Assembly (NCBI GenBank): GCA_030447865.1
Contig: JAUJOD010000003.1
Span: forward strand, 1 to 64,000
Length of the DNA stretch: 64,000 bases
Direction: 5' to 3'
From: Nocardioidaceae bacterium
Lineage (GTDB): Bacteria > Actinomycetota > Actinomycetes > Propionibacteriales > Nocardioidaceae
In this document: positions 1 through 64,000 of the stretch, one piece after another
Layout: each line of letters opens with the position of its first letter
Numbering within the stretch: position 1 is the stretch's first letter
Translations under genes and position numbers: made by a program
Notes under the pieces: model-generated
What the model saw: only the letters and a program-made list of their open reading frames with translations
Databases searched by the model: none
What the model was told of the DNA's origin: nothing

Positions 1-49
1 TCTTACCGGCGTCGACATGAGCGACGATCCCGAGGTTGAGGGTGGGCAT
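1..49 (-). CDS. TetM-like ribosomal protection GTPase, N-terminus only
   Basis: The first 49 bases hold, on the minus strand, an ATG and sixteen codons reading MPTLNLGIVAHVDAGK before the window ends. This is the start of the G1 nucleotide-binding loop of translation-factor GTPases. EF-G and the tetracycline-resistance ribosomal protection proteins (TetM, TetO, OtrA class) share the AHVDAGK loop. The very short lead before it and the NLGIVAHVDAGK wording match the protection-protein branch better than EF-G. A GAAGG Shine-Dalgarno-like run lies about ten bases upstream of the ATG. If complete, the product would be a GTPase of over 600 residues that releases tetracycline from ribosomes. The subfamily is inferred from sixteen residues only. 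Confidence 0.7.
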   Translation of the reverse strand, partial: MPTLNLGIVAHVDAGK

Positions 50-118
50 GGAGAAAGGCTGCCTTCGGGTTGCTCGGATAGGTGAGGGTGATCCGTCCGA
101 GCAGGTGCCGCATCTCTC

Positions 119-232
119 GTGCTCCTCGTGGCCGTGGCGATCCTTGGGCTCGTGGCCGTGGCGATCCTTGGGCGCGAGGCTAGCCGCCTACGCCGACTTG
201 AGGCGAGGGATTTTCGGCGCGGCGCCGCCTAG
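119..232 (+). CDS. possible small single-span membrane protein
   Basis: A GTG-started frame of 37 codons encodes a hydrophobic N-terminus made of two identical copies of LVAVAILG, followed by a basic tail (GREASRLRRLEARDFRRGAA) and a stop. This is the shape of a one-pass membrane peptide with a cytoplasmic charged end. There is no strong ribosome binding site, and its last bases overlap the end of the convergent DUF3515 gene. The exact 24-bp repeat that doubles the membrane segment could also be chance tandem duplication in non-coding DNA. I do not recognise a family. Real but unproven is the most I would claim. Confidence 0.25.
   Translation: MLLVAVAILGLVAVAILGREASRLRRLEARDFRRGAA
125..172. 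repeat. perfect 24-bp tandem duplication
   Basis: Bases 125-148 and 149-172 are identical, beginning ctcgtggccgtgg and ending ccttggg. The unit is eight codons long, so it keeps any reading frame and, in the plus-strand frame starting at 119, doubles an eight-residue hydrophobic stretch. It lies between the TetM-like gene and the DUF3515 gene. Confidence 0.9.
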
Positions 233-693
233 ACGCAGGGGCGCACGTCGTCGGTGGTGGTTGCGATGGCGCCGGCCAGATCGACGAGGGCATCCGCCGC
301 CGGCTGGTAGTCGGGCGGAACTGTCACTTCGACGTACGCCGACCGGCCGATCGTGGTGAAGACAAGCTCCCCGTCGACTGGCTCCGTGCCGGTCACCGGC
401 CGGCCCTCCTGTTCGGCGAGCCACCCGATGTCGTTGACGACGAAGCAGGACGAGTCCGGCCGCAGAGAAGTTGGCTTGGGCACGCCGCAGCGCACCACGA
501 TGGGTGGGTCACCCCAGGCGCTAGCCAGCGCGTCACTCGGCTGCACCGACCGCGCCGCTTGCCCGGCCACGCGGTCGGGCAGCTCGGCGATGAGGTCCTT
601 GCACTGCTCGGCCGTCATCGCATCGGGGCTGGTTGGCGTCACCTCGATCTCAGCCGTGCACCCCACCAACAGGAGCCCGGTGGCTACCACCAA
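229..693 (-). CDS. DUF3515-family lipoprotein
   Basis: A 154-residue secreted lipoprotein candidate. A hydrophobic stretch ending in the lipobox LLVGC puts the lipidated cysteine near residue 12. The mature part carries the spaced cysteines and the TAEQC...LIAELPDRV and SLRPDSSCFVVNDIGW segments typical of the DUF3515 family, which in Actinobacteria commonly sits beside thiL and a small Lrp-domain gene, as here. The TTG at 693 leaves almost no positively charged n-region. The frame stays open upstream through an arginine-bearing stretch without an ATG or GTG, so the true start may lie further upstream or use a rare codon. It is likely transcribed after the Lrp-type gene that ends just upstream. 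Biochemical role unknown. Confidence 0.75.
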   Translation of the reverse strand: MVVATGLLLVGCTAEIEVTPTSPDAMTAEQCKDLIAELPDRVAGQAARSVQPSDALASAWGDPPIVVRCGVPKPTSLRPDSSCFVVNDIGWLAEQEGRPVTGTEPVDGELVFTTIGRSAYVEVTVPPDYQPAADALVDLAGAIATTTDDVRPCV

Positions 694-755
694 GACACCG
701 CCGAGTCCGGGGCACTGGGAGAGCGAACCTCGACGGCAGATGGCCGGGGATGCGG

Positions 756-992
756 TCAGATGTGCACCACCGGGCAGGTCAGGGTACGGGTGATCCCGTC
801 GATCATCTGCACCTTTGCGACGACCAGCTTGCCGAGCTCGTCGACGTTGCGCGCCTCGGCGCGCACGATGACGTCGTAGGGTCCGGTGACGTCTTCGGCG
901 AGCGTGACGCCCCTGACTCCGGCGATCGACGTGGCCACGTCAGCGGCCTTACCGACCTCTGTCTGGATGAGGATGTAGGCGTGAACCACCAT
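756..992 (-). CDS. small Lrp/AsnC ligand-binding-domain protein
   Basis: A 78-residue protein starting MVVHAYILIQTEVG, which is a stand-alone RAM (Lrp/AsnC effector-binding) domain without the N-terminal helix-turn-helix. Family members form ring-like oligomers that bind amino acids; the DNA-binding half is absent, so it may be a ligand-sensing partner rather than a repressor. I chose the ATG at 992 because GGGAGGTCC precedes it at good spacing and the usual MVxAYILIQ start follows; the open frame extends further upstream without homology. It is divergent from thiL (113 bp away) and precedes the DUF3515 lipoprotein, an arrangement common in Actinobacteria. Confidence 0.8.
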   Translation of the reverse strand: MVVHAYILIQTEVGKAADVATSIAGVRGVTLAEDVTGPYDVIVRAEARNVDELGKLVVAKVQMIDGITRTLTCPVVHI

Positions 993-1105
993 CAGCGGAC
1001 CTCCCGGCTGTTGCGTCGTGTCGATAACGTATCGACGACGGGGGAGTTCACCGTACCGCCTGGTGAGGTGGAGCACGAAGTGCCCGCTCAAGCGAGGGGA
1101 CACCT

Positions 1106-2068
1106 ATGCCGCAGCAGCTGACAGGGACGTTGCGAGACGTCGGGGAGTTCCAGCTCGTGGCTGCCCTGACCGAACGTTTCGGGCAGGCCGACGTGGTGCG
1201 CCTCGGCCCCGGTGACGACGCTGCGGTCCTCGACCTGCCGGGCGGGCAGGTGGTCTGCTCACTCGACATGCTGGTGCAGAACCGGCACTTCCGGTTGGAC
1301 TGGTCGACGGCGTCCGACATCGGTCACAAGGCCGCCGCGGCAAACCTTTCTGATCTCAACGCGATGGGCGGGCGTGCCACCGCACTGCTGGTAGGGCTTG
1401 CGGCGCCGCCGGACCTCGACTGCTCCTGGGCGCTTGAATTCGCTGACGGCTTGGCGGCCGAGGCTGCCGAGGTGGGCGCCAGCATCGTGGGCGGCGACGT
1501 CACCCGAGCCGAGGCGATCACGATCTCGGTCGCCGTCCTCGGAGCGTGCGAGCACGGCGTCGTACGTCGCTCGGGTGCCCGGGCCGGTGACGTGGTCGCG
1601 CTGGCGGGTCGCCAGGGCTGGGCCGACGCCGGGTTTGCCGTGCTGGGGCGCGGGTTCCGGTCGCCCCGCGCGGTCGTGGACGCGCACCGCCGGCCGGCAC
1701 CGCCGTACGAGGCCGGGCCGTCAGCCGCCGAGGTGGGGGCGACGGCGATGATCGACGTCAGTGACGGGCTGCTCCAAGACGTCGGTCACCTCGCCTCGGC
1801 AAGCCAGGTGGCAATCGAGCTGCGCTCCAGTCAGTTCGAGGTTGCTGAGCCACTGCAGGCGGTCGGTGCCGCCTTGGGCGTCGACCCACTGAGGTTCGCG
1901 CTCACCGGGGGCGATGACTACAGCCTCGTGGCCACGTTCCGACCTGACGCGGAGCTGCCCGCACAGTGGCGGGAGATCGGCGTGGTGCGTCATGCCGGCG
2001 ACGCAGGCTCAGTCACCGTCGACGGGGCGACGTACGACGACGCGAGCGGCCACCAGCACTTCCGCTGA
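1106..2068 (+). CDS. thiL: thiamine-monophosphate kinase
   Basis: A 320-residue ThiL that phosphorylates thiamine monophosphate to the cofactor thiamine diphosphate using ATP, in the cytoplasm. The N-terminal GEFQLVAALTERF, the Mg/ATP-binding GPGDDAA (about residues 34-40), the NLSDLNAMGG motif and the C-terminal DVSDGLLQDVGH and TGGDDYSL segments follow the PurM/ThiL fold in order. Length is normal. The ATG at 1106 is preceded by AGGGGAC. It is transcribed away from the Lrp-domain gene, and downstream it is convergent with the AAA+ ATPase. Confidence 0.95.
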   Translation: MPQQLTGTLRDVGEFQLVAALTERFGQADVVRLGPGDDAAVLDLPGGQVVCSLDMLVQNRHFRLDWSTASDIGHKAAAANLSDLNAMGGRATALLVGLAAPPDLDCSWALEFADGLAAEAAEVGASIVGGDVTRAEAITISVAVLGACEHGVVRRSGARAGDVVALAGRQGWADAGFAVLGRGFRSPRAVVDAHRRPAPPYEAGPSAAEVGATAMIDVSDGLLQDVGHLASASQVAIELRSSQFEVAEPLQAVGAALGVDPLRFALTGGDDYSLVATFRPDAELPAQWREIGVVRHAGDAGSVTVDGATYDDASGHQHFR

Positions 2069-2113
2069 GCACCCTGCAACATCGCTGCGCCCGTCTATTG
2101 ACCGCGTTCCTTC

Positions 2114-3292
2114 TTAGTGTTGCTCGCGGACGAAGGTGTGCATGCCAGGCACGGTAAATGCCAGCAGACCCCGTTCCGGTGCGTACACGAGGCCCTTCTT
2201 GAGCAACTCGTTCCGTGAGACGGAAAGATCGGAGACTCGCCGTTTCCCCATCGCCGTGGTCAGCTCGGACACTGACGCTGGTTGGTCTGCCGCCAGTTCT
2301 GCCATCGCTCGCAGCAGGTCACGTTGGGCGGGGGTGGCTCGCTCCCAGCGCGATCGGTAGAGACCGTCGTCAACCTCTCGCCGGGCGGCAGCCCCACCCA
2401 CCTCGACGTCCTCGAGCGTGATATCGGGACCGGCGGACACATCCCACATGTGCTTACCGACTGCCTGTAGGAAGTACGGGTATCCGGCGGCCACTGTTAG
2501 CGCTTGGCTGAGGGCGTCATCATCCCATCGGACGCCGTGGCCTCGAACCGGGTCAGTGAGGGCGGAACGTGAAGCGGCTTCATCAAGTAGCCCAATCGGC
2601 CGGTAGTCGTACAGCCGTTCGGCGTAACTCGTCGCCTCCGCGAGCTGGGCCGGAAGGGAGGGTAGGCCAGCGCCGACAAAGGTTAGAGGAAGCGGCGCGT
2701 CGTGTTGTCCGAGCTGATGAATGGCGGTGTTGAGAGCGGTCAGTTCTTCAGCCGTGGCCTCCTGAAGCTCGTCAACCAAGACGAGCGTCCCAACCCCGAG
2801 CTCCCGGGACGTCTCCCCGAGAACCTCGAACAGAGCCGCGAGGTCGTCACCGAATCGGCCCGAGTCCGCCACCCCAGGAATCGGTTCTATCGCCGCCCCG
2901 ACTGTGAATGCGCCAGTGGGGTCAACGCGCAGGGAGAAGGCTTTGAAGACCCCGAGCACCCTTCGCAGGGTGGACTCAGGGTGCCGCCCCGTGGCGGTGC
3001 GCATCCCTCGGACGAGCGCGTGGGCTAAGGCGACAGCAAGAGGAGTTCGTGCGGTGGCCTCTACTTTCGCGGTGATCCATCCACGGTCGGAGACTTGGGA
3101 CATTAGTTCGTTGAGAAGCACGGTCTTTCCGACGCCTAGCAGCCCGTTCAGCACCCAAGCCCGTTCGCCTTCCCCAAGTTCCTCAGCCCGACGGCGTATT
3201 ACCATGAACGCTTGAAGAACTGGTTCGCGACCCGCTAGGACTGGGGGGCGACGCCCTGCTCCCGGCCGGAACGGGTTGTCTACGGGGTCCAT
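2114..3292 (-). CDS. orphan AAA+ ATPase with C-terminal winged helix
   Basis: A 392-residue P-loop ATPase of the ORC/Cdc6-like type. Walker A is GLLGVGKT (about residues 50-57) and Walker B LVLVDE (about 170-175), followed by an AAA+ lid region. The last 70 residues, with SVSELTTAMG and DLSVSRNELLKKGLV, look like a winged helix that could bind DNA. Homologues are annotated only as ATP-binding proteins, and I do not know the substrate. It occupies the interval between thiL and rpmB next to an IS256 ruin, so it is likely an accessory gene. An AT-rich segment with repeats just upstream is probably its control region. No partner gene is adjacent. Confidence 0.7.
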   Translation of the reverse strand: MDPVDNPFRPGAGRRPPVLAGREPVLQAFMVIRRRAEELGEGERAWVLNGLLGVGKTVLLNELMSQVSDRGWITAKVEATARTPLAVALAHALVRGMRTATGRHPESTLRRVLGVFKAFSLRVDPTGAFTVGAAIEPIPGVADSGRFGDDLAALFEVLGETSRELGVGTLVLVDELQEATAEELTALNTAIHQLGQHDAPLPLTFVGAGLPSLPAQLAEATSYAERLYDYRPIGLLDEAASRSALTDPVRGHGVRWDDDALSQALTVAAGYPYFLQAVGKHMWDVSAGPDITLEDVEVGGAAARREVDDGLYRSRWERATPAQRDLLRAMAELAADQPASVSELTTAMGKRRVSDLSVSRNELLKKGLVYAPERGLLAFTVPGMHTFVREQH

Positions 3293-3314
3293 CGGTATGA
3301 CTCTATCAGCGCAT

Positions 3315-3351
3315 CTAAGAAGTTCTCTTATATGAGATTAGAATCTCTTAG
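3315..3351. promoter_or_regulatory. AT-rich repeat-bearing control region of the AAA+ ATPase gene
   Basis: This short AT-rich patch stands out from its GC-rich surroundings, 23 to 59 bases upstream of the ATPase start. It holds an inverted pair, CTAAGA (3315-3320) and TCTTAG (3346-3351), and a direct pair of TCTCTTA (3324-3330 and 3344-3350) exactly 20 bases apart. On the minus strand it offers -10-like hexamers such as TATAAG. Two-turn spacing of a heptamer suggests a protein binding site, possibly autoregulatory. Inference only. Confidence 0.4.
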
Positions 3352-3363
3352 AGTTTCACGCGA

Positions 3364-4187
3364 GGCCAAACCCAGGGTGGGGTGGATGAGGACGTCACCA
3401 GGTGATCCGGTGGCAGCACGTTAGGCGGTAAGAGCTGGAGGTGTCATGGCCTCGCCTCCGTGGTCGGTCGTGGTGGCGTCGAGCAGGGTCATGCGGGAGC
3501 TGGCGAGGACGTCGACGCTCAGGTAGCGGCGGCCTTCGACATTCGTCGTGTTGTTCGGCCAGGACAGCTCCGACGAGCCGGACCAGGGTGGTGCGGTCGG
3601 GGAAGATGCCGACGACGTCGGTTCGTCTGCGGATCTTTCGGTTGAGACGCTCGGCGGGGTTGTTGGACCAGATCTGCCGCCAGTATCTCTTTCGGGAACG
3701 CGGTGAAGGTGAGGATGTCGGTTCGGGCCGCTTCGAGGTGCGCGGCGACCGCTGGAAGTTTCTCGGTCAGCCCGTCGACGACCCGATCGCGACAGGGCTG
3801 CACGTTCACTACCCGACCCCCTTCGGGGACCTTCATCGTCAACGCGTCGGCGGCGACGAACACATACATCGAGTGGGGTGCGGAACGACTCCACCTGCTC
3901 ATCGAGCTCCTTGGCCATCACCGACACCTGCGACTTGCTCAGCCGGGTGATGCCGAGGGTCTCCACCAGTTTCTCCATCCGCCGGGTCGACACCCCTAGC
4001 AGGTAACAGGTGGCCACCACCGTGGTCAGCGCCCGCTCCCACGCGGCGGCGTTCCAGTAACCAGTCCGGGAAGTACGACCCGGTCCGCAGCTTCGGGATC
4101 GCGACCTCGAGGGTGCCGGCCCGGGTGTCCCACTCCGGTGACCGGCAACCATAATGAGAGTTGACCTGAGCCTGGCTACGAAGCCCA
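3364..4187 (-). mobile_element. IS256-family remnant A with wrecked transposase
   Basis: A decayed copy of the same element found at 14 kb. Transposase pieces are recognisable in all three minus-strand frames: the DTRAGTLEVAIPKL and SYFPDWLLERRR segment near 4050-4130, ALTTVVATCYLLGVSTRRMEK and ITRLSKSQVSVMAKELDEQV near 3880-4030, VAADALTMKVPEGGRVVNV near 3810-3860, and the C-terminal [15 protein letters not shown] near 3430-3530. About 45 N-terminal codons are missing, roughly 100 central codons including part of the DDE core are deleted, and several frameshifts intervene. It cannot be active. The homology to copy B starts at GGCCAA (3364) and stops near 4187, eighteen bases short of the next gene's start codon. 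Confidence 0.9.
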
Positions 4188-4192
4188 GCGCC

Positions 4193-4198
4193 TATGCT
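4193..4198 (+). promoter_or_regulatory. leaderless-type -10 (TATGCT) for the zinc-ribbon gene
   Basis: TATGCT ends seven bases before the ATG at 4206, the geometry expected when transcription starts on the start codon itself. Anything acting as a -35 would lie inside IS256 remnant A. No Shine-Dalgarno sequence precedes the ATG, which agrees with a leaderless message. Confidence 0.4.
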
Positions 4199-4205
4199 CA
4201 GCGCA

Positions 4206-4676
4206 ATGAGCGACACGGGACCCGGCTACCCCGATCAGAGCACGAAACGCATGGCGGCTCGCGTCATCGGCGTCGTGTGCATGGGTATCGCCTTGGTGTT
4301 GTTCGCACTGGCGGTGGCCGACATGCTGTCGGCGTTCAACAGCGACGAGTTCGGCGCGCAGCCAACCCGGATGTGGATGTTCTTCGCGGCGCTGCCCTTC
4401 TTCCTCGTCGGCGGCATCGCGCTCAACGCCGGGTTCATGGGAGCGGGCGTCAAGTACGCCGCTGGAGAGGTGGCGCCGACGGCGCGCGGCACTCTGGACT
4501 ACCTAGACGTTGGTGAGGCCGGGGTCGCCTGCCCGTCCTGCGGCGCGCGTAACGAGGAGAGTTCGGCGTTCTGCGACGACTGCGGCCAGCCGTTGACGAC
4601 GCTCTGCCCGTCGTGCAAGCACCCCAACGCTACAGACGCCAAGTTCTGCGCGGCGTGCGGTACGGCGCTCACCTGA
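4206..4676 (+). CDS. double zinc-ribbon membrane protein
   Basis: A 156-residue protein. Two hydrophobic spans come first (VIGVVCMGIALVLFALAVA and MWMFFAALPFFLVGGIALNAG). The C-terminus carries a double zinc ribbon with four CxxC knuckles: CPSC, CDDC, CPSC, CAAC. Such proteins place a Zn-ribbon on the inner face of the membrane; their function is generally unknown. An in-frame ATG lies four codons upstream, but the -10 at 4193 favours the ATG at 4206. The gene begins eighteen bases after the IS256 remnant ends, so its native upstream region may have been replaced. It is convergent with rpmB. Confidence 0.75.
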   Translation: MSDTGPGYPDQSTKRMAARVIGVVCMGIALVLFALAVADMLSAFNSDEFGAQPTRMWMFFAALPFFLVGGIALNAGFMGAGVKYAAGEVAPTARGTLDYLDVGEAGVACPSCGARNEESSAFCDDCGQPLTTLCPSCKHPNATDAKFCAACGTALT

Positions 4677-4702
4677 CCGGTTCGCGCAGGAACCTCGCGG
4701 AG

Positions 4703-4888
4703 CTACCGAGTGACCTTTCCGGCCTTGAGGCAGGACGTGCAGACGTTGAGCCGCTTCGGGGTGCCGCCAACAATCGCTCTGACCCGCTGGATGTTGGGGT
4801 TGAAGCGTCGCTTGGTACGCCGGTGCGAGTGCGACACGTTGTGCCCGAACCCGGGCCCCTTGGCGCAGATGTCACAGACGGCGGCCAC
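4703..4888 (-). CDS. rpmB: 50S ribosomal protein L28
   Basis: A 61-residue L28, the normal actinobacterial length, starting GTG as [21 protein letters not shown] and ending [17 protein letters not shown]. The CxxC pairs (CDIC and CTSC) mark the zinc-binding form. AGGGAGA precedes the GTG at 4888; the longer upstream open frame has no L28 homology. It lies divergently from the DAK2-recG operon, 228 bases from its start, as in many Actinobacteria. A zinc-containing paralogue elsewhere in the genome, or a zinc-free one, cannot be judged from this window. Confidence 0.95.
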
Positions 4889-5116
4889 AGCGATCTCCCT
4901 GACGTGATGAAGAAGAGGTCTTTGTTGCCGGCAACAGCGGCGAGCAACCGCCAAAGAATAGCCGACTGCCCCGCCGGGAGGCGAATCATCGACACCGCGG
5001 GAAGCCAATGGTCGGCGTAGCAGCAGCACCCCGGGGGTGCTGGGAGCTAGGGTCGAGCCCACGACCACGACCACGCCGAAGCCGGACGGCGACGCGCATC
5101 TCGAGGGAGCAGACCG

Positions 5117-6742
5117 GTGACTCAGCCTGGTGAGGTAGCCCTACTCCTGCGGTGGTGCGACCTCGCGCTGGAGCGGCTGGGAGCTGCTCGAGGGGAGATC
5201 GACGCGCTCAACGTCTACCCCGTGCCCGACGGCGACACCGGCACCAACCTCTTCCTCACGTTCGAGGCCGCCCGGCAGGCAATCCTCGACGCGCGGCCGA
5301 CATCGTTGGTTCAGGCGCTGACGGTCTTCGCTCGAGGCGCCCTGTTCGGTGCGAGAGGCAATTCCGGAGTCATCTTGTCGCAGCTGCTGCGCGCCGGCGC
5401 CCAGCAGCTGATGCGGGGCGACCCGACCAAGCCAGGACAGTTGTTGGCCGACACCCTCACGCTGGCCGCCGACGCCGCTTACACGGCGGTCGCCCGACCC
5501 GTCGAGGGCACGATCTTGTCAGTGGCCCGCGCGGCCGAGCAGGGTGCGCAAGAGGCTGTTCCACGCGCACCTGAGGAACTGACCCGCCAGATGGGGTTCG
5601 TGATCAAGGCAGCGGCCGAGGCGGCTCAGCGTGCGCTGGAGCGCACGCCCGATCAGCTGGAGATCCTGCGGTCGGCTGGCGTCGTCGACGCTGGCGGTCG
5701 TGGCCTGTGCGTGATTCTCGACGCTGCTACCGAGGCCCTGACCGGACGGCGTGTCAGACAAGAAGCCGCGGCCAAGCCGGCGGCGCCGCTGCCTCTCCAG
5801 CCGGGCGCAGACCTGTCCGCTAGCGGCCCCGCCTATGAGGTCATGTATCTCCTCGAGGCCGACGAGGGCGCGGTGGCAACCCTCCGGGACCGACTCACGG
5901 AGCTCGGGGAATCAGTTGTCGTCGTGGGGGGCGACCGGCTGTGGAACGTTCATGTCCACCTCGACGACGTCGGTTCCGCGATAGAGGCCGGCATCGAGGC
6001 GGGGCGTCCGCACCGAATCCGGGTCACCCATTTCGCCGAGCAGGTCAGCCAGGCCGAGGCGGCTAGGCGCACCGCCGCTGCCGGTCGAGGCGTCGTGGCC
6101 TTCGCTGCCGGGCCAGGCCTGCGCGAGTTGTTCCGTGGCGCCGGAGCCGTGCCCGTCGTTGGCGACACGGCGCTTCGGTGCTCGACCAGTGACATCCTCG
6201 CCGCGATCCGGTCGACCGGTTGCGCCGAGGTCATCGTCTTGCCCAACGACAAGGACACCATCGCGGTGGCTGAGGTGGCGGCGCTCTCAGCGCGCGAGGA
6301 GGGCGTCCGGGCCACCGTCATCCCCACCCGCACGCAGGTGCAGGGGCTGGCCGCGGTCGCCGTACACGAACCGCACCGCAGCTTCGACGATGATGTCGTG
6401 TCGATGACCGCGGCCGCCGGTCACGCCCGGCACGGAGCCGTCACCGTGGCCGCGCGGGCGGCGATGACGATGGCAGGACCGTGCCAAGCTGGTGACAGCC
6501 TAGGTGTGGTCGAGGGGGACTTCGCGGTTGTCGCTGCCAACCTCCTCAGCGCCGCGACCCAGGTCGTCGACCGGTTGCTCGCCGGAGGTGGCGAGCTGCT
6601 CACCTTGGTCAAAGGCGAGGGGTGCGACGACGAGCTCGTACGCCGGGTGACGTCGCACGTCGCTGGTCTTCGGGCCGACGTCGACGTTGCCGCGTACGAC
6701 GGGGGGCAGGCCCGCTACCCGCTGCTCATCGGTGTCGAGTGA
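5117..6742 (+). CDS. DAK2-domain (YloV/FakA-like) protein
   Basis: A 541-residue protein of the DAK2-DegV-like fusion family. The N-terminal kinase domain contains [13 protein letters not shown] (about residues 32-44), the Mg-ATP loop of dihydroxyacetone-kinase L domains, and [17 protein letters not shown]-type sequence follows. In Firmicutes the relative FakA phosphorylates fatty acids bound to FakB; the actinobacterial substrate is unproven. GTG start at 5117 with GAGGGAG upstream. Its stop overlaps the recG start (ATGA at 6740-6744), so the two are translationally coupled, matching the conserved rpmB-DAK2-recG block. Confidence 0.85.
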
Positions 6743-8931
6743 TGGTCACGCTTGACACGCCCCTGCGCGGCGTCCTCGGGGGTCGCTCGACGAATGCGCT
6801 GAAGAAGGCGTTCGGCATGCACACGGTCGGAGACCTGCTCAGCCACTACCCCCGCAGACTCGACGACCGCGGTCGACTCACCGACTTCAGCGACCTGCAG
6901 ATCGGGGAGCACGTGACCGTGCTGGCGAAAGCCGTCAGCGTCAACTCGATTCGCTATCAACCCAAGACGGGTGGTCACGCCATCCGCACAGAGGTCATCG
7001 TCACCGACGGCCAGCGGCAGCTGCTGCTCACGTTCTTCCGCCAGCCGTGGAAGGCGGGCCAGCTCAAGAAGGGCACAGTGGCGCTGTTCAGCGGCAAGGT
7101 CAACGTCTTCCGGAACCGGATCCAGCTCCTGCATCCGACGTGTGACGTGCTGCCGGGTCACGATCTAGCGGCCACCACCGGCGAGGGGGTTCGCCGGTGG
7201 TGGCCGATCTACCCGGCGACCTCCTCGCTGTCGTCGATGCAGATCATGGATGCGGTCGGCGTCGCCCTTGACGTCCTCGACGACGTACCGGATCCACTGC
7301 CAGCGAAGCTGCGGCTCGCCAACGGGCTGATTGGCTACCGGGACGCGTTGGAGGCGATCCACCGCCCGGCTGACGACGGCGAATGGCGTATAGCGCAGCG
7401 CAGGCTGCGGTTCGACGAGGCGTTCGTGCTGCAGACGGTGCTGGCGCAGCGCCGACACCTGATGGCATCGCTTCCCGCCGTGCCGAGGCATCCCCGCCAC
7501 GACGGACTGCTAGCGCGGTTCGACCAACAGCTCCCGTTCACGCTGACCGACGGTCAGCTCACCGTTGCGGCGGAGCTGAGCTCCGACCTGGCTCGTCCCC
7601 ACCCCATGCACCGCCTGCTGCAGGGCGAGGTCGGCTCGGGCAAGACCATCGTCGCTCTGCGGGCCATGCTGCAAGTTGTGGACGCCGGTGGACAGGCCGC
7701 CCTGCTCGCACCTACCGAGGTGCTCGCTGCTCAGCACTTCCGGTCGATCACCGCGATGCTAGGGCAGCTCGCCGAGAAGGGCATGTTGGGAGGCGCTGAC
7801 GAGGCCACCCGAGTGGTGCTGCTCACCGGCTCGATGCCGGCCGCCCGGCGCCGAACAGCGTTGTCGGAAGCCGCGTCGGGCGCCGCCGGCATCGTCGTCG
7901 GTACGCACGCTCTGCTCGAGGAGCGCGTCCAGTTCGCGGAACTGGGGATGGTGGTGGTTGACGAGCAGCACCGGTTCGGCGTGGAGCAGCGGGCTGCGTT
8001 GACCGACAAGGCGGGGTTCACGCCCCCGCACGTGCTGGTGATGACGGCCACGCCCATTCCTCGCACTGTCGCGATGACCGTCTTCGGTGACCTCGACGTG
8101 TCGACGCTGCACGAGCTGCCCGCGGGCCGTGTCCCGATCCAGTCGACGGTGGTGCCAGCAGCGGAGCGCCCGGACTGGCTCGAGCGGGCCTGGCAACGGG
8201 TGCGTGAGGAGGTCGCCACGGGTCACCAGGCGTACGTCGTGTGTCCGCGCATTGGCGGAGATCCCGAGTCAGCGATGCAGGAGATGGACGCCGACCCCGT
8301 CGACGAGCCGGCCAGGCGGCCGCCGTTGGCGGTGGCTGACGTCGCGGCTGAGCTGGTCGCCGGACCGTTGGCCGAACTCCGGGTCTACATGCTGCACGGC
8401 CGGTTGCCGGCGGAGGAGAAGGACGACCTGATGCGCCGATTCGCCGCCGGCGACATCGACGTACTGGTGGCGACCACGGTCATCGAGGTGGGAGTCGACG
8501 TGCCGAACGCGTCGCTGATGGTGGTGATGGACGCCGACCGCTACGGGGTCTCGCAGCTGCACCAGCTGCGGGGCCGAGTAGGTCGCGGCGCCACGCCGGG
8601 GCTGTGCCTGCTGGTCACCGAGGCACCGGCGGGGTCGCCGGCGCGCAGCCGCCTTGACGCGGTGGCGGCCACGTCCGACGGCTTCGAGCTGTCGCAGCTC
8701 GACCTGCAGAACCGGCGGGAGGGCGACGTGCTGGGCGCCAGTCAGTCGGGACGCCGGTCGAGCCTGCGGTTGCTGTCGGTGCTACGCGACGAGGAGGTCA
8801 TCGCCACGGCCAGAGCCTCAGCTGAGGCGCTGGTCGCCGAAGACCCGTTGCTCGATGCCCACCCGCCACTTGCCCAGGCTGTCGCCTGGCTCACTGACTC
8901 CGAGCGCGCCAACTACCTGGACAAGTCGTGA
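6742..8931 (+). CDS. recG: ATP-dependent DNA helicase RecG
   Basis: A 729-residue RecG, a branch-migrating helicase that regresses stalled forks. The N-terminal wedge OB fold (QIGEHVTVLAKAVSVN onward) is followed by helicase motif I (LLQGEVGSGKT), motif II DEQH, motif III MTATPIPRT and motif VI QLRGRVGRG. The ATG at 6742 overlaps the DAK2 stop; a longer open frame upstream belongs to the DAK2 shadow. The stop overlaps rsmD by four bases. Length and motif order are normal. Confidence 0.96.
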   Translation: MVTLDTPLRGVLGGRSTNALKKAFGMHTVGDLLSHYPRRLDDRGRLTDFSDLQIGEHVTVLAKAVSVNSIRYQPKTGGHAIRTEVIVTDGQRQLLLTFFRQPWKAGQLKKGTVALFSGKVNVFRNRIQLLHPTCDVLPGHDLAATTGEGVRRWWPIYPATSSLSSMQIMDAVGVALDVLDDVPDPLPAKLRLANGLIGYRDALEAIHRPADDGEWRIAQRRLRFDEAFVLQTVLAQRRHLMASLPAVPRHPRHDGLLARFDQQLPFTLTDGQLTVAAELSSDLARPHPMHRLLQGEVGSGKTIVALRAMLQVVDAGGQAALLAPTEVLAAQHFRSITAMLGQLAEKGMLGGADEATRVVLLTGSMPAARRRTALSEAASGAAGIVVGTHALLEERVQFAELGMVVVDEQHRFGVEQRAALTDKAGFTPPHVLVMTATPIPRTVAMTVFGDLDVSTLHELPAGRVPIQSTVVPAAERPDWLERAWQRVREEVATGHQAYVVCPRIGGDPESAMQEMDADPVDEPARRPPLAVADVAAELVAGPLAELRVYMLHGRLPAEEKDDLMRRFAAGDIDVLVATTVIEVGVDVPNASLMVVMDADRYGVSQLHQLRGRVGRGATPGLCLLVTEAPAGSPARSRLDAVAATSDGFELSQLDLQNRREGDVLGASQSGRRSSLRLLSVLRDEEVIATARASAEALVAEDPLLDAHPPLAQAVAWLTDSERANYLDKS

Positions 8932-9497
8932 CGCGCATCATCGCCGGACAGGCTCGTGGACGTCGGCTCCGGGCACCCGCCGGTACGGCGACCCGCCCCA
9001 CCTCCGACCGTGTTCGCGAGGCGTTGTTCTCAGCCCTTGACGCCCGCCTCGGGACGCTCACCGACACCCGGTTCCTGGATGTCTTCGCTGGCTCCGGCGC
9101 GGTAGGACTGGAAGCCAGCTCGCGCGGAGCGCAGGCGGTGACGCTGATCGAGTCAGACCGTGCCACCGCCGCCCTCGCGCGTACGAACGCTCGCGACCTG
9201 GGGCTCAGCGGCGTCACGGTGCTGGTTGGGAAGGCTGAGAGTCATTCCGCCGGCCCACCACCCGGGGACCCTTTCGACGTGGCGTTCTTCGACCCGCCGT
9301 ACGTCTTGCCCTCGTCGAAGGTGAGCCGCCTGGTCGCCGACATGGGCACCAGCGGGTGGTTCCACGCCGGCGCTGTGGTCGTCGTGGAGCGGTCGCGCCG
9401 CGACCCTGACTGGGTGTGGCCGCCGAGCGTCGTGGCTATGCAGGCGAAACGGTACGGCGAGACCATGCTTTGGTACGGTCACTTCGCCCACGCCTGA
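8928..9497 (+). CDS. rsmD: 16S rRNA (guanine966-N2)-methyltransferase
   Basis: A 189-residue RsmD that methylates G966 of 16S rRNA with S-adenosylmethionine. It begins MTRIIAGQARGRRL, has the SAM loop FLDVFAGSGAVGLEA (about residues 49-63) and the catalytic DPPY at about 122-125. GTG start at 8928 within GTGA overlapping the recG stop. It is followed 16 bases later by coaD, the usual rsmD-coaD pair. Confidence 0.95.
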   Translation: MTRIIAGQARGRRLRAPAGTATRPTSDRVREALFSALDARLGTLTDTRFLDVFAGSGAVGLEASSRGAQAVTLIESDRATAALARTNARDLGLSGVTVLVGKAESHSAGPPPGDPFDVAFFDPPYVLPSSKVSRLVADMGTSGWFHAGAVVVVERSRRDPDWVWPPSVVAMQAKRYGETMLWYGHFAHA

Positions 9498-9513
9498 CAG
9501 CTTGGAGGCAGCG

Positions 9514-9990
9514 TTGCGAATCGCTGTGTGTCCCGGTTCGTTCGACCCGGTGACGTACGGGCACGTCGACATCGTCACACGGGCGGCTGCACTGTTCGAC
9601 CAGGTCATCGTCGCCGTCTTGGTCAACGACTCCAAGCGGAGCCTTTTCAGCGTCGACGAGCGCATCGAGATGCTCAGGCAGGCAGCCACCGAGATGGCAG
9701 CCGTGGAGGTCAAATCTTTCTCTGGTCTGCTTGTCGACTTCTGCGTCGAGCAGCAGGCTACGACGATCGTCAAGGGACTGCGGGCCACTGGAGACTTCGA
9801 CTACGAGCTCCAGATGGCGCAGATGAACGCCAGCCTCGCCCGTGTCGAGACCGTCCTCCTGCCGACGAATCCACAGTGGTCGTTCGTGTCGTCGAGCCTG
9901 GTGAAGGAGGTCGCCCGGTTTGGCGGCGACGTGTCGGGGCTCGTACCGTCGTACGTGCTCGACCGGTTGAAGCACCGCCTCGCCGAGTGA
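9514..9990 (+). CDS. coaD: phosphopantetheine adenylyltransferase
   Basis: A 158-residue CoaD that adenylates 4'-phosphopantetheine to dephospho-CoA in coenzyme A synthesis. It has the nucleotidyltransferase start RIAVCPGSFDPVTYGH with the TxGH-type motif, VKGLRATGDFDYELQMAQMN for pantetheine binding and SSSLVKEVARFGGDVSGLVP near the end. I chose the TTG at 9514 because GGAGG sits at 9504-9508 and the protein then begins in the usual way; an upstream in-frame start would add four residues and bury the ribosome binding site. Confidence 0.95.
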   Translation: MRIAVCPGSFDPVTYGHVDIVTRAAALFDQVIVAVLVNDSKRSLFSVDERIEMLRQAATEMAAVEVKSFSGLLVDFCVEQQATTIVKGLRATGDFDYELQMAQMNASLARVETVLLPTNPQWSFVSSSLVKEVARFGGDVSGLVPSYVLDRLKHRLAE

Positions 9991-10008
9991 CGGGCAGGAA
10001 GGGAACGC

Positions 10009-10500
10009 GTGGACGTCAAGGGTCTCCTCAAGGAGCTGCGCACGACGGTCGAGGCGGCGCGGGCCATGCCGATGTCGTCGTCGGCTGTCATCAACCGCCA
10101 GACTGTGCTCGACCTCATCGGCCGCCTGGAGTCGACCTTGCCCCCCGACGTCGGCCGGCTGGACGAAGCCAGCCGACACGGGGGGTCGGTCGTTGGTGAT
10201 GCCAGCAAGCGGGCCGACGAAGTCATCTCCAACGCTCACGCCGAACGCACCCGGCTGCTGTCTGACAGCGAGGTGTACCAGGCCGCTCAACAGGAAGCCA
10301 AGGCGCTGCTGCGCGAGGCCGAGCAGGAGGCGGCCGAGTTACGCACAGAGACCGATGAGTACGTCGACGGCAAGCTGGCCAATCTCGAGATCTCCTTGAC
10401 CAAGACGCTCGACGCCGTGACTCGCGGCCGGGCTCGGCTGCATGGACGATCCCACTTCGACCAGTTGAGCGAATCCACCGACGAACCTGACGGCGCCTGA
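10009..10500 (+). CDS. DivIVA-like coiled-coil protein
   Basis: A 163-residue protein whose middle (about residues 60-120) is a long charged helix rich in Ala, Glu and Gln (EVYQAAQQEAKALLREAEQ) predicted to coil. The N-terminus is KGLLKELRTTVEAARAMPMS. Actinobacterial genomes carry such a gene, annotated as cell-division-initiation or ATP-synthase-b-like protein, between coaD and the yceD-rpmF pair. Role inferred as a structural or scaffold protein, not an enzyme. GTG start at 10009 after AGGAAGGGAA. A separate promoter for the downstream ribosomal operon follows. Confidence 0.7.
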   Translation: MDVKGLLKELRTTVEAARAMPMSSSAVINRQTVLDLIGRLESTLPPDVGRLDEASRHGGSVVGDASKRADEVISNAHAERTRLLSDSEVYQAAQQEAKALLREAEQEAAELRTETDEYVDGKLANLEISLTKTLDAVTRGRARLHGRSHFDQLSESTDEPDGA

Positions 10501-10521
10501 GGTCCTCGACCGCTGGCACTT

Positions 10522-10551
10522 TTGGGAACCTGAGACACGAGCGGCTAGGCT
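10522..10551 (+). promoter_or_regulatory. candidate promoter for yceD-rpmF-rnc-mutM
   Basis: TTGGGA (10522-10527) and TAGGCT (10546-10551) are separated by 18 bases, an acceptable vegetative promoter. Transcription would start about 50 bases before the yceD ATG. The 108-base gap holds nothing else recognisable. Confidence 0.4.
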
Positions 10552-10608
10552 GGGTGGCTGCTTTGGTTTGAACAATGCGTTGAGCCCCTGACGAAAGTTC
10601 CTGCTGCG

Positions 10609-11169
10609 ATGCGACTCGACCCGCGATCGCCGCTCGTGATCAACACTCATGAGCTCGGGCGTCGCCCAGGCTCTATGCGCAGACTTCGGCTCACGGCGCC
10701 GGCCCCAACCGACCTTGGCATCGAACTGCTCGGTGTTCCTGTCGGGTCGCCCGTCGAGGCGGAACTGCGCCTGGAGGCAGTGATGGAGGGCGTGCTCGCG
10801 TCAGGGCAGGCGAGAGTACGGCTTCGCGGGGAGTGCGCCCGCTGCCTCGACCCGGTCGAGGACGAGTTGGAGGTGCAGCTCCAGGAGCTGTACGTCTACC
10901 CGGAGAGTGACGCGGAGGAGCACGAGGCCGGCCGGCTCGACGGTGAACTGTTGGACCTGGAGCCGGTACTACGGGACTCGGTGGTGCTTGCACTGCCGTT
11001 CCAACCGTTGTGTGAGCCGGACTGTCTGGGGTTGTGCGTCGACTGTGGCGCCCGGCTCTCCGACGATCCCGCGCACGCGCACGACGAGAGCATCGACCCC
11101 CGCTGGGCGGCGCTGTCGGGACTGAAGACGACCGAGGCTGGCGAAGCGGCCAGCACAGACGAGGAGTAG
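10609..11169 (+). CDS. YceD/DUF177 protein
   Basis: A 186-residue DUF177 (YceD) protein, the almost universal companion of rpmF and implicated in large ribosomal subunit or 23S rRNA accumulation. A paired-cysteine site, RLRGECARCLD (CxxC) and CEPDCLGLCVDCG, suggests metal binding, as in bacterial YceD proteins. It ends in an acidic tail. The stop is three bases before the rpmF start, so the pair is one operon. The ATG at 10609 fits MRLDPRSPLVINTHELGRR, the usual N-terminal pattern. Confidence 0.9.
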   Translation: MRLDPRSPLVINTHELGRRPGSMRRLRLTAPAPTDLGIELLGVPVGSPVEAELRLEAVMEGVLASGQARVRLRGECARCLDPVEDELEVQLQELYVYPESDAEEHEAGRLDGELLDLEPVLRDSVVLALPFQPLCEPDCLGLCVDCGARLSDDPAHAHDESIDPRWAALSGLKTTEAGEAASTDEE

Positions 11170-11172
11170 ACC

Positions 11173-11358
11173 GTGGCTGTTCCTAAGCGGAAGATGTCGC
11201 GCAGCAACACGCGCCACCGCCGTTCGCAGTGGAAGGCGGTGGCCCCTTCCCTGGTGACGTGCGCCAACCCGGCCTGCCAGTCCAAGCACCTGCCGCACCG
11301 CGCCTGCCCGGAATGTAACCAGTACGGCTCGCGGGCTGACCGGCGCGAAGTTCGCTGA
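11173..11358 (+). CDS. rpmF: 50S ribosomal protein L32
   Basis: A 61-residue L32 beginning [21 protein letters not shown], with the zinc-binding cysteines in [24 protein letters not shown]. Normal length. GTG start at 11173, three bases after yceD; GAGGAG of the yceD tail serves as ribosome binding site. It precedes rnc by eight bases. Confidence 0.96.
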
Positions 11359-11366
11359 CTGGCACG

Positions 11367-12137
11367 GTGGACCCAGCAGCGCCACGCACCGCGTGCGACG
11401 AGCTCTGCGCCCAACTGGGGGTGGCAGACCTCGACCGCGAGTTGCTTCGGCAGGCGCTGACCCACCGGTCTTTCGCCTACGAGAACGGTGGCCTGCCCAC
11501 CAATGAGCGCCTGGAGTTCCTCGGTGACGCGGTTCTCGGAGTCGTCGTGACCGAGGCCCTGTACCTCGCCCACCCGGAGCTGTCCGAAGGCAGCCTTGCC
11601 AAGCTGCGGGCCGCTGTGGTTAACGCGCGCGCACTGGCCGAGGTGGCCCGCACACTTGGGCTCGGAGAGCACATTCTGCTCGGCCGGGGGGAGATGGCCA
11701 CCGGCGGTCGAGAGAAGTCGTCGATCCTCTCCGACACCGTTGAGGCGCTGATCGGGGCGGTCTACCTCGATCGGGGCTTCGAGACGGCCAGTGCGGTTGT
11801 CCACCAGCTGTTCGACCCCCTGATGGCGGCCGCCGCCGAACTCGGCGCCGGGCTTGACTGGAAGACGAGCCTGCAAGAGCTTTCCGCAGACCTCGGCCTC
11901 GGCGTACCGGAGTACCTCGTCGACGACAGCGGACCCGACCACGCGAAGACGTTCGCCGCCCGGGTCCGGGTCGCTGACCAGATCTTCGGCCACGGCAGCG
12001 GACGCTCCAAGAAGGAGGCCGAGCAACAAGCGGCGGAGACGGCTTGGCGGACGCTCGGCCGCACCAGCACCGGCACCGGTCCCGGCACCGGCACCGCGTC
12101 GGGACCTCCGCTCGCTGACCCGCTACCGATGCCCTGA
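11367..12137 (+). CDS. rnc: ribonuclease III
   Basis: A 256-residue RNase III that cleaves double-stranded RNA in rRNA and mRNA processing. The catalytic signature [13 protein letters not shown] (about residues 46-58) and the second acidic site [13 protein letters not shown] are intact. A C-terminal double-stranded RNA-binding domain includes [15 protein letters not shown] threonine-glycine-rich tail (about 25 residues) extends beyond the usual end. GTG start at 11367. The stop lies two bases from the mutM start. Confidence 0.95.
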
Positions 12138-12139
12138 TT

Positions 12140-12991
12140 GTGCCGGAGCTTCCCGAGGTCGAAGTCGTGCGCCGCGGGCTGGCCCAGCTAGTTGTCGGCC
12201 AGACGATCGAGCGCGCTCGAGTCCTGCATCCACGGTCGGTACGCCGACACGTTCCGGGGGCTGCCGACTTCGAGAACCAGGTCGCCGACCAACGCATCAT
12301 CGGCGCGCTGCGGCGCGGCAAGTACCTGTGGTTGGCGCTGGACTCCGGGGACGCCGTACTCGGCCATCTCGGGATGAGCGGTCAGCTGCTCGTCAAGCCT
12401 CGAGCGGCAGCGCCCGAACCGCATCTTCGGGTGGCCTTCCAGCTCTCCGAGGGTCGCGACCTCAGGTTCGTCGACCAGCGGACCTTCGGCGGGCTGCTGT
12501 TTTCTGCCGGTGGCGCCGAGCTGCCCACCGAGATCGCCCACATCGCGCGCGACCCACTCGACCCGGCGTTCGACGCCGCCGCCGTTGTCGCCAGGGTCCG
12601 TGGTCGGCGTACCGGCGTCAAGCGGGCGCTGCTCGACCAGACGCTCGTCTCCGGGGTCGGGAACATCTACGCCGACGAGGCGCTGTGGGCTGCTCGGCTG
12701 CACTTCGCTCGTCCAACCGAGACGTTGCGGCGGGCAGAGGTGCTTCGGCTGCTGGTCGAGGTCCGCGCCGTCATGGATCAAGCTCTCGGACAGGGCGGTA
12801 CGTCGTTTGACTCGCTCTACGTCAACGTCAACGGCGAGTCGGGCTACTTCGACAGGTCGCTGTCTGCCTACGGCCGTGAAGGGAAGCCATGTCCCCGGTG
12901 TGGAGCGCCGATCCGTAGGGAGGCGTTCATGAACCGCTCGTCGTTCACTTGTCCGCGCTGCCAGCCCCGCCCACGTCGAGCCCGCTGGTGA
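12140..12991 (+). CDS. mutM: formamidopyrimidine-DNA glycosylase
   Basis: A 283-residue Fpg/MutM that excises oxidised purines. The catalytic N-terminal proline is in [14 protein letters not shown] (GTG start). The helix-two-turn-helix NIYADEALW and the C-terminal zinc finger [25 protein letters not shown] are complete. It closes the yceD-rpmF-rnc-mutM operon. Its 3' end is unusual: 28 bases covering the zinc-finger codons are repeated exactly 1,031 bases downstream (see repeats), and its last 13 bases recur near 15.44 kb, bracketing an accessory patch. Confidence 0.96.
12930..12957 (+). repeat. 28-bp direct repeat, copy 1 (inside mutM)
   Basis: Starts tgaaccgctcgtcg and ends acttgtccgcg. 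It codes for the NRSSFTCPR part of the MutM zinc finger and is the presumed parent copy. The second copy at 13961-13988 matches all 28 bases. Confidence 0.95.
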
Positions 12992-13033
12992 CACCGGGCT
13001 CGTCCGGAAGGCCTGCCTCCGTAGTAGCCGGCG

Positions 13034-13279
13034 TCATGCGCTGCGAGTGCGACTTCGCTCGGCATTGACCTCGTAGGGGATGATCCCAGCGGCGTCGATG
13101 GGGGTCCACGGCTCGGTGCGTACCCATTCCGAGCCGCATCCGGTGCACGCGAAGACCGGCAGATCGCCGTGCCCGGCCTCGTGGCGCAGTTCGGCGGTCC
13201 GCGTCCAGACACAGATGGACTGGCAGGGCCATACCTCGAGGGGACGGGAAGCGGAGGGCGGCGACGACATCGCGCCCAT
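13034..13279 (-). CDS. small CxxC protein of unknown function
   Basis: An 81-residue protein whose core reads TAELRHEAGHGDLPVFACTGCGSEW followed by VRTEPWTPIDAAGIIPYEV. The CTGC pair with another cysteine pair nearer the N-terminus (CQSIC) suggests a zinc knuckle. The core reads as conserved protein rather than random translation, but I cannot name a family. The start at 13279 is the most upstream ATG; ATG three codons in is an alternative. It lies between the 28-bp repeats and is divergent from the acetyltransferase. Confidence 0.5.
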   Translation of the reverse strand: MGAMSSPPSASRPLEVWPCQSICVWTRTAELRHEAGHGDLPVFACTGCGSEWVRTEPWTPIDAAGIIPYEVNAERSRTRSA

Positions 13280-13390
13280 TGTGCCCGCACCTGCTGGCCC
13301 GCCTCGGACTGGCTGGCAGGACAGCGGTCATGGGTCAATGGCCAAGTAGCCGACTGTTCGGAAGTCAGGTGGCTGCTTGCGCAGCGTCTC

Positions 13391-13406
13391 TTAGGCTCTT
13401 GCGGTG
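13391..13406 (+). promoter_or_regulatory. leaderless promoter/start module of the acetyltransferase
   Basis: The 16-mer ttaggctcttgcggtg contains a -10 TAGGCT (13392-13397), six bases, then the GTG start. The identical 16-mer occurs at 30143-30158 with the lepB GTG in the same place. This is the spacing for transcription starting at the start codon. Confidence 0.5.
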
Positions 13407-13934
13407 GATGGATCAGCAAACCCTGTGACCCTGCGGCCGTTGGAGCTGCAGGACGCCGATGTGATCGCAGGATGGGCGGCGGACCGCGATTTCTGTCGAG
13501 AAGCTGACTGGACCGTCGACCTGCCCATCAACGAGTACCGGCGTTTCCACCAGACGCTCATCCAGTCACCACCCCCCGAACTGATCAGGCTAGGGGCGAT
13601 CCACGAAGGGCTCCTCGTCGGCTACGTCGATCTCCACGGAGACGATCCCCACCGACGCGAGCTGGGGTTTGTCATTGGCGAGCGATCCCGCTGGGGTCAG
13701 GGGCTCGGGCGTCTGGCCGGGGCTGCATGCCTTGACTATGGCTTCGACCAACTCGGCCTGCAGGAGATCTGGGCTGAGGCAGTGGACGCCCATCAGCGGT
13801 CGGTCCACATCCTTCAGCGCCTCGGCCTGGTAGAAACCGGCAGAGGCGACCGCGGAGTGTTCCTCGACCAGCCGACCTACTACCGCCGGTTCGTGATCAC
13901 CGCCAAGGATTGGGCTAGCGGTCGAACACAATGA
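13404..13934 (+). CDS. GNAT-family N-acetyltransferase
   Basis: A 176-residue GNAT enzyme of the RimJ/RimL-like type that transfers acetyl from acetyl-CoA to an amine; substrate unknown. Visible are the N-terminal VTLRPLELQDADVIAGWAADRDF, the acetyl-CoA loop GERSRWGQGLGRLAG (Q/RxxGxG/A, about residues 92-106) and the C-terminal NxxxxxVxxxLGL-like AHQRSVHILQRLGLVETG. GTG start set by the leaderless module. It sits in the segment bracketed by the 28-bp repeats, so it was probably acquired with that segment. Confidence 0.85.
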   Translation: MDGSANPVTLRPLELQDADVIAGWAADRDFCREADWTVDLPINEYRRFHQTLIQSPPPELIRLGAIHEGLLVGYVDLHGDDPHRRELGFVIGERSRWGQGLGRLAGAACLDYGFDQLGLQEIWAEAVDAHQRSVHILQRLGLVETGRGDRGVFLDQPTYYRRFVITAKDWASGRTQ

Positions 13935-13960
13935 GATGCCGAGTTCCGTTTCCAGATCCC

Positions 13961-13988
13961 TGAACCGCTCGTCGTTCACTTGTCCGCG
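13961..13988 (+). repeat. 28-bp direct repeat, copy 2
   Basis: Perfect copy of 12930-12957 in the same orientation, 1,031 bases downstream of the mutM copy, ending three bases before the IS256 copy B homology begins (GGCCAA at 13992). It is outside any gene. It may be a recombination or attachment scar, or a target duplication of a composite insertion. Confidence 0.95.
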
Positions 13989-13991
13989 TTG

Positions 13992-15350
13992 GGCCAAGCC
14001 CAGGGTGGTGGTGGATGAGGGCGTCACCACGTGATCCGGTGGCAGCACTCTAGGCGGTGAGTGCTGGGGGTGTCATCGCCTCGCTTTCGTGGTCGGTGGT
14101 GGTGGCGTCAAGGAAGGTCATGCGGGAGCGGGCGAGGACGTCGAGGCTCAGGTAGCGGCGGCCTTCAATCCATTCGTCGTGTTGTTCGGCCAGGACGGCT
14201 CCAACGAGGCGGACCAGGGCGGTGCGGTCGGGGAAGATGCCGACGACGTCGGTTCGTCTGCGGATCTCTCGGTTGAGACGCTCGGCGGGGTTGTTGGACC
14301 AGATCTGCCGCCAGAGCTCTTTCGGGAAGCTCGTGAAGGCGAGGATGTCGGTTCGGGCTTGCTCGAGATGCTCAGCAACGGCGGGGAGCTTGGCGGTGAG
14401 GGCGTCGACGACCCGGTCGAACTGGGCGTGCACGGCATTGGCGTCGGGCTGGTCATAGATCGAGTGCAGCATCGCCTTGACCCAGCCCCAGCTGGACTTG
14501 GGTGTAGCAGCCATCAGGTTCGCGGCGTAGTGGGTGCGGCACCGCTGCCAGGACGCGCCGGGCAGGGTAGCGCCGATGGCGCCGACCAGGCCGCTGTGGG
14601 CGTCGGCGGTCACCAGCGCCACTCCGGACAACCCACGGGGTCAGGCCGCGGAAGAACGCCAACCAGCCGGCGCCGTCTTCGGCGCTGGTGACGTCCAGGC
14701 CGAGGATCTCGCGGTGCCCGTCGACGTTGACGCCGGTCGCGACCAGGGCGTGCACATTCACCACCCGGCCGCCTTCGCGGACCTTCATCGTCAACGCATC
14801 AGCGGCGACGAAGGTGTAGGGGCCGGCGTCGAGTGGCCGGGTGCGGAACGACTCCACCTGCTCATCGAGCTCCTTGGCCATCACCGACACCTGCGACTTG
14901 GACAACCGGGTGATGCCGAGGGTCTCCACCAGCTTCTCCATCCGCCGGGTCGACACCCCCAGCAGGTAGCAGGTGGCCACCACCGTAGTCAGCGCCCGCT
15001 CCGCCCGGCGGCGGCGTTCCAGCAGCCAGTCCGGGAAGTACGACCCTGCCCGTAGCTTCGGGATCGCAACCTCAACCGTGCCGGCCCGGGTGTCCCACTC
15101 CCGTGGCCGGTAACCATTACGAGAGTTGACCCGCTCCTGGCTACGAAGCCCATAGGGGGCGCCACAGATCGCATCCGCTTCCGCGCCCATCAACGCCTCG
15201 GCGAACGTCTTCAGCATCGAGCGCAAAAGATCCGGCTCGGCGCGCTCAAGGTGCTCACAGATGAAGGTGGACAGGTCAATACTGTTGGGGTTGGCGGTCA
15301 TCGTGACGATCTCCTTCAGTTCGACTTTCAGCGGTCTTCTGAAGAATCAC
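13992..15350 (-). mobile_element. IS256-family element, copy B
   Basis: About 1.36 kb, the usual size of IS256-family elements. The 3' limit is set by where homology with remnant A begins (13992). The 5' limit is approximate, near a tcgcgtgattcttcag sequence (minus strand) that resembles IS256/IS1081-type ends and shares CGTGAT with a sequence at the other end. I could not establish terminal repeats or a target-site duplication. It lies in the patch between mutM and smc. Confidence 0.7.
14050..15301 (-). pseudogene. IS256-family transposase, single frameshift
   Basis: A transposase of about 415 codons with one frame break. The N-terminal part runs from MTANPNSIDLSTFICEHLER to GWLAFFRGLTP, including the first catalytic region (FVAADALTMKVREGGRVVN). 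It continues in another frame from GLSGVALVTADAHSGL through the WQRCRTHYAANLMA and [22 protein letters not shown] signatures to the stop at 14050. The break lies near 14634-14640, where one extra or two missing bases put the DDE core out of frame. IS256 elements do not use programmed frameshifting, so the enzyme is probably dead unless this is a sequencing error. Confidence 0.9.
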
Positions 15351-15901
15351 GCGATGGCCGTCCTCATGTCACGACGCCACGCTCACAGCGGGCCAGTCGT
15401 ACACCACGTCCCTGGACTCATCTCCGCGTCGTTGTCCGCCGGGCCCGCTGGTGACCGTTCAGAGTTCTGTCGCAGCGCAACGCCTGTAATAGGGAAAGAT
15501 TGAGCACACGTGCGGTAAGGGCCTGCTGTAGCGGAGGGGGCGGCGAGACCTATCTCACCATCGAGGGCGACCCGATCACTAGCTACTACAGGGGTCACCC
15601 CTGAGGGAACCCTTGAGGTGTAGACAGACAGGACCGAAGATGAGTTCGGCGAACAGGTCTGGAGCTACACGAAGTGCGGCCCACGCGACTCATTGCCGCG
15701 CCTCAGCAGCTGACGTCCCAGGTTGACGGTATCGACGTGACGATGCGGGTCGGCGGTTGACCGTGAGGGCCGTCCGGTGCGACCCTTGAGACAGCAGCCC
15801 ACAGCATGCGCTCGCTCCCGTCGGCCAGGGGTTTCCCGCCCTCGAGGACCTGGCGGCCAAGGGAACGCGATGCCTACCAGACATTGCTCGGGAGGACATT
15901 T
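15351..15901. other. gene-poor stretch between IS copy B and the smc-linked micro-protein gene
   Basis: I see no convincing gene here. It holds a 13-base copy of the mutM end (gcccgctggtgac, 15443-15455), a perfect 7-bp-arm palindrome CAGGGGT-C-ACCCCTG (15589-15603), and GGGAGG at 15891 serving as ribosome binding site for the next gene. It probably contains that gene's promoter and leftover accessory DNA. Confidence 0.6.
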
Positions 15902-16105
15902 ATGGCCAAGGCTCTTCTCGGTTACATCGGAAGCGACCCTCGGATTCTCGACGAGAATCAGCGACTCCGCCGCCGCGTCGCCGATCTCGAAGCCATGGTG
16001 CTGAGACTGCAGGCCGAGAACGACGCACTAGCTGCACAAGTGCACGACGGCGAGCTGCTCGTCGTACCTGACTCGATCAAGGACCACGCAGCAGCCAGCG
16101 CTTGA
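15902..16105 (+). CDS. actinobacterial coiled-coil micro-protein upstream of smc
   Basis: A 67-residue protein beginning MAKALLGYIGSDPRILDENQ and continuing with a heptad-like helix (LRRRVADLEAMVLRLQAENDALAA). Proteins of this wording (MAKALLGYxGxxDPR followed by a leucine-rich coil) occur widely in Actinobacteria; function unknown. GGGAGG ten bases upstream fixes the ATG at 15902, although the open frame is longer. It is 236 bases before smc in the same direction. Confidence 0.75.
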   Translation: MAKALLGYIGSDPRILDENQRLRRRVADLEAMVLRLQAENDALAAQVHDGELLVVPDSIKDHAAASA

Positions 16106-16341
16106 CCAACCCGCTCCAGGTCCGGCAGCGCAAGACAAGTCCCTTGTCGAGTCACCGCTTCGGCAACCCGCTGACTCCCTCAGCGAGGGACAGGTCGCCG
16201 ATGAACTGGTGACATGGTTCCCTGCGTACGGCGTGGGAAGGGGCTCGCGGTCACCCTGCGTGGGTAGTGTGCGGACTGCCCCCAGACTGCAGGTGGTGCA
16301 CATGAGTCCACCGGCTCCTGCACCGGCGAAGGAGCACCGCG

Positions 16342-19300
16342 TTGTACCTGAAGAGCCTCACGGTACGCGGCTTCAAGTCCTTCGCCTCCACAACAACATT
16401 GCAGTTCGAGCCCGGCATCACCTGCATCGTCGGCCCCAACGGATCAGGTAAGTCGAATGTTGTCGACGCCCTGGCCTGGGTGATGGGCGAGCAGGGCGCC
16501 AAGTCGCTGCGGGGCGGCAAGATGGAGGACGTCATCTTCGCCGGCACCTCCGGGCGGCCGCCGTTGGGCCGCGCCGAGGTGGTGCTGATCATCGACAACG
16601 CCGACGGCGCGCTCCCGATCGAGTACACCGAGGTGGCGATCTCCCGGACGCTGTTCCGCAACGGCGGTTCCGAGTACGCCATCAATGGGCAGACCTGCCG
16701 ACTGCTCGACGTACAGGACCTGCTGTCCGACTCCGGCATCGGGCGTGAAATGCACGTCATCGTCGGCCAGGGCCAGCTCGACCAGATACTGCACGCCTCA
16801 GCCGAGGACCGCCGCGGCTTCGTCGAAGAGGCCGCCGGAGTGCTGAAGCACCGCAAGCGCAAGGAGAAGGCGCTGCGCAAGCTCGACGCCACCGACCGCA
16901 ATTTGACCCGGCTGACCGACCTTCTGTCGGAGATGCGTCGCCAGCTGAAGCCACTCGGCCGCCAGGCAGAGGTGGCTCGACGGGCATCCGTGGTGCAGAT
17001 GGAGGTCCGCGACGCACGGGCTCGCCTGCTCGCCGATGACGTCGTGGGCATGCGAGAGGCCCTGAACCGAGAACTCGCCGCCGAAGAGTCGGCCCAGGCC
17101 CGGCGTGCGCAGGCCGAGGCCGACCTGCAGGCGGCCCGCGACGAGGAGGCCGAGTTAGAGCAGGCCCTGCGCGACGACGCTCCCGGCATGGTGACCGCTC
17201 AGGAGACCTGGTTCGGCTTGACTGCAGCGCGCGAGCGGTTACGCGGTACGGCCGGCCTAGCCGCCGAGCGCCTCAGGAACCTGGCTGAGACCAGTGGTGA
17301 CGACCGCATCGGCAGCGACCCGGAGCAGCTCGAGACCGAAGCTCAGGAACTGCGTGCTCGCGAGGACGAGATCAACACCGAGGTGGGTGAGCACCGGGTT
17401 CGGCTGGGCGCTGCCATTACCCGGCGACAACAGGCTGAGGCCGCGGCGGCTGAAGAAGAGAGGCGGGTGTCCGGTTCCTTGCGGGAGTCCGCCGACCGAC
17501 GGGAGGGCCTGGCTCAGCTGGTGGGACAGGTCAACTCCCTGCGCAGCCGAGCCGCGGCGGCCGGTGAGGAGATCGGCAGGTTGGCCGCCGCCCGCGAAGG
17601 CGCTCTTGCACGGGCTGCGCAGGCGCAGCACGACTTCACCGCTCTGGAGACGCGCATCGCCGGCCTCGACGCCGGCGAACACGGCCTCGACGCCGAGCAC
17701 GAAGGCGCAGCCGGGCTACTGGCTGACATCGATGACCGCCTGGTCAAGCTGCGTGCCGAGGCGCAGGCCGAGGAGCGTGAGCGAGCTGCCCTCAGGGCGC
17801 GCACGGACGCCCTCCAGCTGAGCGTCCTCCACCGCAAAGACGGCGGCGGCGCACTACTGGCAGCCGCGGACGCCGTTCCTGGGTTGGCTGGTGCGGTCGC
17901 TACGGCCGTCTCGGTGCGCGCCGGCTACGAGACGGCGGTCGCGGCGGCGCTTGGCGCAGCCGCCGACGCCATCGCCGCCAGCGACGTCGCCTGCGCCGTC
18001 CAAGCCATCGCGCACCTTAAGCAGAACGATCTGGGCCGAGCTGGGCTGGTGCTGAGTGCGGTGCCGGTCGACGAGACCGCGTGGCCCCACCTGGGCGACG
18101 CAGCGACGTACGCCGTTGACGTCATCGAGGCACCCGACACCATGGTCGCGGCCCTGCGGCGACTGCTCTTCAAGACAGCCATCGTCGACGATCTGACTCA
18201 GGCGCAGGCATTGGTCAGCAAGCTGCCCGACGTGGTGGCTGTCACCCGTGATGGGGACCAGGTAGCCACCCACTTCGCCGCGGGCGGCTCGTCAGCCCAG
18301 CCGAGCCTGCTGGAGGTGCAGGCGGCTGCTGACGAGGCCGCCGCCGCCCTCGACGCGATCACCGGCGCCTGCGAGCGGCTGCGGTTCGAGGTCGCCGCAC
18401 TGGAGTCCGAGCGTGCCGAAACCCAAGGGAGGGCGGACGTCGCCCTCGCCAAACTGCACGAGTCTGACGCCGTGCTGGCCGCCGTAGCCGAGGAGCTCGG
18501 GCAGCTCGGCTCACTCGCTCGCGCCGCCAAGGCAGAAGCCGACCGGTTGGCAGTCGCGATCAGCGCCGCCGAGCACGCGCGCGACAGCGACCTCGCCGGC
18601 CTGAGCGATCTCGAGCAGCGGTTGGCGGTCGCGCAGGAGACCCGCGAGGCCGAACCCGACACGCGGGAGCGCGACCGGTTGGCTGACGAGGCCCGCTCGG
18701 CTCGCCAAGTCGAGACCGAAGCGAGACTGGCGCTGCGGACGGCTGAGGAGAGAGCGCGATCGCTGCAGGGCCGGGCCGAGGCGTTGTTGCGGTCCGCCCA
18801 GCAGGAGCGCGATGCCAGGGCTCGTGCGGAGGTACGTCGCCAGCGGAGGGCCAACGAGGCGCAGACCGCGGGTGCGGTCGCCGAGGCCTGCCAGCTGGCC
18901 CTTTCCCGGCTCGAGCGGACGCTCGCCGCCGCCGCCGAACGCCGTACGCAGGTGGAGACCGCTCGAGCCGCCCGGGAGGAGACGCTGCACACGTGCCGGC
19001 GGCGCGTGCGCGAGCTTGAGACGCAGCTGGGAACGCTGACCGACTCGGTGCACCGGGAGGAGCTGCTCAAGGCAGAGCATCGACTCCGCATGGAGCAGAT
19101 GCAGGACCGTTGCCGAGACGAAGTCGGTGTCGACCTCGAGACCCTGGTGGCTGAGTACGGGCCGGACCGGCTCGTCCCCCCGCTGGGTGGTGACGGGGCG
19201 GAGTCGCTGCCGGGGATGCCGTTCGTGCGGGCTGAACAACAGTCGCGGTTGCGCAGCGCGGAGCGTGCACTCGCGGAGCTGGGAAGGATCAACCCGTTGG

Positions 19301-19887
19301 CCTTGGAGGAGTTCGCTGCCCTCGAGGACCGACACCGGTTCCTCAGCGAACAGCTCGACGACCTCACGAAGACCCGGCACGACCTGCTCGACATCATCAA
19401 AGAGGTCGACAAGCGAGTCGAGGAGGTGTTCGCGGCCGCCTACGCCGACGTGGCTCGAGAGTTCGAGCACATCTTCGCGCGACTGTTCCCCGGCGGTGAG
19501 GGACGGCTGATGCTGACCGAGCCGACCGATCTGCTGGCGTCGGGGATCGAGGTCGAGGCCCGCCCCCCCGGCAAGAAGATCAAGCGCCTGTCGCTGCTTT
19601 CCGGCGGCGAGCGGTCACTTGTTGCCGTTGCCTTCCTGGTGGCGCTGTTCAAGGCGCGGCCCTCCCCGTTCTACATCCTCGACGAGGTAGAGGCTGCCCT
19701 CGACGACACCAACCTGGGCCGGGTGCTCGAGATCTACGAGGAACTGCGCGAGACGTCGCAACTGCTGGTGATCACGCACCAAAAGCGCACCATGGGCGTG
19801 GCCGACGCGCTGTACGGCGTGGCGATGCGCGGCGACGGTGTGTCGACGGTGATCAGCCAGCGCCTGCGCGAGCTCAGCCCCGCCTGA
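16342..19887 (+). CDS. smc: chromosome segregation protein SMC
   Basis: A 1,181-residue SMC ATPase that organises the chromosome with ScpAB. Walker A GPNGSGKSN is at about residues 31-39 in the N-terminal head. Two long Ala/Glu/Arg-rich coiled coils flank a hinge around residues 500-650. The C-terminal head has the signature LLSGGERSLVAVAFL and Walker B FYILDEVEAALDD. TTG start at 16342 with AAGGAG upstream; protein begins MYLKSLTVRGFKSFA as expected. Followed by two R1 palindromes and ftsY, the usual smc-ftsY order. Confidence 0.97.
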   Translation: MYLKSLTVRGFKSFASTTTLQFEPGITCIVGPNGSGKSNVVDALAWVMGEQGAKSLRGGKMEDVIFAGTSGRPPLGRAEVVLIIDNADGALPIEYTEVAISRTLFRNGGSEYAINGQTCRLLDVQDLLSDSGIGREMHVIVGQGQLDQILHASAEDRRGFVEEAAGVLKHRKRKEKALRKLDATDRNLTRLTDLLSEMRRQLKPLGRQAEVARRASVVQMEVRDARARLLADDVVGMREALNRELAAEESAQARRAQAEADLQAARDEEAELEQALRDDAPGMVTAQETWFGLTAARERLRGTAGLAAERLRNLAETSGDDRIGSDPEQLETEAQELRAREDEINTEVGEHRVRLGAAITRRQQAEAAAAEEERRVSGSLRESADRREGLAQLVGQVNSLRSRAAAAGEEIGRLAAAREGALARAAQAQHDFTALETRIAGLDAGEHGLDAEHEGAAGLLADIDDRLVKLRAEAQAEERERAALRARTDALQLSVLHRKDGGGALLAAADAVPGLAGAVATAVSVRAGYETAVAAALGAAADAIAASDVACAVQAIAHLKQNDLGRAGLVLSAVPVDETAWPHLGDAATYAVDVIEAPDTMVAALRRLLFKTAIVDDLTQAQALVSKLPDVVAVTRDGDQVATHFAAGGSSAQPSLLEVQAAADEAAAALDAITGACERLRFEVAALESERAETQGRADVALAKLHESDAVLAAVAEELGQLGSLARAAKAEADRLAVAISAAEHARDSDLAGLSDLEQRLAVAQETREAEPDTRERDRLADEARSARQVETEARLALRTAEERARSLQGRAEALLRSAQQERDARARAEVRRQRRANEAQTAGAVAEACQLALSRLERTLAAAAERRTQVETARAAREETLHTCRRRVRELETQLGTLTDSVHREELLKAEHRLRMEQMQDRCRDEVGVDLETLVAEYGPDRLVPPLGGDGAESLPGMPFVRAEQQSRLRSAERALAELGRINPLALEEFAALEDRHRFLSEQLDDLTKTRHDLLDIIKEVDKRVEEVFAAAYADVAREFEHIFARLFPGGEGRLMLTEPTDLLASGIEVEARPPGKKIKRLSLLSGGERSLVAVAFLVALFKARPSPFYILDEVEAALDDTNLGRVLEIYEELRETSQLLVITHQKRTMGVADALYGVAMRGDGVSTVISQRLRELSPA

Positions 19888-19908
19888 TCCGCACCCTCTC
19901 TCAAGGAC

Positions 19909-19952
19909 TTGTCAGAAGCTAGTCGACCTATAGACCGAGTAAGTTCTGACAA
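19909..19952 (+). repeat. R1 palindromic repeat, copy 1
   Basis: Arms TTGTCAGAA (19909-19917) and TTCTGACAA (19944-19952) pair perfectly over nine bases. The core contains a partly symmetric CCTATAGACCGAG. It is followed 18 bases later by copy 2; a third copy is at 61141. Confidence 0.85.
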
Positions 19953-19970
19953 CTCTGGTGCCGCTGAGAC

Positions 19971-20014
19971 CTGTCAGTCTCCAGTCGGTCCATAGACCGA
20001 GCACGTTCTGACAA
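19971..20014 (+). repeat. R1 palindromic repeat, copy 2
   Basis: Outer arms TGTCAG (19972-19977) and CTGACA (20008-20013), with a nested perfect pair TCGGTC/GACCGA around CATA. By hand alignment about 36 of 41 bases match copy 3 at 61142. It lies between smc and ftsY. Confidence 0.85.
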
Positions 20015-20098
20015 CTTCCGGTGGGTGGTGCCTTAACACCCTCGCAGCCCCGTGGGTGCTGCCTTGGCGCCTCGGTCAACCTGACAAGATGGCGGACT

Positions 20099-21280
20099 GT
20101 GCCTGAGTTCCTGTACGTCGTTCTCGCCTTGGCCGTCCTCGGTCTGCTCCTCCTGGTCGGGTTCGTGTCAACAGCGGTACGTCGACGCGGCGCACCCACC
20201 GACGTACGTGACCAAGACCGCGCAGGCACTCAGGCGGCGCCGACCGGCGCGGACGAGGGAGTTTCGGGCGGCGTAACCGGAGTCGCCGACGAGGTCGTGC
20301 TCCCCGACGAGCTGGTTGCCGGTGCCGACACCGCCACGCTGCCAGGGCTCGAGCGGCCCGACCCCGTTGCCGGGCGGCTGCAGCGGCTGCGGGCGAGGCT
20401 GGTCCGGTCGCAGTCGACACTGGGCCGCGGGCTGCTTGCGCTGCTGTCCCGCGACCGGCTCGACGAGGACACCTGGGAGGAGATCGAAGACACGCTGCTC
20501 GCTGCCGATGTCGGCGTGGCACCAACCCAAGAACTCGTCGCCAGGCTGCGCAGCCGACTGCGCGTCGACGGCGTGTCGGGAACCCAGGCGCACGACCTGT
20601 TACGCGAGGAGCTGCTTGCCATGCTCGACCCGACGATGGACCGAACCCTGCACGCGGACCGCCTAGAAGGTAAGCCCGGGGTGGTGATGGTCGTCGGGGT
20701 CAACGGAGTGGGAAAGACGACCACCGTCGGCAAGCTGGCCCGGGTGCTCGTTGCGCAGGACAAGGATGTGCTGCTAGGCGCCGCTGACACGTTTCGCGCC
20801 GCCGCCGCCGAGCAGTTGCAGACCTGGGGTGAACGCGTCGGCGTACCCACAGTTCGAGGTCCCGAAGGCGCCGACCCGGCCAGCGTGGCGCACGAGGCAG
20901 TCCGCGCGGGCGTCGAGCAGGAGGTCGACACGGTGCTCATCGACACCGCCGGCCGACTGCACACCAAGACCGGCCTCATGGACGAGCTGGGCAAGGTGAA
21001 GCGAGTGGTCGAGAAGCAGGCAGTCGTCGACGAGGTGCTGCTCGTGATCGACGCGACCACCGGGCAGAACGGCCTGACGCAGGCGCGCGTCTTCGCCGAC
21101 GTGGTCGACGTAACGGGCATCGTGCTGACGAAGCTCGACGGCACCGCGAAGGGGGGCATCGTCATCGCCGTACAGCGCGAGCTCGGCGTGCCGGTGAAGC
21201 TCGTCGGGCTCGGGGAGGGCGCCGACGACCTCGCGCCGTTCGAGCCGGCCGCGTTCGTCGACGCGCTGCTCGACGCTTGA
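20099..21280 (+). CDS. ftsY: signal recognition particle receptor FtsY
   Basis: A 393-residue SRP receptor GTPase that docks SRP-bound ribosomes at the membrane. The N-terminus is a membrane span (FLYVVLALAVLGLLLLVGFV), then an acidic linker, then the NG domain with GVNGVGKTTTVGKLA, DTAGRLHTK and TKLDGTAKGG. GTG start at 20099 gives the membrane span at the extreme N-terminus, as in other actinobacterial FtsY. A longer frame reading through the R1 region is not plausible. The partner ffh is 2.9 kb downstream, separated by accessory genes. Confidence 0.96.
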   Translation: MPEFLYVVLALAVLGLLLLVGFVSTAVRRRGAPTDVRDQDRAGTQAAPTGADEGVSGGVTGVADEVVLPDELVAGADTATLPGLERPDPVAGRLQRLRARLVRSQSTLGRGLLALLSRDRLDEDTWEEIEDTLLAADVGVAPTQELVARLRSRLRVDGVSGTQAHDLLREELLAMLDPTMDRTLHADRLEGKPGVVMVVGVNGVGKTTTVGKLARVLVAQDKDVLLGAADTFRAAAAEQLQTWGERVGVPTVRGPEGADPASVAHEAVRAGVEQEVDTVLIDTAGRLHTKTGLMDELGKVKRVVEKQAVVDEVLLVIDATTGQNGLTQARVFADVVDVTGIVLTKLDGTAKGGIVIAVQRELGVPVKLVGLGEGADDLAPFEPAAFVDALLDA

Positions 21281-21302
21281 CGCGTCAGCCCTGAGGGAGA
21301 GG

Positions 21303-22172
21303 TCAGGCCGGTACGTCGTCCGGCGCGGACATCGCCCACCGGATCGTCCGGGTCGCGACCTGGCCGGCGGCGCGTACGACGACCTCCTCGGCGACGGGCA
21401 GGTAAGGCAGCCGCAGCGGCCACCGGGCCCAGAACGGCAGCGTGTTCACCGCGGCAGCGGCGAGCGCGCCGTACGCAGGCCGCAACACCAGCGGCAGCGG
21501 TGGGTTGAACACCAGGAACCGGGCGGCGGACCGGGCCTCGGGCGTGCCCGTGAGCTCCGGACGGTAGGAGTCGAGCTGGTCATGGAGCTCCTCGACCGTC
21601 TGGGGAGGTTCGATCACGCCAAGCGCTCGGCCGACGTGGGCGGTGTCGGCCACGTAGCCGTCCTGAGCGTTCGCGTCCAGGCGCTGGTCGCCGTACCGGT
21701 TGTATACGGTCAAGAAGCTGTCGACCTCGGCCAGATGCACCCAGCGCAACAGATGCGGGTCGGAGGCAGCGAAGGGGCGACCGTCCGGAGCCGTGCCGGT
21801 CACCTTGTCGTGGATCGCTCGAATGCGGGCGACCATTGCCTCCGCGTCCGCCGCGCTCCCGAACGTCGTGACGGCGAGGAAGTGGCTGGTGCGCTGCAGC
21901 CGGCCCCACGGATCGCCCCGGTAGCCAGAGTGGGCGGCGACTCCTGCCATCGCCAATGGGTGCAGTGACTGCAACAGCAGGGCGCGGATGCCACCGATGA
22001 ACATCGCGGCGTCGCCGTGGACCTGCTTGATCGGCCGGTCGTCGGAGAACCAACGCGGACCGTCCGCGGTTGCGATGCGGTCGCGCCGGCTCGGCCCTTC
22101 CGGTCCCGCGACCCGCTGGAACAACTCCTGTCCCAAGCGGTCGCGGACGGCGTCGATCAGTGGGGGAGTCAC
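21303..22172 (-). CDS. DUF2236 (MpaB-type) oxygenase
   Basis: A 289-residue protein of the DUF2236/oxygenase MpaB family, related to haem-dependent latex-clearing oxygenases. Family segments visible are PRWFSDDRPIKQVHGDAAMFIGG, LQSLHPLAMAGVAAHSGYRGDPWGR and RWVHLAEVDSFLTVYNRYG; the histidines in these are candidate haem ligands and catalytic residues. I favour the GTG at 22172 (protein MTPPLIDAVRDRLG). A start further up would run into the antitoxin promoter. It is convergent with ftsY and divergent from the toxin-antitoxin operon. Confidence 0.8.
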   Translation of the reverse strand: MTPPLIDAVRDRLGQELFQRVAGPEGPSRRDRIATADGPRWFSDDRPIKQVHGDAAMFIGGIRALLLQSLHPLAMAGVAAHSGYRGDPWGRLQRTSHFLAVTTFGSAADAEAMVARIRAIHDKVTGTAPDGRPFAASDPHLLRWVHLAEVDSFLTVYNRYGDQRLDANAQDGYVADTAHVGRALGVIEPPQTVEELHDQLDSYRPELTGTPEARSAARFLVFNPPLPLVLRPAYGALAAAAVNTLPFWARWPLRLPYLPVAEEVVVRAAGQVATRTIRWAMSAPDDVPA

Positions 22173-22230
22173 CCTCCGAGTATGACGGGCGTCCGGACGG
22201 CGCAAGCCGCCCGGACGTGACACCTCGATG

Positions 22231-22248
22231 TAGCACAAGTGCTATTCT
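22231..22248 (+). promoter_or_regulatory. promoter and operator of the first toxin-antitoxin operon
   Basis: TAGCACAAGTGCTA (22231-22244) is a palindrome with perfect six-base arms. It overlaps the -10 TATTCT (22243-22248), which ends six bases before the antitoxin ATG. Repressor binding there would block transcription, as expected for autoregulation by an antitoxin. The spacing implies a leaderless message. Confidence 0.6.
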
Positions 22249-22254
22249 GTGAAC

Positions 22255-22500
22255 ATGGCGAAAACCGGGCTTCGTGAGTTGCGTCAGCATGCGAGTCAGC
22301 TAGTGAGGCGAGCGGAGCGTGGAGAAACGCTGACGGTCACCGTAAACGGCCGGGAGGTCGCGCAGCTCGGGCCCCTCGATGGCAGGCATTGGCGCACCTG
22401 GGTTGAGATCCAGAGCGTATTTGATGGTCTGACGGACGCTGATTGGCTCAGCGACCGAGATCTCGTTGACCCCGTCCCGAGAGATCCGTTCGGCTCGTGA
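22255..22500 (+). CDS. Phd/YefM-type antitoxin (VapB role)
   Basis: An 81-residue antitoxin. The N-terminus MAKTGLRELRQHASQLVRRAERGETLTVTVNGREVAQLGP is the Phd/YefM DNA-binding fold. The C-terminal half (WLSDRDLVDPVPRDPF) would wrap the toxin. The ATG at 22255 fits the leaderless promoter; a GTG two codons upstream is the alternative. Its stop overlaps the toxin start in GTGA, coupling synthesis. It should bind the PIN toxin and repress the operon. Confidence 0.85.
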   Translation: MAKTGLRELRQHASQLVRRAERGETLTVTVNGREVAQLGPLDGRHWRTWVEIQSVFDGLTDADWLSDRDLVDPVPRDPFGS

Positions 22501-22877
22501 GGTCGATCCTCGACACGAGCGTCCTGCTCGGCGCCACCCCTGGCGACATCGAAGGCGACATTGCGATCAGCAGCGCGTCCCTAGCGGAGCTGCACTTCGG
22601 CGTCATGGTGACTCGATCAGACGAAACTCGGGCCACCCGATTGCGCCGACTTGCGCTCGTCGAGCAGACGTTTCTGGCTTTACCGGTTGACGCGGCGGTG
22701 GCTCGCGAATATGGACGGCTAGCTGCGGTTGTCGTCGCCGCCGGACGACAACCTCGAGCTCGAGTCATGGATCTGTTGATCGCAGCGACTGCCGCCGCGC
22801 ACGGGGCACGGCTCCTGACAAGAAATCCGGGCGATCTTCGCGGGCTTGGGGAAGTCCTGGATATCGTCAGTGTGTAA
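22497..22877 (+). CDS. VapC-family PIN-domain toxin
   Basis: A 126-residue PIN ribonuclease. Acidic residues expected to hold the metal are D6 (ILDTS), E31 (SLAELHFG), D92 (MDLLIAATA) and the N110/D113 region (LLTRNPGDL). VapC toxins cut tRNA or rRNA to stop growth; the target here is unknown. It overlaps the antitoxin by four bases and ends 21 bases from the end of the second, opposing toxin gene. Confidence 0.88.
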   Translation: MRSILDTSVLLGATPGDIEGDIAISSASLAELHFGVMVTRSDETRATRLRRLALVEQTFLALPVDAAVAREYGRLAAVVVAAGRQPRARVMDLLIAATAAAHGARLLTRNPGDLRGLGEVLDIVSV

Positions 22878-22898
22878 GAACGCCAATCGTCAGGTTGG

Positions 22899-23276
22899 TC
22901 AGTACGGCGACCTGAGGCCGTCGAACATGGGGAAGTGCCGGACGTTGCGGGTAAGCAGACGCAACTGGTTGAGGCTGGCGGTAGCCGCGATCGCCAGGTC
23001 GGCGCCGTCGATGGAGTGGTGGCTGGCGAGCCACTGCCTGCCGAGCGCACCGGCCTCCTCGGCGACGTGCGCGTCGACCGGGTGCCACAGCAGCGTGGAC
23101 AGCAGTGACTGGGTGACTGGCTCCTCTATTGGACGCATACCAGCCAGGATCTCGAGGCGGGTGATCTCGCTGGCGTGGAGCGCGGCTTCGGCACGTTCCC
23201 TCTCAAGCAACCCTGCCGCCGCTTGATGGCCGCGCAGATAGTCGATCAGGATCGACGTGTCGATCAGTGCGCTCAC
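22899..23276 (-). CDS. second VapC-family PIN-domain toxin
   Basis: A 125-residue PIN ribonuclease on the minus strand. D6 (LIDTSILIDYLRG), E42 (ITRLEILAGM), D93 (DGADLAIAATA) and N111 (LLTRNVRHF) form the metal site. The GTG at 23276 overlaps the antitoxin stop in GTGA. It is not a close copy of the first toxin, so the pair did not arise by recent duplication. Confidence 0.88.
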   Translation of the reverse strand: MSALIDTSILIDYLRGHQAAAGLLERERAEAALHASEITRLEILAGMRPIEEPVTQSLLSTLLWHPVDAHVAEEAGALGRQWLASHHSIDGADLAIAATASLNQLRLLTRNVRHFPMFDGLRSPY

Positions 23277-23524
23277 GGTTGCTGCTGCAACCGTGCTCCA
23301 GAGCGGATCTGGTCCACCCACTCTGCCCCATCGAGATCGCGGTCTTGCCATGACCCGAACGCCTCGCGCATGGCGGCGAGGTCGTCGTCGGTGGAGCGCT
23401 CCGTGCCGTATACCTTCCCGACGGCCTCCCGAATGAGGGACGAGATAGAGCGACCCGTCCTGGCCGCCGCGAGGTCAAGCACTCGACGCTCCTCGTGCGT
23501 CAATGAGATTTGCGTCCGTAGCAT
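23273..23524 (-). CDS. ribbon-helix-helix antitoxin of the second pair
   Basis: An 83-residue protein starting MLRTQISLTHEERRVLDLAA and continuing with SISSLIREAVGKVYG, a CopG/ribbon-helix-helix DNA-binding fold. The C-terminal tail (DLDGAEWVDQIRSGA) would block the toxin. It precedes its toxin with a four-base overlap. The fold differs from the first antitoxin, again arguing for two independent acquisitions. Confidence 0.82.
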   Translation of the reverse strand: MLRTQISLTHEERRVLDLAAARTGRSISSLIREAVGKVYGTERSTDDDLAAMREAFGSWQDRDLDGAEWVDQIRSGARLQQQP

Positions 23525-23533
23525 GATGTAAGG

Positions 23534-23991
23534 CTACATCACGGGTCGCCCGCCAGGTCTCAGTCGAGAGGTCGACGTGGCATCGGGTGACGTGACAACA
23601 CTGCCCGTGCCCGCCAAGTCGTCAAGCCAAGCGGCCGGAAAAACGTTCCGGTGGGAGAACGACGCCAGGAGCTCGCCGGTTTCGGCGTCCCGGACGTCCG
23701 GGCTGAAAGCAAAGACCGAAGTAAAGGTCCCGTCCCGGGCGATGAGCCCCACGTCGCTCCCGAAGGCCCCCTGCCCATAGTTGCGCACACTCGCAAGACC
23801 ATTGTCGTCCGGACGTACCCCTCCAGCGCTGCTGGCTCCCTGATCCGGCGGAAGCTCGCGTAGGCGTTGACCAGCGTCTGCTGCAGCAGGTCCTCGCCCT
23901 CCTGCGGGCTACCGCTGAGGAAGCACGCCGTCCGGAGCAGGGCGGGGCCACGGGTCTGCACGAACTCGGCGAACTCCTCGTCGTTCAGCAC
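23534..23991 (-). pseudogene. deletion scar: SigE-type ECF sigma factor 5' end joined to another gene's 3' end
   Basis: From a GTG at 23991 the minus strand encodes about 63 residues of a SigE-type ECF sigma factor: NDEEFAEFVQTRGPALLRTA, GSPQEGEDLLQQTLVNAY, then REPAALEGYVRTTMV, which is sigma region 2. Region 4 is absent. The frame then changes, and 23534-23790 encodes a different sequence (GLIARDGTFTSVFAFSPDV, ETGELLASFSHRNVF) ending at 23534. This could be the tail of a gene formerly downstream. I infer an internal deletion. It is adjacent to the toxin-antitoxin pairs. Confidence 0.6.
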
Positions 23992-24147
23992 CAGCCACGT
24001 CCTTCGGGCGTTGTCATACCTTCTAAGAGAGCGGTCGACGCCATGCCGTTGACATGATCGCAAGGAAATCGCCCAGGTAGGCTGACCCGGACGCACAACG
24101 CCGTACGACGAACTCCGCACCCGCCATCGCAAGGACACTCCCGAATC

Positions 24148-25719
24148 GTGTTCAACACGCTACAGGACCGCCTCAGTGCGACGTTCAAGAACCTGCGCGG
24201 CAAGGGCAGGCTGTCTGAGGCCGACATCGACGCCACCTGCCGAGAGATCCGCATCGCCCTGCTGGAGGCCGATGTCGCGCTGCCTGTCGTCAAGGTGTTC
24301 GTTGCGAACGTCCGGGAGCGAGCCAGGGGCGCCGAGGTCAGCGAGGCGCTGAACCCGGCTCAGCAGGTCATCAAGATCGTCAACGACGAGCTGGTCAACA
24401 TCCTCGGCGGCGAGACGAGGCGGCTCCGGTTCGCGAAGAACCCTCCGACCGTGATCATGCTCGCCGGCCTGCAGGGCTCGGGTAAGACCACCCTTGCCGG
24501 CAAGCTCGGTCGCTGGTTGAAGGAGCAGGGTCGCGCCCCGGTGCTGGTTGCTGCCGACCTGCAGCGGCCCAATGCGGTGACCCAGCTGCAGGTGGTTGGC
24601 CAGCAGGCGGGTGTGGCCGTCTTCGCCCCTGAGCCAGGCAACGGCATCGGTGACCCTGTCGGTGTCGCACGGGAGTCGATCGCCGAGGCACGCCGCAAGT
24701 TGTACGACGTGGTGGTCGTCGACACGGCCGGCCGGCTGGGCATCGACGCCGAGCTGATGCAGCAGGCGGCCGACATCCGCGACGCGGTGCAACCTGATGA
24801 GATCTTGTTCGTCGTCGACGCGATGATCGGCCAGGACGCCGTCAGCACCGCGCAGGCGTTCCTCGACGGGGTCGGTTTCAGCGGCGTCGTCTTGTCGAAG
24901 CTGGACGGCGACGCGCGCGGGGGCGCTGCCCTGTCGGTGGCTCAGGTGACGGGTCGGCAGGTCATGTTCGCCTCCAACGGCGAGAAGCTCACCGACTTCG
25001 ACGTCTTCCACCCCGACCGGATGGCCTCCCGCATCCTCGGCATGGGCGACATGCTGACGCTGATCGAGCAGGCAGAGAAGGCGTTCGACGCCGAGCAGGC
25101 CGCCAAGGCAGCGGCCAAGCTGCAGGGCAAGGGCGGCGACTTCACCCTCGAGGACTTCCTCGAGCAGATGCAGGCCGTACGCCGGATGGGCTCGCTGTCG
25201 AAGATCATGGGCATGATCCCCGGGATGGCGCAGTTCCGCGACCAGCTCGAGGACTTCGACGAGCGTGAGATCGACCGCATCCAGGCGCTGATCTTGTCGA
25301 TGACCCCAGCCGAGCGCGAAAACCCGAAGGTGATCGACGGCTCGCGACGGGCCCGCATCGCCAAGGGCGCCGGCCGCTCCGTGAGCGACGTCAACCAGCT
25401 TGTTGATCGGTTCTTCGAGGCGCGCAAGATGATGTTGGCGATGGCCGGGGGCGGCGGCATGCCCGGCGTCCCTGGGATGCCCGGCGCGGGCGGCAAGCGC
25501 GCGAAGGCCAAACAACAGGCAAGCCCGAAGCGCACCAAGCGCGCCTCCGGCAACCCCGCCAAGCGAGCCGCTGAGCAGCGTGCAGCCGCAGTCAAGCAGC
25601 CGGCCCCTAGCATCACCGGCGCGTCGGCCTTCGGCTTCGGTGGCGACGGCGACGGCACCCCCGGGACCGGCCTGCCAGCGGACTTCGAGCTACCCAAGAA
25701 CCTGCGCGACCTGCTGTAG
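24148..25719 (+). CDS. ffh: signal recognition particle protein Ffh
   Basis: A 523-residue SRP54 GTPase that binds signal peptides on ribosomes with 4.5S RNA. The N domain is followed by the G domain with GLQGSGKTT (about residues 107-115), DTAGRLGID and LSKLDGDARGG. The methionine-rich M domain contains GGDFTLEDFLEQMQ and IMGMIPGMAQF. A basic, alanine-rich tail of about 70 residues ends the protein. GTG start at 24148. Candidate -10 TAGGCT at 24078. It works with FtsY upstream. Confidence 0.96.
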   Translation: MFNTLQDRLSATFKNLRGKGRLSEADIDATCREIRIALLEADVALPVVKVFVANVRERARGAEVSEALNPAQQVIKIVNDELVNILGGETRRLRFAKNPPTVIMLAGLQGSGKTTLAGKLGRWLKEQGRAPVLVAADLQRPNAVTQLQVVGQQAGVAVFAPEPGNGIGDPVGVARESIAEARRKLYDVVVVDTAGRLGIDAELMQQAADIRDAVQPDEILFVVDAMIGQDAVSTAQAFLDGVGFSGVVLSKLDGDARGGAALSVAQVTGRQVMFASNGEKLTDFDVFHPDRMASRILGMGDMLTLIEQAEKAFDAEQAAKAAAKLQGKGGDFTLEDFLEQMQAVRRMGSLSKIMGMIPGMAQFRDQLEDFDEREIDRIQALILSMTPAERENPKVIDGSRRARIAKGAGRSVSDVNQLVDRFFEARKMMLAMAGGGGMPGVPGMPGAGGKRAKAKQQASPKRTKRASGNPAKRAAEQRAAAVKQPAPSITGASAFGFGGDGDGTPGTGLPADFELPKNLRDLL

Positions 25720-25754
25720 AGATTCCTATCGGCGGCTGGGATAGCGTCGCGCGC

Positions 25755-26846
25755 ATGAGCCCGCAGCCGCCCGGTGAAGTCTTCTTCGTGCGCGGCACTG
25801 TGCTGCCGGACCGGGAGAGCCGAGACCTGTACGTCGTCAACGGCCACGTCACCTATGACCCCGTCTCAGCCGCCGACCTGGTGGGGGAAGGCTGGATCGT
25901 GCCGGGACTCGTCGACGCCCACTGCCACGTCGGCCTCGACGCACACGGTCCCGTCGACGACGCCGTCGCCGAACAGCAGGCGCTGACTGACCGCGACGTC
26001 GGTGCGTTGCTGCTTCGGGACGCGGGGTCAGCCGCAGACACCCGGTGGATCGACGACCGAGCTGACCTCCCGCGCATCATCCGCGCCGGTCGCCACCTGG
26101 CCCGGCCGAAGCGCTACCTCCGCAACTACGCCCACGAGATCGAGCCCGACCAGTTGCCGACGTACGTCGTCCAGGAGGCTCAGCGCGGAGACGGGTGGGT
26201 GAAGCTGGTCGGCGACTGGATAGAGCGGGAGGCGGGCGATCTCACCCCGAGCTGGCCGGCAGCCGCCCTGGACGCAGCGATCCAAGCCGCACACGACCAT
26301 GGCGCCCGCGTGACTGCGCACGTCTTCGGAGAAGACGCCCTGCCAGACCTACTTGCCGCGGGGATCGACTGCATCGAGCATGGGACGGGCCTGTCGACCG
26401 AGCTGATCGACGACATGGCCACGCGCGGAGTCGCACTGGTGCCTACCGTGAAGCAGCTGAACAACTTCCCGACGTACGCGGCGGCAGGCGAGGCCAAGTT
26501 TCCGACGTACGCCGAGCACATGCGGCAGTTGTTCACCCGACGCAAGGAGACAATCCGAGCCGCATACGAGGCAGGTGTGCCGATCTATGCCGGCACCGAT
26601 GCCGGCGGGGTGCTGCCGCACGGCTTGGTCGCGGCAGAAGTGGTGGAGCTGGCGGACTACGGGCTCTCAGCAGTCGACGCGCTCGGAGCCGCCTCGTGGC
26701 GGGCCAGAGAGTGGTTGGGCTTTCCGGGGAAGCTGCAGGAAGGTGACCCAGCGGACTTCGTGGTGTACGCCGAGGACCCGCTGGAGAACCTCCAGGTGCT
26801 CCACCACCCTCAGCGCATAGTCCTGCGTGGCCGCGTCATCAGCTAG
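25755..26846 (+). CDS. amidohydrolase-superfamily metal-dependent hydrolase
   Basis: A 363-residue amidohydrolase. The metal site HxH is in VDAHCHVGL, with further ligands in VTAHVFG, CIEHGTG and YAGTDAGG. The family covers imidazolonepropionases and cyclic-amide hydrolases; the substrate cannot be read from the sequence. Actinobacteria often carry a gene of this kind after ffh. A leaderless -10 TAGCGT (25742-25747) lies seven bases before the ATG, and no Shine-Dalgarno is seen. Confidence 0.85.
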   Translation: MSPQPPGEVFFVRGTVLPDRESRDLYVVNGHVTYDPVSAADLVGEGWIVPGLVDAHCHVGLDAHGPVDDAVAEQQALTDRDVGALLLRDAGSAADTRWIDDRADLPRIIRAGRHLARPKRYLRNYAHEIEPDQLPTYVVQEAQRGDGWVKLVGDWIEREAGDLTPSWPAAALDAAIQAAHDHGARVTAHVFGEDALPDLLAAGIDCIEHGTGLSTELIDDMATRGVALVPTVKQLNNFPTYAAAGEAKFPTYAEHMRQLFTRRKETIRAAYEAGVPIYAGTDAGGVLPHGLVAAEVVELADYGLSAVDALGAASWRAREWLGFPGKLQEGDPADFVVYAEDPLENLQVLHHPQRIVLRGRVIS

Positions 26847-26860
26847 GCAGGCACGCCGCC

Positions 26861-26884
26861 AAGTCGCACAGTAAGTCGCACAGT
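26861..26884 (+). repeat. 12-bp tandem duplication
   Basis: AAGTCGCACAGT occurs twice head to tail (26861-26872, 26873-26884), directly abutting the first R2 palindrome. It may be slippage or an insertion footprint at the element edge. Confidence 0.85.
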
Positions 26885-26932
26885 AAGGATCCGACGCTCA
26901 GCACGCTATGGCGATCAGCGCGTCGGATCTTG
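26885..26932 (+). repeat. R2 palindromic repeat, copy 1
   Basis: Arms GATCCGACG (26888-26896) and CGTCGGATC (26921-26929) are perfect over nine bases. The core contains agcacgctatggcgat, the exact reverse complement of the core of copy 4 at 44 kb. It lies between the amidohydrolase gene and rpsP. Confidence 0.9.
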
Positions 26933-26951
26933 GCACGCGCCCTCGCGAAAC

Positions 26952-26993
26952 GATCCGACGCTCAGCACGTTATGGCGATGAGCGCGTCGGATC
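26952..26993 (+). repeat. R2 palindromic repeat, copy 2
   Basis: Arms GATCCGACG (26952-26960) and CGTCGGATC (26985-26993). The core agcacgttatggcgat differs by one base from copy 1. Copies 1 and 2 are in the same orientation, 22 bases apart. Confidence 0.9.
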
Positions 26994-27033
26994 TTGGTGC
27001 GAGACCTCGACTAGGGGCGGCAGAGCCGCTCGG

Positions 27034-27064
27034 TTGGTGACGAGGGGCGCACTTCTGGCACAAT
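27034..27064 (+). promoter_or_regulatory. candidate rpsP promoter
   Basis: TTGGTG (27034-27039) and CACAAT (27059-27064) are 19 bases apart, 130 bases before the rpsP start. The rest of the leader up to AAGGAG near 27177 shows no obvious structure. Weak match, offered because the rpsP-KH-rimM-trmD operon must be transcribed from about here. Confidence 0.3.
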
Positions 27065-27193
27065 GAGCGCCGACTTCGGGTCGTGGCCGGACCCTCTCTG
27101 CCGACCTTTCCCGGATCCTCCGTGGACGCGAGCAGTCCCCCCAGCTGCCTCGGCGCCCACACCTCACCAGACACTCAAGGAGACACCACACCC

Positions 27194-27889
27194 GTGGCCG
27201 TCAAGATCAGGCTCAAGCGCATGGGCAAGATCCGTGCACCGCACTACCGCATCGTCGTCGCCGACTCCCGGACCAAGCGGGACGGTCGGGTCATCGAGGA
27301 GATCGGCAAGTATCACCCGAAGGAAGAGCCTAGCTTCATCGAGGTGAACTCCGAGCGGGCGCAGTACTGGCTGGGCGTTGGCGCCCAACCGAGCGAACCG
27401 GTCACCGCAATCTTGAAGGTGACCGGAGACTGGCAGCGGTTCAAGGGAGAGCCGGCCCCCGAGCCGATGCGCGTGGCTGAGGCTCGGCGCGACAAGACCG
27501 ACATCTTCAACGACGCTTTGAAGGACGCGCAGAAGGAGCCCAAGACCGCTGCGGTGACGCCGCGAAAGACTGCGTCGCGACGGCCCGCCACTGTCGACGA
27601 CGCGCCGGTGGTCGAAGCCGCAGCGGCTGAACCTGTCGTGGCCGATGCGTCACCAGTGACTGACGCGGCGAGTGCCGACGACGCCCTCGTCGCTGACGTT
27701 CCCGGTGCCGAACCAGCTGGCGACGCCGCACCGGCTGCTGACTCGCCGGCAGCCGGCGAGCCGGCCGAAGCTGGTGACAGCGGCGCCCCAGCGGCACCGA
27801 CCGCGACGGCTGAGGCCATCGCCGACGAGCCTGGCCCCGACGAGCCTGGCGCCTACGAGTCTGGCGCCGACGACTCCGCCAAGGCCTGA
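27194..27889 (+). CDS. rpsP: 30S ribosomal protein S16 with long acidic tail
   Basis: A 231-residue S16. The first 85 residues are normal ([41 protein letters not shown]). About 110 residues rich in Ala, Asp, Glu and Pro follow, with repeats such as [10 protein letters not shown]. Many S16 proteins are 80-90 residues; actinobacterial ones have tails, and this one is long. I chose the GTG at 27194 because AAGGAG precedes it and VAVKIRL is the normal start. It begins the rpsP-KH-rimM-trmD operon. Confidence 0.95.
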
Positions 27890-27890
27890 G

Positions 27891-28157
27891 GTGCTGACCG
27901 AGACACTCGAGCACCTCGTACGTGGCATCGTCGACCACCCTGACGACGTCACCGTGCGCCCCCGCGTGCAGCGCAACCGCAACCCCCGCTTCGGCGGTCG
28001 AGGCGAGACCCTCGAGGTGCGCGTGAATCCCGACGACCTGGGCCGGGTGATCGGGCGGGCGGGACGCACAGCGACAGCACTGCGGACAGTCCTGCAGGCG
28101 CTGAGTGGCAAGGACAATCTCCGGATCGACTTCGTCGACGTCGACCGCCACCGTTGA
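27891..28157 (+). CDS. KH-domain RNA-binding protein (KhpA/YlqC type)
   Basis: An 88-residue single KH-domain protein. The RNA-contact loop is GRVIGRAGRTATALR (GxxG type). A GTG at 27891, two bases after rpsP, gives MLTETLEHLVRGIVDHPDDV, the usual KhpA start. The rpsP-KH-rimM-trmD order is conserved in Gram-positive bacteria. KhpA, with KhpB, affects cell wall elongation and mRNA binding in Firmicutes; its actinobacterial role is less clear. Confidence 0.92.
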   Translation: MLTETLEHLVRGIVDHPDDVTVRPRVQRNRNPRFGGRGETLEVRVNPDDLGRVIGRAGRTATALRTVLQALSGKDNLRIDFVDVDRHR

Positions 28158-28178
28158 CGTGACACCGCGCGCATCCCG

Positions 28179-28823
28179 ATGAGCTCAGCCGGAGCAGCGG
28201 GTAACGCTGGACCGCGGCGCCACGGGCCTCGAGTCGAGGTCGTGGTCGGCAAGGTCGGCCGCCCGCACGGGTTGATGGGCGACGTCTTCGTCGAGGTGCG
28301 CACCGATGAACCGCAGCGACGGTTCGCGGTCGGCACCCGGTTCACGACGTCCCAGGGACCACTGACCGTCGATTTCACGCGCTGGCAGGGTCGACGCTTG
28401 CTCGTTCGATTCGCCGAGATCGGGGATCGCGATAGGGCTGAGAGGATCAGGGGGGTCGAGCTGTCGCTCGACGTGCCGGCTGATGAGCGGCCCGACGACC
28501 CAGAGGAGTTCTACGACCACCAACTCCTCGGCCTCAGCGCCTGCACAACCGACGGCGACCCGATCGGTGCGGTGACCGAGGTGCTGCATCTGCCGGCTCA
28601 AGACCTGCTCGTCGTCGAGACTGCGAGCGGCCAGCCCGCGTTTATCCCGTTCGTGCGCGCGGTGGTGCCCCATATCGACTTGGCGGCACGGCTGGTGACA
28701 GTGGCCGACCCTGCAGGACTGCTTCAGGCCGACACCGACGACGTAGCCGGTGCAGCCGGTCTCGGCGACAGCAGCGCGGAAGGGGGAAACGATGCGGATC
28801 GACATCGTCTCGATCTTTCCTGA
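28179..28823 (+). CDS. rimM: ribosome maturation factor RimM
   Basis: A 214-residue RimM that helps assemble the 30S head around S19. The N-terminal domain starts [20 protein letters not shown]. The C-terminal PRC-barrel contains [34 protein letters not shown]. The last 10 codons run 32 bases into trmD in another frame, a longer overlap than elsewhere in the window, so the RimM tail is under double coding. Confidence 0.93.
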
Positions 28824-29556
28824 GTACCTGGCGCCGCTGGAGCTGTCGCTGCTCGGCAAGGCCCGCGCTGCCGGGCTCGTCGAGCTGCGCACCCATGACC
28901 TGCGTGCGTGGACAACGGATCGACACCGCACGGTCGACGACACGCCGTACGGCGGTGGGGCCGGCATGGTGATGCGACCGGAGCCGTGGGGAGCGGCGCT
29001 CGATCAGGTGATCGGAGCTGCGCCGACGCCGCCGACGCTGGTGGTGCCCACACCGGCAGGACAACCGTTCACCCAGGCGATGGCTGCGGCGTTCGCTCGC
29101 CAACCGTGGCTGGTGTTCGCGTGTGGGCGCTACGAGGGGATCGACCAACGGGTCGTGGAACACTACGCCACTCGTCTCCCCGTCGCCGAGGTCAGCATCG
29201 GCGACTACGTCCTCAACGGCGGAGAGGTCGCAGCGATGGTGGTCGTCGAGGCGGTGGTGCGGCTGCTACCGGGGTTCCTCGGGAACCCTTCGTCGCTGGC
29301 GGAGGAGTCCCACGGCGGTGGCGAAGGAGTGGGCCTGTTGGAGTACCCGGTGTACACCAAGCCACCGGTGTGGCGCGGCCACGCGGTCCCCGCGGCGCTG
29401 CTGTCCGGTAACCACGCCCGCATTGCCCGGTGGCGGCGTGACCAGGCCCTTCGGCGTACGGCGAAGCGTCGGCCCGACCTGTTGCGCACCCTCGACAGCA
29501 CCCTCACGACAGCCGACCGAGACGCTCTGCAGCAACACCCCACGGACGGCGGCTGA
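28792..29556 (+). CDS. trmD: tRNA (guanine37-N1)-methyltransferase
   Basis: A 254-residue TrmD that methylates G37 of tRNAs reading CNN codons and prevents frameshifting. It begins [20 protein letters not shown]. The trefoil-knot SAM site follows: [32 protein letters not shown]. The C-terminal tRNA-binding portion is complete. The ATG at 28792 has AGGGGGAAAC upstream inside rimM. rplS follows after a 218-base gap. Confidence 0.96.
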
Positions 29557-29613
29557 CCGCCGATCACCATCGGTCCTGACGGTGCGCCACGCCGATTTCA
29601 TCGGGCGCATCGG

Positions 29614-29753
29614 CCTGTGGCAGACTTGCCCGTCGGTGTCGCGCCAGTTGACATCTCCAGTCACCACGCCGGTTCTGCCACAGGGGAACCGCAGGCAGCG
29701 CGATTCCACCGACCTTGACCAGCATCTCACCAGTGCGTGGTTGACCTGTGGCA
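29614..29753 (+). promoter_or_regulatory. candidate structured leader of rplS
   Basis: CCTGTGGCAGA (29614-29624) pairs perfectly with TCTGCCACAGG (29674-29684). A third segment, CCTGTGGCA (29745-29753), just before the rplS Shine-Dalgarno, repeats the first and could pair with the second instead. Two exclusive foldings near a start site are the design of attenuators and ribosomal-protein leaders. A TTGACA (29648-29653) in the loop could instead be a promoter that would exclude the first arm from the message. Confidence 0.4.
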
Positions 29754-29774
29754 CTCACGAGGAAAGCGGCCAAC

Positions 29775-30134
29775 ATGACGAATGCTCTTGACGGAATCGC
29801 CGCCGGCATCGTGCGCGACGACATCCCCGAGTTCCGACCGGGTGACACCCTCAAGGTGTACGTAAGGGTCGTTGAAGGCAACCGCTCGCGTGTCCAGTTG
29901 TTCCAAGGCATCTGCATCCGCATCCAGGGGTCGGGTGCCGGCCGCACGTTCACGGTTCGCAAGGTCAGCTTCGGCGTCGGCGTCGAGCGAACCTTCCCCT
30001 TGCACACCCCGATCATCGACCGGATCGAGGTCGCCACCCGAGGCGACGTGCGCCGCGCGAAGCTGTACTACCTGCGCAATCTTCGTGGCAAGGCAGCCAA
30101 GATCAAGGAGAAGCGCGAACCGGCAGCCCGCTGA
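29775..30134 (+). CDS. rplS: 50S ribosomal protein L19
   Basis: A 119-residue L19 at the 30S-50S interface. Core segments are [52 protein letters not shown] and [20 protein letters not shown]. The ATG at 29775 gives [11 protein letters not shown], the usual start; a possible start nine codons earlier has no homology. Shine-Dalgarno GAGGAAAG. It ends 21 bases before the first signal peptidase gene. Confidence 0.96.
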
Positions 30135-30142
30135 GCACCCGG

Positions 30143-30158
30143 TTAGGCTCTTGCGGTG
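30143..30158 (+). promoter_or_regulatory. leaderless promoter/start module of lepB
   Basis: The 16-mer ttaggctcttgcggtg, with -10 TAGGCT at 30144-30149 and GTG at 30156, is identical to the module before the acetyltransferase at 13391. It would allow the signal peptidase genes to be expressed apart from rplS. Confidence 0.45.
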
Positions 30159-30995
30159 ACCGACACCGAAGATCGGCCCGCCGGCACACCAGCGGTCAGC
30201 AGGGGCGGGCGTCGTCGCAAGGCAGCGGACCGGCACCCGTTGCCGGGGTGGGCTGAGACGGCGCTGCTCGTCGCGACTGCGTTGGTCGTGGCATTACTGG
30301 TCAAGACGCTGTTCTTGCAGGCGTTCTACATCCCGTCAGGGTCGATGCGTGAAACGCTGCAGAAGAACGACCGGATCCTGGTCGAGAAGGTGTCGTACTG
30401 GTTCGACGACGTCGAGCGCGGCGACGTCGTCGTCTTCGACGACCCCGCCAACTGGCTCACCCGGGAGGACGGGCAAACACCCGACGGCACGATCACCAAA
30501 ATGCTGGCCGCGGTAGGCCTGTACCCGACCGGTGGCCATTTGGTGAAGCGTGTCATCGGCGTGGGTGGTGACGCCGTGGCGTGCTCCGACGGCAGCGTCG
30601 AGGTGAACGGGGCGGCCCTCGACGAAGCCGCCTACGTCACCTTGCCGACGCAGGCGTGCACCGGGACCTGGACGGTTGAAGTCCCTGCCGGTCACCTGTG
30701 GGTCATGGGCGACAACCGCGACCACTCAGCCGACTCGCGGGTGCACATCGGTGACCCGGGAGGCGGGTTCATACCCGTCGACGATGTCGTGGGCAAAGTG
30801 TTCGTCGTCGTGTGGCCGTCGAGCCGGTGGCAGCTGCTCAACCGGCCGGGAGCCTTCGAGGACGTCGCGCTCGCCGACCCGGCGGGTTTCGTTTCGACGG
30901 CTGCGCCCTTCGGTCTAGCGTTGACCATGTGCCTGCCCCTTTACCGCCGACTCACCACCGCGAAGCGGTCCGATGACCGACGTACCGGTGAGTGA
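30156..30995 (+). CDS. lepB: signal peptidase I, first copy
   Basis: A 279-residue type I signal peptidase. One N-terminal membrane span (ALLVATALVVALLVKTLFL) is followed by the catalytic serine in FYIPSGSM (about S63), the general-base lysine in LVKRVIGVGGD (about K131) and box E MGDNRDHSADSR. A hydrophobic stretch near the C-terminus (FVSTAAPFGLALTMCLPLY) may be a second span. GTG start at 30156. It is the first of a tandem pair. Confidence 0.94.
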   Translation: MTDTEDRPAGTPAVSRGGRRRKAADRHPLPGWAETALLVATALVVALLVKTLFLQAFYIPSGSMRETLQKNDRILVEKVSYWFDDVERGDVVVFDDPANWLTREDGQTPDGTITKMLAAVGLYPTGGHLVKRVIGVGGDAVACSDGSVEVNGAALDEAAYVTLPTQACTGTWTVEVPAGHLWVMGDNRDHSADSRVHIGDPGGGFIPVDDVVGKVFVVVWPSSRWQLLNRPGAFEDVALADPAGFVSTAAPFGLALTMCLPLYRRLTTAKRSDDRRTGE

Positions 30996-31767
30996 CCGCC
31001 CAGCCGAGCCCTCGGCCGACGGCTCGAGCGGCGCAAGCTCTCGGTCTGCCGAGGAATGGTCGCCCACTAACCCCCTGCTGCGTTTTGTGCGCGAACTGGT
31101 AGTGATCGTCGTCATCGCCTTGATCGCCTCGGCGTTGCTGCGCGCCTTCGTCCTGCAGGCGTTCTTCGTGCCCAGCGGTTCCATGCTCCCCGAGATCCAG
31201 CTGCACGACCGGATCGTCGTGAGCCGCATCGGAGACATCGAGAGGGGAGAGGTCGTCGTCTTCCAGGACCCCGGCGGCTGGATACCGGTCAGTGAGCAAC
31301 CGCAGCCACCGGGCACCTTGCGTCGCGCGCTGGAGTGGGTCGGTGTACTCCCCGCGTCCGGTCACGAGCACCTGGTGAAGCGCGTGATCGGTCTGCCGGG
31401 CGACCGAGTCGTCTGCTGCGACAGAAGCGGCAAGCTGAGGATCAACGGTTACGCCGTTGACGAGTCAGGTTTTCTCCGCCAGAACGGGCAGGGCGCCGAC
31501 AATGTGCAGTTCGACGTGGTCGTGCCGGCCGACGCGATCTTCGTGCTTGGCGACAACCGCTATCGCTCGGGCGACTCGTCGCGGCACCCGAACGGCCAGG
31601 ACGCGTTCGTCCCGCTGGACCTGGTCGTCGGCCGTGCCTTCGCGGTCGTGTGGCCGGCGGGCAATGCCCACATCCTGCACGTCCCCAGCGCGTATGACGA
31701 CGTACCCGACGGTGGCACTCCGCCCCAGCGAGGCACCTTCGAGTCGGTGGATCCCGGTGATCGCTGA
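30973..31767 (+). CDS. lepB: signal peptidase I, second copy
   Basis: A 264-residue type I signal peptidase. A cytoplasmic Ser/Ala/Glu-rich head is followed by a span (LVVIVVIALIASALLRAFV), the catalytic serine in FFVPSGSM (about S70), the lysine in LVKRVIGLPGD (about K136), a CC pair after it, and GDNRYRSGDSSRH. It overlaps the first copy by 23 bases. Several signal peptidases in this position are typical of actinobacteria with large secretomes. Confidence 0.94.
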   Translation: MTDVPVSDRPAEPSADGSSGASSRSAEEWSPTNPLLRFVRELVVIVVIALIASALLRAFVLQAFFVPSGSMLPEIQLHDRIVVSRIGDIERGEVVVFQDPGGWIPVSEQPQPPGTLRRALEWVGVLPASGHEHLVKRVIGLPGDRVVCCDRSGKLRINGYAVDESGFLRQNGQGADNVQFDVVVPADAIFVLGDNRYRSGDSSRHPNGQDAFVPLDLVVGRAFAVVWPAGNAHILHVPSAYDDVPDGGTPPQRGTFESVDPGDR

Positions 31768-31794
31768 GGCCGCACAGCTCATGACTTCGGTGCC

Positions 31795-32514
31795 ATGAGC
31801 CCGCTTCCGCGAGGCAGCGCAATCCGGCGGGACGCGGGGCTGTACGGCTACGAACGTGCGTTGCGCCGCGCCGACCTGGCCCCGGTCGCCGGAGTAGACG
31901 AGGCAGGCCGCGGCGCCTGCGCCGGGGCGCTGGTGGCCGCCGCGGTCATCCTGCCCGAGGGGTCGGCCGGCATCGTCCCGGGGCTGGCCGACTCCAAGCT
32001 GCTCACGCCCGCCGCGCGTGAGCGGTGTCACGAGCAGGTGCTGCGCCGGGCGCTGGCGTGGTCGGTCGTCGTCATCTCGGCGCAGGAGTGCGACGCGGTG
32101 GGGATGCACGTGGCGAACGTCGAAGCGCTCCGCCGCGCGCTGGCCCGGCTGGAGACCCGCCCGAGGTTCGTGCTGACGGACGGCTTCCCCGTCGACGGGT
32201 TGGGCGTCCCTGGGCTCGCCGTCTGGAAGGGTGACCGCGTCGCGGGGTGCATAGCCGCCGCCTCGATCATCGCCAAGGTCGTCCGCGACCGGATCATGAC
32301 CAACCTGCACGACCAGTTCCCCTGCTACGACTTCGCCACCCACAAGGGCTACGTCACCGCCGAGCACCAGCAGGCGCTGGACTCCCACGGGCCATGCCCG
32401 CAGCACCGCCGACGCTTCATCAACGTACGCCGAGCCGGCGACTGTGCCGCGAACGCCGAGGCCTACTTGGCAGTCGAGACACAGCTGCGCCACCACGTGG
32501 AGATGGCGACATGA
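31795..32514 (+). CDS. rnhB: ribonuclease HII
   Basis: A 239-residue RNase HII that removes ribonucleotides from DNA. The catalytic acidic pair is in GVDEAGRG (D35, E36), with DSKLL, the third acidic residue in the LTDGFPVDG region, and the family motif GCIAAASIIAKVVRDRIM. ATG start at 31795. Its stop overlaps the next gene's ATG in ATGA. Confidence 0.95.
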   Translation: MSPLPRGSAIRRDAGLYGYERALRRADLAPVAGVDEAGRGACAGALVAAAVILPEGSAGIVPGLADSKLLTPAARERCHEQVLRRALAWSVVVISAQECDAVGMHVANVEALRRALARLETRPRFVLTDGFPVDGLGVPGLAVWKGDRVAGCIAAASIIAKVVRDRIMTNLHDQFPCYDFATHKGYVTAEHQQALDSHGPCPQHRRRFINVRRAGDCAANAEAYLAVETQLRHHVEMAT

Positions 32515-32819
32515 GCGCTGAGGACCTGGAGAAGTACGAGACGGAGATGGAGCTCCATCTCTACCGGGAGTACCGCGACGTCGTCGGCATCTTCAAGTAC
32601 GTCGTCGAGACCGACCGCCGCTTCTACCTCTGCAACGCCGTCGACTTGAAGGTCCGCACCGAAGCGGGGGACGCCTACTTCGAGGTGACCCTGTCCGACG
32701 CCTGGGTGTGGGACATGTACCGACCGGCGCGGTTTGCCAAGAATGTCAAGGTGGTGACGTTCAAGGACGTCAACATCGAGGAGCTGTCCCGCTCCGACAT
32801 CGAGCTGCCCAAGTCCTAA
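32511..32819 (+). CDS. DUF2469 protein
   Basis: A 102-residue, acidic and highly conserved actinobacterial protein starting MSAEDLEKYETEMELHLYRE and containing YRDVVGIFKYVVETDRRFYLCN and VWDMYRPARFAKNVKVVTFKDVN. Function unknown. It follows rnhB with a four-base overlap, the standard actinobacterial pairing. The ATG at 32511 is certain from conservation. Confidence 0.93.
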   Translation: MSAEDLEKYETEMELHLYREYRDVVGIFKYVVETDRRFYLCNAVDLKVRTEAGDAYFEVTLSDAWVWDMYRPARFAKNVKVVTFKDVNIEELSRSDIELPKS

Positions 32820-32973
32820 CGGGCAGGTCGAGCTCACCCGGTACGTCGACTCGGCTCTTTTCCGCGGGGCGTTTCCACAGCCGCGGCACACGAGCGCCTA
32901 GCGTCCACAGATGGCCGCTGCCGGCTGAAGTTCCTCGGTCTCCTCCGACAGGTTGGGTGTCGGAGGTGGATCG

Positions 32974-33342
32974 ATGACGTCGACGCACGCGCAGCGCAAG
33001 GCTCTCGGTGACTACGGCGAGCGGCTCGCCGCGGCATACCTGGTTGAGCAGGGGCTTGTCGTCCTCGACCGCAACTGGCGCTGCCGCTCCGGCGAGATCG
33101 ACATCGTGGCGGCTGACGGCGACACCGTTGTCGTGTGTGAGGTAAAGACCCGCAGCAGCCACCGTTTCGGTACGCCGATGGAGGCGATCACCGCCCGCAA
33201 GGCGGCTCGGCTACACCGGCTGGGGTGGCTGTGGATTAAGCACAACTCGGTGCGCTGTAGGCGGCTGCGCGTGGACGTTGTGGCCGTCGACCGTTCGGGT
33301 CGTGGCGCCGCCGCCGTCGACCACATCGTCGGGGTGGCCTGA
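32974..33342 (+). CDS. UPF0102 (YraN) nuclease-fold protein
   Basis: A 122-residue YraN protein with a restriction-endonuclease-like core: GDYGERLAAAYLVEQGLVVL, then NWRCRSGEIDIVAAD and VVCEVKTRSS, which contain the E-D-ExK catalytic set. Role unknown, probably in DNA processing, given comM, dprA and xerC downstream. GGAGG at 32962 supports the ATG at 32974. A -10-like TAGCGT (32900-32905) further upstream leads to a five-codon ATG frame of doubtful meaning. Confidence 0.9.
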   Translation: MTSTHAQRKALGDYGERLAAAYLVEQGLVVLDRNWRCRSGEIDIVAADGDTVVVCEVKTRSSHRFGTPMEAITARKAARLHRLGWLWIKHNSVRCRRLRVDVVAVDRSGRGAAAVDHIVGVA

Positions 33343-33343
33343 G

Positions 33344-34924
33344 ATGCCGACGGGGCTCACCTACTCGGTGGCGCTCGACGGCGTCACCGGTCGGGTGGTG
33401 ACAGTGGAGGCCGACATCTCCCCAGGTGTTCCTGGGTGGTCACTGAGCGGGTTGCCCGACCCCTGCGTGGCCGAAGCACGCGACCGCTGCCGCGCCGCCA
33501 TGATCAACAGCTCGCACAAGTGGCCCGACCAGCGCATGACCGTGGCGATGTATCCCGCCGACGTGCCTAAGGTCGGCTCACACTACGACCTGGCGATTGC
33601 ACTAGCTCTGCTCATGGCGACCGGTGCTGTTCCCAGCGAGGGGCTGCGATCGGCGGCCGTGTTCGGTGAGCTGTGCCTTGACGGGCGGCTGCGGTCGGTC
33701 CCCGGGGTCCTGCCAGCCGTGCTGACGGCGTTCGAGGCCGGTCTTCGCCGGGTCATCGTGCCCGAGCCCAACGTCGCCGAAGCTCAGCTGGTCGGCGCGC
33801 TGGAGATCATCGGTGTCCGATCGCTTGGCGAATGCGTGGCCGTGCTGAAGGGCGAGGACCCGCCCCCAGAGCCTGACTACCCGCCACACCATCTGGAGTT
33901 CCCAGCAGCGGCCGCCCGCATCAGCCGGGCTGACTCCATGGACCTCACTGACGTCAAGGGCCAGGCGCAGGCCCGCTGGTGCGTTGAGGTCGCTGCTGCG
34001 GGCGGTCACCACCTGTTCTTGGAAGGACCACCGGGCGCGGGGAAGACCATGCTCGCCGAACGGTTTCCCGCGCTGCTGCCTGAACTCGACCTCGGCCAGT
34101 CCATCGAAGTCAGCAAGATCCACTCGGTGGCGGGGCTGCTGACCCGTGACGAGCCCCTGGTCACCGCGCCGCCCTTCCTCGCCCCTAACCACACCGACAC
34201 GGTGCCGTCGGTCATCGGGGGTGGCTCCCGGGTGATCAAGCCCGGAGCGATCAGCCTGGCTCACCTCGGTGTCTTGTTCCTCGATGAGGCCCCGGAGTTT
34301 CGACCGACTGTGCATGACGCGTTGCGCCAGCCGCTAGAGAGCGGGGAGATCTCGATCCGCCGGGCCGATGCGGCGGCCAAGTTCCCTGCCAACTTCCAGC
34401 TGATCTTGGCGGCGAACCCGTGCCCCTGTGGTCAGGCGTCCACCCCCGAAGCGGACTGCAAATGCGATCCCATGAAGCGGCGGCGCTACAAGGAACGCAT
34501 CAGCGGGCCGGTGCGCGACCGGATTGACATCCATCACACCGTCAATCCGGTGTCGCGCGCCGAGATGTATCAAGAGGTGGCCGAGCACGGGTCGACAGCA
34601 GCGGTGGCACACCGCGTGCTGGAGGCGCGCGAACGCCAGCGGGCTCGGTTCGCCGGCATGCCCTGGCTCGTCAACGCCGACGTCCCCGGCTTTGAGTTCC
34701 GCCGTCGGTGCCCACTTGGCTCCGACGTCGCGCGCCTCATCGAGGACGGTGTCGCCAGCGGCCGGCTCACCCAGCGCGGCGCCGATCGGGTGGCCCGGAT
34801 GGCCTGGTCGATCGCTGACCTGATGCGGCGATCAGCTCCGAACCTCCGCTGCGTCGAGGAGGCGCTGCATCTGCGCTCCAACGGCCTGCTTGGCCACTCG
34901 TTCGGGGCGAGGAGGGTGGCGTGA
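33344..34924 (+). CDS. comM: ComM/YifB Mg-chelatase-like AAA+ ATPase
   Basis: A 526-residue ComM-type helicase. The N-terminal Lon-protease-like fold (TYSVALDGVTGRVVTVEADISPG) is followed by the AAA+ core with Walker A EGPPGAGKTM, Walker B GVLFLDEAPEF, and a cysteine cluster NPCPCGQ...DCKCDP. ComM promotes branch migration during integration of transformed DNA. The ATG at 33344 is one base after the YraN stop. Its stop overlaps dprA. Confidence 0.94.
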   Translation: MPTGLTYSVALDGVTGRVVTVEADISPGVPGWSLSGLPDPCVAEARDRCRAAMINSSHKWPDQRMTVAMYPADVPKVGSHYDLAIALALLMATGAVPSEGLRSAAVFGELCLDGRLRSVPGVLPAVLTAFEAGLRRVIVPEPNVAEAQLVGALEIIGVRSLGECVAVLKGEDPPPEPDYPPHHLEFPAAAARISRADSMDLTDVKGQAQARWCVEVAAAGGHHLFLEGPPGAGKTMLAERFPALLPELDLGQSIEVSKIHSVAGLLTRDEPLVTAPPFLAPNHTDTVPSVIGGGSRVIKPGAISLAHLGVLFLDEAPEFRPTVHDALRQPLESGEISIRRADAAAKFPANFQLILAANPCPCGQASTPEADCKCDPMKRRRYKERISGPVRDRIDIHHTVNPVSRAEMYQEVAEHGSTAAVAHRVLEARERQRARFAGMPWLVNADVPGFEFRRRCPLGSDVARLIEDGVASGRLTQRGADRVARMAWSIADLMRRSAPNLRCVEEALHLRSNGLLGHSFGARRVA

Positions 34925-36060
34925 TCAACCCAAGTGCTGACGCCGGTGAGCGCCGCGCCCGAATCTTGCTAAGTCGGGTGTGCGAACCCGGCGACGCCGA
35001 CGCGTGCCGCCTGGTCAGGGTGCATTCGGCCGCAGCTCTCGTTGAGCGGCTCGCTGCTGGCACGCTGCCCTCCACGAAGGCGCAGGACTGGGCCGAGCGG
35101 CTCCCGACCGCCGACGTCGACGCCATGCTGCGAGCAGCCGAGTACGAAGCGGCCCGCTACATCGTGCCCGGAGACGCGGACTGGCCAACCTGCCTCGGCG
35201 ACCTGGAGCTGTTCGAGGAGGAAACCGGTGAGCGCAGGGCAGGCGCGCCGTTCGGCCTGTGGGTGCGGGGGCACGGTGATCTTTCCGCGTTGAGCACCCA
35301 TGCGGTCGCCATGGTCGGCGCCCGAGCCGCGACTGCCTATGGCGAGCACGTCGCAGGCAACCTGGCGGTCGGCGCCGCACAGGGCGGGTTCACCGTCGCT
35401 TCCGGCGGCGCCTACGGCATCGACGTGGCCGCCCACCGAGGCGCGCTCGCCGCCGACAAGCCCACGGTCGCCGTACTCGCCGGTGGCATCGATCGGATGT
35501 ATCCACAGGGCAACAAAGATGTGCTGCGTCGCATCACCGAGCTCGGAGTTGTCGTCACCGAGGCTGCGCCGGGATGCGTGCCCACCAAGTCGCGGTTCCT
35601 GATCCGAAATCGGCTCATCGCCGCGCTGTCGCTTGGCACCGTGGTCGTCGAGGCGGCGTTGCGCAGCGGGTCGCTGAACACCGCCCGCTGGGCGCGCGAC
35701 CTCAACCGGCAGGTGATGGGCGTCCCCGGACCAGTGACATCGCGATCGTCGTCTGGGGTCCATCAACTTCTGCGTCAGCCGGAGGCGGTACTGGTCACCG
35801 ACGCCGCCGAGGTCATCGAACAGCTGTCACCGGCGGGGACCGGGCTGGCCGCCGTCAAGCGTGGTCCAGTACACATCCAGGATCAACTCGATCTGCGGTC
35901 GCTGCAGGTGCTCGACGCGGTGCCCAAGCACAGTGGTGCGACGACGCGTTCTGTCGCCGGCGTGGCGGGACTGACGCACACCGATGTCGTCCAGCGACTT
36001 GCCGAGTTGCGCGACCTCGGTCTGGTCGTGGTCGAGGAAGGCAGGTGGCGGCTGCGCTGA
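34921..36060 (+). CDS. dprA: DNA-processing protein DprA
   Basis: A 379-residue DprA/Smf that loads RecA onto single-stranded DNA. The Rossmann core has VAMVGARAATAYGEHVAGNLA and FTVASGGAYGIDVAAHRGAL. A C-terminal winged-helix domain (ATTRSVAGVAGLTHTDVVQRLAEL) is present. GTG start at 34921 in a GTGA overlap with comM. Presence of comM and dprA does not by itself show natural competence; both are widespread in Actinobacteria. Confidence 0.94.
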   Translation: MINPSADAGERRARILLSRVCEPGDADACRLVRVHSAAALVERLAAGTLPSTKAQDWAERLPTADVDAMLRAAEYEAARYIVPGDADWPTCLGDLELFEEETGERRAGAPFGLWVRGHGDLSALSTHAVAMVGARAATAYGEHVAGNLAVGAAQGGFTVASGGAYGIDVAAHRGALAADKPTVAVLAGGIDRMYPQGNKDVLRRITELGVVVTEAAPGCVPTKSRFLIRNRLIAALSLGTVVVEAALRSGSLNTARWARDLNRQVMGVPGPVTSRSSSGVHQLLRQPEAVLVTDAAEVIEQLSPAGTGLAAVKRGPVHIQDQLDLRSLQVLDAVPKHSGATTRSVAGVAGLTHTDVVQRLAELRDLGLVVVEEGRWRLR

Positions 36061-36125
36061 GGCTCCTCGACGGGTGGGCTCCGACCTCCGCTGAAACCCA
36101 GGACCCGCGTGCGAAACTGCCTGGT

Positions 36126-37055
36126 GTGGCAGCCCCGACGGAGTCACCCCAACCTTTTGCCGCGGTGCTGGCTGACTACGAGCGACACCTGACCTCAGAA
36201 CGCGACCTGGCCCCGCACACCGTTCGGGCCTACCTCGGCGACGTCAACGACCTCCTCGCCCACGCGGCCCGATGTGGGGCGGCGTCTGTTGGCGACCTCG
36301 ACCTGCGCATGCTGAGGAGCTGGCTGGCCAAGCAGCAGACGCTGGGCAAGTCTCGCTCCACCTTGTCGCGCCGGGCCACCGCCGCCAGGGTTTTCACCGC
36401 CTGGGCGGTCAAGACACAACGCACCGCAACCGACGCTGGCGCCCTGCTCGGCAGCCCCAAGCCGAATCGACGGCTGCCAGCCGCCCTGTCCACGGCTGAG
36501 GTGCGGCAGCTTCTCGACGCCGTAGCGGCAGCGGCGGAGGCCGGCGCCGCCGCCGACCAGCGCGACGTAGCGATGCTGGAACTCCTTTATGCCACCGGCA
36601 TCCGCGTCGGGGAGCTGGTTGGTCTCGACGTCGACGACATCGACGCAGAGCGCCGGGTGGTGCGCGTTTTCGGCAAGGGCCGAAAGGACCGGACTGTGCC
36701 CTTCGGGGTGCCGGCGAGCCTGGCCCTTCGCACCTGGCTCAGCAGCGGGAGGACCGAGCTGGCAACACCCGCAAGCGGGCCTGCCCTCTTCCTCGGCGTA
36801 AGGGGAAACCGGATCGACCAACGTACGGTGCGCTCCGTCGTGCACGGACGAATGGTGGCCGTACCGGGTGGTCCGGACGTGGGACCGCATGGGCTTCGCC
36901 ACACCGCCGCCACGCACCTGCTCGAAGGCGGCGCAGATCTTCGAGCGGTTCAGGAGATCCTCGGCCATGCTTCGCTGGCCACGACGCAGCTCTACACCCA
37001 TGTCACGACCGAGCGGCTGCGATCGGCGTACCAGCAGGCTCATCCGCGCGCCTGA
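36126..37055 (+). CDS. xerC: tyrosine recombinase XerC
   Basis: A 309-residue recombinase that resolves chromosome dimers at dif. The SAM-like core-binding domain (YERHLTSERDLAPHTVRAYLGD) precedes the catalytic domain with R in TGIRVGEL, K in GKGRKDR, HxxR in HGLRHTAATH, H in GHASLATT and the nucleophile in TQLYTHV. GTG at 36126 gives a normal N-terminus. A GTG at 36046 inside the end of dprA would add 27 residues. It is convergent with the M23 peptidase gene, overlapping it by 16 bases. Confidence 0.93.
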   Translation: MAAPTESPQPFAAVLADYERHLTSERDLAPHTVRAYLGDVNDLLAHAARCGAASVGDLDLRMLRSWLAKQQTLGKSRSTLSRRATAARVFTAWAVKTQRTATDAGALLGSPKPNRRLPAALSTAEVRQLLDAVAAAAEAGAAADQRDVAMLELLYATGIRVGELVGLDVDDIDAERRVVRVFGKGRKDRTVPFGVPASLALRTWLSSGRTELATPASGPALFLGVRGNRIDQRTVRSVVHGRMVAVPGGPDVGPHGLRHTAATHLLEGGADLRAVQEILGHASLATTQLYTHVTTERLRSAYQQAHPRA

Positions 37056-37729
37056 GGTCTGCGCCGTCGCCCGGCTGCCAACACCGCCGCGGTGACCGCC
37101 GCCGCCCCGCCAAGCAGCGACCGGGCACTCAGCTCGCTTCCGGCATCGGTGCCACGAGGGCCCGGCGGGCGAGCAGACGCACCGGTGACAGCGGAGCCAC
37201 GCGTCGCCAGGGCTGGCGCCACCTCGCCGTCCAACGGCTTCAGTCGCACCTCGCGAGCCGGAAGCACATTGAGTGGGTCCAGATACGTCTGGTCGCGCTT
37301 GAGGCCCAGGTGCAGACAGGTCTGCGGGGCGCAGTGCGAGCGCACCGACTGCAAGATGCCCAGTGGCTGACCAGCCGGCACCCGCTCGCCGACGGTGACC
37401 TGAGCAAGCACCGGCTCGTACGTCGACCGAAGCTCGCCATGGTCGACCACGACGACGCCGCGACCCGCCAACGGCCCAGCGAAGGTGACCCGACCCGGCC
37501 CGATTGCTAGCACCGACTGGCCGCCGGAGCCGAGCAGGTCGACTCCGCGATGGCCGGCATGCCACACCTCAACAGGCGGGTCGAAGGCGGCGACGACTCG
37601 CGGTGTCGGCTGCAGCGGCCACACCCAGGCACTCTGACCGGAGGTCGCCAGCGCGGATGGGCTCAGCGTCATGAGGGTCATGAGGGCCATGAGCGCAACA
37701 GCAACAGCGCCCAGCCGATGAGTGGTCAT
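37040..37729 (-). CDS. secreted M23-family peptidase with C-terminal anchor
   Basis: A 229-residue exported protein. A signal peptide (VAVALMALMTLMTLSPSALA) is followed by an M23/LytM domain: HAGHRGVDLLGSGG supplies HxxxD zinc ligands, HGELRSTYEPV and CLHLGLKRDQTYLDPL complete the fold. A hydrophobic C-terminal segment with a run of arginines (GGAAAVTAAVLAAGRRRR) looks like a membrane anchor. It probably hydrolyses peptidoglycan cross-bridges or activates a partner. A gene of this kind is common upstream of and divergent from rpsB. Confidence 0.88.
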   Translation of the reverse strand: MTTHRLGAVAVALMALMTLMTLSPSALATSGQSAWVWPLQPTPRVVAAFDPPVEVWHAGHRGVDLLGSGGQSVLAIGPGRVTFAGPLAGRGVVVVDHGELRSTYEPVLAQVTVGERVPAGQPLGILQSVRSHCAPQTCLHLGLKRDQTYLDPLNVLPAREVRLKPLDGEVAPALATRGSAVTGASARPPGPRGTDAGSELSARSLLGGAAAVTAAVLAAGRRRRPQARG

Positions 37730-37832
37730 CGGCTGAGCATGGCCGGTGGGCGACGCACAGGCACCGCCTCGGAACCGAACTGTGGATGCTCAGCCTGGCG
37801 CTGGCCGGCTGTGGACAGCACCTGCGCACGCG

Positions 37833-38093
37833 TTCGAGCTCTCCGCTGGGGTGCACTACACTTGGGCCTAGCGATCCGTCCGCGCGGATCGACTTCGCAC
37901 GCCCACAATTTCGCAGTCCTCTGCGGGTGTGCGCCCCAGGTCCCACCTAGCCTGACCGCACTTGTCGGCTAGGCCAGGTGGGCGGCGCACACGTGGGCGT
38001 CAGGGTCTCAGCACCGCTGAGACGACAAACCGCAACGTGCGGTGTCTTCGGACGCCACACCCGTGCGCTCGGTTGAGCGCCTAGGAGGACAAC
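37833..38093 (+). promoter_or_regulatory. rpsB promoter and hairpin-rich leader
   Basis: A promoter candidate is TTCGAG (37833-37838) and TACACT (37857-37862) with an 18-base spacer. The following leader of about 230 bases contains perfect hairpins at 37873-37890 (GATCCG/CGGATC), 38005-38023 (GTCTCAGC-ACC-GCTGAGAC) and 38065-38080 (GCGCTC-GGTT-GAGCGC), plus a UUCG-capped stem at 38042-38055. The last stem ends just before the Shine-Dalgarno GGAGG (38084-38088). Such a leader could bind S2 or another ribosomal protein. Confidence 0.45.
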
Positions 38094-38097
38094 GCAC

Positions 38098-39216
38098 ATG
38101 GCCGTCGTGACCATGCGCCAACTGCTCGAGAGCGGCGTTCACTTCGGGCACCAGACCCGTCGCTGGAACCCCAAGATGAAGCGATTCATCATGACCGAGC
38201 GCAACGGCATCTACATCATCGACCTGCAGCAGTCGCTTGCCTACATCGACCGCAGCTACGCCTTCGTCAAGGGCGCCGTCGCCTCCGGCGGCAACGTCTT
38301 GTTCGTTGGCACCAAGAAGCAAGCCCAGGAGCCGATCGCCGAGCAGGCCAAGCGGGTGGGAATGCCCTACGTCAACCAGCGCTGGCTCGGCGGAATGCTG
38401 ACGAACTTCCAAACCGTGCACCAACGCCTGCAACGACTGAAGGAGCTCGAGGAGATCAACTTCGACGATGCGGCGGGCTCGAGCCGCACCAAGAAGGAGC
38501 TCCTGCAGATGAAGCGGGAGAAAGACAAGCTCGACCGGACGCTCGGCGGTATCCGCGACATGGGCAGGGTGCCGGCCGCCGTCTGGATCGTCGACACCAA
38601 CAAGGAGCACCTGGCCGTCGACGAGGCGCGCAAGCTGGGTATCCCGATCATCGCGATCCTTGACAGCAACTGCGACCCCGACGTCGTCGACTTCCCGATC
38701 CCCGGTAACGACGACGCGATCCGATCGGTCACGCTGCTGACTCGCGTGGTGGCCGACGCTGTCGCCGACGGGCTCATTGCCAGAGCCGGCGTAAAGAGCG
38801 GCAACGAGGTGGCTGGAGAGGAGCTCGGCGCCGAGGAGCCGTTGGCTGAGTGGGAGCGCGAGCTGCTGGGCGGCGACGCCGACCGAACCGCGGTCGAAGC
38901 CAGCGGCGGTGACAGCGCTGGCACGCAGGTGCCTGCGCCGCAGTCGACGGGTGCCACCACCGAAGCGGTTGAGCAGCCAGCAGCTACACCCGCGAATGCA
39001 CCTGTGTCTCCCGCGGCCGCTGCCAACGCGGCGGCGACCGCAACCGAAGCGGAGACCGAGACAGCGGAAGTTGTGACGAGCGGTGGGGAACCGGTTCCCG
39101 GCGACGAGCAGCACGTTGCTGGTGAAGACGTCGCGACGAGCGGCGGCGAACCCGTCCCCACCGACGGCGACTCGCCGCCAGCCGCCGACCCCGCCGCCGA
39201 CTCGGTCCGGGCCTAG
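38098..39216 (+). CDS. rpsB: 30S ribosomal protein S2 with long C-terminal tail
   Basis: A 372-residue S2. The conserved body starts [20 protein letters not shown] and includes [20 protein letters not shown]-type sequence, [13 protein letters not shown] and [25 protein letters not shown]. About 110 extra residues rich in Ala, Thr, Glu and Pro follow, with the octamer TSGGEPVP occurring twice. Typical S2 is 230-300 residues. The operon continues with tsf after 81 bases containing a GC-rich hairpin (39244-39261). Confidence 0.96.
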
Positions 39217-39297
39217 CGCCCATACCCCTGTACGTCGCCGGGCGGTCGCCGCGCGGCGGCCACCGAATGCTCACTGTGAGGAAAGTGACGGACAAAC

Positions 39298-40116
39298 ATG
39301 GCTATCACTGCCGCTGATGTCAAGAAACTCCGGGACGCCACCGGTGCCGGAATGATGGACTCGAAGAGAGCGCTCGAAGAAGCCGACGGCGACTTCGACA
39401 AGGCCGTGGAGGTGCTGCGCGTCAAGGGCGCAGCCAAGGCCGCCAAGCGGGGCGCAGAGCGCACGGCGTCGGCGGGCCTCATTGCCAACGCCGGAGGCGC
39501 CCTGGTGGAGCTGAACTGTGAGACCGACTTCGTGGCCAAGTCCGACGCGTTCATCGCGTTGGCCAACGACATCGTTGCAGCGGCCGAGCGGGCCCGGGCC
39601 GATGACGTCGAGACGCTGAAGGATGCTCGACTCGCCGATGGCTCGACAGTCTCCGCGGCCATCGAGGCGTTGGCAGCAGTCATCGGCGAAAAGCTGGAGC
39701 TCGGCAGAGTTGCGCACTTCGACGGCCAGACGACGACCTACATGCATCGTCGGTCCACCGACCTGCCGCCCGCTGTCGGAGTCGTGGTCGCCTTCGACGG
39801 CGAGAACGAGGAGGCGGCTCGAGCAACGGCCATGCAGATCGCTGCGATGCGTCCCCAATTCGTCTCGCGCGAGGACGTCCCGGCTGAACTGGTTGCCAAG
39901 GAGCGGGAGATCGCAGCAGCGACCGCGCGCGAGGAGGGGAAGCCGGAGCAGGCGCTGCCCCGGATCGTTGAGGGCCGGCTTAACGGCTTCTTCAAGGACG
40001 TCGTGCTCCTCGAGCAGGCATCGGTGCAAGACAGCAAACGGACGGTCAAGTCGGTGCTCGACGACGCCGGCGTCACCGTCACCCGCTTCGCCCGTTTCGA
40101 AGTGGGTCAGGCATAA
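39298..40116 (+). CDS. tsf: elongation factor Ts
   Basis: A 272-residue EF-Ts, the nucleotide exchange factor for EF-Tu. The N-terminal UBA-like domain is [24 protein letters not shown]. The core has the EF-Tu-contacting [13 protein letters not shown]. Two-domain core and C-terminal module are complete. ATG at 39298 with GAGGAAAG upstream. The order rpsB-tsf-pyrH-frr-cdsA is the classic bacterial block. Confidence 0.97.
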
Positions 40117-40164
40117 GGCAAAATCAGCGCAGACGTCACCACGGACAGGTGAGGAGGCCCGGCC

Positions 40165-40911
40165 ATGACGCTTGAGGAGTCCCCCCGCGAACGGGCCCCT
40201 TCGCCGTACCGCCGCGTCGTGCTGAAGCTCTCAGGGCAGGTCTTCGGGGGTGGGAGCGTCGGCGTCGACCCAGACATCGTCAACGTGATCGCCCAGCAAG
40301 TCACCGAGGTGGTGCGTGAGGGCGTACAGGTAGCGATCGTCATCGGCGGTGGCAACTTCTTCCGAGGTGCCGAACTCAGCCAGCACGGGATGGACCGCAG
40401 CCGGGCCGACTACATGGGCATGCTCGGCACGGTGATGAACTGCCTGGCGCTGCAAGACTTCCTCGAGAAGCGGTCCATCGAGACCCGTGTGCAAACGGCG
40501 ATCACGATGGGTCAGATCGCCGAGCCGTATGTGCCCCGACGGGCGATCCGGCATCTCGAGAAGGGCCGGGTCGTGATCTTCGGAGCCGGTGCCGGGCTGC
40601 CGTTCTTCTCCACCGACACCGTCGCTGCCCAGCGCGCGCTGGAGATCAAGGCCGACGTGGTGCTGATGTCGAAGAGCGGTGTCGACGGCGTGTACTCCGC
40701 TGATCCACGCCGGGACCCCACAGCGCAGAAGTTCGACGCCATTCCCTTCCACGAGGTGCTGCAGCGCGGCCTGAAGGTGGCCGACGCCTCAGCCTTCAAC
40801 CTCTGCATGGAGAACGGACTTCCGATGATCGTGTTCGGCATGGCCGACGACGACGCGATCGTCCGAGCGATCCAAGGTGAGAAGATCGGAACCCTTGTGG
40901 GCGTGGCCTGA
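40165..40911 (+). CDS. pyrH: uridylate kinase
   Basis: A 248-residue UMP kinase of the amino-acid-kinase fold. It has the phosphate loop [28 protein letters not shown], the UMP-binding [11 protein letters not shown] and [13 protein letters not shown]. Where many UMP kinases read SGE, this one reads SGQ. ATG at 40165 with GAGGAGG upstream. It supplies UDP for nucleic acids. Confidence 0.96.
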
Positions 40912-40980
40912 GCGGCTGGCCGCACGGGTACGACGGCGGAGCACTCGGGTGCGACGTACAACGACGAAGAGGAGTCTGGT

Positions 40981-41538
40981 GTGATCGACCAAGCCCTGCG
41001 TGAAGCAGACTCGAAGATGTCCAAGGCGGTTGAGGTCGCCAAGGACGACTTCGCGACTATCCGGACCGGACGTGCGCACCCGGCGATGTTCGCGAAGCTC
41101 ACCGCCGACTACTACGGCTCACCGACGCCCATCCAGCAGCTCGCGTCATTCCACAACCCCGAGCCTCGCGTCGTGACGATCAACGCCTACGACCGGCAGG
41201 CGCTGGCCGCCATCGAGAGAGCGATCCGGGACTCTGACCTCGGCGTGAACCCGACCAACAACGGCGACATGCTGCGCGTCGTCATGCCGGAACTCACCGA
41301 GGAGCGGCGGCGTGACTACATCAAGCTCGCCAAGAGCAAGGCCGAGGACGCCCGCGTCTCCGTACGCAACATCCGTCGGCACGCCAAACAGGCCTTGGAG
41401 CGGGCGCAAAAGGACGGTGAGGTCGGTGAAGACGATGTCACCGGTGCCGAGAAGCGGCTCGATGCGATGACCAAGAAGCACGTCGACCAGATCGACGACC
41501 TGCTCAAGCACAAGGAATCTGAGCTGCTCGAGGTGTGA
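40981..41538 (+). CDS. frr: ribosome recycling factor
   Basis: A 185-residue RRF that splits post-termination ribosomes with EF-G. The three-helix-bundle segments [47 protein letters not shown] and [16 protein letters not shown] are all present. GTG start at 40981 with GAGGAG upstream. Stop overlaps the cdsA start in GTGA. Confidence 0.97.
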
Positions 41539-42386
41539 GGGTGGTCTCAGTCGACCCGGTGCGGGCGCAGCGGACAAGCCGCGCCGGCCGAAACGTGCCG
41601 GTCGCGGTGGCGGTCGCCGTAGCTCTGATCGGCCTGGTCATCGCGTCGTTGGTGTTTTACAAGGACCTGTTCCTTGTCGTCGTCTCTGCGGCCATCCTGG
41701 TCGCCCTGTGGGAACTTGGCCGAGCGTTGGCCAGCAGGGGCACCTGGCTCCCGTCGGCACCGGTGGCCGTCGGCGCGCTGGCGATGATCTGCGGCTCCTA
41801 CTACGGCGGTCCGGACGTGCTGATCGTCATCTTCGCCGGCACGGTGCTGACGAGCGTGCTGTGGCGCATGCCCCGCGGGCAGGAAGGGTTCGTTCGCGAC
41901 GTCACCGCCACGATCTTCTGCCTGGTATACATTCCCTTCCTCGCCTCGTTCGTCGCACTGCTGCTGGCACCCGACGACGGCATTCAACGGGTCGTGACCT
42001 TCTTCGCCGTCACCATCGCCTCTGACACCGGCGGGTACGCCGCTGGCGTACTGCTCGGCAGGCGCCCGATGGCTCCGACGATCAGTCCGAAGAAGACCTG
42101 GGAGGGGTTCGCCGGGTCGGTCGTGGCCAGCATGGGCGCCGGAGTTGCGTGTGTGGTGTATCTCTTCGACGGGCAGTGGTGGGTGGGCTTGGTGCTGGGT
42201 GCCGTTGCTGCGGTGGCTGCCACGCTCGGTGACCTGGCCGAGTCCCTGATCAAGCGCGACCTTGGCGTGAAGGACATGAGCAATCTGCTGCCGGGCCACG
42301 GCGGCCTCATGGACCGACTCGACTCCTTGTTGGCGACGGTGTCGGTCGTGTGGTTGGTGCTGCACTTCCTGCTGCCCTCGGTCTGA
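41535..42386 (+). CDS. cdsA: phosphatidate cytidylyltransferase
   Basis: A 283-residue integral membrane enzyme making CDP-diacylglycerol from phosphatidate and CTP. It has about eight hydrophobic spans and the CDP-transferase signature near the end: [48 protein letters not shown] at 41535 overlaps frr; a second GTG two codons on is possible. It closes the rpsB-cdsA block. Confidence 0.95.
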
Positions 42387-42430
42387 GGCGCGCGTCCGCG
42401 GGCACCGTCATCGGGCGCCGTCGGGCACGA

Positions 42431-43150
42431 TCACCGTGGACGCGCGAAGCCGGCGAGAGGTAGCGCGAGGGTGCGGTCGCAGTCGCCGGCCAGCGCCCGA
42501 CGTACCCCGTCGGGGAGCGGGGCGTCGCCGGCGAGGCCGAGCGTCGTACGCACCGCGAACCGGTGCCAAAGAGCCGGCTGGTCCAGGAGGGCATGACCGC
42601 CGTCGACCTGCTCGTAGCGAGCCACCTTCGCACCGGCCTGCCGCAGCCGCCGCGCGTATGACGCGCTGAGCGCTGGAGAGGTTGTCCGGTCGGCGGTGCC
42701 GTGGGCGAGGACAAAGCCCCCACCTGACAGTGGGGCGGGTAGGGGCTCTGCTTCCGGCAGCCAGGGGGCGAGCGCACAGACGCCGACGACCCGAGGGTGA
42801 CCCGCGACGGCGAAAGCGACCCGAGCTCCCATCGAGTGTCCGAGCAGCGCAATGGGGACGTTCGGGTGTGCTGCGGTGATCTGATCGAGCGCCCAACTGG
42901 CATCCTTGACCGGAGCGACGGTGCCATCGCCACCGCCGTTCCAGCCGCGGACCGCATAGCGCAGGTAGTACACGGCGCAATTCCGGGACAGGCGGCGCAG
43001 TCCGGCGTACATGTCGGCCATGCGCAAGTAGGACAGCTGCCACCTGCTGGTCGGCGACGTGTTGTGCTCCTGCCCGCCGTGCAGGACCAGAATCGCTGAT
43101 CCTGCCCGGCGGCCTCCGCCGCGCAGGACCGGACTCCGCAGTGTGCTCAC
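42431..43150 (-). CDS. alpha/beta hydrolase
   Basis: A 239-residue alpha/beta hydrolase. The oxyanion-loop region ILVLHGGQEHN, the nucleophile elbow GHSMGAR, the acid in AHGTADRTTSP and the histidine in VDGGHALLDQP form a complete triad. Substrate unknown (ester or acyl). GTG start at 43150 overlaps the stop of the upstream methyltransferase gene, so the two are translationally coupled. It is convergent with cdsA. Confidence 0.85.
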   Translation of the reverse strand: MSTLRSPVLRGGGRRAGSAILVLHGGQEHNTSPTSRWQLSYLRMADMYAGLRRLSRNCAVYYLRYAVRGWNGGGDGTVAPVKDASWALDQITAAHPNVPIALLGHSMGARVAFAVAGHPRVVGVCALAPWLPEAEPLPAPLSGGGFVLAHGTADRTTSPALSASYARRLRQAGAKVARYEQVDGGHALLDQPALWHRFAVRTTLGLAGDAPLPDGVRRALAGDCDRTLALPLAGFARPR

Positions 43151-43968
43151 GGCGTACGCTGCCGTACTGCCTCGTAGAGGATGACTGCTGCCGCCGCGGC
43201 GACGTTCAAGGAGTTGACGCGCCCGAACATCGGCACCGCGGCGGCAATGTCTGCCTCGCGGAGCCAGAACTCGTCGAGGCCGCTGTGTTCGGCACCCACG
43301 ACGACGGCGACCCGGCCCGACAGGTCCACGTCGGTGACCAGGGTCTGCGACTCGGGGCTCGCCGCCACGATCTTGATGTCGTGCTTGCGCAGCCAGTCCG
43401 CGACCGCCGGCGAGCTTGCAGCGGCGACCGGTACGGCGAAGATCGTGCCCTTGCTGGCCCGCACCACGTTGGGGTTGCCCCAGTCAGCGACGGGCGCGGC
43501 GGCGATGACGGCGTCGACGCCCGCCGCCTCTGCAGTCCGCAGCATCGCACCGAGGTTTCCCGGCTTCTCCACCGCCTCGCAGACAAGCAGCAGCGGATTG
43601 TCTGCCAACCGGAGCGCGTTGAGGGTCTGCACAGGCGTGGGTACGACGGCCAGCCAGCCGTCAGGGGACTCCCGAAGGGAGGCTTTGGCGAAGGCAGCCG
43701 TCCCGAGCTCGACGACCACGGTTCCCTGAGCAGCTAGCTCCTGCGCCAACCGAGCCCGGCCCGGGTCGTCGACCAGCGACGGACAGTGGAAGAGCGCGTG
43801 CAGCTGCACCCCCGCATCGAGCGCAAACCGCAGCTCGTCGTACCCCTCGACGATCATCAGGGCCTCGGCGTCACGGACGCGCCGCTTCCGCAGGCTCACC
43901 AGCCACTTGACCCGCTGGTTGCTCGGGCTCGTGATCACCTGGTGGGCGGCGCTCTCGTGCGTGCTCAT
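43147..43968 (-). CDS. SpoU-family (TrmH-type) RNA 2'-O-methyltransferase
   Basis: A 273-residue SPOUT methyltransferase. The N-terminal substrate-binding domain (SPSNQRVKWLVSLRKRRVRDAEALMIVEG) resembles the 23S rRNA TsnR/RlmB branch. The knot motifs are KPGNLGAMLRTAEAAGVDAVI, VVVGAEHSGLDEFWL and VPMFGRVNSLNVAAAAAVILYE. I chose the ATG at 43968; no strong Shine-Dalgarno is seen. Target site unknown. It is divergent from rlmN, with two R2 palindromes between them. Confidence 0.88.
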   Translation of the reverse strand: MSTHESAAHQVITSPSNQRVKWLVSLRKRRVRDAEALMIVEGYDELRFALDAGVQLHALFHCPSLVDDPGRARLAQELAAQGTVVVELGTAAFAKASLRESPDGWLAVVPTPVQTLNALRLADNPLLLVCEAVEKPGNLGAMLRTAEAAGVDAVIAAAPVADWGNPNVVRASKGTIFAVPVAAASSPAVADWLRKHDIKIVAASPESQTLVTDVDLSGRVAVVVGAEHSGLDEFWLREADIAAAVPMFGRVNSLNVAAAAAVILYEAVRQRTP

Positions 43969-43996
43969 CAGGGGGCCAACTATGTCGCAACCCCCG

Positions 43997-44044
43997 AAGG
44001 ATCCGACGGTCAGCACGCCATAACGAATCTGACGTCGGATCCTT
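43997..44044 (+). repeat. R2 palindromic repeat, copy 3
   Basis: AAGGATCCGACG (43997-44008) and CGTCGGATCCTT (44033-44044) are perfect 12-base arms, the longest of the family. The core (gtcagcacgccataacgaat) is a diverged version of copies 1 and 2 in the same orientation. It lies between divergent genes, so it is not a simple terminator. Confidence 0.9.
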
Positions 44045-44062
44045 TCCACGTGGTCGGCCGGC

Positions 44063-44108
44063 AAGATCCGACGTGGTGATCGCCATAGCGTGCTAGCCGT
44101 CGGATCTT
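44063..44108 (-). repeat. R2 palindromic repeat, copy 4 (inverted)
   Basis: AAGATCCGACG (44063-44073) and CGTCGGATCTT (44098-44108) are perfect 11-base arms. The core atcgccatagcgtgct is the exact reverse complement of 16 bases in copy 1, so this copy is inverted relative to the other three. It ends 45 bases before the rlmN start. Confidence 0.9.
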
Positions 44109-44153
44109 TGTGCTGGGGTGGGCGCAGACAAGGCGTGGGAGAATGGCTCAATC

Positions 44154-45284
44154 ATGTCCTCCGCATCCGCGCCCTTGTTGCCGCTCGTCTTCGACGAGCC
44201 GCGTCGAGCGAAGCGACCGCCACGGCACCTTGCCGACCTCACGCCCGACGAGCGCCGGGAGGCGGTGACGCAGGCCGGCCTACCGGGCTTTCGCGCGGCC
44301 CAGGTCTCTCACCACTACTTCTCTCGACTGGTCGACGATCCGGCACAGATGACCGACCTGCCAGTCGGCCTCCGCGCACCGCTGGCTGCTGCCTTGCTTC
44401 CGCGGCTGTTGACGCCGGTCCACACGCTGACGGCCGACGGCGGCACGACCCGCAAGACGCTGTGGCGACTGCACGACGGGGCACTCGTGGAGTCGGTACT
44501 GATGCGGTACCCCAACCGGGCAACGCTGTGTGTGTCGTCCCAAGCTGGCTGCGGCATGGCCTGCTCGTTTTGCGCCACGGGGCAGGCGGGTCTCCAGCGC
44601 AATATGAGCACCGGCGAGATCGTCGACCAGGTCGTCGCCGCAGCGCGCGCGCTGGCGGCGGGGGACGTGCCGGGCGGCCCTGCCCGGCTCTCGAACGTCG
44701 TCTTCATGGGTATGGGCGAGCCGTTGGCGAACTACGCCGCGGTGATCGGAGCGGTCCGTCGGATGATCGAGCCGCCACCAGCAGGTCTCGGTTTGTCCGC
44801 CCGCGCGATCACCGTCTCGACGGTCGGTCTCGTCCCCCGCATGCTGCAGTTGGCCGACGAGGGGATTCCCGTCACCTTGGCCCTGTCGCTGCACGCCCCC
44901 GACGACGAGCTCCGCAACGAGCTGGTGCCGGTCAACACCCGCTGGGGCGTCCGGCAGGCGGTGGAGGCGGCGTGGAACTACGCCCGCGTCACTAAGCGAC
45001 GCGTCTCGATCGAGTACGCGCTGATCAAGGACGTCAACGACCACGCCGAACGGGCTGACGCGCTCGGCGACCTCCTCACGTCGTACGGCGACTGGGGCTG
45101 GGTGCACGTCAACCTGATCCCCCTCAACCCCACACCGGGATCTCAGTGGACCGCGTCACGGGTTGAGGACGAGCGCGAGTTCGTGCGCCGGCTGGAGGCC
45201 AAGGGCGTTCCAACGACCGTGCGCGACACCCGAGGACGCGAGATCGACGGCGCCTGCGGCCAGCTCGCCGCCGCGACCAGCTGA
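44154..45284 (+). CDS. rlmN: dual-specificity 23S rRNA/tRNA adenine C2-methyltransferase
   Basis: A 376-residue radical-SAM RlmN that methylates A2503 of 23S rRNA and A37 of some tRNAs. The cluster motif is [12 protein letters not shown], with [29 protein letters not shown] and the C-terminal [16 protein letters not shown] containing the methyl-carrying cysteine. The ATG at 44154 is favoured; an in-frame GTG 12 codons upstream is possible. Followed by a convergent MerR pseudogene. Confidence 0.95.
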
Positions 45285-45308
45285 CCGCCGTCCAGCCCGG
45301 GCGAACGG

Positions 45309-46147
45309 CTACGCCGGGTCGGAAGTGGGGCAGTCCGGATTGCCTTCACGTACGGGGCACTGCAGTTCGACGACCCATCGGGTGGTGTCTTCGGGAGCGT
45401 CGAGATGGAGCTGGCGGTGCACACCGTACGGCGCCAGGCCGCGTTCTTCGAGCGCGACATCGAGCGTGAGCCACGCATCAGCGATGTCGGTCCCCGGTGA
45501 AGCACCGATGCCGACATCGGCTCGGCGGGCAGGTCGACGATCTCCACTCCTTCGACGGAGCCGATGCCAGCAGGCAGAGGCACGGCTGCTGCGACGTCGA
45601 TCTTCGAGCCGTCAGGGCGTCCGTAATAGGTGCGGATGCCGCGTCCCTCCACGACTACTCCGGCAGCGGCAAGGCGCTGCGCCAACGCGACGAACAGCGG
45701 CCCCGTCACCTCGCTGATCTCGGTGGTGTCGTTGACTTCGGCACGGACTTGGGCGAGTCGAAGCGCCGGCAGCGCCTTGATCTCCAGCGTGTCGTTCGTC
45801 ATGGTCAGCCCTCTCTCGATTGATCGCAGCCGCCTGCCCACTTCGGTCAAGCCCTCGGTATCGGCCTTGATCCGTTGCTCCAGCTCGGCCTGCCGCAACC
45901 GCAGCATGCCTCGCAGCTCCTCGACCGAGACCTGTTCGTCGAGGATGGCGCGGCACTGCTCTAGCGTGAACCCGAGCGCCTTCAAGGCGATGAGACAGTT
46001 CACGCGCCCGGCCTGCGAGGCGGAGTACCAGCGGTAGCCAGTGTTCTGGTCTACCCGTTCCGGCGTGACCAGCCCCAAGGCGTCGTAGTGGCGCAGCATC
46101 CTGACCGAGACCCGAGTGTGCCGGGCAAGATCTCCGATACTCAACAT
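45309..46147 (-). pseudogene. MerR-family regulator with GyrI-like domain, frameshifted
   Basis: ATG at 46147 opens a MerR protein: MLSIGDLARHTRVSVRMLRH, then YYGRP and VLHRG of an AraC-effector/GyrI-like domain. After VLHRG the frame is wrong. The adjacent frame supplies the proper end, DIADAWLTLDVALEERGLAP through DTTRWVVELQCPVREGN to a TAG at 45309-45311. The break is near 45488-45496, where one base is missing or two are extra. With that corrected the protein would be about 279 residues, a drug- or ligand-sensing activator. It is convergent with rlmN. Either a recent pseudogene or a sequencing error. Confidence 0.85.
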
Positions 46148-46229
46148 GGTGCGTCCAGTCCAGGCCATCACACGGTGTCAGGGTCAAGAGCAGTTACCCA
46201 TCGTTTCAGGCGCCGGTGGGCAACAGTCC

Positions 46230-47057
46230 TCAGTACGCCTGGGCGATGAGTTCGGCGAACAGGTCGTCGGGATCGGCAGCGAAGCCCCGGGAGTTGAACC
46301 AGGAGCAGACGTTGCGGCAGTCGCGCGCCAAGAACTCCATGCCGTTGGGGTTACCGACGATGTCGACGACCTGAGGCAGGTCGATGATCACCACCCGGTC
46401 ACCGTCGACGAGGATGTTGTACGGCGACAGGTCGCCGTGAGCGATCCCGCGCCGAGCGAGCACCCCCATCGCGGCCGTCAGCTGGTCGAAGTAACCCTCG
46501 ACGAGATCCCGGCTGGGGCGAACCTGCGCAAGTCGTGGCGCAGCGACGCCGTCAGCCCCGATGAACTCCATCAGGATCTCGGTGCCGTCGATCTGCACCG
46601 GGTAGGAGACGGGGACGCCGGCGCTCCACAGCGACGACAACGCCGCGAACTCCGCCTGAGCCCACTGTCCGGCCGCCACGAGCCGGCCGAAAGCGGTGCC
46701 TTTGGCCATCGCGCGTGCGTCTCGGGTACGGCGGGTGCGTCGCCCCTCGACGTACCCGGTGTCGCGATGGAACTGCCGGTGCTCTGCGGATCGGTAGCGT
46801 TTGGCGGCGAGTATGCAAGCACGCTCTGAGTCGCCGGGCACGGCTCGTTCGACCAAGAAGACGTCGGCCTCCTTGCCGGTCTTCAGCACACCGAGCTCGG
46901 TGTCGACGGCGGCGTCGTCGGTGACGACCCAGCTGGGTCGGGGCTTCGGGCCGCGAGCCCCTTTCTCCACCGACGACCAGGTGGACCACCGTTGGTCGTC
47001 GGCAAGCTCGGCGACAGCGGAAAAGGAGAAGTCCGTGTCGGACAAGGGGGAATGCAT
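46230..47057 (-). CDS. RIO-type serine protein kinase
   Basis: A 275-residue RIO1-like kinase. GVLKTGKEADVFLVE holds the ATP-binding loop, LAAKRYRS the lysine, MEFIGADG the hinge, HGDLSPYNILV the catalytic loop and VIIDLPQVVDI the metal-binding aspartate. Bacterial RIO kinases phosphorylate themselves; their substrates are poorly known, and ribosome-related roles are inferred from eukaryotes. ATG at 47057. The leader contains an upstream ORF and a hairpin covering the Shine-Dalgarno (separate entries). Confidence 0.85.
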   Translation of the reverse strand: MHSPLSDTDFSFSAVAELADDQRWSTWSSVEKGARGPKPRPSWVVTDDAAVDTELGVLKTGKEADVFLVERAVPGDSERACILAAKRYRSAEHRQFHRDTGYVEGRRTRRTRDARAMAKGTAFGRLVAAGQWAQAEFAALSSLWSAGVPVSYPVQIDGTEILMEFIGADGVAAPRLAQVRPSRDLVEGYFDQLTAAMGVLARRGIAHGDLSPYNILVDGDRVVIIDLPQVVDIVGNPNGMEFLARDCRNVCSWFNSRGFAADPDDLFAELIAQAY

Positions 47058-47063
47058 GAGACT

Positions 47064-47093
47064 GAGTGCTCCTCAAGGGGGACGAGGGCACTC
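47064..47093 (-). promoter_or_regulatory. hairpin sequestering the RIO kinase ribosome binding site
   Basis: GAGTGC (47064-47069) pairs with GCACTC (47088-47093), and CCTC (47071-47074) with GAGG (47084-47087). On the transcribed minus strand the Shine-Dalgarno GAGGAG of the kinase (complement of 47069-47074) is inside this stem, 11 bases before the ATG. Translation may depend on opening it. Inference from sequence only. Confidence 0.45.
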
Positions 47094-47102
47094 AGGTGGC
47101 GA

Positions 47103-47162
47103 TCAGCTGAGCGACCTCGAAAACGAAGGGACCAAGAACGTCCCGGGGACACCGGTTGACAT
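47103..47162 (-). CDS. 19-codon upstream ORF (possible leader peptide)
   Basis: ATG at 47162 is preceded at six bases by AAAAGGAGG, the best Shine-Dalgarno in this neighbourhood. It encodes MSTGVPGTFLVPSFSRSLS and stops at 47103, ten bases before the hairpin that hides the kinase ribosome binding site. A ribosome terminating there could affect that hairpin. No run of a single amino acid suggests classical attenuation. It may instead be a gene remnant. Confidence 0.4.
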   Translation of the reverse strand: MSTGVPGTFLVPSFSRSLS

Positions 47163-47267
47163 CTCGCGCCTCCTTTTCGTGAGGAGCAGCCTGGCTGCTC
47201 GGATGCAGGTGCGGTGGGAATCGTCGCAGCACCGCCGCCGGATCGGCAACTGATTTGCGGCGCGCTG

Positions 47268-48650
47268 TCAGGAGCCGCCAAGCAGCGGCGCCATCGCCTT
47301 GGCGAGCAGGCTCGGCCGGGCGGTCAGCCGTTCTTCGCGATCTGCGGCTGACACGGCGCGCAGTCCGGTGTTGGCGCCGAGCCAGCGCAGCGGCTCCGGC
47401 TCCCATCGCCTGGACCGGTGGTTCACCCACGGCAGCGTGGTGAGTTCTGAGCTGGTGCCGGTGATGAGGTGCGCGAGGGTACGCCCGGCGAGGTTCGCCG
47501 TGCTCACGCCGTCGCCGACATAGCCACCCGCCCACGCCATGCCGGTGCGCGAGTCGAGCCCGACCGACGGCGTCCAGTCGCGCGGCACCCCCAGCGGGCC
47601 GCCCCAGGCGGAGGTGAACGCCGCTCCAGCAACCGGTGGGAAAAGCTCGACCAACGTCTTCCGCAGACTCGCGAACACGCCGTCGTCACGGTCGAACGCC
47701 GGGCTGATCGACGACCCGAAGTGGTACGGCGCTCCCCGGCCGCCGAAGGCCAGTCGGCCGTCCGCGGTGCGTTGTCCGTAGATGATGAGGTGCCGGTGGT
47801 CGGAGAACGTGGGCGCCGCACTCAGGCCGATCTCGGCCCACGTGTCCGCCGACAGCGGCTCGGTCGCCACCATCAGCGAGTACACCGGCAGAACCTCCCG
47901 CTGGCAACCGGCCAGCTCAGCCGTGTATCCCTCGGTAGCCCGCACGACGACCTCGGCCGTGACGTCGCCGACGGCAGTGTTCACCCGCCCCGGCGCGATG
48001 CCGGTCGCTGCGGTCTGTTCGTAGAGGGCGACGCCGCGACGTTCGACGGCTGCGGCGAGCCCGCGCACCAACGTGGCTGGCTGGATCCGAGCGCAGTGGG
48101 GCGTGTACGTCGCCCCGAGCGCGCCCGCGACGCGCGCCCACTCGCTGGATTCGCCGGCGTCGAGAAGGCGCACATCGTCCTCGGTGTCGCCCCAGGACCG
48201 GGCCTCCTCCACCTCCGCCCGCGCCCGGGCGAGCTGGCTCGCGGTTCGCGCGAACACGATCGCGCCACCCTTGGTGAAGTCGCAGTCAATCCCTTCTTCG
48301 GCGCTCACCCGACGGATCTCGTCGATAGTCGCCCGCAGCTGCGACGTCAGTGCAATCGCGCCCGCTGGCGACGAGCCCGGCAGCCGGGCAAGCCGCGCCC
48401 GAGAGGCGGGGAACAGGCCCGAGACCCAGCCGCCGTTGCGCCCGGACGCGCCGAAGCCGGCGATGTGCTTCTCCACAACCGCGATGCGTAGCGACGGGTC
48501 GAGCTCGCTGAGGTAGTAGGCCGTCCACAACCCGGTGAAGCCGGCGCCGACGATCGCCACGTCGACGTCGATGGCGCCGGGTAGTGCTGGACGGGCCACC
48601 AGGTCCTCGCCGCAGGTCGCCTGCCACAGCGAGAGGTCGGCGTACGTCAA
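47268..48650 (-). CDS. FAD-dependent amine oxidoreductase (PuuB/OrdL-like)
   Basis: A 460-residue flavoprotein of the DAO family. The FAD Rossmann motif is DVDVAIVGAGFTGLWTAYYL near residue 30, with the typical FGASGRNGGWVSGLF region and a C-terminal FAD-contact GYVGDGVSTANLAGRTLA. Relatives oxidise gamma-glutamylputrescine or similar amines. TTG at 48650 with GGGGAG upstream overlaps the Lrp stop, so the two genes are coupled. Context beside potDABC supports an amine substrate, but no gamma-glutamylputrescine synthetase gene is in the window. Confidence 0.85.
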   Translation of the reverse strand: MTYADLSLWQATCGEDLVARPALPGAIDVDVAIVGAGFTGLWTAYYLSELDPSLRIAVVEKHIAGFGASGRNGGWVSGLFPASRARLARLPGSSPAGAIALTSQLRATIDEIRRVSAEEGIDCDFTKGGAIVFARTASQLARARAEVEEARSWGDTEDDVRLLDAGESSEWARVAGALGATYTPHCARIQPATLVRGLAAAVERRGVALYEQTAATGIAPGRVNTAVGDVTAEVVVRATEGYTAELAGCQREVLPVYSLMVATEPLSADTWAEIGLSAAPTFSDHRHLIIYGQRTADGRLAFGGRGAPYHFGSSISPAFDRDDGVFASLRKTLVELFPPVAGAAFTSAWGGPLGVPRDWTPSVGLDSRTGMAWAGGYVGDGVSTANLAGRTLAHLITGTSSELTTLPWVNHRSRRWEPEPLRWLGANTGLRAVSAADREERLTARPSLLAKAMAPLLGGS

Positions 48651-49120
48651 CGAACTCCCCAGGAGTACGTCTGCTTGTGCAGCTTGAGGTAGACGAAGGA
48701 CTCGGTGCCGCGCACGCCATCGATGGCCCGGATGCGTTTGGACAGCAGTTCGAGCAGGTGGTCGTCGCTCTCGCACACTACCTCGACCATCACGTCGAAC
48801 GACCCGGCGGTCAAGATGACGTAGTCGACCTCGGACATCTTCGCCAGCTGCTCCGCGATCGGGTCGAGGTCGCCCTCGGCGTGGATGCCGATCATCGCCT
48901 GCCGGGCGAAGCCAAGCTGCACCGGATCGGTGACCGCAACGATCTGCATGACCCCGTTGTCGATGAGCCGTTGCACCCGCTGGCGCACCGCCGCCTCGGA
49001 GAGGCCCACCGCCTTGCCGATAGCGGCGTACGGCATCCGGCCGTCTCGCTGCAGCTGTTCGATGATGCCTTTGGAGACCGCGTCGAGCGGCACGGGCGTC
49101 GGGTCAGGACGGCTGCGCAC
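48647..49120 (-). CDS. Lrp/AsnC-family transcriptional regulator
   Basis: A 157-residue Lrp-type regulator. The N-terminal helix-turn-helix is KGIIEQLQRDGRMPYAAIGKAVGLSEAAVRQRVQRL. A RAM ligand-binding domain follows. It is transcribed divergently from potD with 151 bases between starts and just before the FAD oxidoreductase, so it probably controls both in response to an amine or amino acid. A six-base inverted pair, TTCCGT/ACGGAA, lies in the shared control region. Confidence 0.9.
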   Translation of the reverse strand: MRSRPDPTPVPLDAVSKGIIEQLQRDGRMPYAAIGKAVGLSEAAVRQRVQRLIDNGVMQIVAVTDPVQLGFARQAMIGIHAEGDLDPIAEQLAKMSEVDYVILTAGSFDVMVEVVCESDDHLLELLSKRIRAIDGVRGTESFVYLKLHKQTYSWGVR

Positions 49121-49271
49121 GCGCTCAGTGTGGTGCCGGAGGCGTCAGCACGCAAGCCAGCCGCCCGAGGTTTCCGTTGGCGAAAGGTCACAACTCGACG
49201 GAATCGCTTGTAGCGTCGGCGCTGGTCTGACAAGATCGCCCGCACGAGCGTCGAAACTGCGGGAGGCCTGC

Positions 49272-50447
49272 ATGCGTACGTCGACAACCGGCGTCAGCCG
49301 ACGGGGATTCCTGCAGGGCATGTCCCTGTCGGCGCTCGCCGTTGGGAGCGGGGCGGCGCTGGCCGGCTGTGGGACGAGTGGCGCCAAGATCGGCGCTGGG
49401 GGGTGCGACGAAGCCGACCAGAGCGTCACCGAGAAGCAGATCTCCTTCTCCAACTGGATTGGCTACGTTGACCCGGTCAAGGCCAAGGACACCTCGACGC
49501 TCGAGAAGTTCGAGCAGCAGACCGGTATCACCGTCGACTATGACGCCGACATCAACGACAACGAGTCGTTCTTCGCGAAGGTGTCGCCGCAATTGCGGTC
49601 CTGCAAGCCCACCGGGCGCGATGTCTTTGTCCTGACCGACTGGATGGCCGCCCGGATGATCGACCTGGGCTGGCTGCAAGAGCTCGATCACTCCAACATG
49701 CCGAACGTCGACGCCAACCTCATCGACTTCCTGAAGTCGCCGGCCTGGGACCCGGAACGCAAGTACAGCGTGCCCTGGCAGAGCGGGATGACCGGAATTT
49801 GCTACAACGCCGAGCTCACTGACCCGGTCACGAGCTTCAAGGAGCTGCTCACGCGCCCAGACCTCAAGGGCAAGATCGAGCTGCTCACGGAGATGCGCGA
49901 CACCATGCTGTTCATGCTGCTCATGCAGGACAGCAACCCCGAGGATTTCACCGACGAAGAGTTCGCGTCCGCGATCGACTTGCTGCAGGGGTACGTCGAC
50001 AATGGCCAGGTTCGGCGTTTCGCCGGCAACGACTACGTCGACGACATGAAGTCCGGCGACATCGTGGCGTGCGAGGCGTGGAGTGGCGACGTCATCAACC
50101 TGCTCGGTGGCGGGAAGTACAAGTGGATCCCGCCGGACGAGGGCTTCGCCCTGTGGACCGACAACATGCTGGTGCCCAACAAGGCCGAGCACAAGTCCAA
50201 CGTCGAAGAGTTGATGAACTTCTACTACGACCCGGTCAACGCGGCGAAGCTGGCCGCGTGGAACTACTACTTCTGCCCGGTGCAAGGTGCCCAGGAGGAG
50301 ATCGGGCAGTTCGACAAGTCGGCAGTCAACAGCGAGTTCATCTTCCTCGATGACAAGACGCTGGAAACGGGCTACATGTTCATGGCCCTGCCCGAGGAGG
50401 ATGCGCAGGACTACCAGCGCCAGTTCAACGAGGTCATGGGTGGCTGA
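49272..50447 (+). CDS. potD: polyamine ABC transporter substrate-binding lipoprotein
   Basis: A 391-residue PotD/PotF-type binding protein. The signal carries a twin-arginine pattern (SRRGFLQG, residues 9-16) and a lipobox LAGC with Cys33, so it is probably a Tat-exported lipoprotein. Mature segments ISFSNWIGYVDP, FEQQTGITVDYDADINDNE and WQSGMTGICYNAEL are typical of spermidine/putrescine binders. ATG at 49272 after GGGAGG. First gene of potDABC. Confidence 0.9.
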   Translation: MRTSTTGVSRRGFLQGMSLSALAVGSGAALAGCGTSGAKIGAGGCDEADQSVTEKQISFSNWIGYVDPVKAKDTSTLEKFEQQTGITVDYDADINDNESFFAKVSPQLRSCKPTGRDVFVLTDWMAARMIDLGWLQELDHSNMPNVDANLIDFLKSPAWDPERKYSVPWQSGMTGICYNAELTDPVTSFKELLTRPDLKGKIELLTEMRDTMLFMLLMQDSNPEDFTDEEFASAIDLLQGYVDNGQVRRFAGNDYVDDMKSGDIVACEAWSGDVINLLGGGKYKWIPPDEGFALWTDNMLVPNKAEHKSNVEELMNFYYDPVNAAKLAAWNYYFCPVQGAQEEIGQFDKSAVNSEFIFLDDKTLETGYMFMALPEEDAQDYQRQFNEVMGG

Positions 50448-50476
50448 CACCACTCCAGCGTGAGGCGAGAGGTGGC

Positions 50477-51634
50477 ATGACCGAGAGCACAACAGGGTCT
50501 TCTGGTGCCGCCGGCAAAGACCTACGCCTTGAGGGCGTCACCAAGCGGTTCGGCGACTTCGTTGCGGTTGACGACCTGACGCTGACCGTTCCGCAAGGGT
50601 CGTTCTTCGCGCTGCTTGGTCCGTCCGGCTGCGGGAAGACCACGACGCTGCGCATGGTGGCCGGTCTGGACGAACCGACGACAGGACGGGTGCTCATCGG
50701 TGATGAGGACATCACAGACCTGCGGCCCTACAAGCGCCCGGTCAACACCGTCTTCCAGTCCTATGCCCTGTTCCCGCACTTGACGGTCTTCGACAACGTC
50801 GCCTTCGGGCCGCGTCGTCGTGGAGTCAAGGACTACCAGCAGAAGACTCGCGACATGCTGAAGCTGGTTCAGCTTGAGCCGTACGCCAGGCGTAAACCAG
50901 CACAGCTTTCTGGCGGTCAACAGCAGCGCGTTGCACTGGGCCGCGCCCTGATCAACGAGCCCGGAGTCCTGCTGCTCGACGAACCACTCGGCGCGCTCGA
51001 CCTGAAGCTCCGCCGCCAGATGCAGATCGAGCTCAAGCGGATCCAGACCGAGATCGGCATCACGTTCGTGCACGTCACCCACGACCAGGAGGAGGCCATG
51101 ACCATGGCCGACACCATCGCGGTGATGAACGCCGGTGTGATCGAGCAGCTCGGCGCACCCGGCGACCTCTACGAGAACCCGGAGACGACTTTCGTCGCCA
51201 ACTTCCTCGGCCAGTCGAACTTGATCATGGCTGACGTCATGGACACGTCGGGCCGGACCGTCGTGGTCGACTGCCACGGTCAGCAGGTGGGTGTCGAGTC
51301 GACACGCTCCCACACCAGCGAGGGCAGGGGCTGGCTCGGCGTACGACCCGAGAAGATCTTCGCGAGCCCGGCCGGGCTAGAGAATCATGACGGCTCGAAC
51401 GTGCTGACCGGCGGCCGGGTCAGTGATGTCAGCTTCGTGGGTGTCAGCACCCAGTACCTGGTGCGGATGCCGTGGGGGCAGGAGCTCATGGTCTTCGAGC
51501 AGAACACCGGCCAGCGAGCCGCGTTCAAGAACGGCGACGAGGTCGACCTGGCGTGGTCACGTGCGCATGCCTTCTTGCTCGATGCCGATCAGGACGCGCA
51601 GGCCGGCATGATGACGCCCGAAGCCGACACATGA
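50477..51634 (+). CDS. potA: polyamine ABC transporter ATP-binding protein
   Basis: A 385-residue ABC ATPase. Walker A GPSGCGKTT, signature LSGGQQQRVALGRAL, Walker B VLLLDEPLGALD and H-loop HVTHDQEE are intact. A C-terminal TOBE domain (WLGVRPEKIFASPAG) is present. ATG at 50477; the stop overlaps potB in ATGA. It powers import of polyamines. Confidence 0.94.
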   Translation: MTESTTGSSGAAGKDLRLEGVTKRFGDFVAVDDLTLTVPQGSFFALLGPSGCGKTTTLRMVAGLDEPTTGRVLIGDEDITDLRPYKRPVNTVFQSYALFPHLTVFDNVAFGPRRRGVKDYQQKTRDMLKLVQLEPYARRKPAQLSGGQQQRVALGRALINEPGVLLLDEPLGALDLKLRRQMQIELKRIQTEIGITFVHVTHDQEEAMTMADTIAVMNAGVIEQLGAPGDLYENPETTFVANFLGQSNLIMADVMDTSGRTVVVDCHGQQVGVESTRSHTSEGRGWLGVRPEKIFASPAGLENHDGSNVLTGGRVSDVSFVGVSTQYLVRMPWGQELMVFEQNTGQRAAFKNGDEVDLAWSRAHAFLLDADQDAQAGMMTPEADT

Positions 51635-52536
51635 CCGAGGCCGTCACGACACCTCCTGCGCCGCCGGCGCCCGTCGTCGACGGCGAGAACGCCAGGCGCC
51701 GAGGCTGGGGCTGGCTGCTGCTCATCCCCGGCATGCTCTGGCTGGCCATCTTCTTCCTGTTCCCGACAGTCCAGCTCTTCTTCACCTCGCTCTACGACCC
51801 GAGCGGTTCTTTCGAGCGCGGCTATGCGATGACGTGGCACGTCGCGAACTACGCCGACGCCATCATCGACACCTCCAATCTCTTTCTCCGCTCGTTTATG
51901 TACGCCGCCATCACGACGTTCGTCTGCCTGCTGCTGGCTTATCCACTGGCCTACGCCATCGCCTTCAAGTCGGGCCGGTGGAAGAACGTCATGCTGGTGC
52001 TGGTCATCGCACCGTTCTTCACGAGCTTCCTGCTTCGTACCCTCTCGTGGCGAGCGATCCTCTCCGACCGGGGGCCGGTGACGAGCTTCCTCCAGACGAT
52101 CGCGATCCTTCCCGACGACGGACGCCTGCTGGCAACACCCGTCGCGGTCATCGCCGGCCTCGTCTACAACTTCCTGCCGTTCATGACACTCCCGCTGTAC
52201 GCGTCACTCGACAAGGTCGACCACCGGCTGATCGAGGCGGCGGGCGACCTCTACTCGAGCCCGTTCACGGGCTTTCGCACGGTGACGTTTCCGCTGTCGC
52301 TGCCTGGAGTGGTGTCCGGCACCCTGCTGACGTTCATCCCAGCCAGCGGTGACTACATCAACGCTGAGCTACTGGGAACTCCGAAGCAGTACATGATCGG
52401 CAACCGGATCCAGGCGGCCTTCCTGACCGAGCGCAACTACCCCCTGGCCGCGAGCTTGTCGATCATCTTGATGGTGGTCGTCGTGCTGATGGTCATCGTG
52501 TATGTCCGGCGGGCCGGGACCGAGGAGCTGGTCTGA
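51631..52536 (+). CDS. potB: polyamine ABC transporter permease, first subunit
   Basis: A 301-residue inner-membrane permease with about six spans. The cytoplasmic EAA-type loop is IEAAGDLYSSPFTGFRTVTF. The ATG at 51631 overlaps potA's stop. An upstream extension of the frame belongs to potA's shadow. The stop overlaps potC by one base. Confidence 0.93.
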   Translation: MTEAVTTPPAPPAPVVDGENARRRGWGWLLLIPGMLWLAIFFLFPTVQLFFTSLYDPSGSFERGYAMTWHVANYADAIIDTSNLFLRSFMYAAITTFVCLLLAYPLAYAIAFKSGRWKNVMLVLVIAPFFTSFLLRTLSWRAILSDRGPVTSFLQTIAILPDDGRLLATPVAVIAGLVYNFLPFMTLPLYASLDKVDHRLIEAAGDLYSSPFTGFRTVTFPLSLPGVVSGTLLTFIPASGDYINAELLGTPKQYMIGNRIQAAFLTERNYPLAASLSIILMVVVVLMVIVYVRRAGTEELV

Positions 52537-53408
52537 TGTGTACCCCCACGCCGGCCCGAATCGCTGCCACCATCGACACGAAGTCGCCGAAGCCGCCCTC
52601 GCGCAAAGGCTTCGGCCGGTGGGTGTCTGACCACCTGGTGCTGTTCGTCGGGATCTTGGTCCTGGTTTACACATTCGTGCCGATCGGCTACATCTTCGCG
52701 CTGTCGTTCAACCAACCGTCAGGACGGTCTGCGACTGCGGAGTTCGAGTCCTTCACGTGGAACAACTGGGAGACGATCTGCGAACCTGACGGGCTCTGTG
52801 GCTCTCTCAAGTTGAGCTTCCAGATCAGCATCACGGCGACGATCCTGGCGACGGTTCTCGGCACGCTGATGGCGTTCGCGCTGGTGCGACACACGTTCCG
52901 TGGCCGGGCTACGTCGAACCTGGTCATCTTCTTGCCGATGGCGACGCCTGAGGTGGTGCTGGGCTCGTCGCTGTTGGCCATGTTCGTGGCCGTTGGCGTC
53001 GACGGCCTCCTGGGCTTCATCACGCTCGTCATTGCGCACGTGATGTTCACCCTGTCGTTCGTCGTGGTCACGGTGAAGGCTCGGCTCGCCGGTATGGACT
53101 CCCGCCTGGAGCAGGCCGCTATGGACCTCTACGCCAACGAGTGGCAGACGTTCCGGCTGATCACGCTGCCGCTCGCCATGCCGGGCATCGTGGCGGCGGC
53201 GATGCTGGCGTTCTCGTTGTCGTTCGACGACTTCATCGTCACCAACTTCACGTCCGGCCAGTCGGTGACGTTCCCATTGTTCGTCTACGGCAGCAAGCTG
53301 AAGGGCTTCGCACCCCAGCTGTTCGTCGTGGGCACGCTGATGTTCTTGATCTCGTTCGTGTTCGTGATCGCGGCCGAGCTCTGGCGCCGCCGCCGCCCGA
53401 CGTACTAG
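52536..53408 (+). CDS. potC: polyamine ABC transporter permease, second subunit
   Basis: A 290-residue permease with about six spans and the EAA-type loop LEQAAMDLYANEWQTFRLIT. The N-terminus is hydrophilic and basic. It ends the potDABC operon and abuts the convergent aminotransferase gene with no gap. Confidence 0.93.
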   Translation: MCTPTPARIAATIDTKSPKPPSRKGFGRWVSDHLVLFVGILVLVYTFVPIGYIFALSFNQPSGRSATAEFESFTWNNWETICEPDGLCGSLKLSFQISITATILATVLGTLMAFALVRHTFRGRATSNLVIFLPMATPEVVLGSSLLAMFVAVGVDGLLGFITLVIAHVMFTLSFVVVTVKARLAGMDSRLEQAAMDLYANEWQTFRLITLPLAMPGIVAAAMLAFSLSFDDFIVTNFTSGQSVTFPLFVYGSKLKGFAPQLFVVGTLMFLISFVFVIAAELWRRRRPTY

Positions 53409-54797
53409 CTAGATGCGGGTCCAGGCCTGGGTCAGTACGTCGCGCAGGATCTGCTCCATCTCGTCGAAGTGTTGCTGGTCGCAGATCAGCGGCGGTGACA
53501 GTTGTACGACGGGGTCGCCGCGGTCGTCGGTTCGGCAGTACAGGCCGGCGTCGTACAGAGCCCTGGACAAGAAGCCCCGCAACATGAGCTCGGACTCCTC
53601 GGAGTTGAACGTCTCCTTCGTCGCCTGGTCCTTAACCAGCTCGATGCCATAGAAGAACCCGTCGCCGCGGACGTCTCCCACGATGGGGAGGTCCTTAAGC
53701 TTCTCCAGCGTCGAGCGGAACGCGTCCTGGGTGTCGAGGACGTGCTGGTTGAGGCCCTCCCGCTCAAAGATGTCGAGGTTCGCCATCGCGACGGCCGTGG
53801 AGACGGGGTGACCGCCGAAGGTGTAGCCGTGCACGAACGACGCGTTGCCCTTGGAGAACGGCTCGAACAGCCGATCGATCGCGATCATGGCGCCGAGCGG
53901 CGCGTAACCGGATGTGATGCCCTTCGCGCAGGTGACGATGTCAGGCAGATAGCCGTAGCGTTCAGCGGCGAACATGTGCCCGAGCCGCCCGAACGCGCAG
54001 ATGACCTCGTCGCTGACCAGCAGGACGTCGTACTCGTCGCAGATCTCCCTGACCCGCTCGAAGTACCCGGGAGGCGGCGGGAAGCAGCCTCCGGCGTTCT
54101 GAACCGGCTCGAGGAACACGGCCGCGACCGTCTCGGGGCCTTCGTACTCGATGGCCACGCCGATCTGGTCGGCGGCCCAGCGGCCGAAGGCCTCGGGGTC
54201 GTCGCCGTGCTGAGCTGCGCGGTAGATGTTGGTGTTCGGCACCCGGAAGGTGCTGGGCACCAGCGGCTCAAAGGGCGCCTTGAGGCTGGGCAGCCCGGTG
54301 ATCGACAAGGCGCCCTGAGTGGTGCCGTGGTAGGCGATCGCTCGAGAGATGACCTTGTGCTTACCGGGCCGACCGGTCAGCTTGAAGTACTGCTTGGCGA
54401 GCTTCCAGGCCGACTCGACGGCCTCGCCACCGCCGGAGGTGAAGAACACTCGGTTGAGGTCGCCGGGGGCGTAGCTCGCGACCCGCTGAGCGAGTTCGAT
54501 CGCGTTCGGGTGGGCATAGGACCACAGCGGCATGAACGCGAGCGTCTCGGTTTGTTTTCTGGCGGCCTCGGCGAGCTCGGTGCGGCCGTGGCCTACCTGG
54601 CTGACGAACAGCCCGGCGAGCGCGTCGAGGTAGCGCTTGCCGCGAGCGTCGTAGATGTAGGCACCTTCGCCTCTGACGATGATCGGCACCTCGGCACTGT
54701 CGTACGACGACATGCGCGTGAAGTGCAACCACAGGTGGTCGCGGGCGGACTGTTGCAGGGCAGCGAAGTCGAGGTCTTGGCTCTGGTCGATCGTCAT
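53409..54797 (-). CDS. class III aminotransferase (putrescine/diamine type)
   Basis: A 462-residue PLP aminotransferase. The PLP-phosphate region FFTSGGGEAVESAWKLAKQY, YHGTTQGALSITG, the aspartate in VLLVSDEVICAFGRLG and the Schiff-base lysine in CAKGITSGYAPLGA are intact. Closest in character to putrescine-pyruvate (SpuC-like) and omega-amino acid aminotransferases. ATG at 54797 is favoured over a longer frame. It probably converts an imported diamine to an aminoaldehyde for the aldehyde dehydrogenase at 58 kb. Confidence 0.9.
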   Translation of the reverse strand: MTIDQSQDLDFAALQQSARDHLWLHFTRMSSYDSAEVPIIVRGEGAYIYDARGKRYLDALAGLFVSQVGHGRTELAEAARKQTETLAFMPLWSYAHPNAIELAQRVASYAPGDLNRVFFTSGGGEAVESAWKLAKQYFKLTGRPGKHKVISRAIAYHGTTQGALSITGLPSLKAPFEPLVPSTFRVPNTNIYRAAQHGDDPEAFGRWAADQIGVAIEYEGPETVAAVFLEPVQNAGGCFPPPPGYFERVREICDEYDVLLVSDEVICAFGRLGHMFAAERYGYLPDIVTCAKGITSGYAPLGAMIAIDRLFEPFSKGNASFVHGYTFGGHPVSTAVAMANLDIFEREGLNQHVLDTQDAFRSTLEKLKDLPIVGDVRGDGFFYGIELVKDQATKETFNSEESELMLRGFLSRALYDAGLYCRTDDRGDPVVQLSPPLICDQQHFDEMEQILRDVLTQAWTRI

Positions 54798-55023
54798 GAT
54801 GTCAGTGTGCCGCGAGCGGGGTGATCGTGGCAAGTGAATCAGTGGTAAGACATACCGTAGGCAAAGCACCTGCCCCGTCGCCTGCCGCGATTACGACGGA
54901 ATCTGTTGTCGGTAGGCATTGGCGTGCCGTTGGGAGATGAGGTAGCCGGGTCGGTGCTCGGTAGCCTAACCTGTCGCCATGCGATATCCGGCGGCGCAGC
55001 CTTAAGTCGTACCACGCGGCCTT
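54798..55023. promoter_or_regulatory. divergent intergenic region between aminotransferase and MFS genes
   Basis: This 226-base stretch must hold both promoters. A small inverted pair GGTA-n5-TACC occurs at about 54843-54855 (within gtggtaagacataccgta). A tagcctaac motif near 54963 could be a -10 region for the MFS gene. Nothing stronger is visible. Confidence 0.3.
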
Positions 55024-56238
55024 GTGCTGCGTGTCCTCGGTTACTACTCGACCCGTGACCTGATCCCGCTCTATGGGATCTACGCGCTGCTGTTTCGCGA
55101 CCACGGGCTCTCCGCGGGTGCGATCTCCTCACTCTTCGTCATCTGGTCGATCACATCCTTTGTTTGCGAGATCCCCTCCGGCGCCTGGGCCGACACCGTC
55201 GATCGCCGCCGACTGTTGGTGTGGAGCGCGCTCGTCTACGCGGCGGGTTTCGGCGTCTGGACGCTCCACCCGACCTACCTGGGATTTGCCGCGGGGTTCG
55301 TGCTGTGGGGCGTCAGCGGCGCGGTCATGTCCGGCACCTTCGAGGCGCTGCTGTACGACGAGTTGGCCGCCCGGTCGGCCACCTGGAGGTATCCGCAGCT
55401 CATCGGGTGGGCGCATTCGGGCGCCATGGCGGCCAACCTCATCGCGACGCTGCTTGCCGCCCCGCTGTACGGCTGGGGTGGCTACGCGCTGGTGGGGTGG
55501 GTCAGTGTCGCCGTCGCCGCGGTCCATGGACTGCTCGCCTGGTTCTTACCGGCTACGCCAACGGTCGCGTCGGCAGAGCCGGAGACCGCGTCTGCTGCCG
55601 CTGCGCCCGACCGATTGGCGGAGCGCTACCGCTCCATGCTGACCGCCGGGCTACGAGAGGCGACGCGGCATGCGCCCGTGCGTCACGCGGTGCTGATCGC
55701 GGCCGCGATGCTGGGACTGACCGTCTACGACGAGTACTTCCCGCTGGTGGCGCGCGACAACGGCGCCTCGACGGCAGCCGTGCCGGTGCTGGTGGGGATG
55801 GTCGTCGCCGGGCAGTTCATCGGTACGGCGCTTGCTGGCCGCACCGCTGCCATGTCCAGCCGGGCGATGGCTTGGGTGGTCGCCGCCTCGGCGACCCTCA
55901 TCGCCGCCGGCGCGATCAGCGGCCACCCGGCCGGGTTCGCTGCCATCGCGATCGGCTACGGACTCGTCAACAACGCGATCATCGTCAGCGAGGCACGTCT
56001 GCAGGAGGTGATCACCGGCCCAGCTCGGGCGACGGTGACGTCGGTGACTGGCCTGTCGTGCGAGGTGGTTGCGCTGTCGGCGTACGCAATGATGGCCATC
56101 GGGTCCGGGTGGCTTTCGGTGGCGACGCTGGTAGCGCTGCTCGGGGTGCCGATGCTGGGAGTCGCAGTCGCCGTGGCCCGTTGGCTGCCCAACGCGCGGG
56201 TGGGCCGCGATGTCAGCGGAAGGCTGACTCGCCGGTGA
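55024..56238 (+). CDS. MFS transporter
   Basis: A 404-residue major facilitator protein with about twelve spans. The loop between spans 2 and 3 has EIPSGAWADTVDRRRLL, the MFS motif A (GxxaDrxgrr). Substrate unknown. GTG start at 55024 without a good Shine-Dalgarno, so the start is uncertain. Its 3' end overlaps the convergent acyl-CoA dehydrogenase gene by 26 bases. Confidence 0.85.
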   Translation: MLRVLGYYSTRDLIPLYGIYALLFRDHGLSAGAISSLFVIWSITSFVCEIPSGAWADTVDRRRLLVWSALVYAAGFGVWTLHPTYLGFAAGFVLWGVSGAVMSGTFEALLYDELAARSATWRYPQLIGWAHSGAMAANLIATLLAAPLYGWGGYALVGWVSVAVAAVHGLLAWFLPATPTVASAEPETASAAAAPDRLAERYRSMLTAGLREATRHAPVRHAVLIAAAMLGLTVYDEYFPLVARDNGASTAAVPVLVGMVVAGQFIGTALAGRTAAMSSRAMAWVVAASATLIAAGAISGHPAGFAAIAIGYGLVNNAIIVSEARLQEVITGPARATVTSVTGLSCEVVALSAYAMMAIGSGWLSVATLVALLGVPMLGVAVAVARWLPNARVGRDVSGRLTRR

Positions 56239-57418
56239 GCGCCTGGCCGATGATCAGCTGGTGCACCTCCGACGTGCCCTCGTACGTGAGCACCGACTCC
56301 AGGTTGTTGGCGTGCCGGAGTACCGGGTAGTCCATCGTGATGCCGTTGGCGGCGAGGATCGTGCGGCACTCCCTGGCGATCGCGATCGCTACTCGGGTGT
56401 TGTTGAGCTTGCCCAGGCTGACTTGCTCCGGACGGATCTTGCCTGCGTCTTTGAGCCGGCCCAGGTGCAGAGCCAGCAGCATGCCCTTGCCGAGCTCGAG
56501 CGTCATGTCGGCCAGCTTGGCCTGGGTGAGCTGGTAGGCGGCCAAGGACTTGTCGAACACCCGCCGGGTTCGGGCGTACTCGATCGTCGTCTCCAGGCAG
56601 TCGCGAGCGGCGCCCAGGCTCCCGAAGACAATGCCGAAGCGCGCCTCCGAAAGACACGTCAGCGGAGCTGCCAGGCCACGGGCGGCAGGCAGCATGGCAG
56701 CCGCTGGGAGCCGCACGTTGTCAAGCACCAGCTCACTTGTGACCGAGGCGCGCAGCGACAGCTTGCGCCTTATCTCGGCCGCCGAGAACCCCCGCGTGTC
56801 GGTGGGCACGACGAAGCCGCGGATGCCGTCGTCGGTGCGGGCCCAGACGACGGCCACGTCGGCGATCGACCCGTTGGTGATCCACGTCTTAGTGCCGTTG
56901 AGCACCCAGTCGGCCCCGTAACGCACCGCGCGGGTGCGTATCCCACCCGGGTCGGAGCCGAAGTCCGCCTCGGTGAGCCCGAAGCATCCGATGGCCTCGC
57001 CGGCCGCCATCTTCGGCAGCCACTCCTGCTTCTGCTCCTCGCTGCCGAAGCGGTAGACGGCGTACATGGCAAGCGAGCCCTGCACCGACACCAGGCTGCG
57101 GATGCCCGAGTCCGCCGCCTCCAGCTCCAGACAAGCCAGACCGTACGACGTCGCGTCGGTGCCCGCGCAGCCGTAGCCCTCCAGGTGCATGCCGAGGAGC
57201 CCGATCCCGGCCAGCTGCTTGGCGAGGTCACGGGCAGGGACAGCGCCTTTCTCGTACCAATCCGCGATGTGGGGGCGCACGTGGTCGTCGCAGAAGCGGC
57301 GCACGGCGTCGCGGATCGCGATCTCCTCAGCGTCGAGCAGCGCGTCGATGGCGAACAGGTCAAGCGGTGCGGTCGGCGTGGGCGCGTCCTTCGGCACGAC
57401 GAACTCCTCTACGTCCAA
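56213..57418 (-). CDS. acyl-CoA dehydrogenase, glutaryl-CoA dehydrogenase type
   Basis: A 401-residue flavoenzyme. FGLTEADFGSDPGGIRTRA and WVLNGTKTWITNG bind FAD and acyl-CoA. The catalytic glutamate is in VLTYEGTSEVHQLIIGQALTG, the wording typical of glutaryl-CoA dehydrogenases, which oxidise and decarboxylate glutaryl-CoA to crotonyl-CoA. That would link the region to lysine or cadaverine breakdown. TTG start at 57418. Another short-chain dicarboxylyl substrate is possible. Confidence 0.85.
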   Translation of the reverse strand: MDVEEFVVPKDAPTPTAPLDLFAIDALLDAEEIAIRDAVRRFCDDHVRPHIADWYEKGAVPARDLAKQLAGIGLLGMHLEGYGCAGTDATSYGLACLELEAADSGIRSLVSVQGSLAMYAVYRFGSEEQKQEWLPKMAAGEAIGCFGLTEADFGSDPGGIRTRAVRYGADWVLNGTKTWITNGSIADVAVVWARTDDGIRGFVVPTDTRGFSAAEIRRKLSLRASVTSELVLDNVRLPAAAMLPAARGLAAPLTCLSEARFGIVFGSLGAARDCLETTIEYARTRRVFDKSLAAYQLTQAKLADMTLELGKGMLLALHLGRLKDAGKIRPEQVSLGKLNNTRVAIAIARECRTILAANGITMDYPVLRHANNLESVLTYEGTSEVHQLIIGQALTGESAFR

Positions 57419-57540
57419 CGGCCGTCGGAGGTGGCTGCCACTCTGGACCGACGTTGGAGCACTTCGAGGGCTAGTCCCGGCGCATCGCAGTGTGGAGCGG
57501 TGAAGGTTGAACCGGGCAACGGAAGGACCCGGGCGAGCAA

Positions 57541-57834
57541 GCTAGCGGTGCTCGAGCTCTTCGGGATCCCCGCTCTTCTTGAAAGTGTCGATGAGCTCCC
57601 TGTCCGGGTTGTAGTCCGGTGGCGGGTCCTTCGGCTCAGCTGGTGGTTCGGGCTCATCTGGGCGCTCACCCATCCCGGGCTCCTGCACGGAGGGCTTCCC
57701 CCCTCTCGCTTGTACGCCTCTACAGCCCGCCTGCTGCCCTCAAGGTCGGCCATCAGGTCGTCGTCGGGGTTAACCGGTGGTGGCGCTGGATTGGCCGCAG
57801 CCACCGGCTCCTTGGTGACGATCCTCTCGCTCAC
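57541..57834 (-). pseudogene. short Pro/Glu/Asp-rich protein, frameshifted in a G run
   Basis: A GTG at 57834 begins MSERIVTKEPVAAANPAPPP and runs to AVEAYKREGG. Then the frame is lost at a run of six G on the minus strand (57697-57702). One more G would restore the continuation KPSVQEPGMGERPDEPEPPA through PDYNPDRELIDTFKKSG to a stop at 57541. The product would be about 98 residues and soluble, with a weakly repeated NPDxxL unit. I do not recognise it. It follows the membrane protein gene by five bases. Confidence 0.6.
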
Positions 57835-57839
57835 ACTGG

Positions 57840-58284
57840 CTACCTCCTCGAAGACACTGTAGATGCCACAACGGTCAGCGCCACAGCAACTCCGAGAATC
57901 AGCGCCGAGGCGGTGACAAGCCGGGCCTTCCACTTCAAGCGGTCTTGGACCTGGCGGTACATAGATGCGGGTGTCCAGAAGCCGAAGCCGAGTGAACTCC
58001 TCATCTGCCGTCAGATACTTGTCACGAAGAGTGAGCAACGCGATGGTCGGAAACCGTCGGGGTACAAAGGCCACTCCAGCAAGGATGGCAGCCATCCCAG
58101 CGAATGCAGTCCCGATTTGAGCCAGTGCACCGTTGAGGTTCCCCGCAGTGAGAGCGACGATGACGCCGGAGAAGCCGAGGAGAACCCCAGCTTTGGTGTC
58201 GAGGGCGTCGTACCGCCGCTCATGGGCGGCGACTTCTGCCGAAGCTTCCTCGCCTAACAGGCCAAGGGACGGCAGACCGGACAT
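57840..58284 (-). pseudogene. small membrane protein, frameshifted
   Basis: ATG at 58284 gives AAHERRYDALDTKAGVLLGF, then hydrophobic spans VIVALTAGNL and FAGMAAILAGVAFV, and RLRLLDTRI. After that the frame breaks (near 57960). The adjacent frame gives MYRQVQDRLKWKARLVTASA and a last span (LILGVAVALTVVASTV) to a stop at 57840. The repaired protein is about 148 residues with three spans. Family unrecognised, though the HERRYDxLDTKAGxLLGF motif looks conserved. Confidence 0.6.
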
Positions 58285-58289
58285 CGCAG

Positions 58290-58360
58290 CACCATAGGTG
58301 ACGACACTGACTTCAACGGTTTGACTCGCCCCTTAGCCCGTTGAACAGTTGCCTATGGTG
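58290..58360. repeat. R4 nested palindrome between divergent genes
   Basis: Outer arms CACCATAGG (58290-58298) and CCTATGGTG (58352-58360) are perfect, and inner arms TTCAACGG (58312-58319) and CCGTTGAA (58338-58345) are also perfect. The 71-base nested structure lies six bases upstream of the membrane protein gene start and 120 bases before the aldehyde dehydrogenase start. It may be an operator or another palindromic element. Only one copy was seen. Confidence 0.75.
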
Positions 58361-58479
58361 TTGACCGCCTAAGCGACGAAAAGCAACGGTGGACCATCGC
58401 CGTACTAGCGGTTTCGATTGCCGCAGGCTACTTTTGCCTCCGTATTGATCCTTCTTCGAGCTTGGTACAAGGGGCTTTG

Positions 58480-59916
58480 ATGAGCACTGGCCGCACACTG
58501 CAGAACCTGATCAACGGGGAGTACGTCGACAGCGCCCACGGCCGGACCTTGACCCTGGTGAACCCCTCGACGGAGGAGGAGTTCGCCGAGGCACCGATCT
58601 CGAACACAGAAGACGTCGACCGCGCGGTGCGGGCGGCTGAGCGGGCCTTCGAGACCTGGCGAGACACAACCCCGGCCGAGCGCCAGCTGGCGCTGCTCAG
58701 GCTGGCCGACGCTCTGGAGGCGCGAGCCGACGAGTTCGTGCAGATCGAGAGCGAGAACACCGGCAAGCCGCTGGGGCTGACCGCGAGCGAGGAGCTCCCC
58801 CCCGCCATCGATCAGGTCAGGTTCTTCGCGGGTGCAGCCCGGGTGCTCGAGGGTCGCTCCGCCGGTGAGTACATGGCCGGCCACACGTCGTTCGTCCGCC
58901 GGGAGCCGATCGGCGTCGTGGCCCAAGTCACGCCGTGGAACTACCCATTGATGATGGCGATCTGGAAGATTGCTCCGGCCCTGGCGGCCGGGAACGCCGT
59001 CGTCATCAAGCCGTCGGACACCACGCCCGCGTCGACTGTGCTGCTTGGTGAGATCTGCCAGGAGTTCTTCCCGCCGGGGGTGATGAACGTCATCACTGGC
59101 GACCGCGACACCGGTCGAGCGCTTGTGGAGCACCCAATTCCGCAGATGGTGTCGATAACCGGTTCTGTGCGGGCAGGCATGCAGGTGGCCGCCTCGGCGG
59201 CGCAGGATTTGAAGAGGGCCCACCTCGAGCTCGGCGGCAAGGCGCCGGTCGTGGTGTTCGACGACGCCGATCTCGAGGCGGCGGCTGAGGCGATCGCAGT
59301 CGCGGGGTACTTCAACGCCGGGCAGGACTGCACGGCGGCAACCCGGGTGCTGACGGGGCCTGGCATTCATCAGGACTTCGTGGCAGCGCTCACCGACCAG
59401 GCCAAGAACACCAAGACGGGGCAGCCCGACGACGACGAGGTCCTCTACGGCCCGGTGAACAACCCCAACCAACTGCAGCGGGTGAGCGGCTTTATCGAGC
59501 GGCTGCCGGACCATGCCCAGCTGCAGACCGGCGGCTCGCGGGTGGGGGAGCAGGGCTACTTCTTCGCTCCGACCGTCGTGTCGGGGCTCCGCCAAGAGGA
59601 CGAGGCCATCCAGGACGAGATCTTCGGGCCGGTCATCACCGTGCAGCAGTTCTCCGACGAGGAGGAGGCGCTGCGCTGGGCCAACGGCGTGGAGTACGGC
59701 CTCGCCAGCAGCGTGTGGACGCGCGACCACGGGCGGGCCATGCGGATGGCCCGGCGGCTCGACTTCGGCTGTGTGTGGATCAACACCCACATCCCGATCG
59801 TCGCGGAGATGCCGCATGGCGGGTTCAAGCACTCCGGATACGGCAAGGACCTGTCGATGTACGGCCTCGAGGACTACACGCGCATCAAGCACGTGATGTC
59901 GAACATCGAGAGCTGA
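58480..59916 (+). CDS. aldehyde dehydrogenase (gamma-aminobutyraldehyde type)
   Basis: A 478-residue NAD-dependent aldehyde dehydrogenase. [22 protein letters not shown], the catalytic glutamate in LELGGKAP and the cysteine in FNAGQDCTA are intact. FNAGQDCTA and the C-terminal [20 protein letters not shown] wording are those of gamma-aminobutyraldehyde/betaine aldehyde enzymes. It would oxidise the aminoaldehyde made by the aminotransferase. ATG at 58480 with AAGGGG upstream. The saccharopine-type gene follows after four bases. Confidence 0.88.
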
Positions 59917-59920
59917 CCGG

Positions 59921-61120
59921 GTGCGCATCCTGCTGGTCGGCGCGGGCGGCGTCGGAGCTGCCTTCGCCTCGATCGCTGCTCGCCGTACGTTCTTCGAGCA
60001 GATCGTGATCGCCGACTATGACGAGTCGCGGGCGCAGCGGGCAGCAGCGGAAGACGGACGGTTCACCAGCGCCTACGTCGACGCCTCCGATGCGCAGTCG
60101 GTGACGGCGTTGGCGCGCGAGCACGCCATCACGCACGTGCTGAACGCTGTCGACCCCCGCTTCGTGCTGCCGATCTTCAACGGCGCCTTCGCCGGTGGTG
60201 CGGACTATCTCGACATGGCGATGAGCCTGTCCAAGCCCCACCCGTCGCAGCCCTACTCGCGGCCCGGAGTCAAGCTGGGCGATGAGCAGTTCGAAGTTGC
60301 CGACCAGTGGGAGCAGGCGGGCCGGTTGGCACTCGTCGGCATGGGCGTCGAGCCGGGGCTGTCCGACGTGTTTGCCCGGTACGCCGCCGACCACGTGTTC
60401 AGCGACGTCGACGAGCTCGGCACTCGCGACGGCTCAAACTTGACCGTCGACGGCTACGACTTCGCGCCGTCGTTCTCCATCTGGACCACGATCGAGGAGT
60501 GTCTCAATCCGCCGGTGATCTATGAGCGCGGCACGGGCTGGTACACGACTGAACCGTTCAGCGAGCCGGAGGTGTTCGACTTCCCCGAGGGCATCGGTCC
60601 GGTCGAGTGCGTGCACGTCGAGCACGAGGAAGTGCTGCTGATGCCACGCTGGATCGATGCCAAGCGTGTGACCTTCAAGTACGGGCTTGGCGATGAGTTC
60701 ATCGGCGTCCTGAAGACGCTGCACAAGCTCGGCCTTGACCGGACCGACAAGCTGCGGGTCGGGGCCGTGGAGGTGAGCCCACGCGACGTGGTCGCTGCGG
60801 CGCTTCCCGACCCGGCGACCCTCGGCGACAAGATGCACGGCAAGACATGCGCCGGCGTCCTCGTCACGGGGACAGGTAAGGACGGCCAGCCGCGGTCGAC
60901 GTACCTGTATCACGTCGTCGACAACGACGTGTCGATGCGCGAGTACGGCCACCAGTGCGTGGTGTGGCAAACCGCGATCAACCCGGTGGTGGCACTGGAG
61001 CTGCTGGCAAACGGCACCTGGAAGGGAGCAGGGGTGCTTGGCCCGGAGGCGTTCGACGCCGTGCCGTTCCTCGACCTGCTGACCGAGTACGGCTCCCCCT
61101 GGTCGATGCGCGAGCAGTGA
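59921..61120 (+). CDS. saccharopine dehydrogenase-like oxidoreductase
   Basis: A 399-residue protein starting MRILLVGAGGVGAAFASIAA, a Rossmann NAD(P) site. The C-terminal half has the saccharopine-dehydrogenase/carboxynorspermidine-synthase fold, including MGVEPGLSDVFARYAA. Such genes recur in actinobacterial pot and aminotransferase clusters; the reaction is not established. It may act on an aminoaldehyde or an imine. GTG start at 59921, four bases after the aldehyde dehydrogenase gene, so one operon. Confidence 0.82.
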   Translation: MRILLVGAGGVGAAFASIAARRTFFEQIVIADYDESRAQRAAAEDGRFTSAYVDASDAQSVTALAREHAITHVLNAVDPRFVLPIFNGAFAGGADYLDMAMSLSKPHPSQPYSRPGVKLGDEQFEVADQWEQAGRLALVGMGVEPGLSDVFARYAADHVFSDVDELGTRDGSNLTVDGYDFAPSFSIWTTIEECLNPPVIYERGTGWYTTEPFSEPEVFDFPEGIGPVECVHVEHEEVLLMPRWIDAKRVTFKYGLGDEFIGVLKTLHKLGLDRTDKLRVGAVEVSPRDVVAAALPDPATLGDKMHGKTCAGVLVTGTGKDGQPRSTYLYHVVDNDVSMREYGHQCVVWQTAINPVVALELLANGTWKGAGVLGPEAFDAVPFLDLLTEYGSPWSMREQ

Positions 61121-61140
61121 ACCCCCAGCCCGCTCCGGAC

Positions 61141-61184
61141 TTGTCAGTCTCCAGTCGGCCTATAGGTCGAGCTCGTTCTGACAG
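61141..61184 (+). repeat. R1 palindromic repeat, copy 3
   Basis: Arms TGTCAG (61142-61147) and CTGACA (61178-61183) flank a core with TCGGCCTATAGGTCGA, itself nearly symmetric. It shares gtcagtctccagtcgg exactly with copy 2, 41 kb away, in the same orientation. It lies between two plus-strand genes. Confidence 0.85.
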
Positions 61185-61224
61185 GTCGCGGCATTTGGGG
61201 CTAACGCTGGGCACGCCGGCGGGT

Positions 61225-61230
61225 TAGCGT
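61225..61230 (+). promoter_or_regulatory. leaderless-type -10 (TAGCGT) for the second aldehyde dehydrogenase
   Basis: TAGCGT ends seven bases before the ATG at 61238, the same spacing as before the amidohydrolase gene at 25742. No Shine-Dalgarno is present. This suggests separate transcription from the upstream operon. Confidence 0.4.
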
Positions 61231-61237
61231 CGAGGGT

Positions 61238-62680
61238 ATGACACGCACCTTTCCGCTGTGGGTAGCCGGCAAGCCCGTCGACGGGCCCGAGTCGGTAGAG
61301 ATCACGAGCCCGTACGACGGCCGCGTCGTCGCCGCGACCAGCTGGGCCTCTGCGGAGCACGTCGAGCAGACGGTGGCTGCAGCCGCTGACCTCCGGGAGG
61401 AAGCCGCTCGGCTCCCGATCCACGTCCGCGCTGACGCCCTTGCGCATGTCAGCGACGCGATCGCCGACCGCGCCGAGGAGTTCGCCCAGCTCATCACCGC
61501 CGAGAACGGCAAGCCGATTCTGTGGTCGCGCGTTGAGGTGAGCCGGGCGGTTTCGGTGTTCCGGCTGGCGGCTGAGGAGACCCGGCGCTGGTCCGGCGAG
61601 GCGCTGCGGCTCGACACCGACAAGGCAGCTGCCGGGCGGCTCGCCTACGTACGCCGAATGCCGAAGGGGGTAGTGCTGGCGATCTCGCCGTTCAACTTCC
61701 CACTCAACCTGGTGGCTCACAAGGTCGCGCCTGCATTGGCGGTGGGCGCTCCGGTCGTCGTGAAGCCGGCACCGAAGACGCCGCTGTCGGCCCTGCTGCT
61801 GGCCGAGCTGGTGGCGGAGACCGATCTGCCTGCGGGCATGCTCAGCGTGATCAACGTGCCCAACGACCGGGCCGCGGGTCTCGTCGCCGACGAAAGGATG
61901 CCGGTGGTGTCGTTCACCGGGTCGGGCCCGGTCGGCTGGCAGATCCGGCAGGCGGTGCCGCACAAACACGTCACGCTCGAGCTGGGCGGAAACGCGGCGG
62001 CCGTCGTATGCGGCGACTGGTCCAGCAAGTCCGACCTGGACTGGGTTGCAACCCGCATCGCGACGTTCTCGAACTACCAGGCCGGGCAGTCGTGCATCGG
62101 TGTGCAGCGGGTGTTCGTCGACGAGAGCGTCTACGACGCCTTCAAGTCCCGTCTCGTCACCGCCGTCGAGGGCCTCGTCACCGGTGACCCCGCCGACGAC
62201 GAGACCCAGGTCGGGCCTGTCATCAACGCCGACGCGGCTGACCGCATCGCGAGCTGGGTGAGGGAGGCGGTCGACTCCGGCGCTCAGTTGCTGACGGGCG
62301 GTGGTCGCGACGGTACGACTGTCGAGCCGACCGTCCTCGAGGGGGTGGCGTCGGACGCCAAGGTGTCGTGCGAGGAGGTGTTCGGGCCGGTCATGATGAT
62401 CGAACCGGTGCCAGACGAGGCGACGGCGTTCGACAAGGTGAACGCATCGCCGTACGGACTGCAGGCCGGGGTATTCACCCACGACCTGCAGACGGCGTTC
62501 CGCGCGCACCGCGACCTGGAGGTCGGTGGGGTGATCATCGGGGACGTGCCGAGCTACCGGGCCGACCAGATGCCCTACGGCGGAGTCAAGCAGTCGGGCG
62601 TGGGCCGCGAGGGCGTGCGCTACGCCATGCAGGACTACTCCTACGAGCGGGTCATGGTGCTGACGGGTCTCGACCTTTAG
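61238..62680 (+). CDS. aldehyde dehydrogenase, second
   Basis: A 480-residue NAD(P)-dependent aldehyde dehydrogenase. SPFNFPLNLVAHKVAPALAVGAP, LELGGNAAAVV and the catalytic cysteine in YQAGQSCIGVQRV are complete. The YQAGQSCIGVQR wording is nearer lactaldehyde or glyceraldehyde-3-phosphate and related enzymes than GABA-aldehyde ones. It may take a semialdehyde from the same pathway. It is not a close duplicate of the 58.5-kb enzyme. Confidence 0.88.
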   Translation: MTRTFPLWVAGKPVDGPESVEITSPYDGRVVAATSWASAEHVEQTVAAAADLREEAARLPIHVRADALAHVSDAIADRAEEFAQLITAENGKPILWSRVEVSRAVSVFRLAAEETRRWSGEALRLDTDKAAAGRLAYVRRMPKGVVLAISPFNFPLNLVAHKVAPALAVGAPVVVKPAPKTPLSALLLAELVAETDLPAGMLSVINVPNDRAAGLVADERMPVVSFTGSGPVGWQIRQAVPHKHVTLELGGNAAAVVCGDWSSKSDLDWVATRIATFSNYQAGQSCIGVQRVFVDESVYDAFKSRLVTAVEGLVTGDPADDETQVGPVINADAADRIASWVREAVDSGAQLLTGGGRDGTTVEPTVLEGVASDAKVSCEEVFGPVMMIEPVPDEATAFDKVNASPYGLQAGVFTHDLQTAFRAHRDLEVGGVIIGDVPSYRADQMPYGGVKQSGVGREGVRYAMQDYSYERVMVLTGLDL

Positions 62681-62710
62681 TCCACCGGCGCTCGTCGCCC
62701 TTCCTGCCAA

Positions 62711-62774
62711 AACCCTGACCGAAGTACCGGCCAGACGCTCAAAACGACGGTCACGAGCGACTTCGGTCAGGGTT
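62711..62774. repeat. R3 palindrome with 15-bp arms
   Basis: AACCCTGACCGAAGT (62711-62725) and ACTTCGGTCAGGGTT (62760-62774) are perfect 15-base arms around a 34-base core that itself contains GCTC/GAGC. It follows the aldehyde dehydrogenase stop by about 30 bases. A terminator is possible, but there is no U run and the loop is long. One copy seen. Confidence 0.8.
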
Positions 62775-62836
62775 CCCGTCGGCGCTGCTTCGGCAACCGC
62801 ATGCCGCGTGCGCGAGAATCGACAGGTGAGAACCCA

Positions 62837-64000
62837 GTGAGCGCCCGCCGCGACGTCGTGGTCCTCGGATCCACGGGGTCAATCGGCACCCAAGCCCTTG
62901 ACGTCATCCGCGCCAACCCGCACCTGTTCCGCGTCGTCGGGCTGGCGGCCGGCGGCGCGCAGCCGGAGCTGTTGGCGGCGCAGAGCCTCGAGTTCGGAGT
63001 CCCCGTGGTCGGGGTGGCGCGCGGCACCGCCGCCGAAGACCTGCAGCTCGCCTTGTATGCCGCGGCTCAGCGGCACGGCTACTCCGCCGGCGACTTCGCG
63101 TTGCCCAGGGTGCTGGTCGGCCCCGACGCCGCCGAGCAGATAGCCGAGCTGCCGTGCGACGTGGTCCTCAACGGTATGACGGGCGCCGTCGGCCTGCGTC
63201 CCACCCTCGCCGCATTGGCCGCCGGCTCGACGCTGGCCTTGGCCAACAAGGAGTCGCTGATCATCGGTGGCGACCTGGTGACCGATGCCGCCAAGCCGGG
63301 TCAGATCGTGCCGGTCGACTCCGAGCACTCCGCGCTGGCCCAGTGCCTGCGCGGCGGCCGAAGCGAAGAGGTACGTCGACTCGTGATCACCGCCAGTGGT
63401 GGCCCGTTCCGCGGCCGCCGCCGCGCCGAGCTCACCGACGTCACGGCGCGCGAGGCGCTGGCCCACCCCACCTGGAACATGGGTCCGGTCGTCACCGCCA
63501 ACTCATCGACACTGGTCAACAAGGGCCTGGAGGTCATCGAGGCGCACCTGCTGTTCGGCATCGACTACGACCGGATCGAGGTCGTCGTCCACCCACAGTC
63601 GATCGTGCACTCCATGGTGGAGTTCCACGACGGGTCGACGTTGGCGCAGGCCTCGCCGCCCGACATGAAGCTGCCGATCAGCCTGGCCCTGCACTGGCCC
63701 GACCGGGTGGAAGGGGCCGCCCCACCGGTCGACTGGGCCGAGGCCCAGTCCTGGGACTTCGAGCCGGTGGACACCGAGGCGTTCCCCGGCCTGCCGCTGG
63801 CGATAGCGGCGGGAAGGCGCGGGGGGGTGGCACCGGCGATCTACAACGCAGCCAACGAGGTCTGCATCGAGGCGTTCCTCGCCGACCGGCTGCCCTACCT
63901 CGGCATCATCGACACGGTCTCTGCGGTGCTGACGCGCGACGACGTACCCTCTGTGGAGGGCGAACTCACCGTCGACGACGTGCTGGCCGCAGACCGATGG
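62837..64000 (+). CDS. dxr: 1-deoxy-D-xylulose 5-phosphate reductoisomerase, 3' end cut
   Basis: The first 388 codons of Dxr, which converts DXP to MEP in isoprenoid synthesis. The NADPH loop is [17 protein letters not shown]. The metal and substrate regions are [34 protein letters not shown] and [15 protein letters not shown] start at 62837 with AGGTGAG upstream. The frame is open to the window end, so only a short C-terminal part is missing. Confidence 0.95.

Follow-up and report, generated by a model that had tools for sequence, protein, structure and literature searches.

In ermC-type attenuators, a leader ORF is combined with alternative hairpins, one of which masks the Shine-Dalgarno (SD) sequence of the target gene, and the same elements occur before a RIO1-like kinase gene in the DNA analyzed here, a stretch of 64,000 nucleotides from a Nocardioidaceae bacterium (hereafter the window). 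Unlike the ermC type, the kinase leader shows no sign of a conserved stall peptide, the target is a kinase rather than an rRNA methyltransferase, and most relatives have a leader that overlaps the gene it precedes.

The toiL-topAI system of E. coli likewise has a short leader ORF and leader-region sequence that masks the target SD. Ribosomes held on that leader are proposed to expose the target SD, several ribosome-targeting drugs are sensed, and tetracycline and retapamulin are reported to hold ribosomes on the toiL start codon, releasing the topAI SD (PMC12121999). Sequence and host are unrelated to ours, and the target is a toxin-antitoxin system, whereas here a WhiB7-type promoter precedes a RIO kinase. 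The whiB7/wblC leader, as described in PMC10727445, has the same promoter type and a leader ORF; it carries a rho-independent terminator, whereas the kinase hairpin lacks a T run and masks the SD. In the window's own genome, whiB7 (locus L105, in C3, about 1030-1500) has a leader ORF MSTTQITLATTSSVRLRLPAFLVG... and a T-run hairpin before the gene, and its start context is near-identical to that of the kinase leader (GGAAGGAGGCGCAAACGATGTCCACT vs. AAAAGGAGGCGCGAGATGTCAACC). A member of the WblC regulon, are5sc of Streptomyces coelicolor, likewise has a leader ORF; in Streptomyces, lincosamides and pleuromutilins stall ribosomes where translation of this leader and of the tiaA leader begins (PMC12421871). 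These leaders, unlike the kinase leader, are very short (MLV; MVGDDDISG) and act by terminator/anti-terminator switching. Start-codon stalling on toiL and on are5sc and tiaA thus gives precedents for control by a ribosome held at the start of a leader.

Leader-ORF translational attenuation and the promoter are each of a known kind. Among the matches listed from PubMed Central (CC0, CC BY and CC BY-SA articles), no paper deals with WhiB7 control of a RIO kinase or with a leader before one, and, as far as those listed matches go, the target, the combination, and the occurrence of two architectures before one conserved gene are new. RIO is also absent from the main texts of the WhiB7/WblC regulon papers PMC7157823 and PMC10727445.

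The kinase locus and the two forms of its leader

Read 5' to 3', the minus strand of the window carries an FAD-dependent oxidoreductase ORF (48776-47268; a match to Pfam DAO), the 19-codon leader ORF (47162-47103) and the RIO1-like kinase of 275 aa (47057-46230). RIO kinases act on the ribosome or on a translation factor in archaea and eukaryotes; we know of no settled role for those of bacteria. The protein scores 120.7 bits against Pfam RIO1 (PF01163), passing the gathering cut-off of 22, and contains LKTGKEADVF, HGDLSPYNIL and IIDLPQ, which we take to be the RIO1 nucleotide, catalytic and metal motifs. Its best matches by sequence among solved chains are RIO3 and Rio1 kinases, and its score of 167.3 bits against the NCBIfam model for PA4780-family RIO1-like kinases (NF041645) is below the curated cut-off of 350. 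The kinase was present in 120 of 197 sampled genomes of the family (118 after removal of two with weak matches, G074 and G111), 124 of 196 of the order, and 63 of 246 of the class, with 45 of the 63 class-level matches at E 1.5e-81 or better.

Additional features were observed on the other side of the kinase. A MerR-family ORF (Pfam; 46171-45143, minus strand) appears by eye to be out of frame past about two thirds of its length, and it runs antisense into an ORF on the plus strand (44118-45284); a frameshift appears likely. The ORF facing the kinase (43147-45284 region) is presumably rlmN, and it is followed in the window by another RNA-methyltransferase-like ORF (43147-44151). In L011 and L012, too, what by eye seems to be an rlmN end lies downstream of the kinase.

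The leader ORF, MSTGVPGTFLVPSFSRSLS, runs on the minus strand from an ATG at 47162 to a TGA stop ending at 47103, and 45 nt separate the stop from the kinase start. Its SD, AAAAGGAGG (47177-47169, minus strand), is six bases 5' of the ATG. To follow the leader in relatives, we examined 177 loci, comprising 80 from a public genome collection and those from the genomes sampled, with duplicates between the collections (e.g., L002, L117); the genera given below, except Kribbella, were read from 38 of the 80 public-collection loci. A leader candidate with a score of at least 6 was found in 156 of the 177 loci (duplicates included) and a weaker one in 20. The rule gave none in the remaining locus, L027, where GAGAGGGGGGG and an ATG are visible by eye; L160, a 178th locus outside this count and on a contig as long as that of L027, is also without a candidate. 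The rule required an SD-like stretch and an ATG or GTG, and its score, slightly different between L001-L098 and L117-L196, rewards the N-terminal pattern, so that these features are partly built in; leader position, frame, length and folding are not. Genera with the leader include Nocardioides, Nonomuraea, Streptosporangium, Actinomadura, Micromonospora, Streptomyces, Pimelobacter and Kribbella, while Cellulosimicrobium, Oerskovia and Promicromonospora have weaker candidates only.

Two forms of the leader were found. The separate form, to which the window belongs, has 19-21 codons in all 19 loci (11 distinct) and a stop 41-82 nt 5' of the kinase start. In the overlap form, the leader continues across the kinase SD, often TGGAGCACC, and across the kinase start, which is in the +1 frame in 135 of 135 loci and lies 55-70 nt past the leader start, with the leader stop 17-65 nt within the kinase gene; one long hairpin hides both the leader SD and the kinase SD. 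Two loci of one species (L019, L155) with low-scoring candidates in the +2 frame are outside the count of 135. The comparisons below use sets of distinct loci, 11 from the window's clade (set A), 66 of the overlap form (set B) and 23 of the Kribbella type (set C), which exclude leaders scoring below 6 (20 loci), three loci with an uncalled kinase start (L032, L038, L166) and sequences more than 93% identical.

The leader peptide and promoter are near-invariant across distant genera in L128-L152 (Streptosporangiales, Actinomadura, Micromonospora rubida, a Mycobacteriaceae MAG and Kribbella), which suggests that constraint is strong or that promoter, leader and kinase were transferred together as a module. 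Four further loci (L163, L165, L186, L192; Cellulosimicrobium and a record named Sphaerisporangium) share another kind of 19-codon leader, MS[WR]T..., with a similar promoter box and an end 65-90 nt 5' of the kinase start.

Promoter type and association with whiB7

WblC/WhiB7 promoters have an AT-rich GAAAWY element 3 bp before a -35 element TKGMNN, a spacer of 16-19 and a -10 element TANNNT, according to PMC7157823, and a similar arrangement is given in PMC10727445. The minus strand of the window has AAAT (47256-47253), 3 bp, a -35 TTGCCG (47249-47244) and, after an 18-bp spacer, a putative -10 GACGAT (47225-47220), at whose place relatives show, e.g., CACCAT or CATCCT. This arrangement, AAAT-CAG-TTGCCG-18-GACGAT, meets the criteria for the promoter type (box 3 bp from the -35, spacer of 16-19, and A/T at -10 positions 2/6), while a plain sigma-70 consensus scan found no promoter at 47256-47220. 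From the putative -10 we predict a transcription start near 47212, for which there are no transcript data. The initial annotation had named transcription starting downstream of 47103 as an outcome that would refute a leader. Given the promoter-like site at 47256-47220 and a box at a similar distance in relatives, such a start is unlikely, though not excluded.

Of 100 distinct loci, 80 have the box AA[AT]N3-4TTG[CT] at a distance of 55-120 nt from the leader, on its 5' side, compared with 0.9% of shuffles and none of 100 equal-size windows inside the kinase; 61 of the 80 boxes lie 84-89 nt before the leader, and that of the window at 94. It was missed in the other 20 loci, some of which have near variants. 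A similar box is present in 30 of 30 whiB7 upstream regions, for which about 590 nt were searched with the last base relaxed, compared with 65 nt for the kinase loci. Within the window's genome, AAAWNNGTTGC occurs at three sites vs. one in the reversed control, and the search for other WhiB7-type promoters there (3 vs. 1 and 10 vs. 7 in the control) gave too few for a regulon.

This genome also encodes whiB7 (with the AT-hook RGRP, at L105). At a threshold of E 1e-25 or better, whiB7 is present in 114 of 118 kinase-bearing genomes of the family and 28 of the 79 others, so that the 197 genomes divide into 114 with both, four with the kinase only, 28 with whiB7 only and 51 with neither; three of the four kinase-only genomes are 77-90% complete. 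Fisher's test on this co-occurrence ignores phylogeny, and since 14 of the 20 listed whiB7-negative genomes fall in one genus (g19), its p-value overstates the association. Drugs acting on either ribosomal subunit induce whiB7 (PMC10727445); that WhiB7 binds before the kinase leader, and that transcription depends on it, are inferences.

RNA structure over the kinase Shine-Dalgarno

The predicted fold of 47190-47030 in the window has an energy of -62.7 kcal/mol (z -2.99), equaled by one of 200 dinucleotide shuffles. Arm 2, CTGAGTGCCCTCG (47095-47083, minus strand, as for all arms), pairs across a 7-base loop with arm 3, TGAGGAGCACTCAG (47075-47062), in the form TGAGG-A-GCACTCAG, which contains the kinase SD GGAG 11 nt before the ATG at 47057. 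The end of the leader ORF forms arm 1, CGAGGTCGCTCAG (47119-47107), a competitor for arm 2 by duplex energy. The 1:2 duplex (-21.3 kcal/mol) and the 2:3 hairpin between the stop and the kinase (-21.1 kcal/mol) are mutually exclusive. Arm 0, GCTGCTCCTC (47190-47181), can pair with the kinase SD GAGGAGCA in the minimum free energy (MFE) fold of 47190-47030; this is a minor pairing in longer folds of the window and the main pairing in the overlap form of relatives.

Within the window's clade, the SD hairpin is maintained by compensatory change. The 2:3 stem is rebuilt with other bases, as GTGAGAC..GTTTCAC in L004 and GGTGAGG..CCTCACC in L005, and arms 2 and 3 of the same species pair at a mean of -19.4 kcal/mol vs. 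-14.1 kcal/mol when arms are swapped between species, a difference reached by none of 2000 permutations (n = 7; 1134 of 2000 for the control pairing). The swap test used seven of the 11 distinct loci, leaving out L011, L122, L156 and L179. As to the competing duplex, CGAGG of arm 1 is present in six of seven distinct clade members (absent from L009), and the swap test of arm 1 against arm 2 was not significant (225 of 2000, n = 7). In the nearest relative, L002, one pair of the 2:3 stem is broken, and the 1:2 duplex forms in its place in the predicted fold.

Similarly, masking of the kinase SD is supported in the overlap form (n = 66), where none of 2000 permutations was as good as the natural pairing of arm 0, just 5' of the leader SD, with the kinase SD, or of the leader SD with the segment 5' of the kinase SD (controls, 1899 and 231 of 2000). 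In the 23 loci of the Kribbella type, 7 of 2000 permutations matched the natural pairing of arm 0 with the kinase SD (controls, 139 and 1940), and the leader SD with the pre-SD segment was not significant (344 of 2000). None of these permutation tests takes account of phylogeny. The kinase SD has arm 0 as its partner in the MFE folds of 58 of 66 overlap leaders, vs. a mean of 45.2 (range 36-50) with a foreign arm 0, and in 23 of 23 Kribbella-type leaders, where the swap makes no difference because the arms hardly vary. RNAalifold predicted no structure from all 66 overlap leaders, a blank that we put down to misaligned arms; a subset of 16 gave 18 pairs, four with two-sided changes, and 22 of the 23 Kribbella-type loci (L006 excluded) gave 28 pairs, none with changes on both sides. 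With the failure of RNAalifold on the full overlap set noted, our criterion for a selected RNA structure masking the kinase SD is met.

The leader ORF and the SD-masking hairpin are thereby confirmed as real and widely conserved in actinobacteria. The ORF with its strong SD can be read directly where the initial annotation placed it, similar SDs occur in relatives (though the search rule required one), and the conservation of ORF, stop position and masking structure that it had set as a check was borne out, the last with compensatory change. Its hairpin over the kinase SD also stands, with a different geometry: the stem has 13 pairs and one bulge and begins seven bases past the stop, rather than 10 bp at ten bases. 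It had missed the WhiB7-type promoter, the overlapping leader of most relatives, and the absence of peptide-level selection.

Two candidate identities for the structured region were rejected. A transcription terminator is rejected as the function of the kinase hairpin, which lacks a T run after it; the sole stems returned by a terminator scan are one of 5 bp in the leader (47144-47128) and one in the kinase gene (47043-47031), so the criterion of an intrinsic terminator between leader and kinase gene, as in a whiB7-type attenuator, is not met. A general element common to many genes is unsupported: an RNA model of the structured element, built from 16 overlap leaders, gave 15 matches in 61 genomes, 14 of them directly before the kinase (the remaining one in G049 at E 0.004). 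This model fails to match the window's own leader, and the window has no match to a known RNA family in Rfam.

Ribosome position and readings of the leader

Many species share the N-terminal leader pattern M[ST]xTVxG, and the second half of the leader is not conserved as a peptide in the Nocardioides type. Among codons with a single difference, the leader frame shows no surplus of synonymous changes, which make up 0.30 vs. 0.48 and 0.26 in the other frames of the overlap form (55 of the 66 set B loci) and 0.16 vs. 0.30 and 0.40 in the Kribbella type (20 of the 23 set C loci). A sensed peptide is therefore unsupported, and we rejected peptide sensing as the main constraint on the leader. Judging from these sequence comparisons, we see the leader as constrained at the RNA level, with the site of the ribosome rather than the peptide likely to be what matters.

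To relate ribosome position to the kinase SD, we computed the cost of freeing the SD (opening cost) with a ribosome placed along the leader, using for the window's clade the seven swap-test loci and L002. The window's opening cost is 8.9 kcal/mol without a ribosome; with one at codons 5, 10, 15 and 17 it is 10.0, 8.3, 15.1 and 17.5, respectively, and at the last codon 14.2. Across the eight clade members, the mean rises from 7.8 at codon 10 to 10.9 at codon 17, with an increase in six (not L003 or L005); the mean is 8.5 without a ribosome and 6.2 with the leader replaced, and codon 17 brings no rise over the ribosome-free state in three (L003, L004, L005). By this measure, an early ribosome is no better than none in this clade. 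For the overlap form, the opening cost is 8.6 without a ribosome, and 5.5, 8.6, 5.9 and 4.4 with one at the leader start, codon 4, codon 10 and codon 12, respectively; the replaced-leader control gives 5.5. The corresponding values for the Kribbella type are 10.5 without a ribosome, then 4.7, 10.3, 5.4 and 7.1, and 5.3 for the control. In terms of opening cost only, the separate and the overlapping forms both agree with easier kinase translation when a ribosome is held at or near the start than when ribosomes are further on.

The equilibrium probability that the SD is unpaired, which is almost unchanged by an early ribosome, disagrees with this measure; the opening cost was applied after that probability had shown almost nothing, and it alone shows an effect. 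An alternative pairing tied to ribosome position is thus favored by the near-equal energies of 1:2 and 2:3 and by the shift in opening cost, and is not favored by the unpaired probability or by the swap test of arms 1 and 2 (225 of 2000). The proposal of the initial annotation that ribosomes on the leader could switch kinase translation is supported, in that the ORF end is the competitor arm in the window's clade and the opening cost shifts in six of eight members; the switching itself is inferred.

We read the region as a translational attenuator of the erm/toiL kind on a WhiB7/WblC-type gene, with the kinase on when ribosomes stall early, and assign this reading a probability of about 0.58. 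WhiB7, induced upon ribosome inhibition, would drive transcription from about 47212, yielding an mRNA whose kinase SD is predicted to be masked by the hairpin. A ribosome at the last leader codons would cover arm 1 and so let arm 2 bind arm 3 firmly, with the kinase off; one that an antibiotic or some other obstacle stops at the start codon or soon after it would leave arm 1 free to take arm 2, and the kinase SD may then be easier to open. In the Nocardioides, Streptomyces and Kribbella relatives, arm 0 would mask the kinase SD until displaced by a ribosome that is held on the leader start. Kinase synthesis would probably occur under ribosome blockade. Sequence or computation shows the ORF, the SDs, the promoter box and the alternative arms, and also conservation, compensatory change and the shift in opening cost; transcription, translation of the leader, stalling by drugs or stress, and the direction of the switch are inferred.

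Coupling of the opposite sense, in which ribosomes translating the leader unwind the hairpin and turn the kinase on, and the kinase is off without leader translation, is a rather unlikely alternative overall that nevertheless stays open, above all for the overlap form. There the leader extends across the SD and start of the kinase to a stop 17-65 nt into the gene, so that elongating ribosomes could melt the masking helix, and the opening cost is lowered at codons 10 (5.9 and 5.4) and 12 (4.4 and 7.1) in the overlap form and Kribbella type; for the window's clade, a ribosome that has reached the leader stop occludes the beginning of arm 2, which weakens 2:3. However, elongating ribosomes in the overlap form cover the kinase SD too, six of eight clade members have a higher opening cost at codon 17 than at codon 10, and plain coupling gives no role to a competitor arm within the ORF.

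The leader ORF might instead be untranslated or incidental within a conserved structured RNA sensed by a protein or small molecule, given conservation at the nucleotide rather than the peptide level and a leader start codon that many folds place inside a hairpin. We regard this as improbable, since the separate form keeps 19-21 codons in 19 of 19 loci, the kinase start is in the +1 frame, 55-70 nt on, in every one of the 135 overlapping loci, the masking structure varies between clades, and the window has no Rfam match; the SD and ATG or GTG, being required by the search rule, were not counted against it. A small functional protein made under the WhiB7-type promoter, with the hairpin as ordinary intergenic structure, could account for the strong SD and the recurrent M[ST]xTVxG, and is very doubtful in view of the missing synonymous excess, the second half unconserved as a peptide in the Nocardioides type, and a leader frame that overlaps the kinase in most loci. 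Open frames are common in GC-rich DNA, and yet the coincidence of a random ORF and a random hairpin is hardly credible beside conservation across many genera, compensatory pairing and fixed spacing.

Under the attenuator reading, a role for the kinase in ribosome stress remains an inference. That the actinobacterial RIO1-like kinase is a dedicated effector for blocked ribosomes, doubly controlled by WhiB7 at transcription and by the leader at translation, and acts on the ribosome or a translation factor, is a tentative proposal to which we give somewhat less than even odds. The leader wiring has been rebuilt, as a separate or an overlapping ORF, while target and promoter are unchanged. The combination of a conserved antibiotic-response-type promoter with leader folding that depends on ribosome position points to where and when this kinase works.
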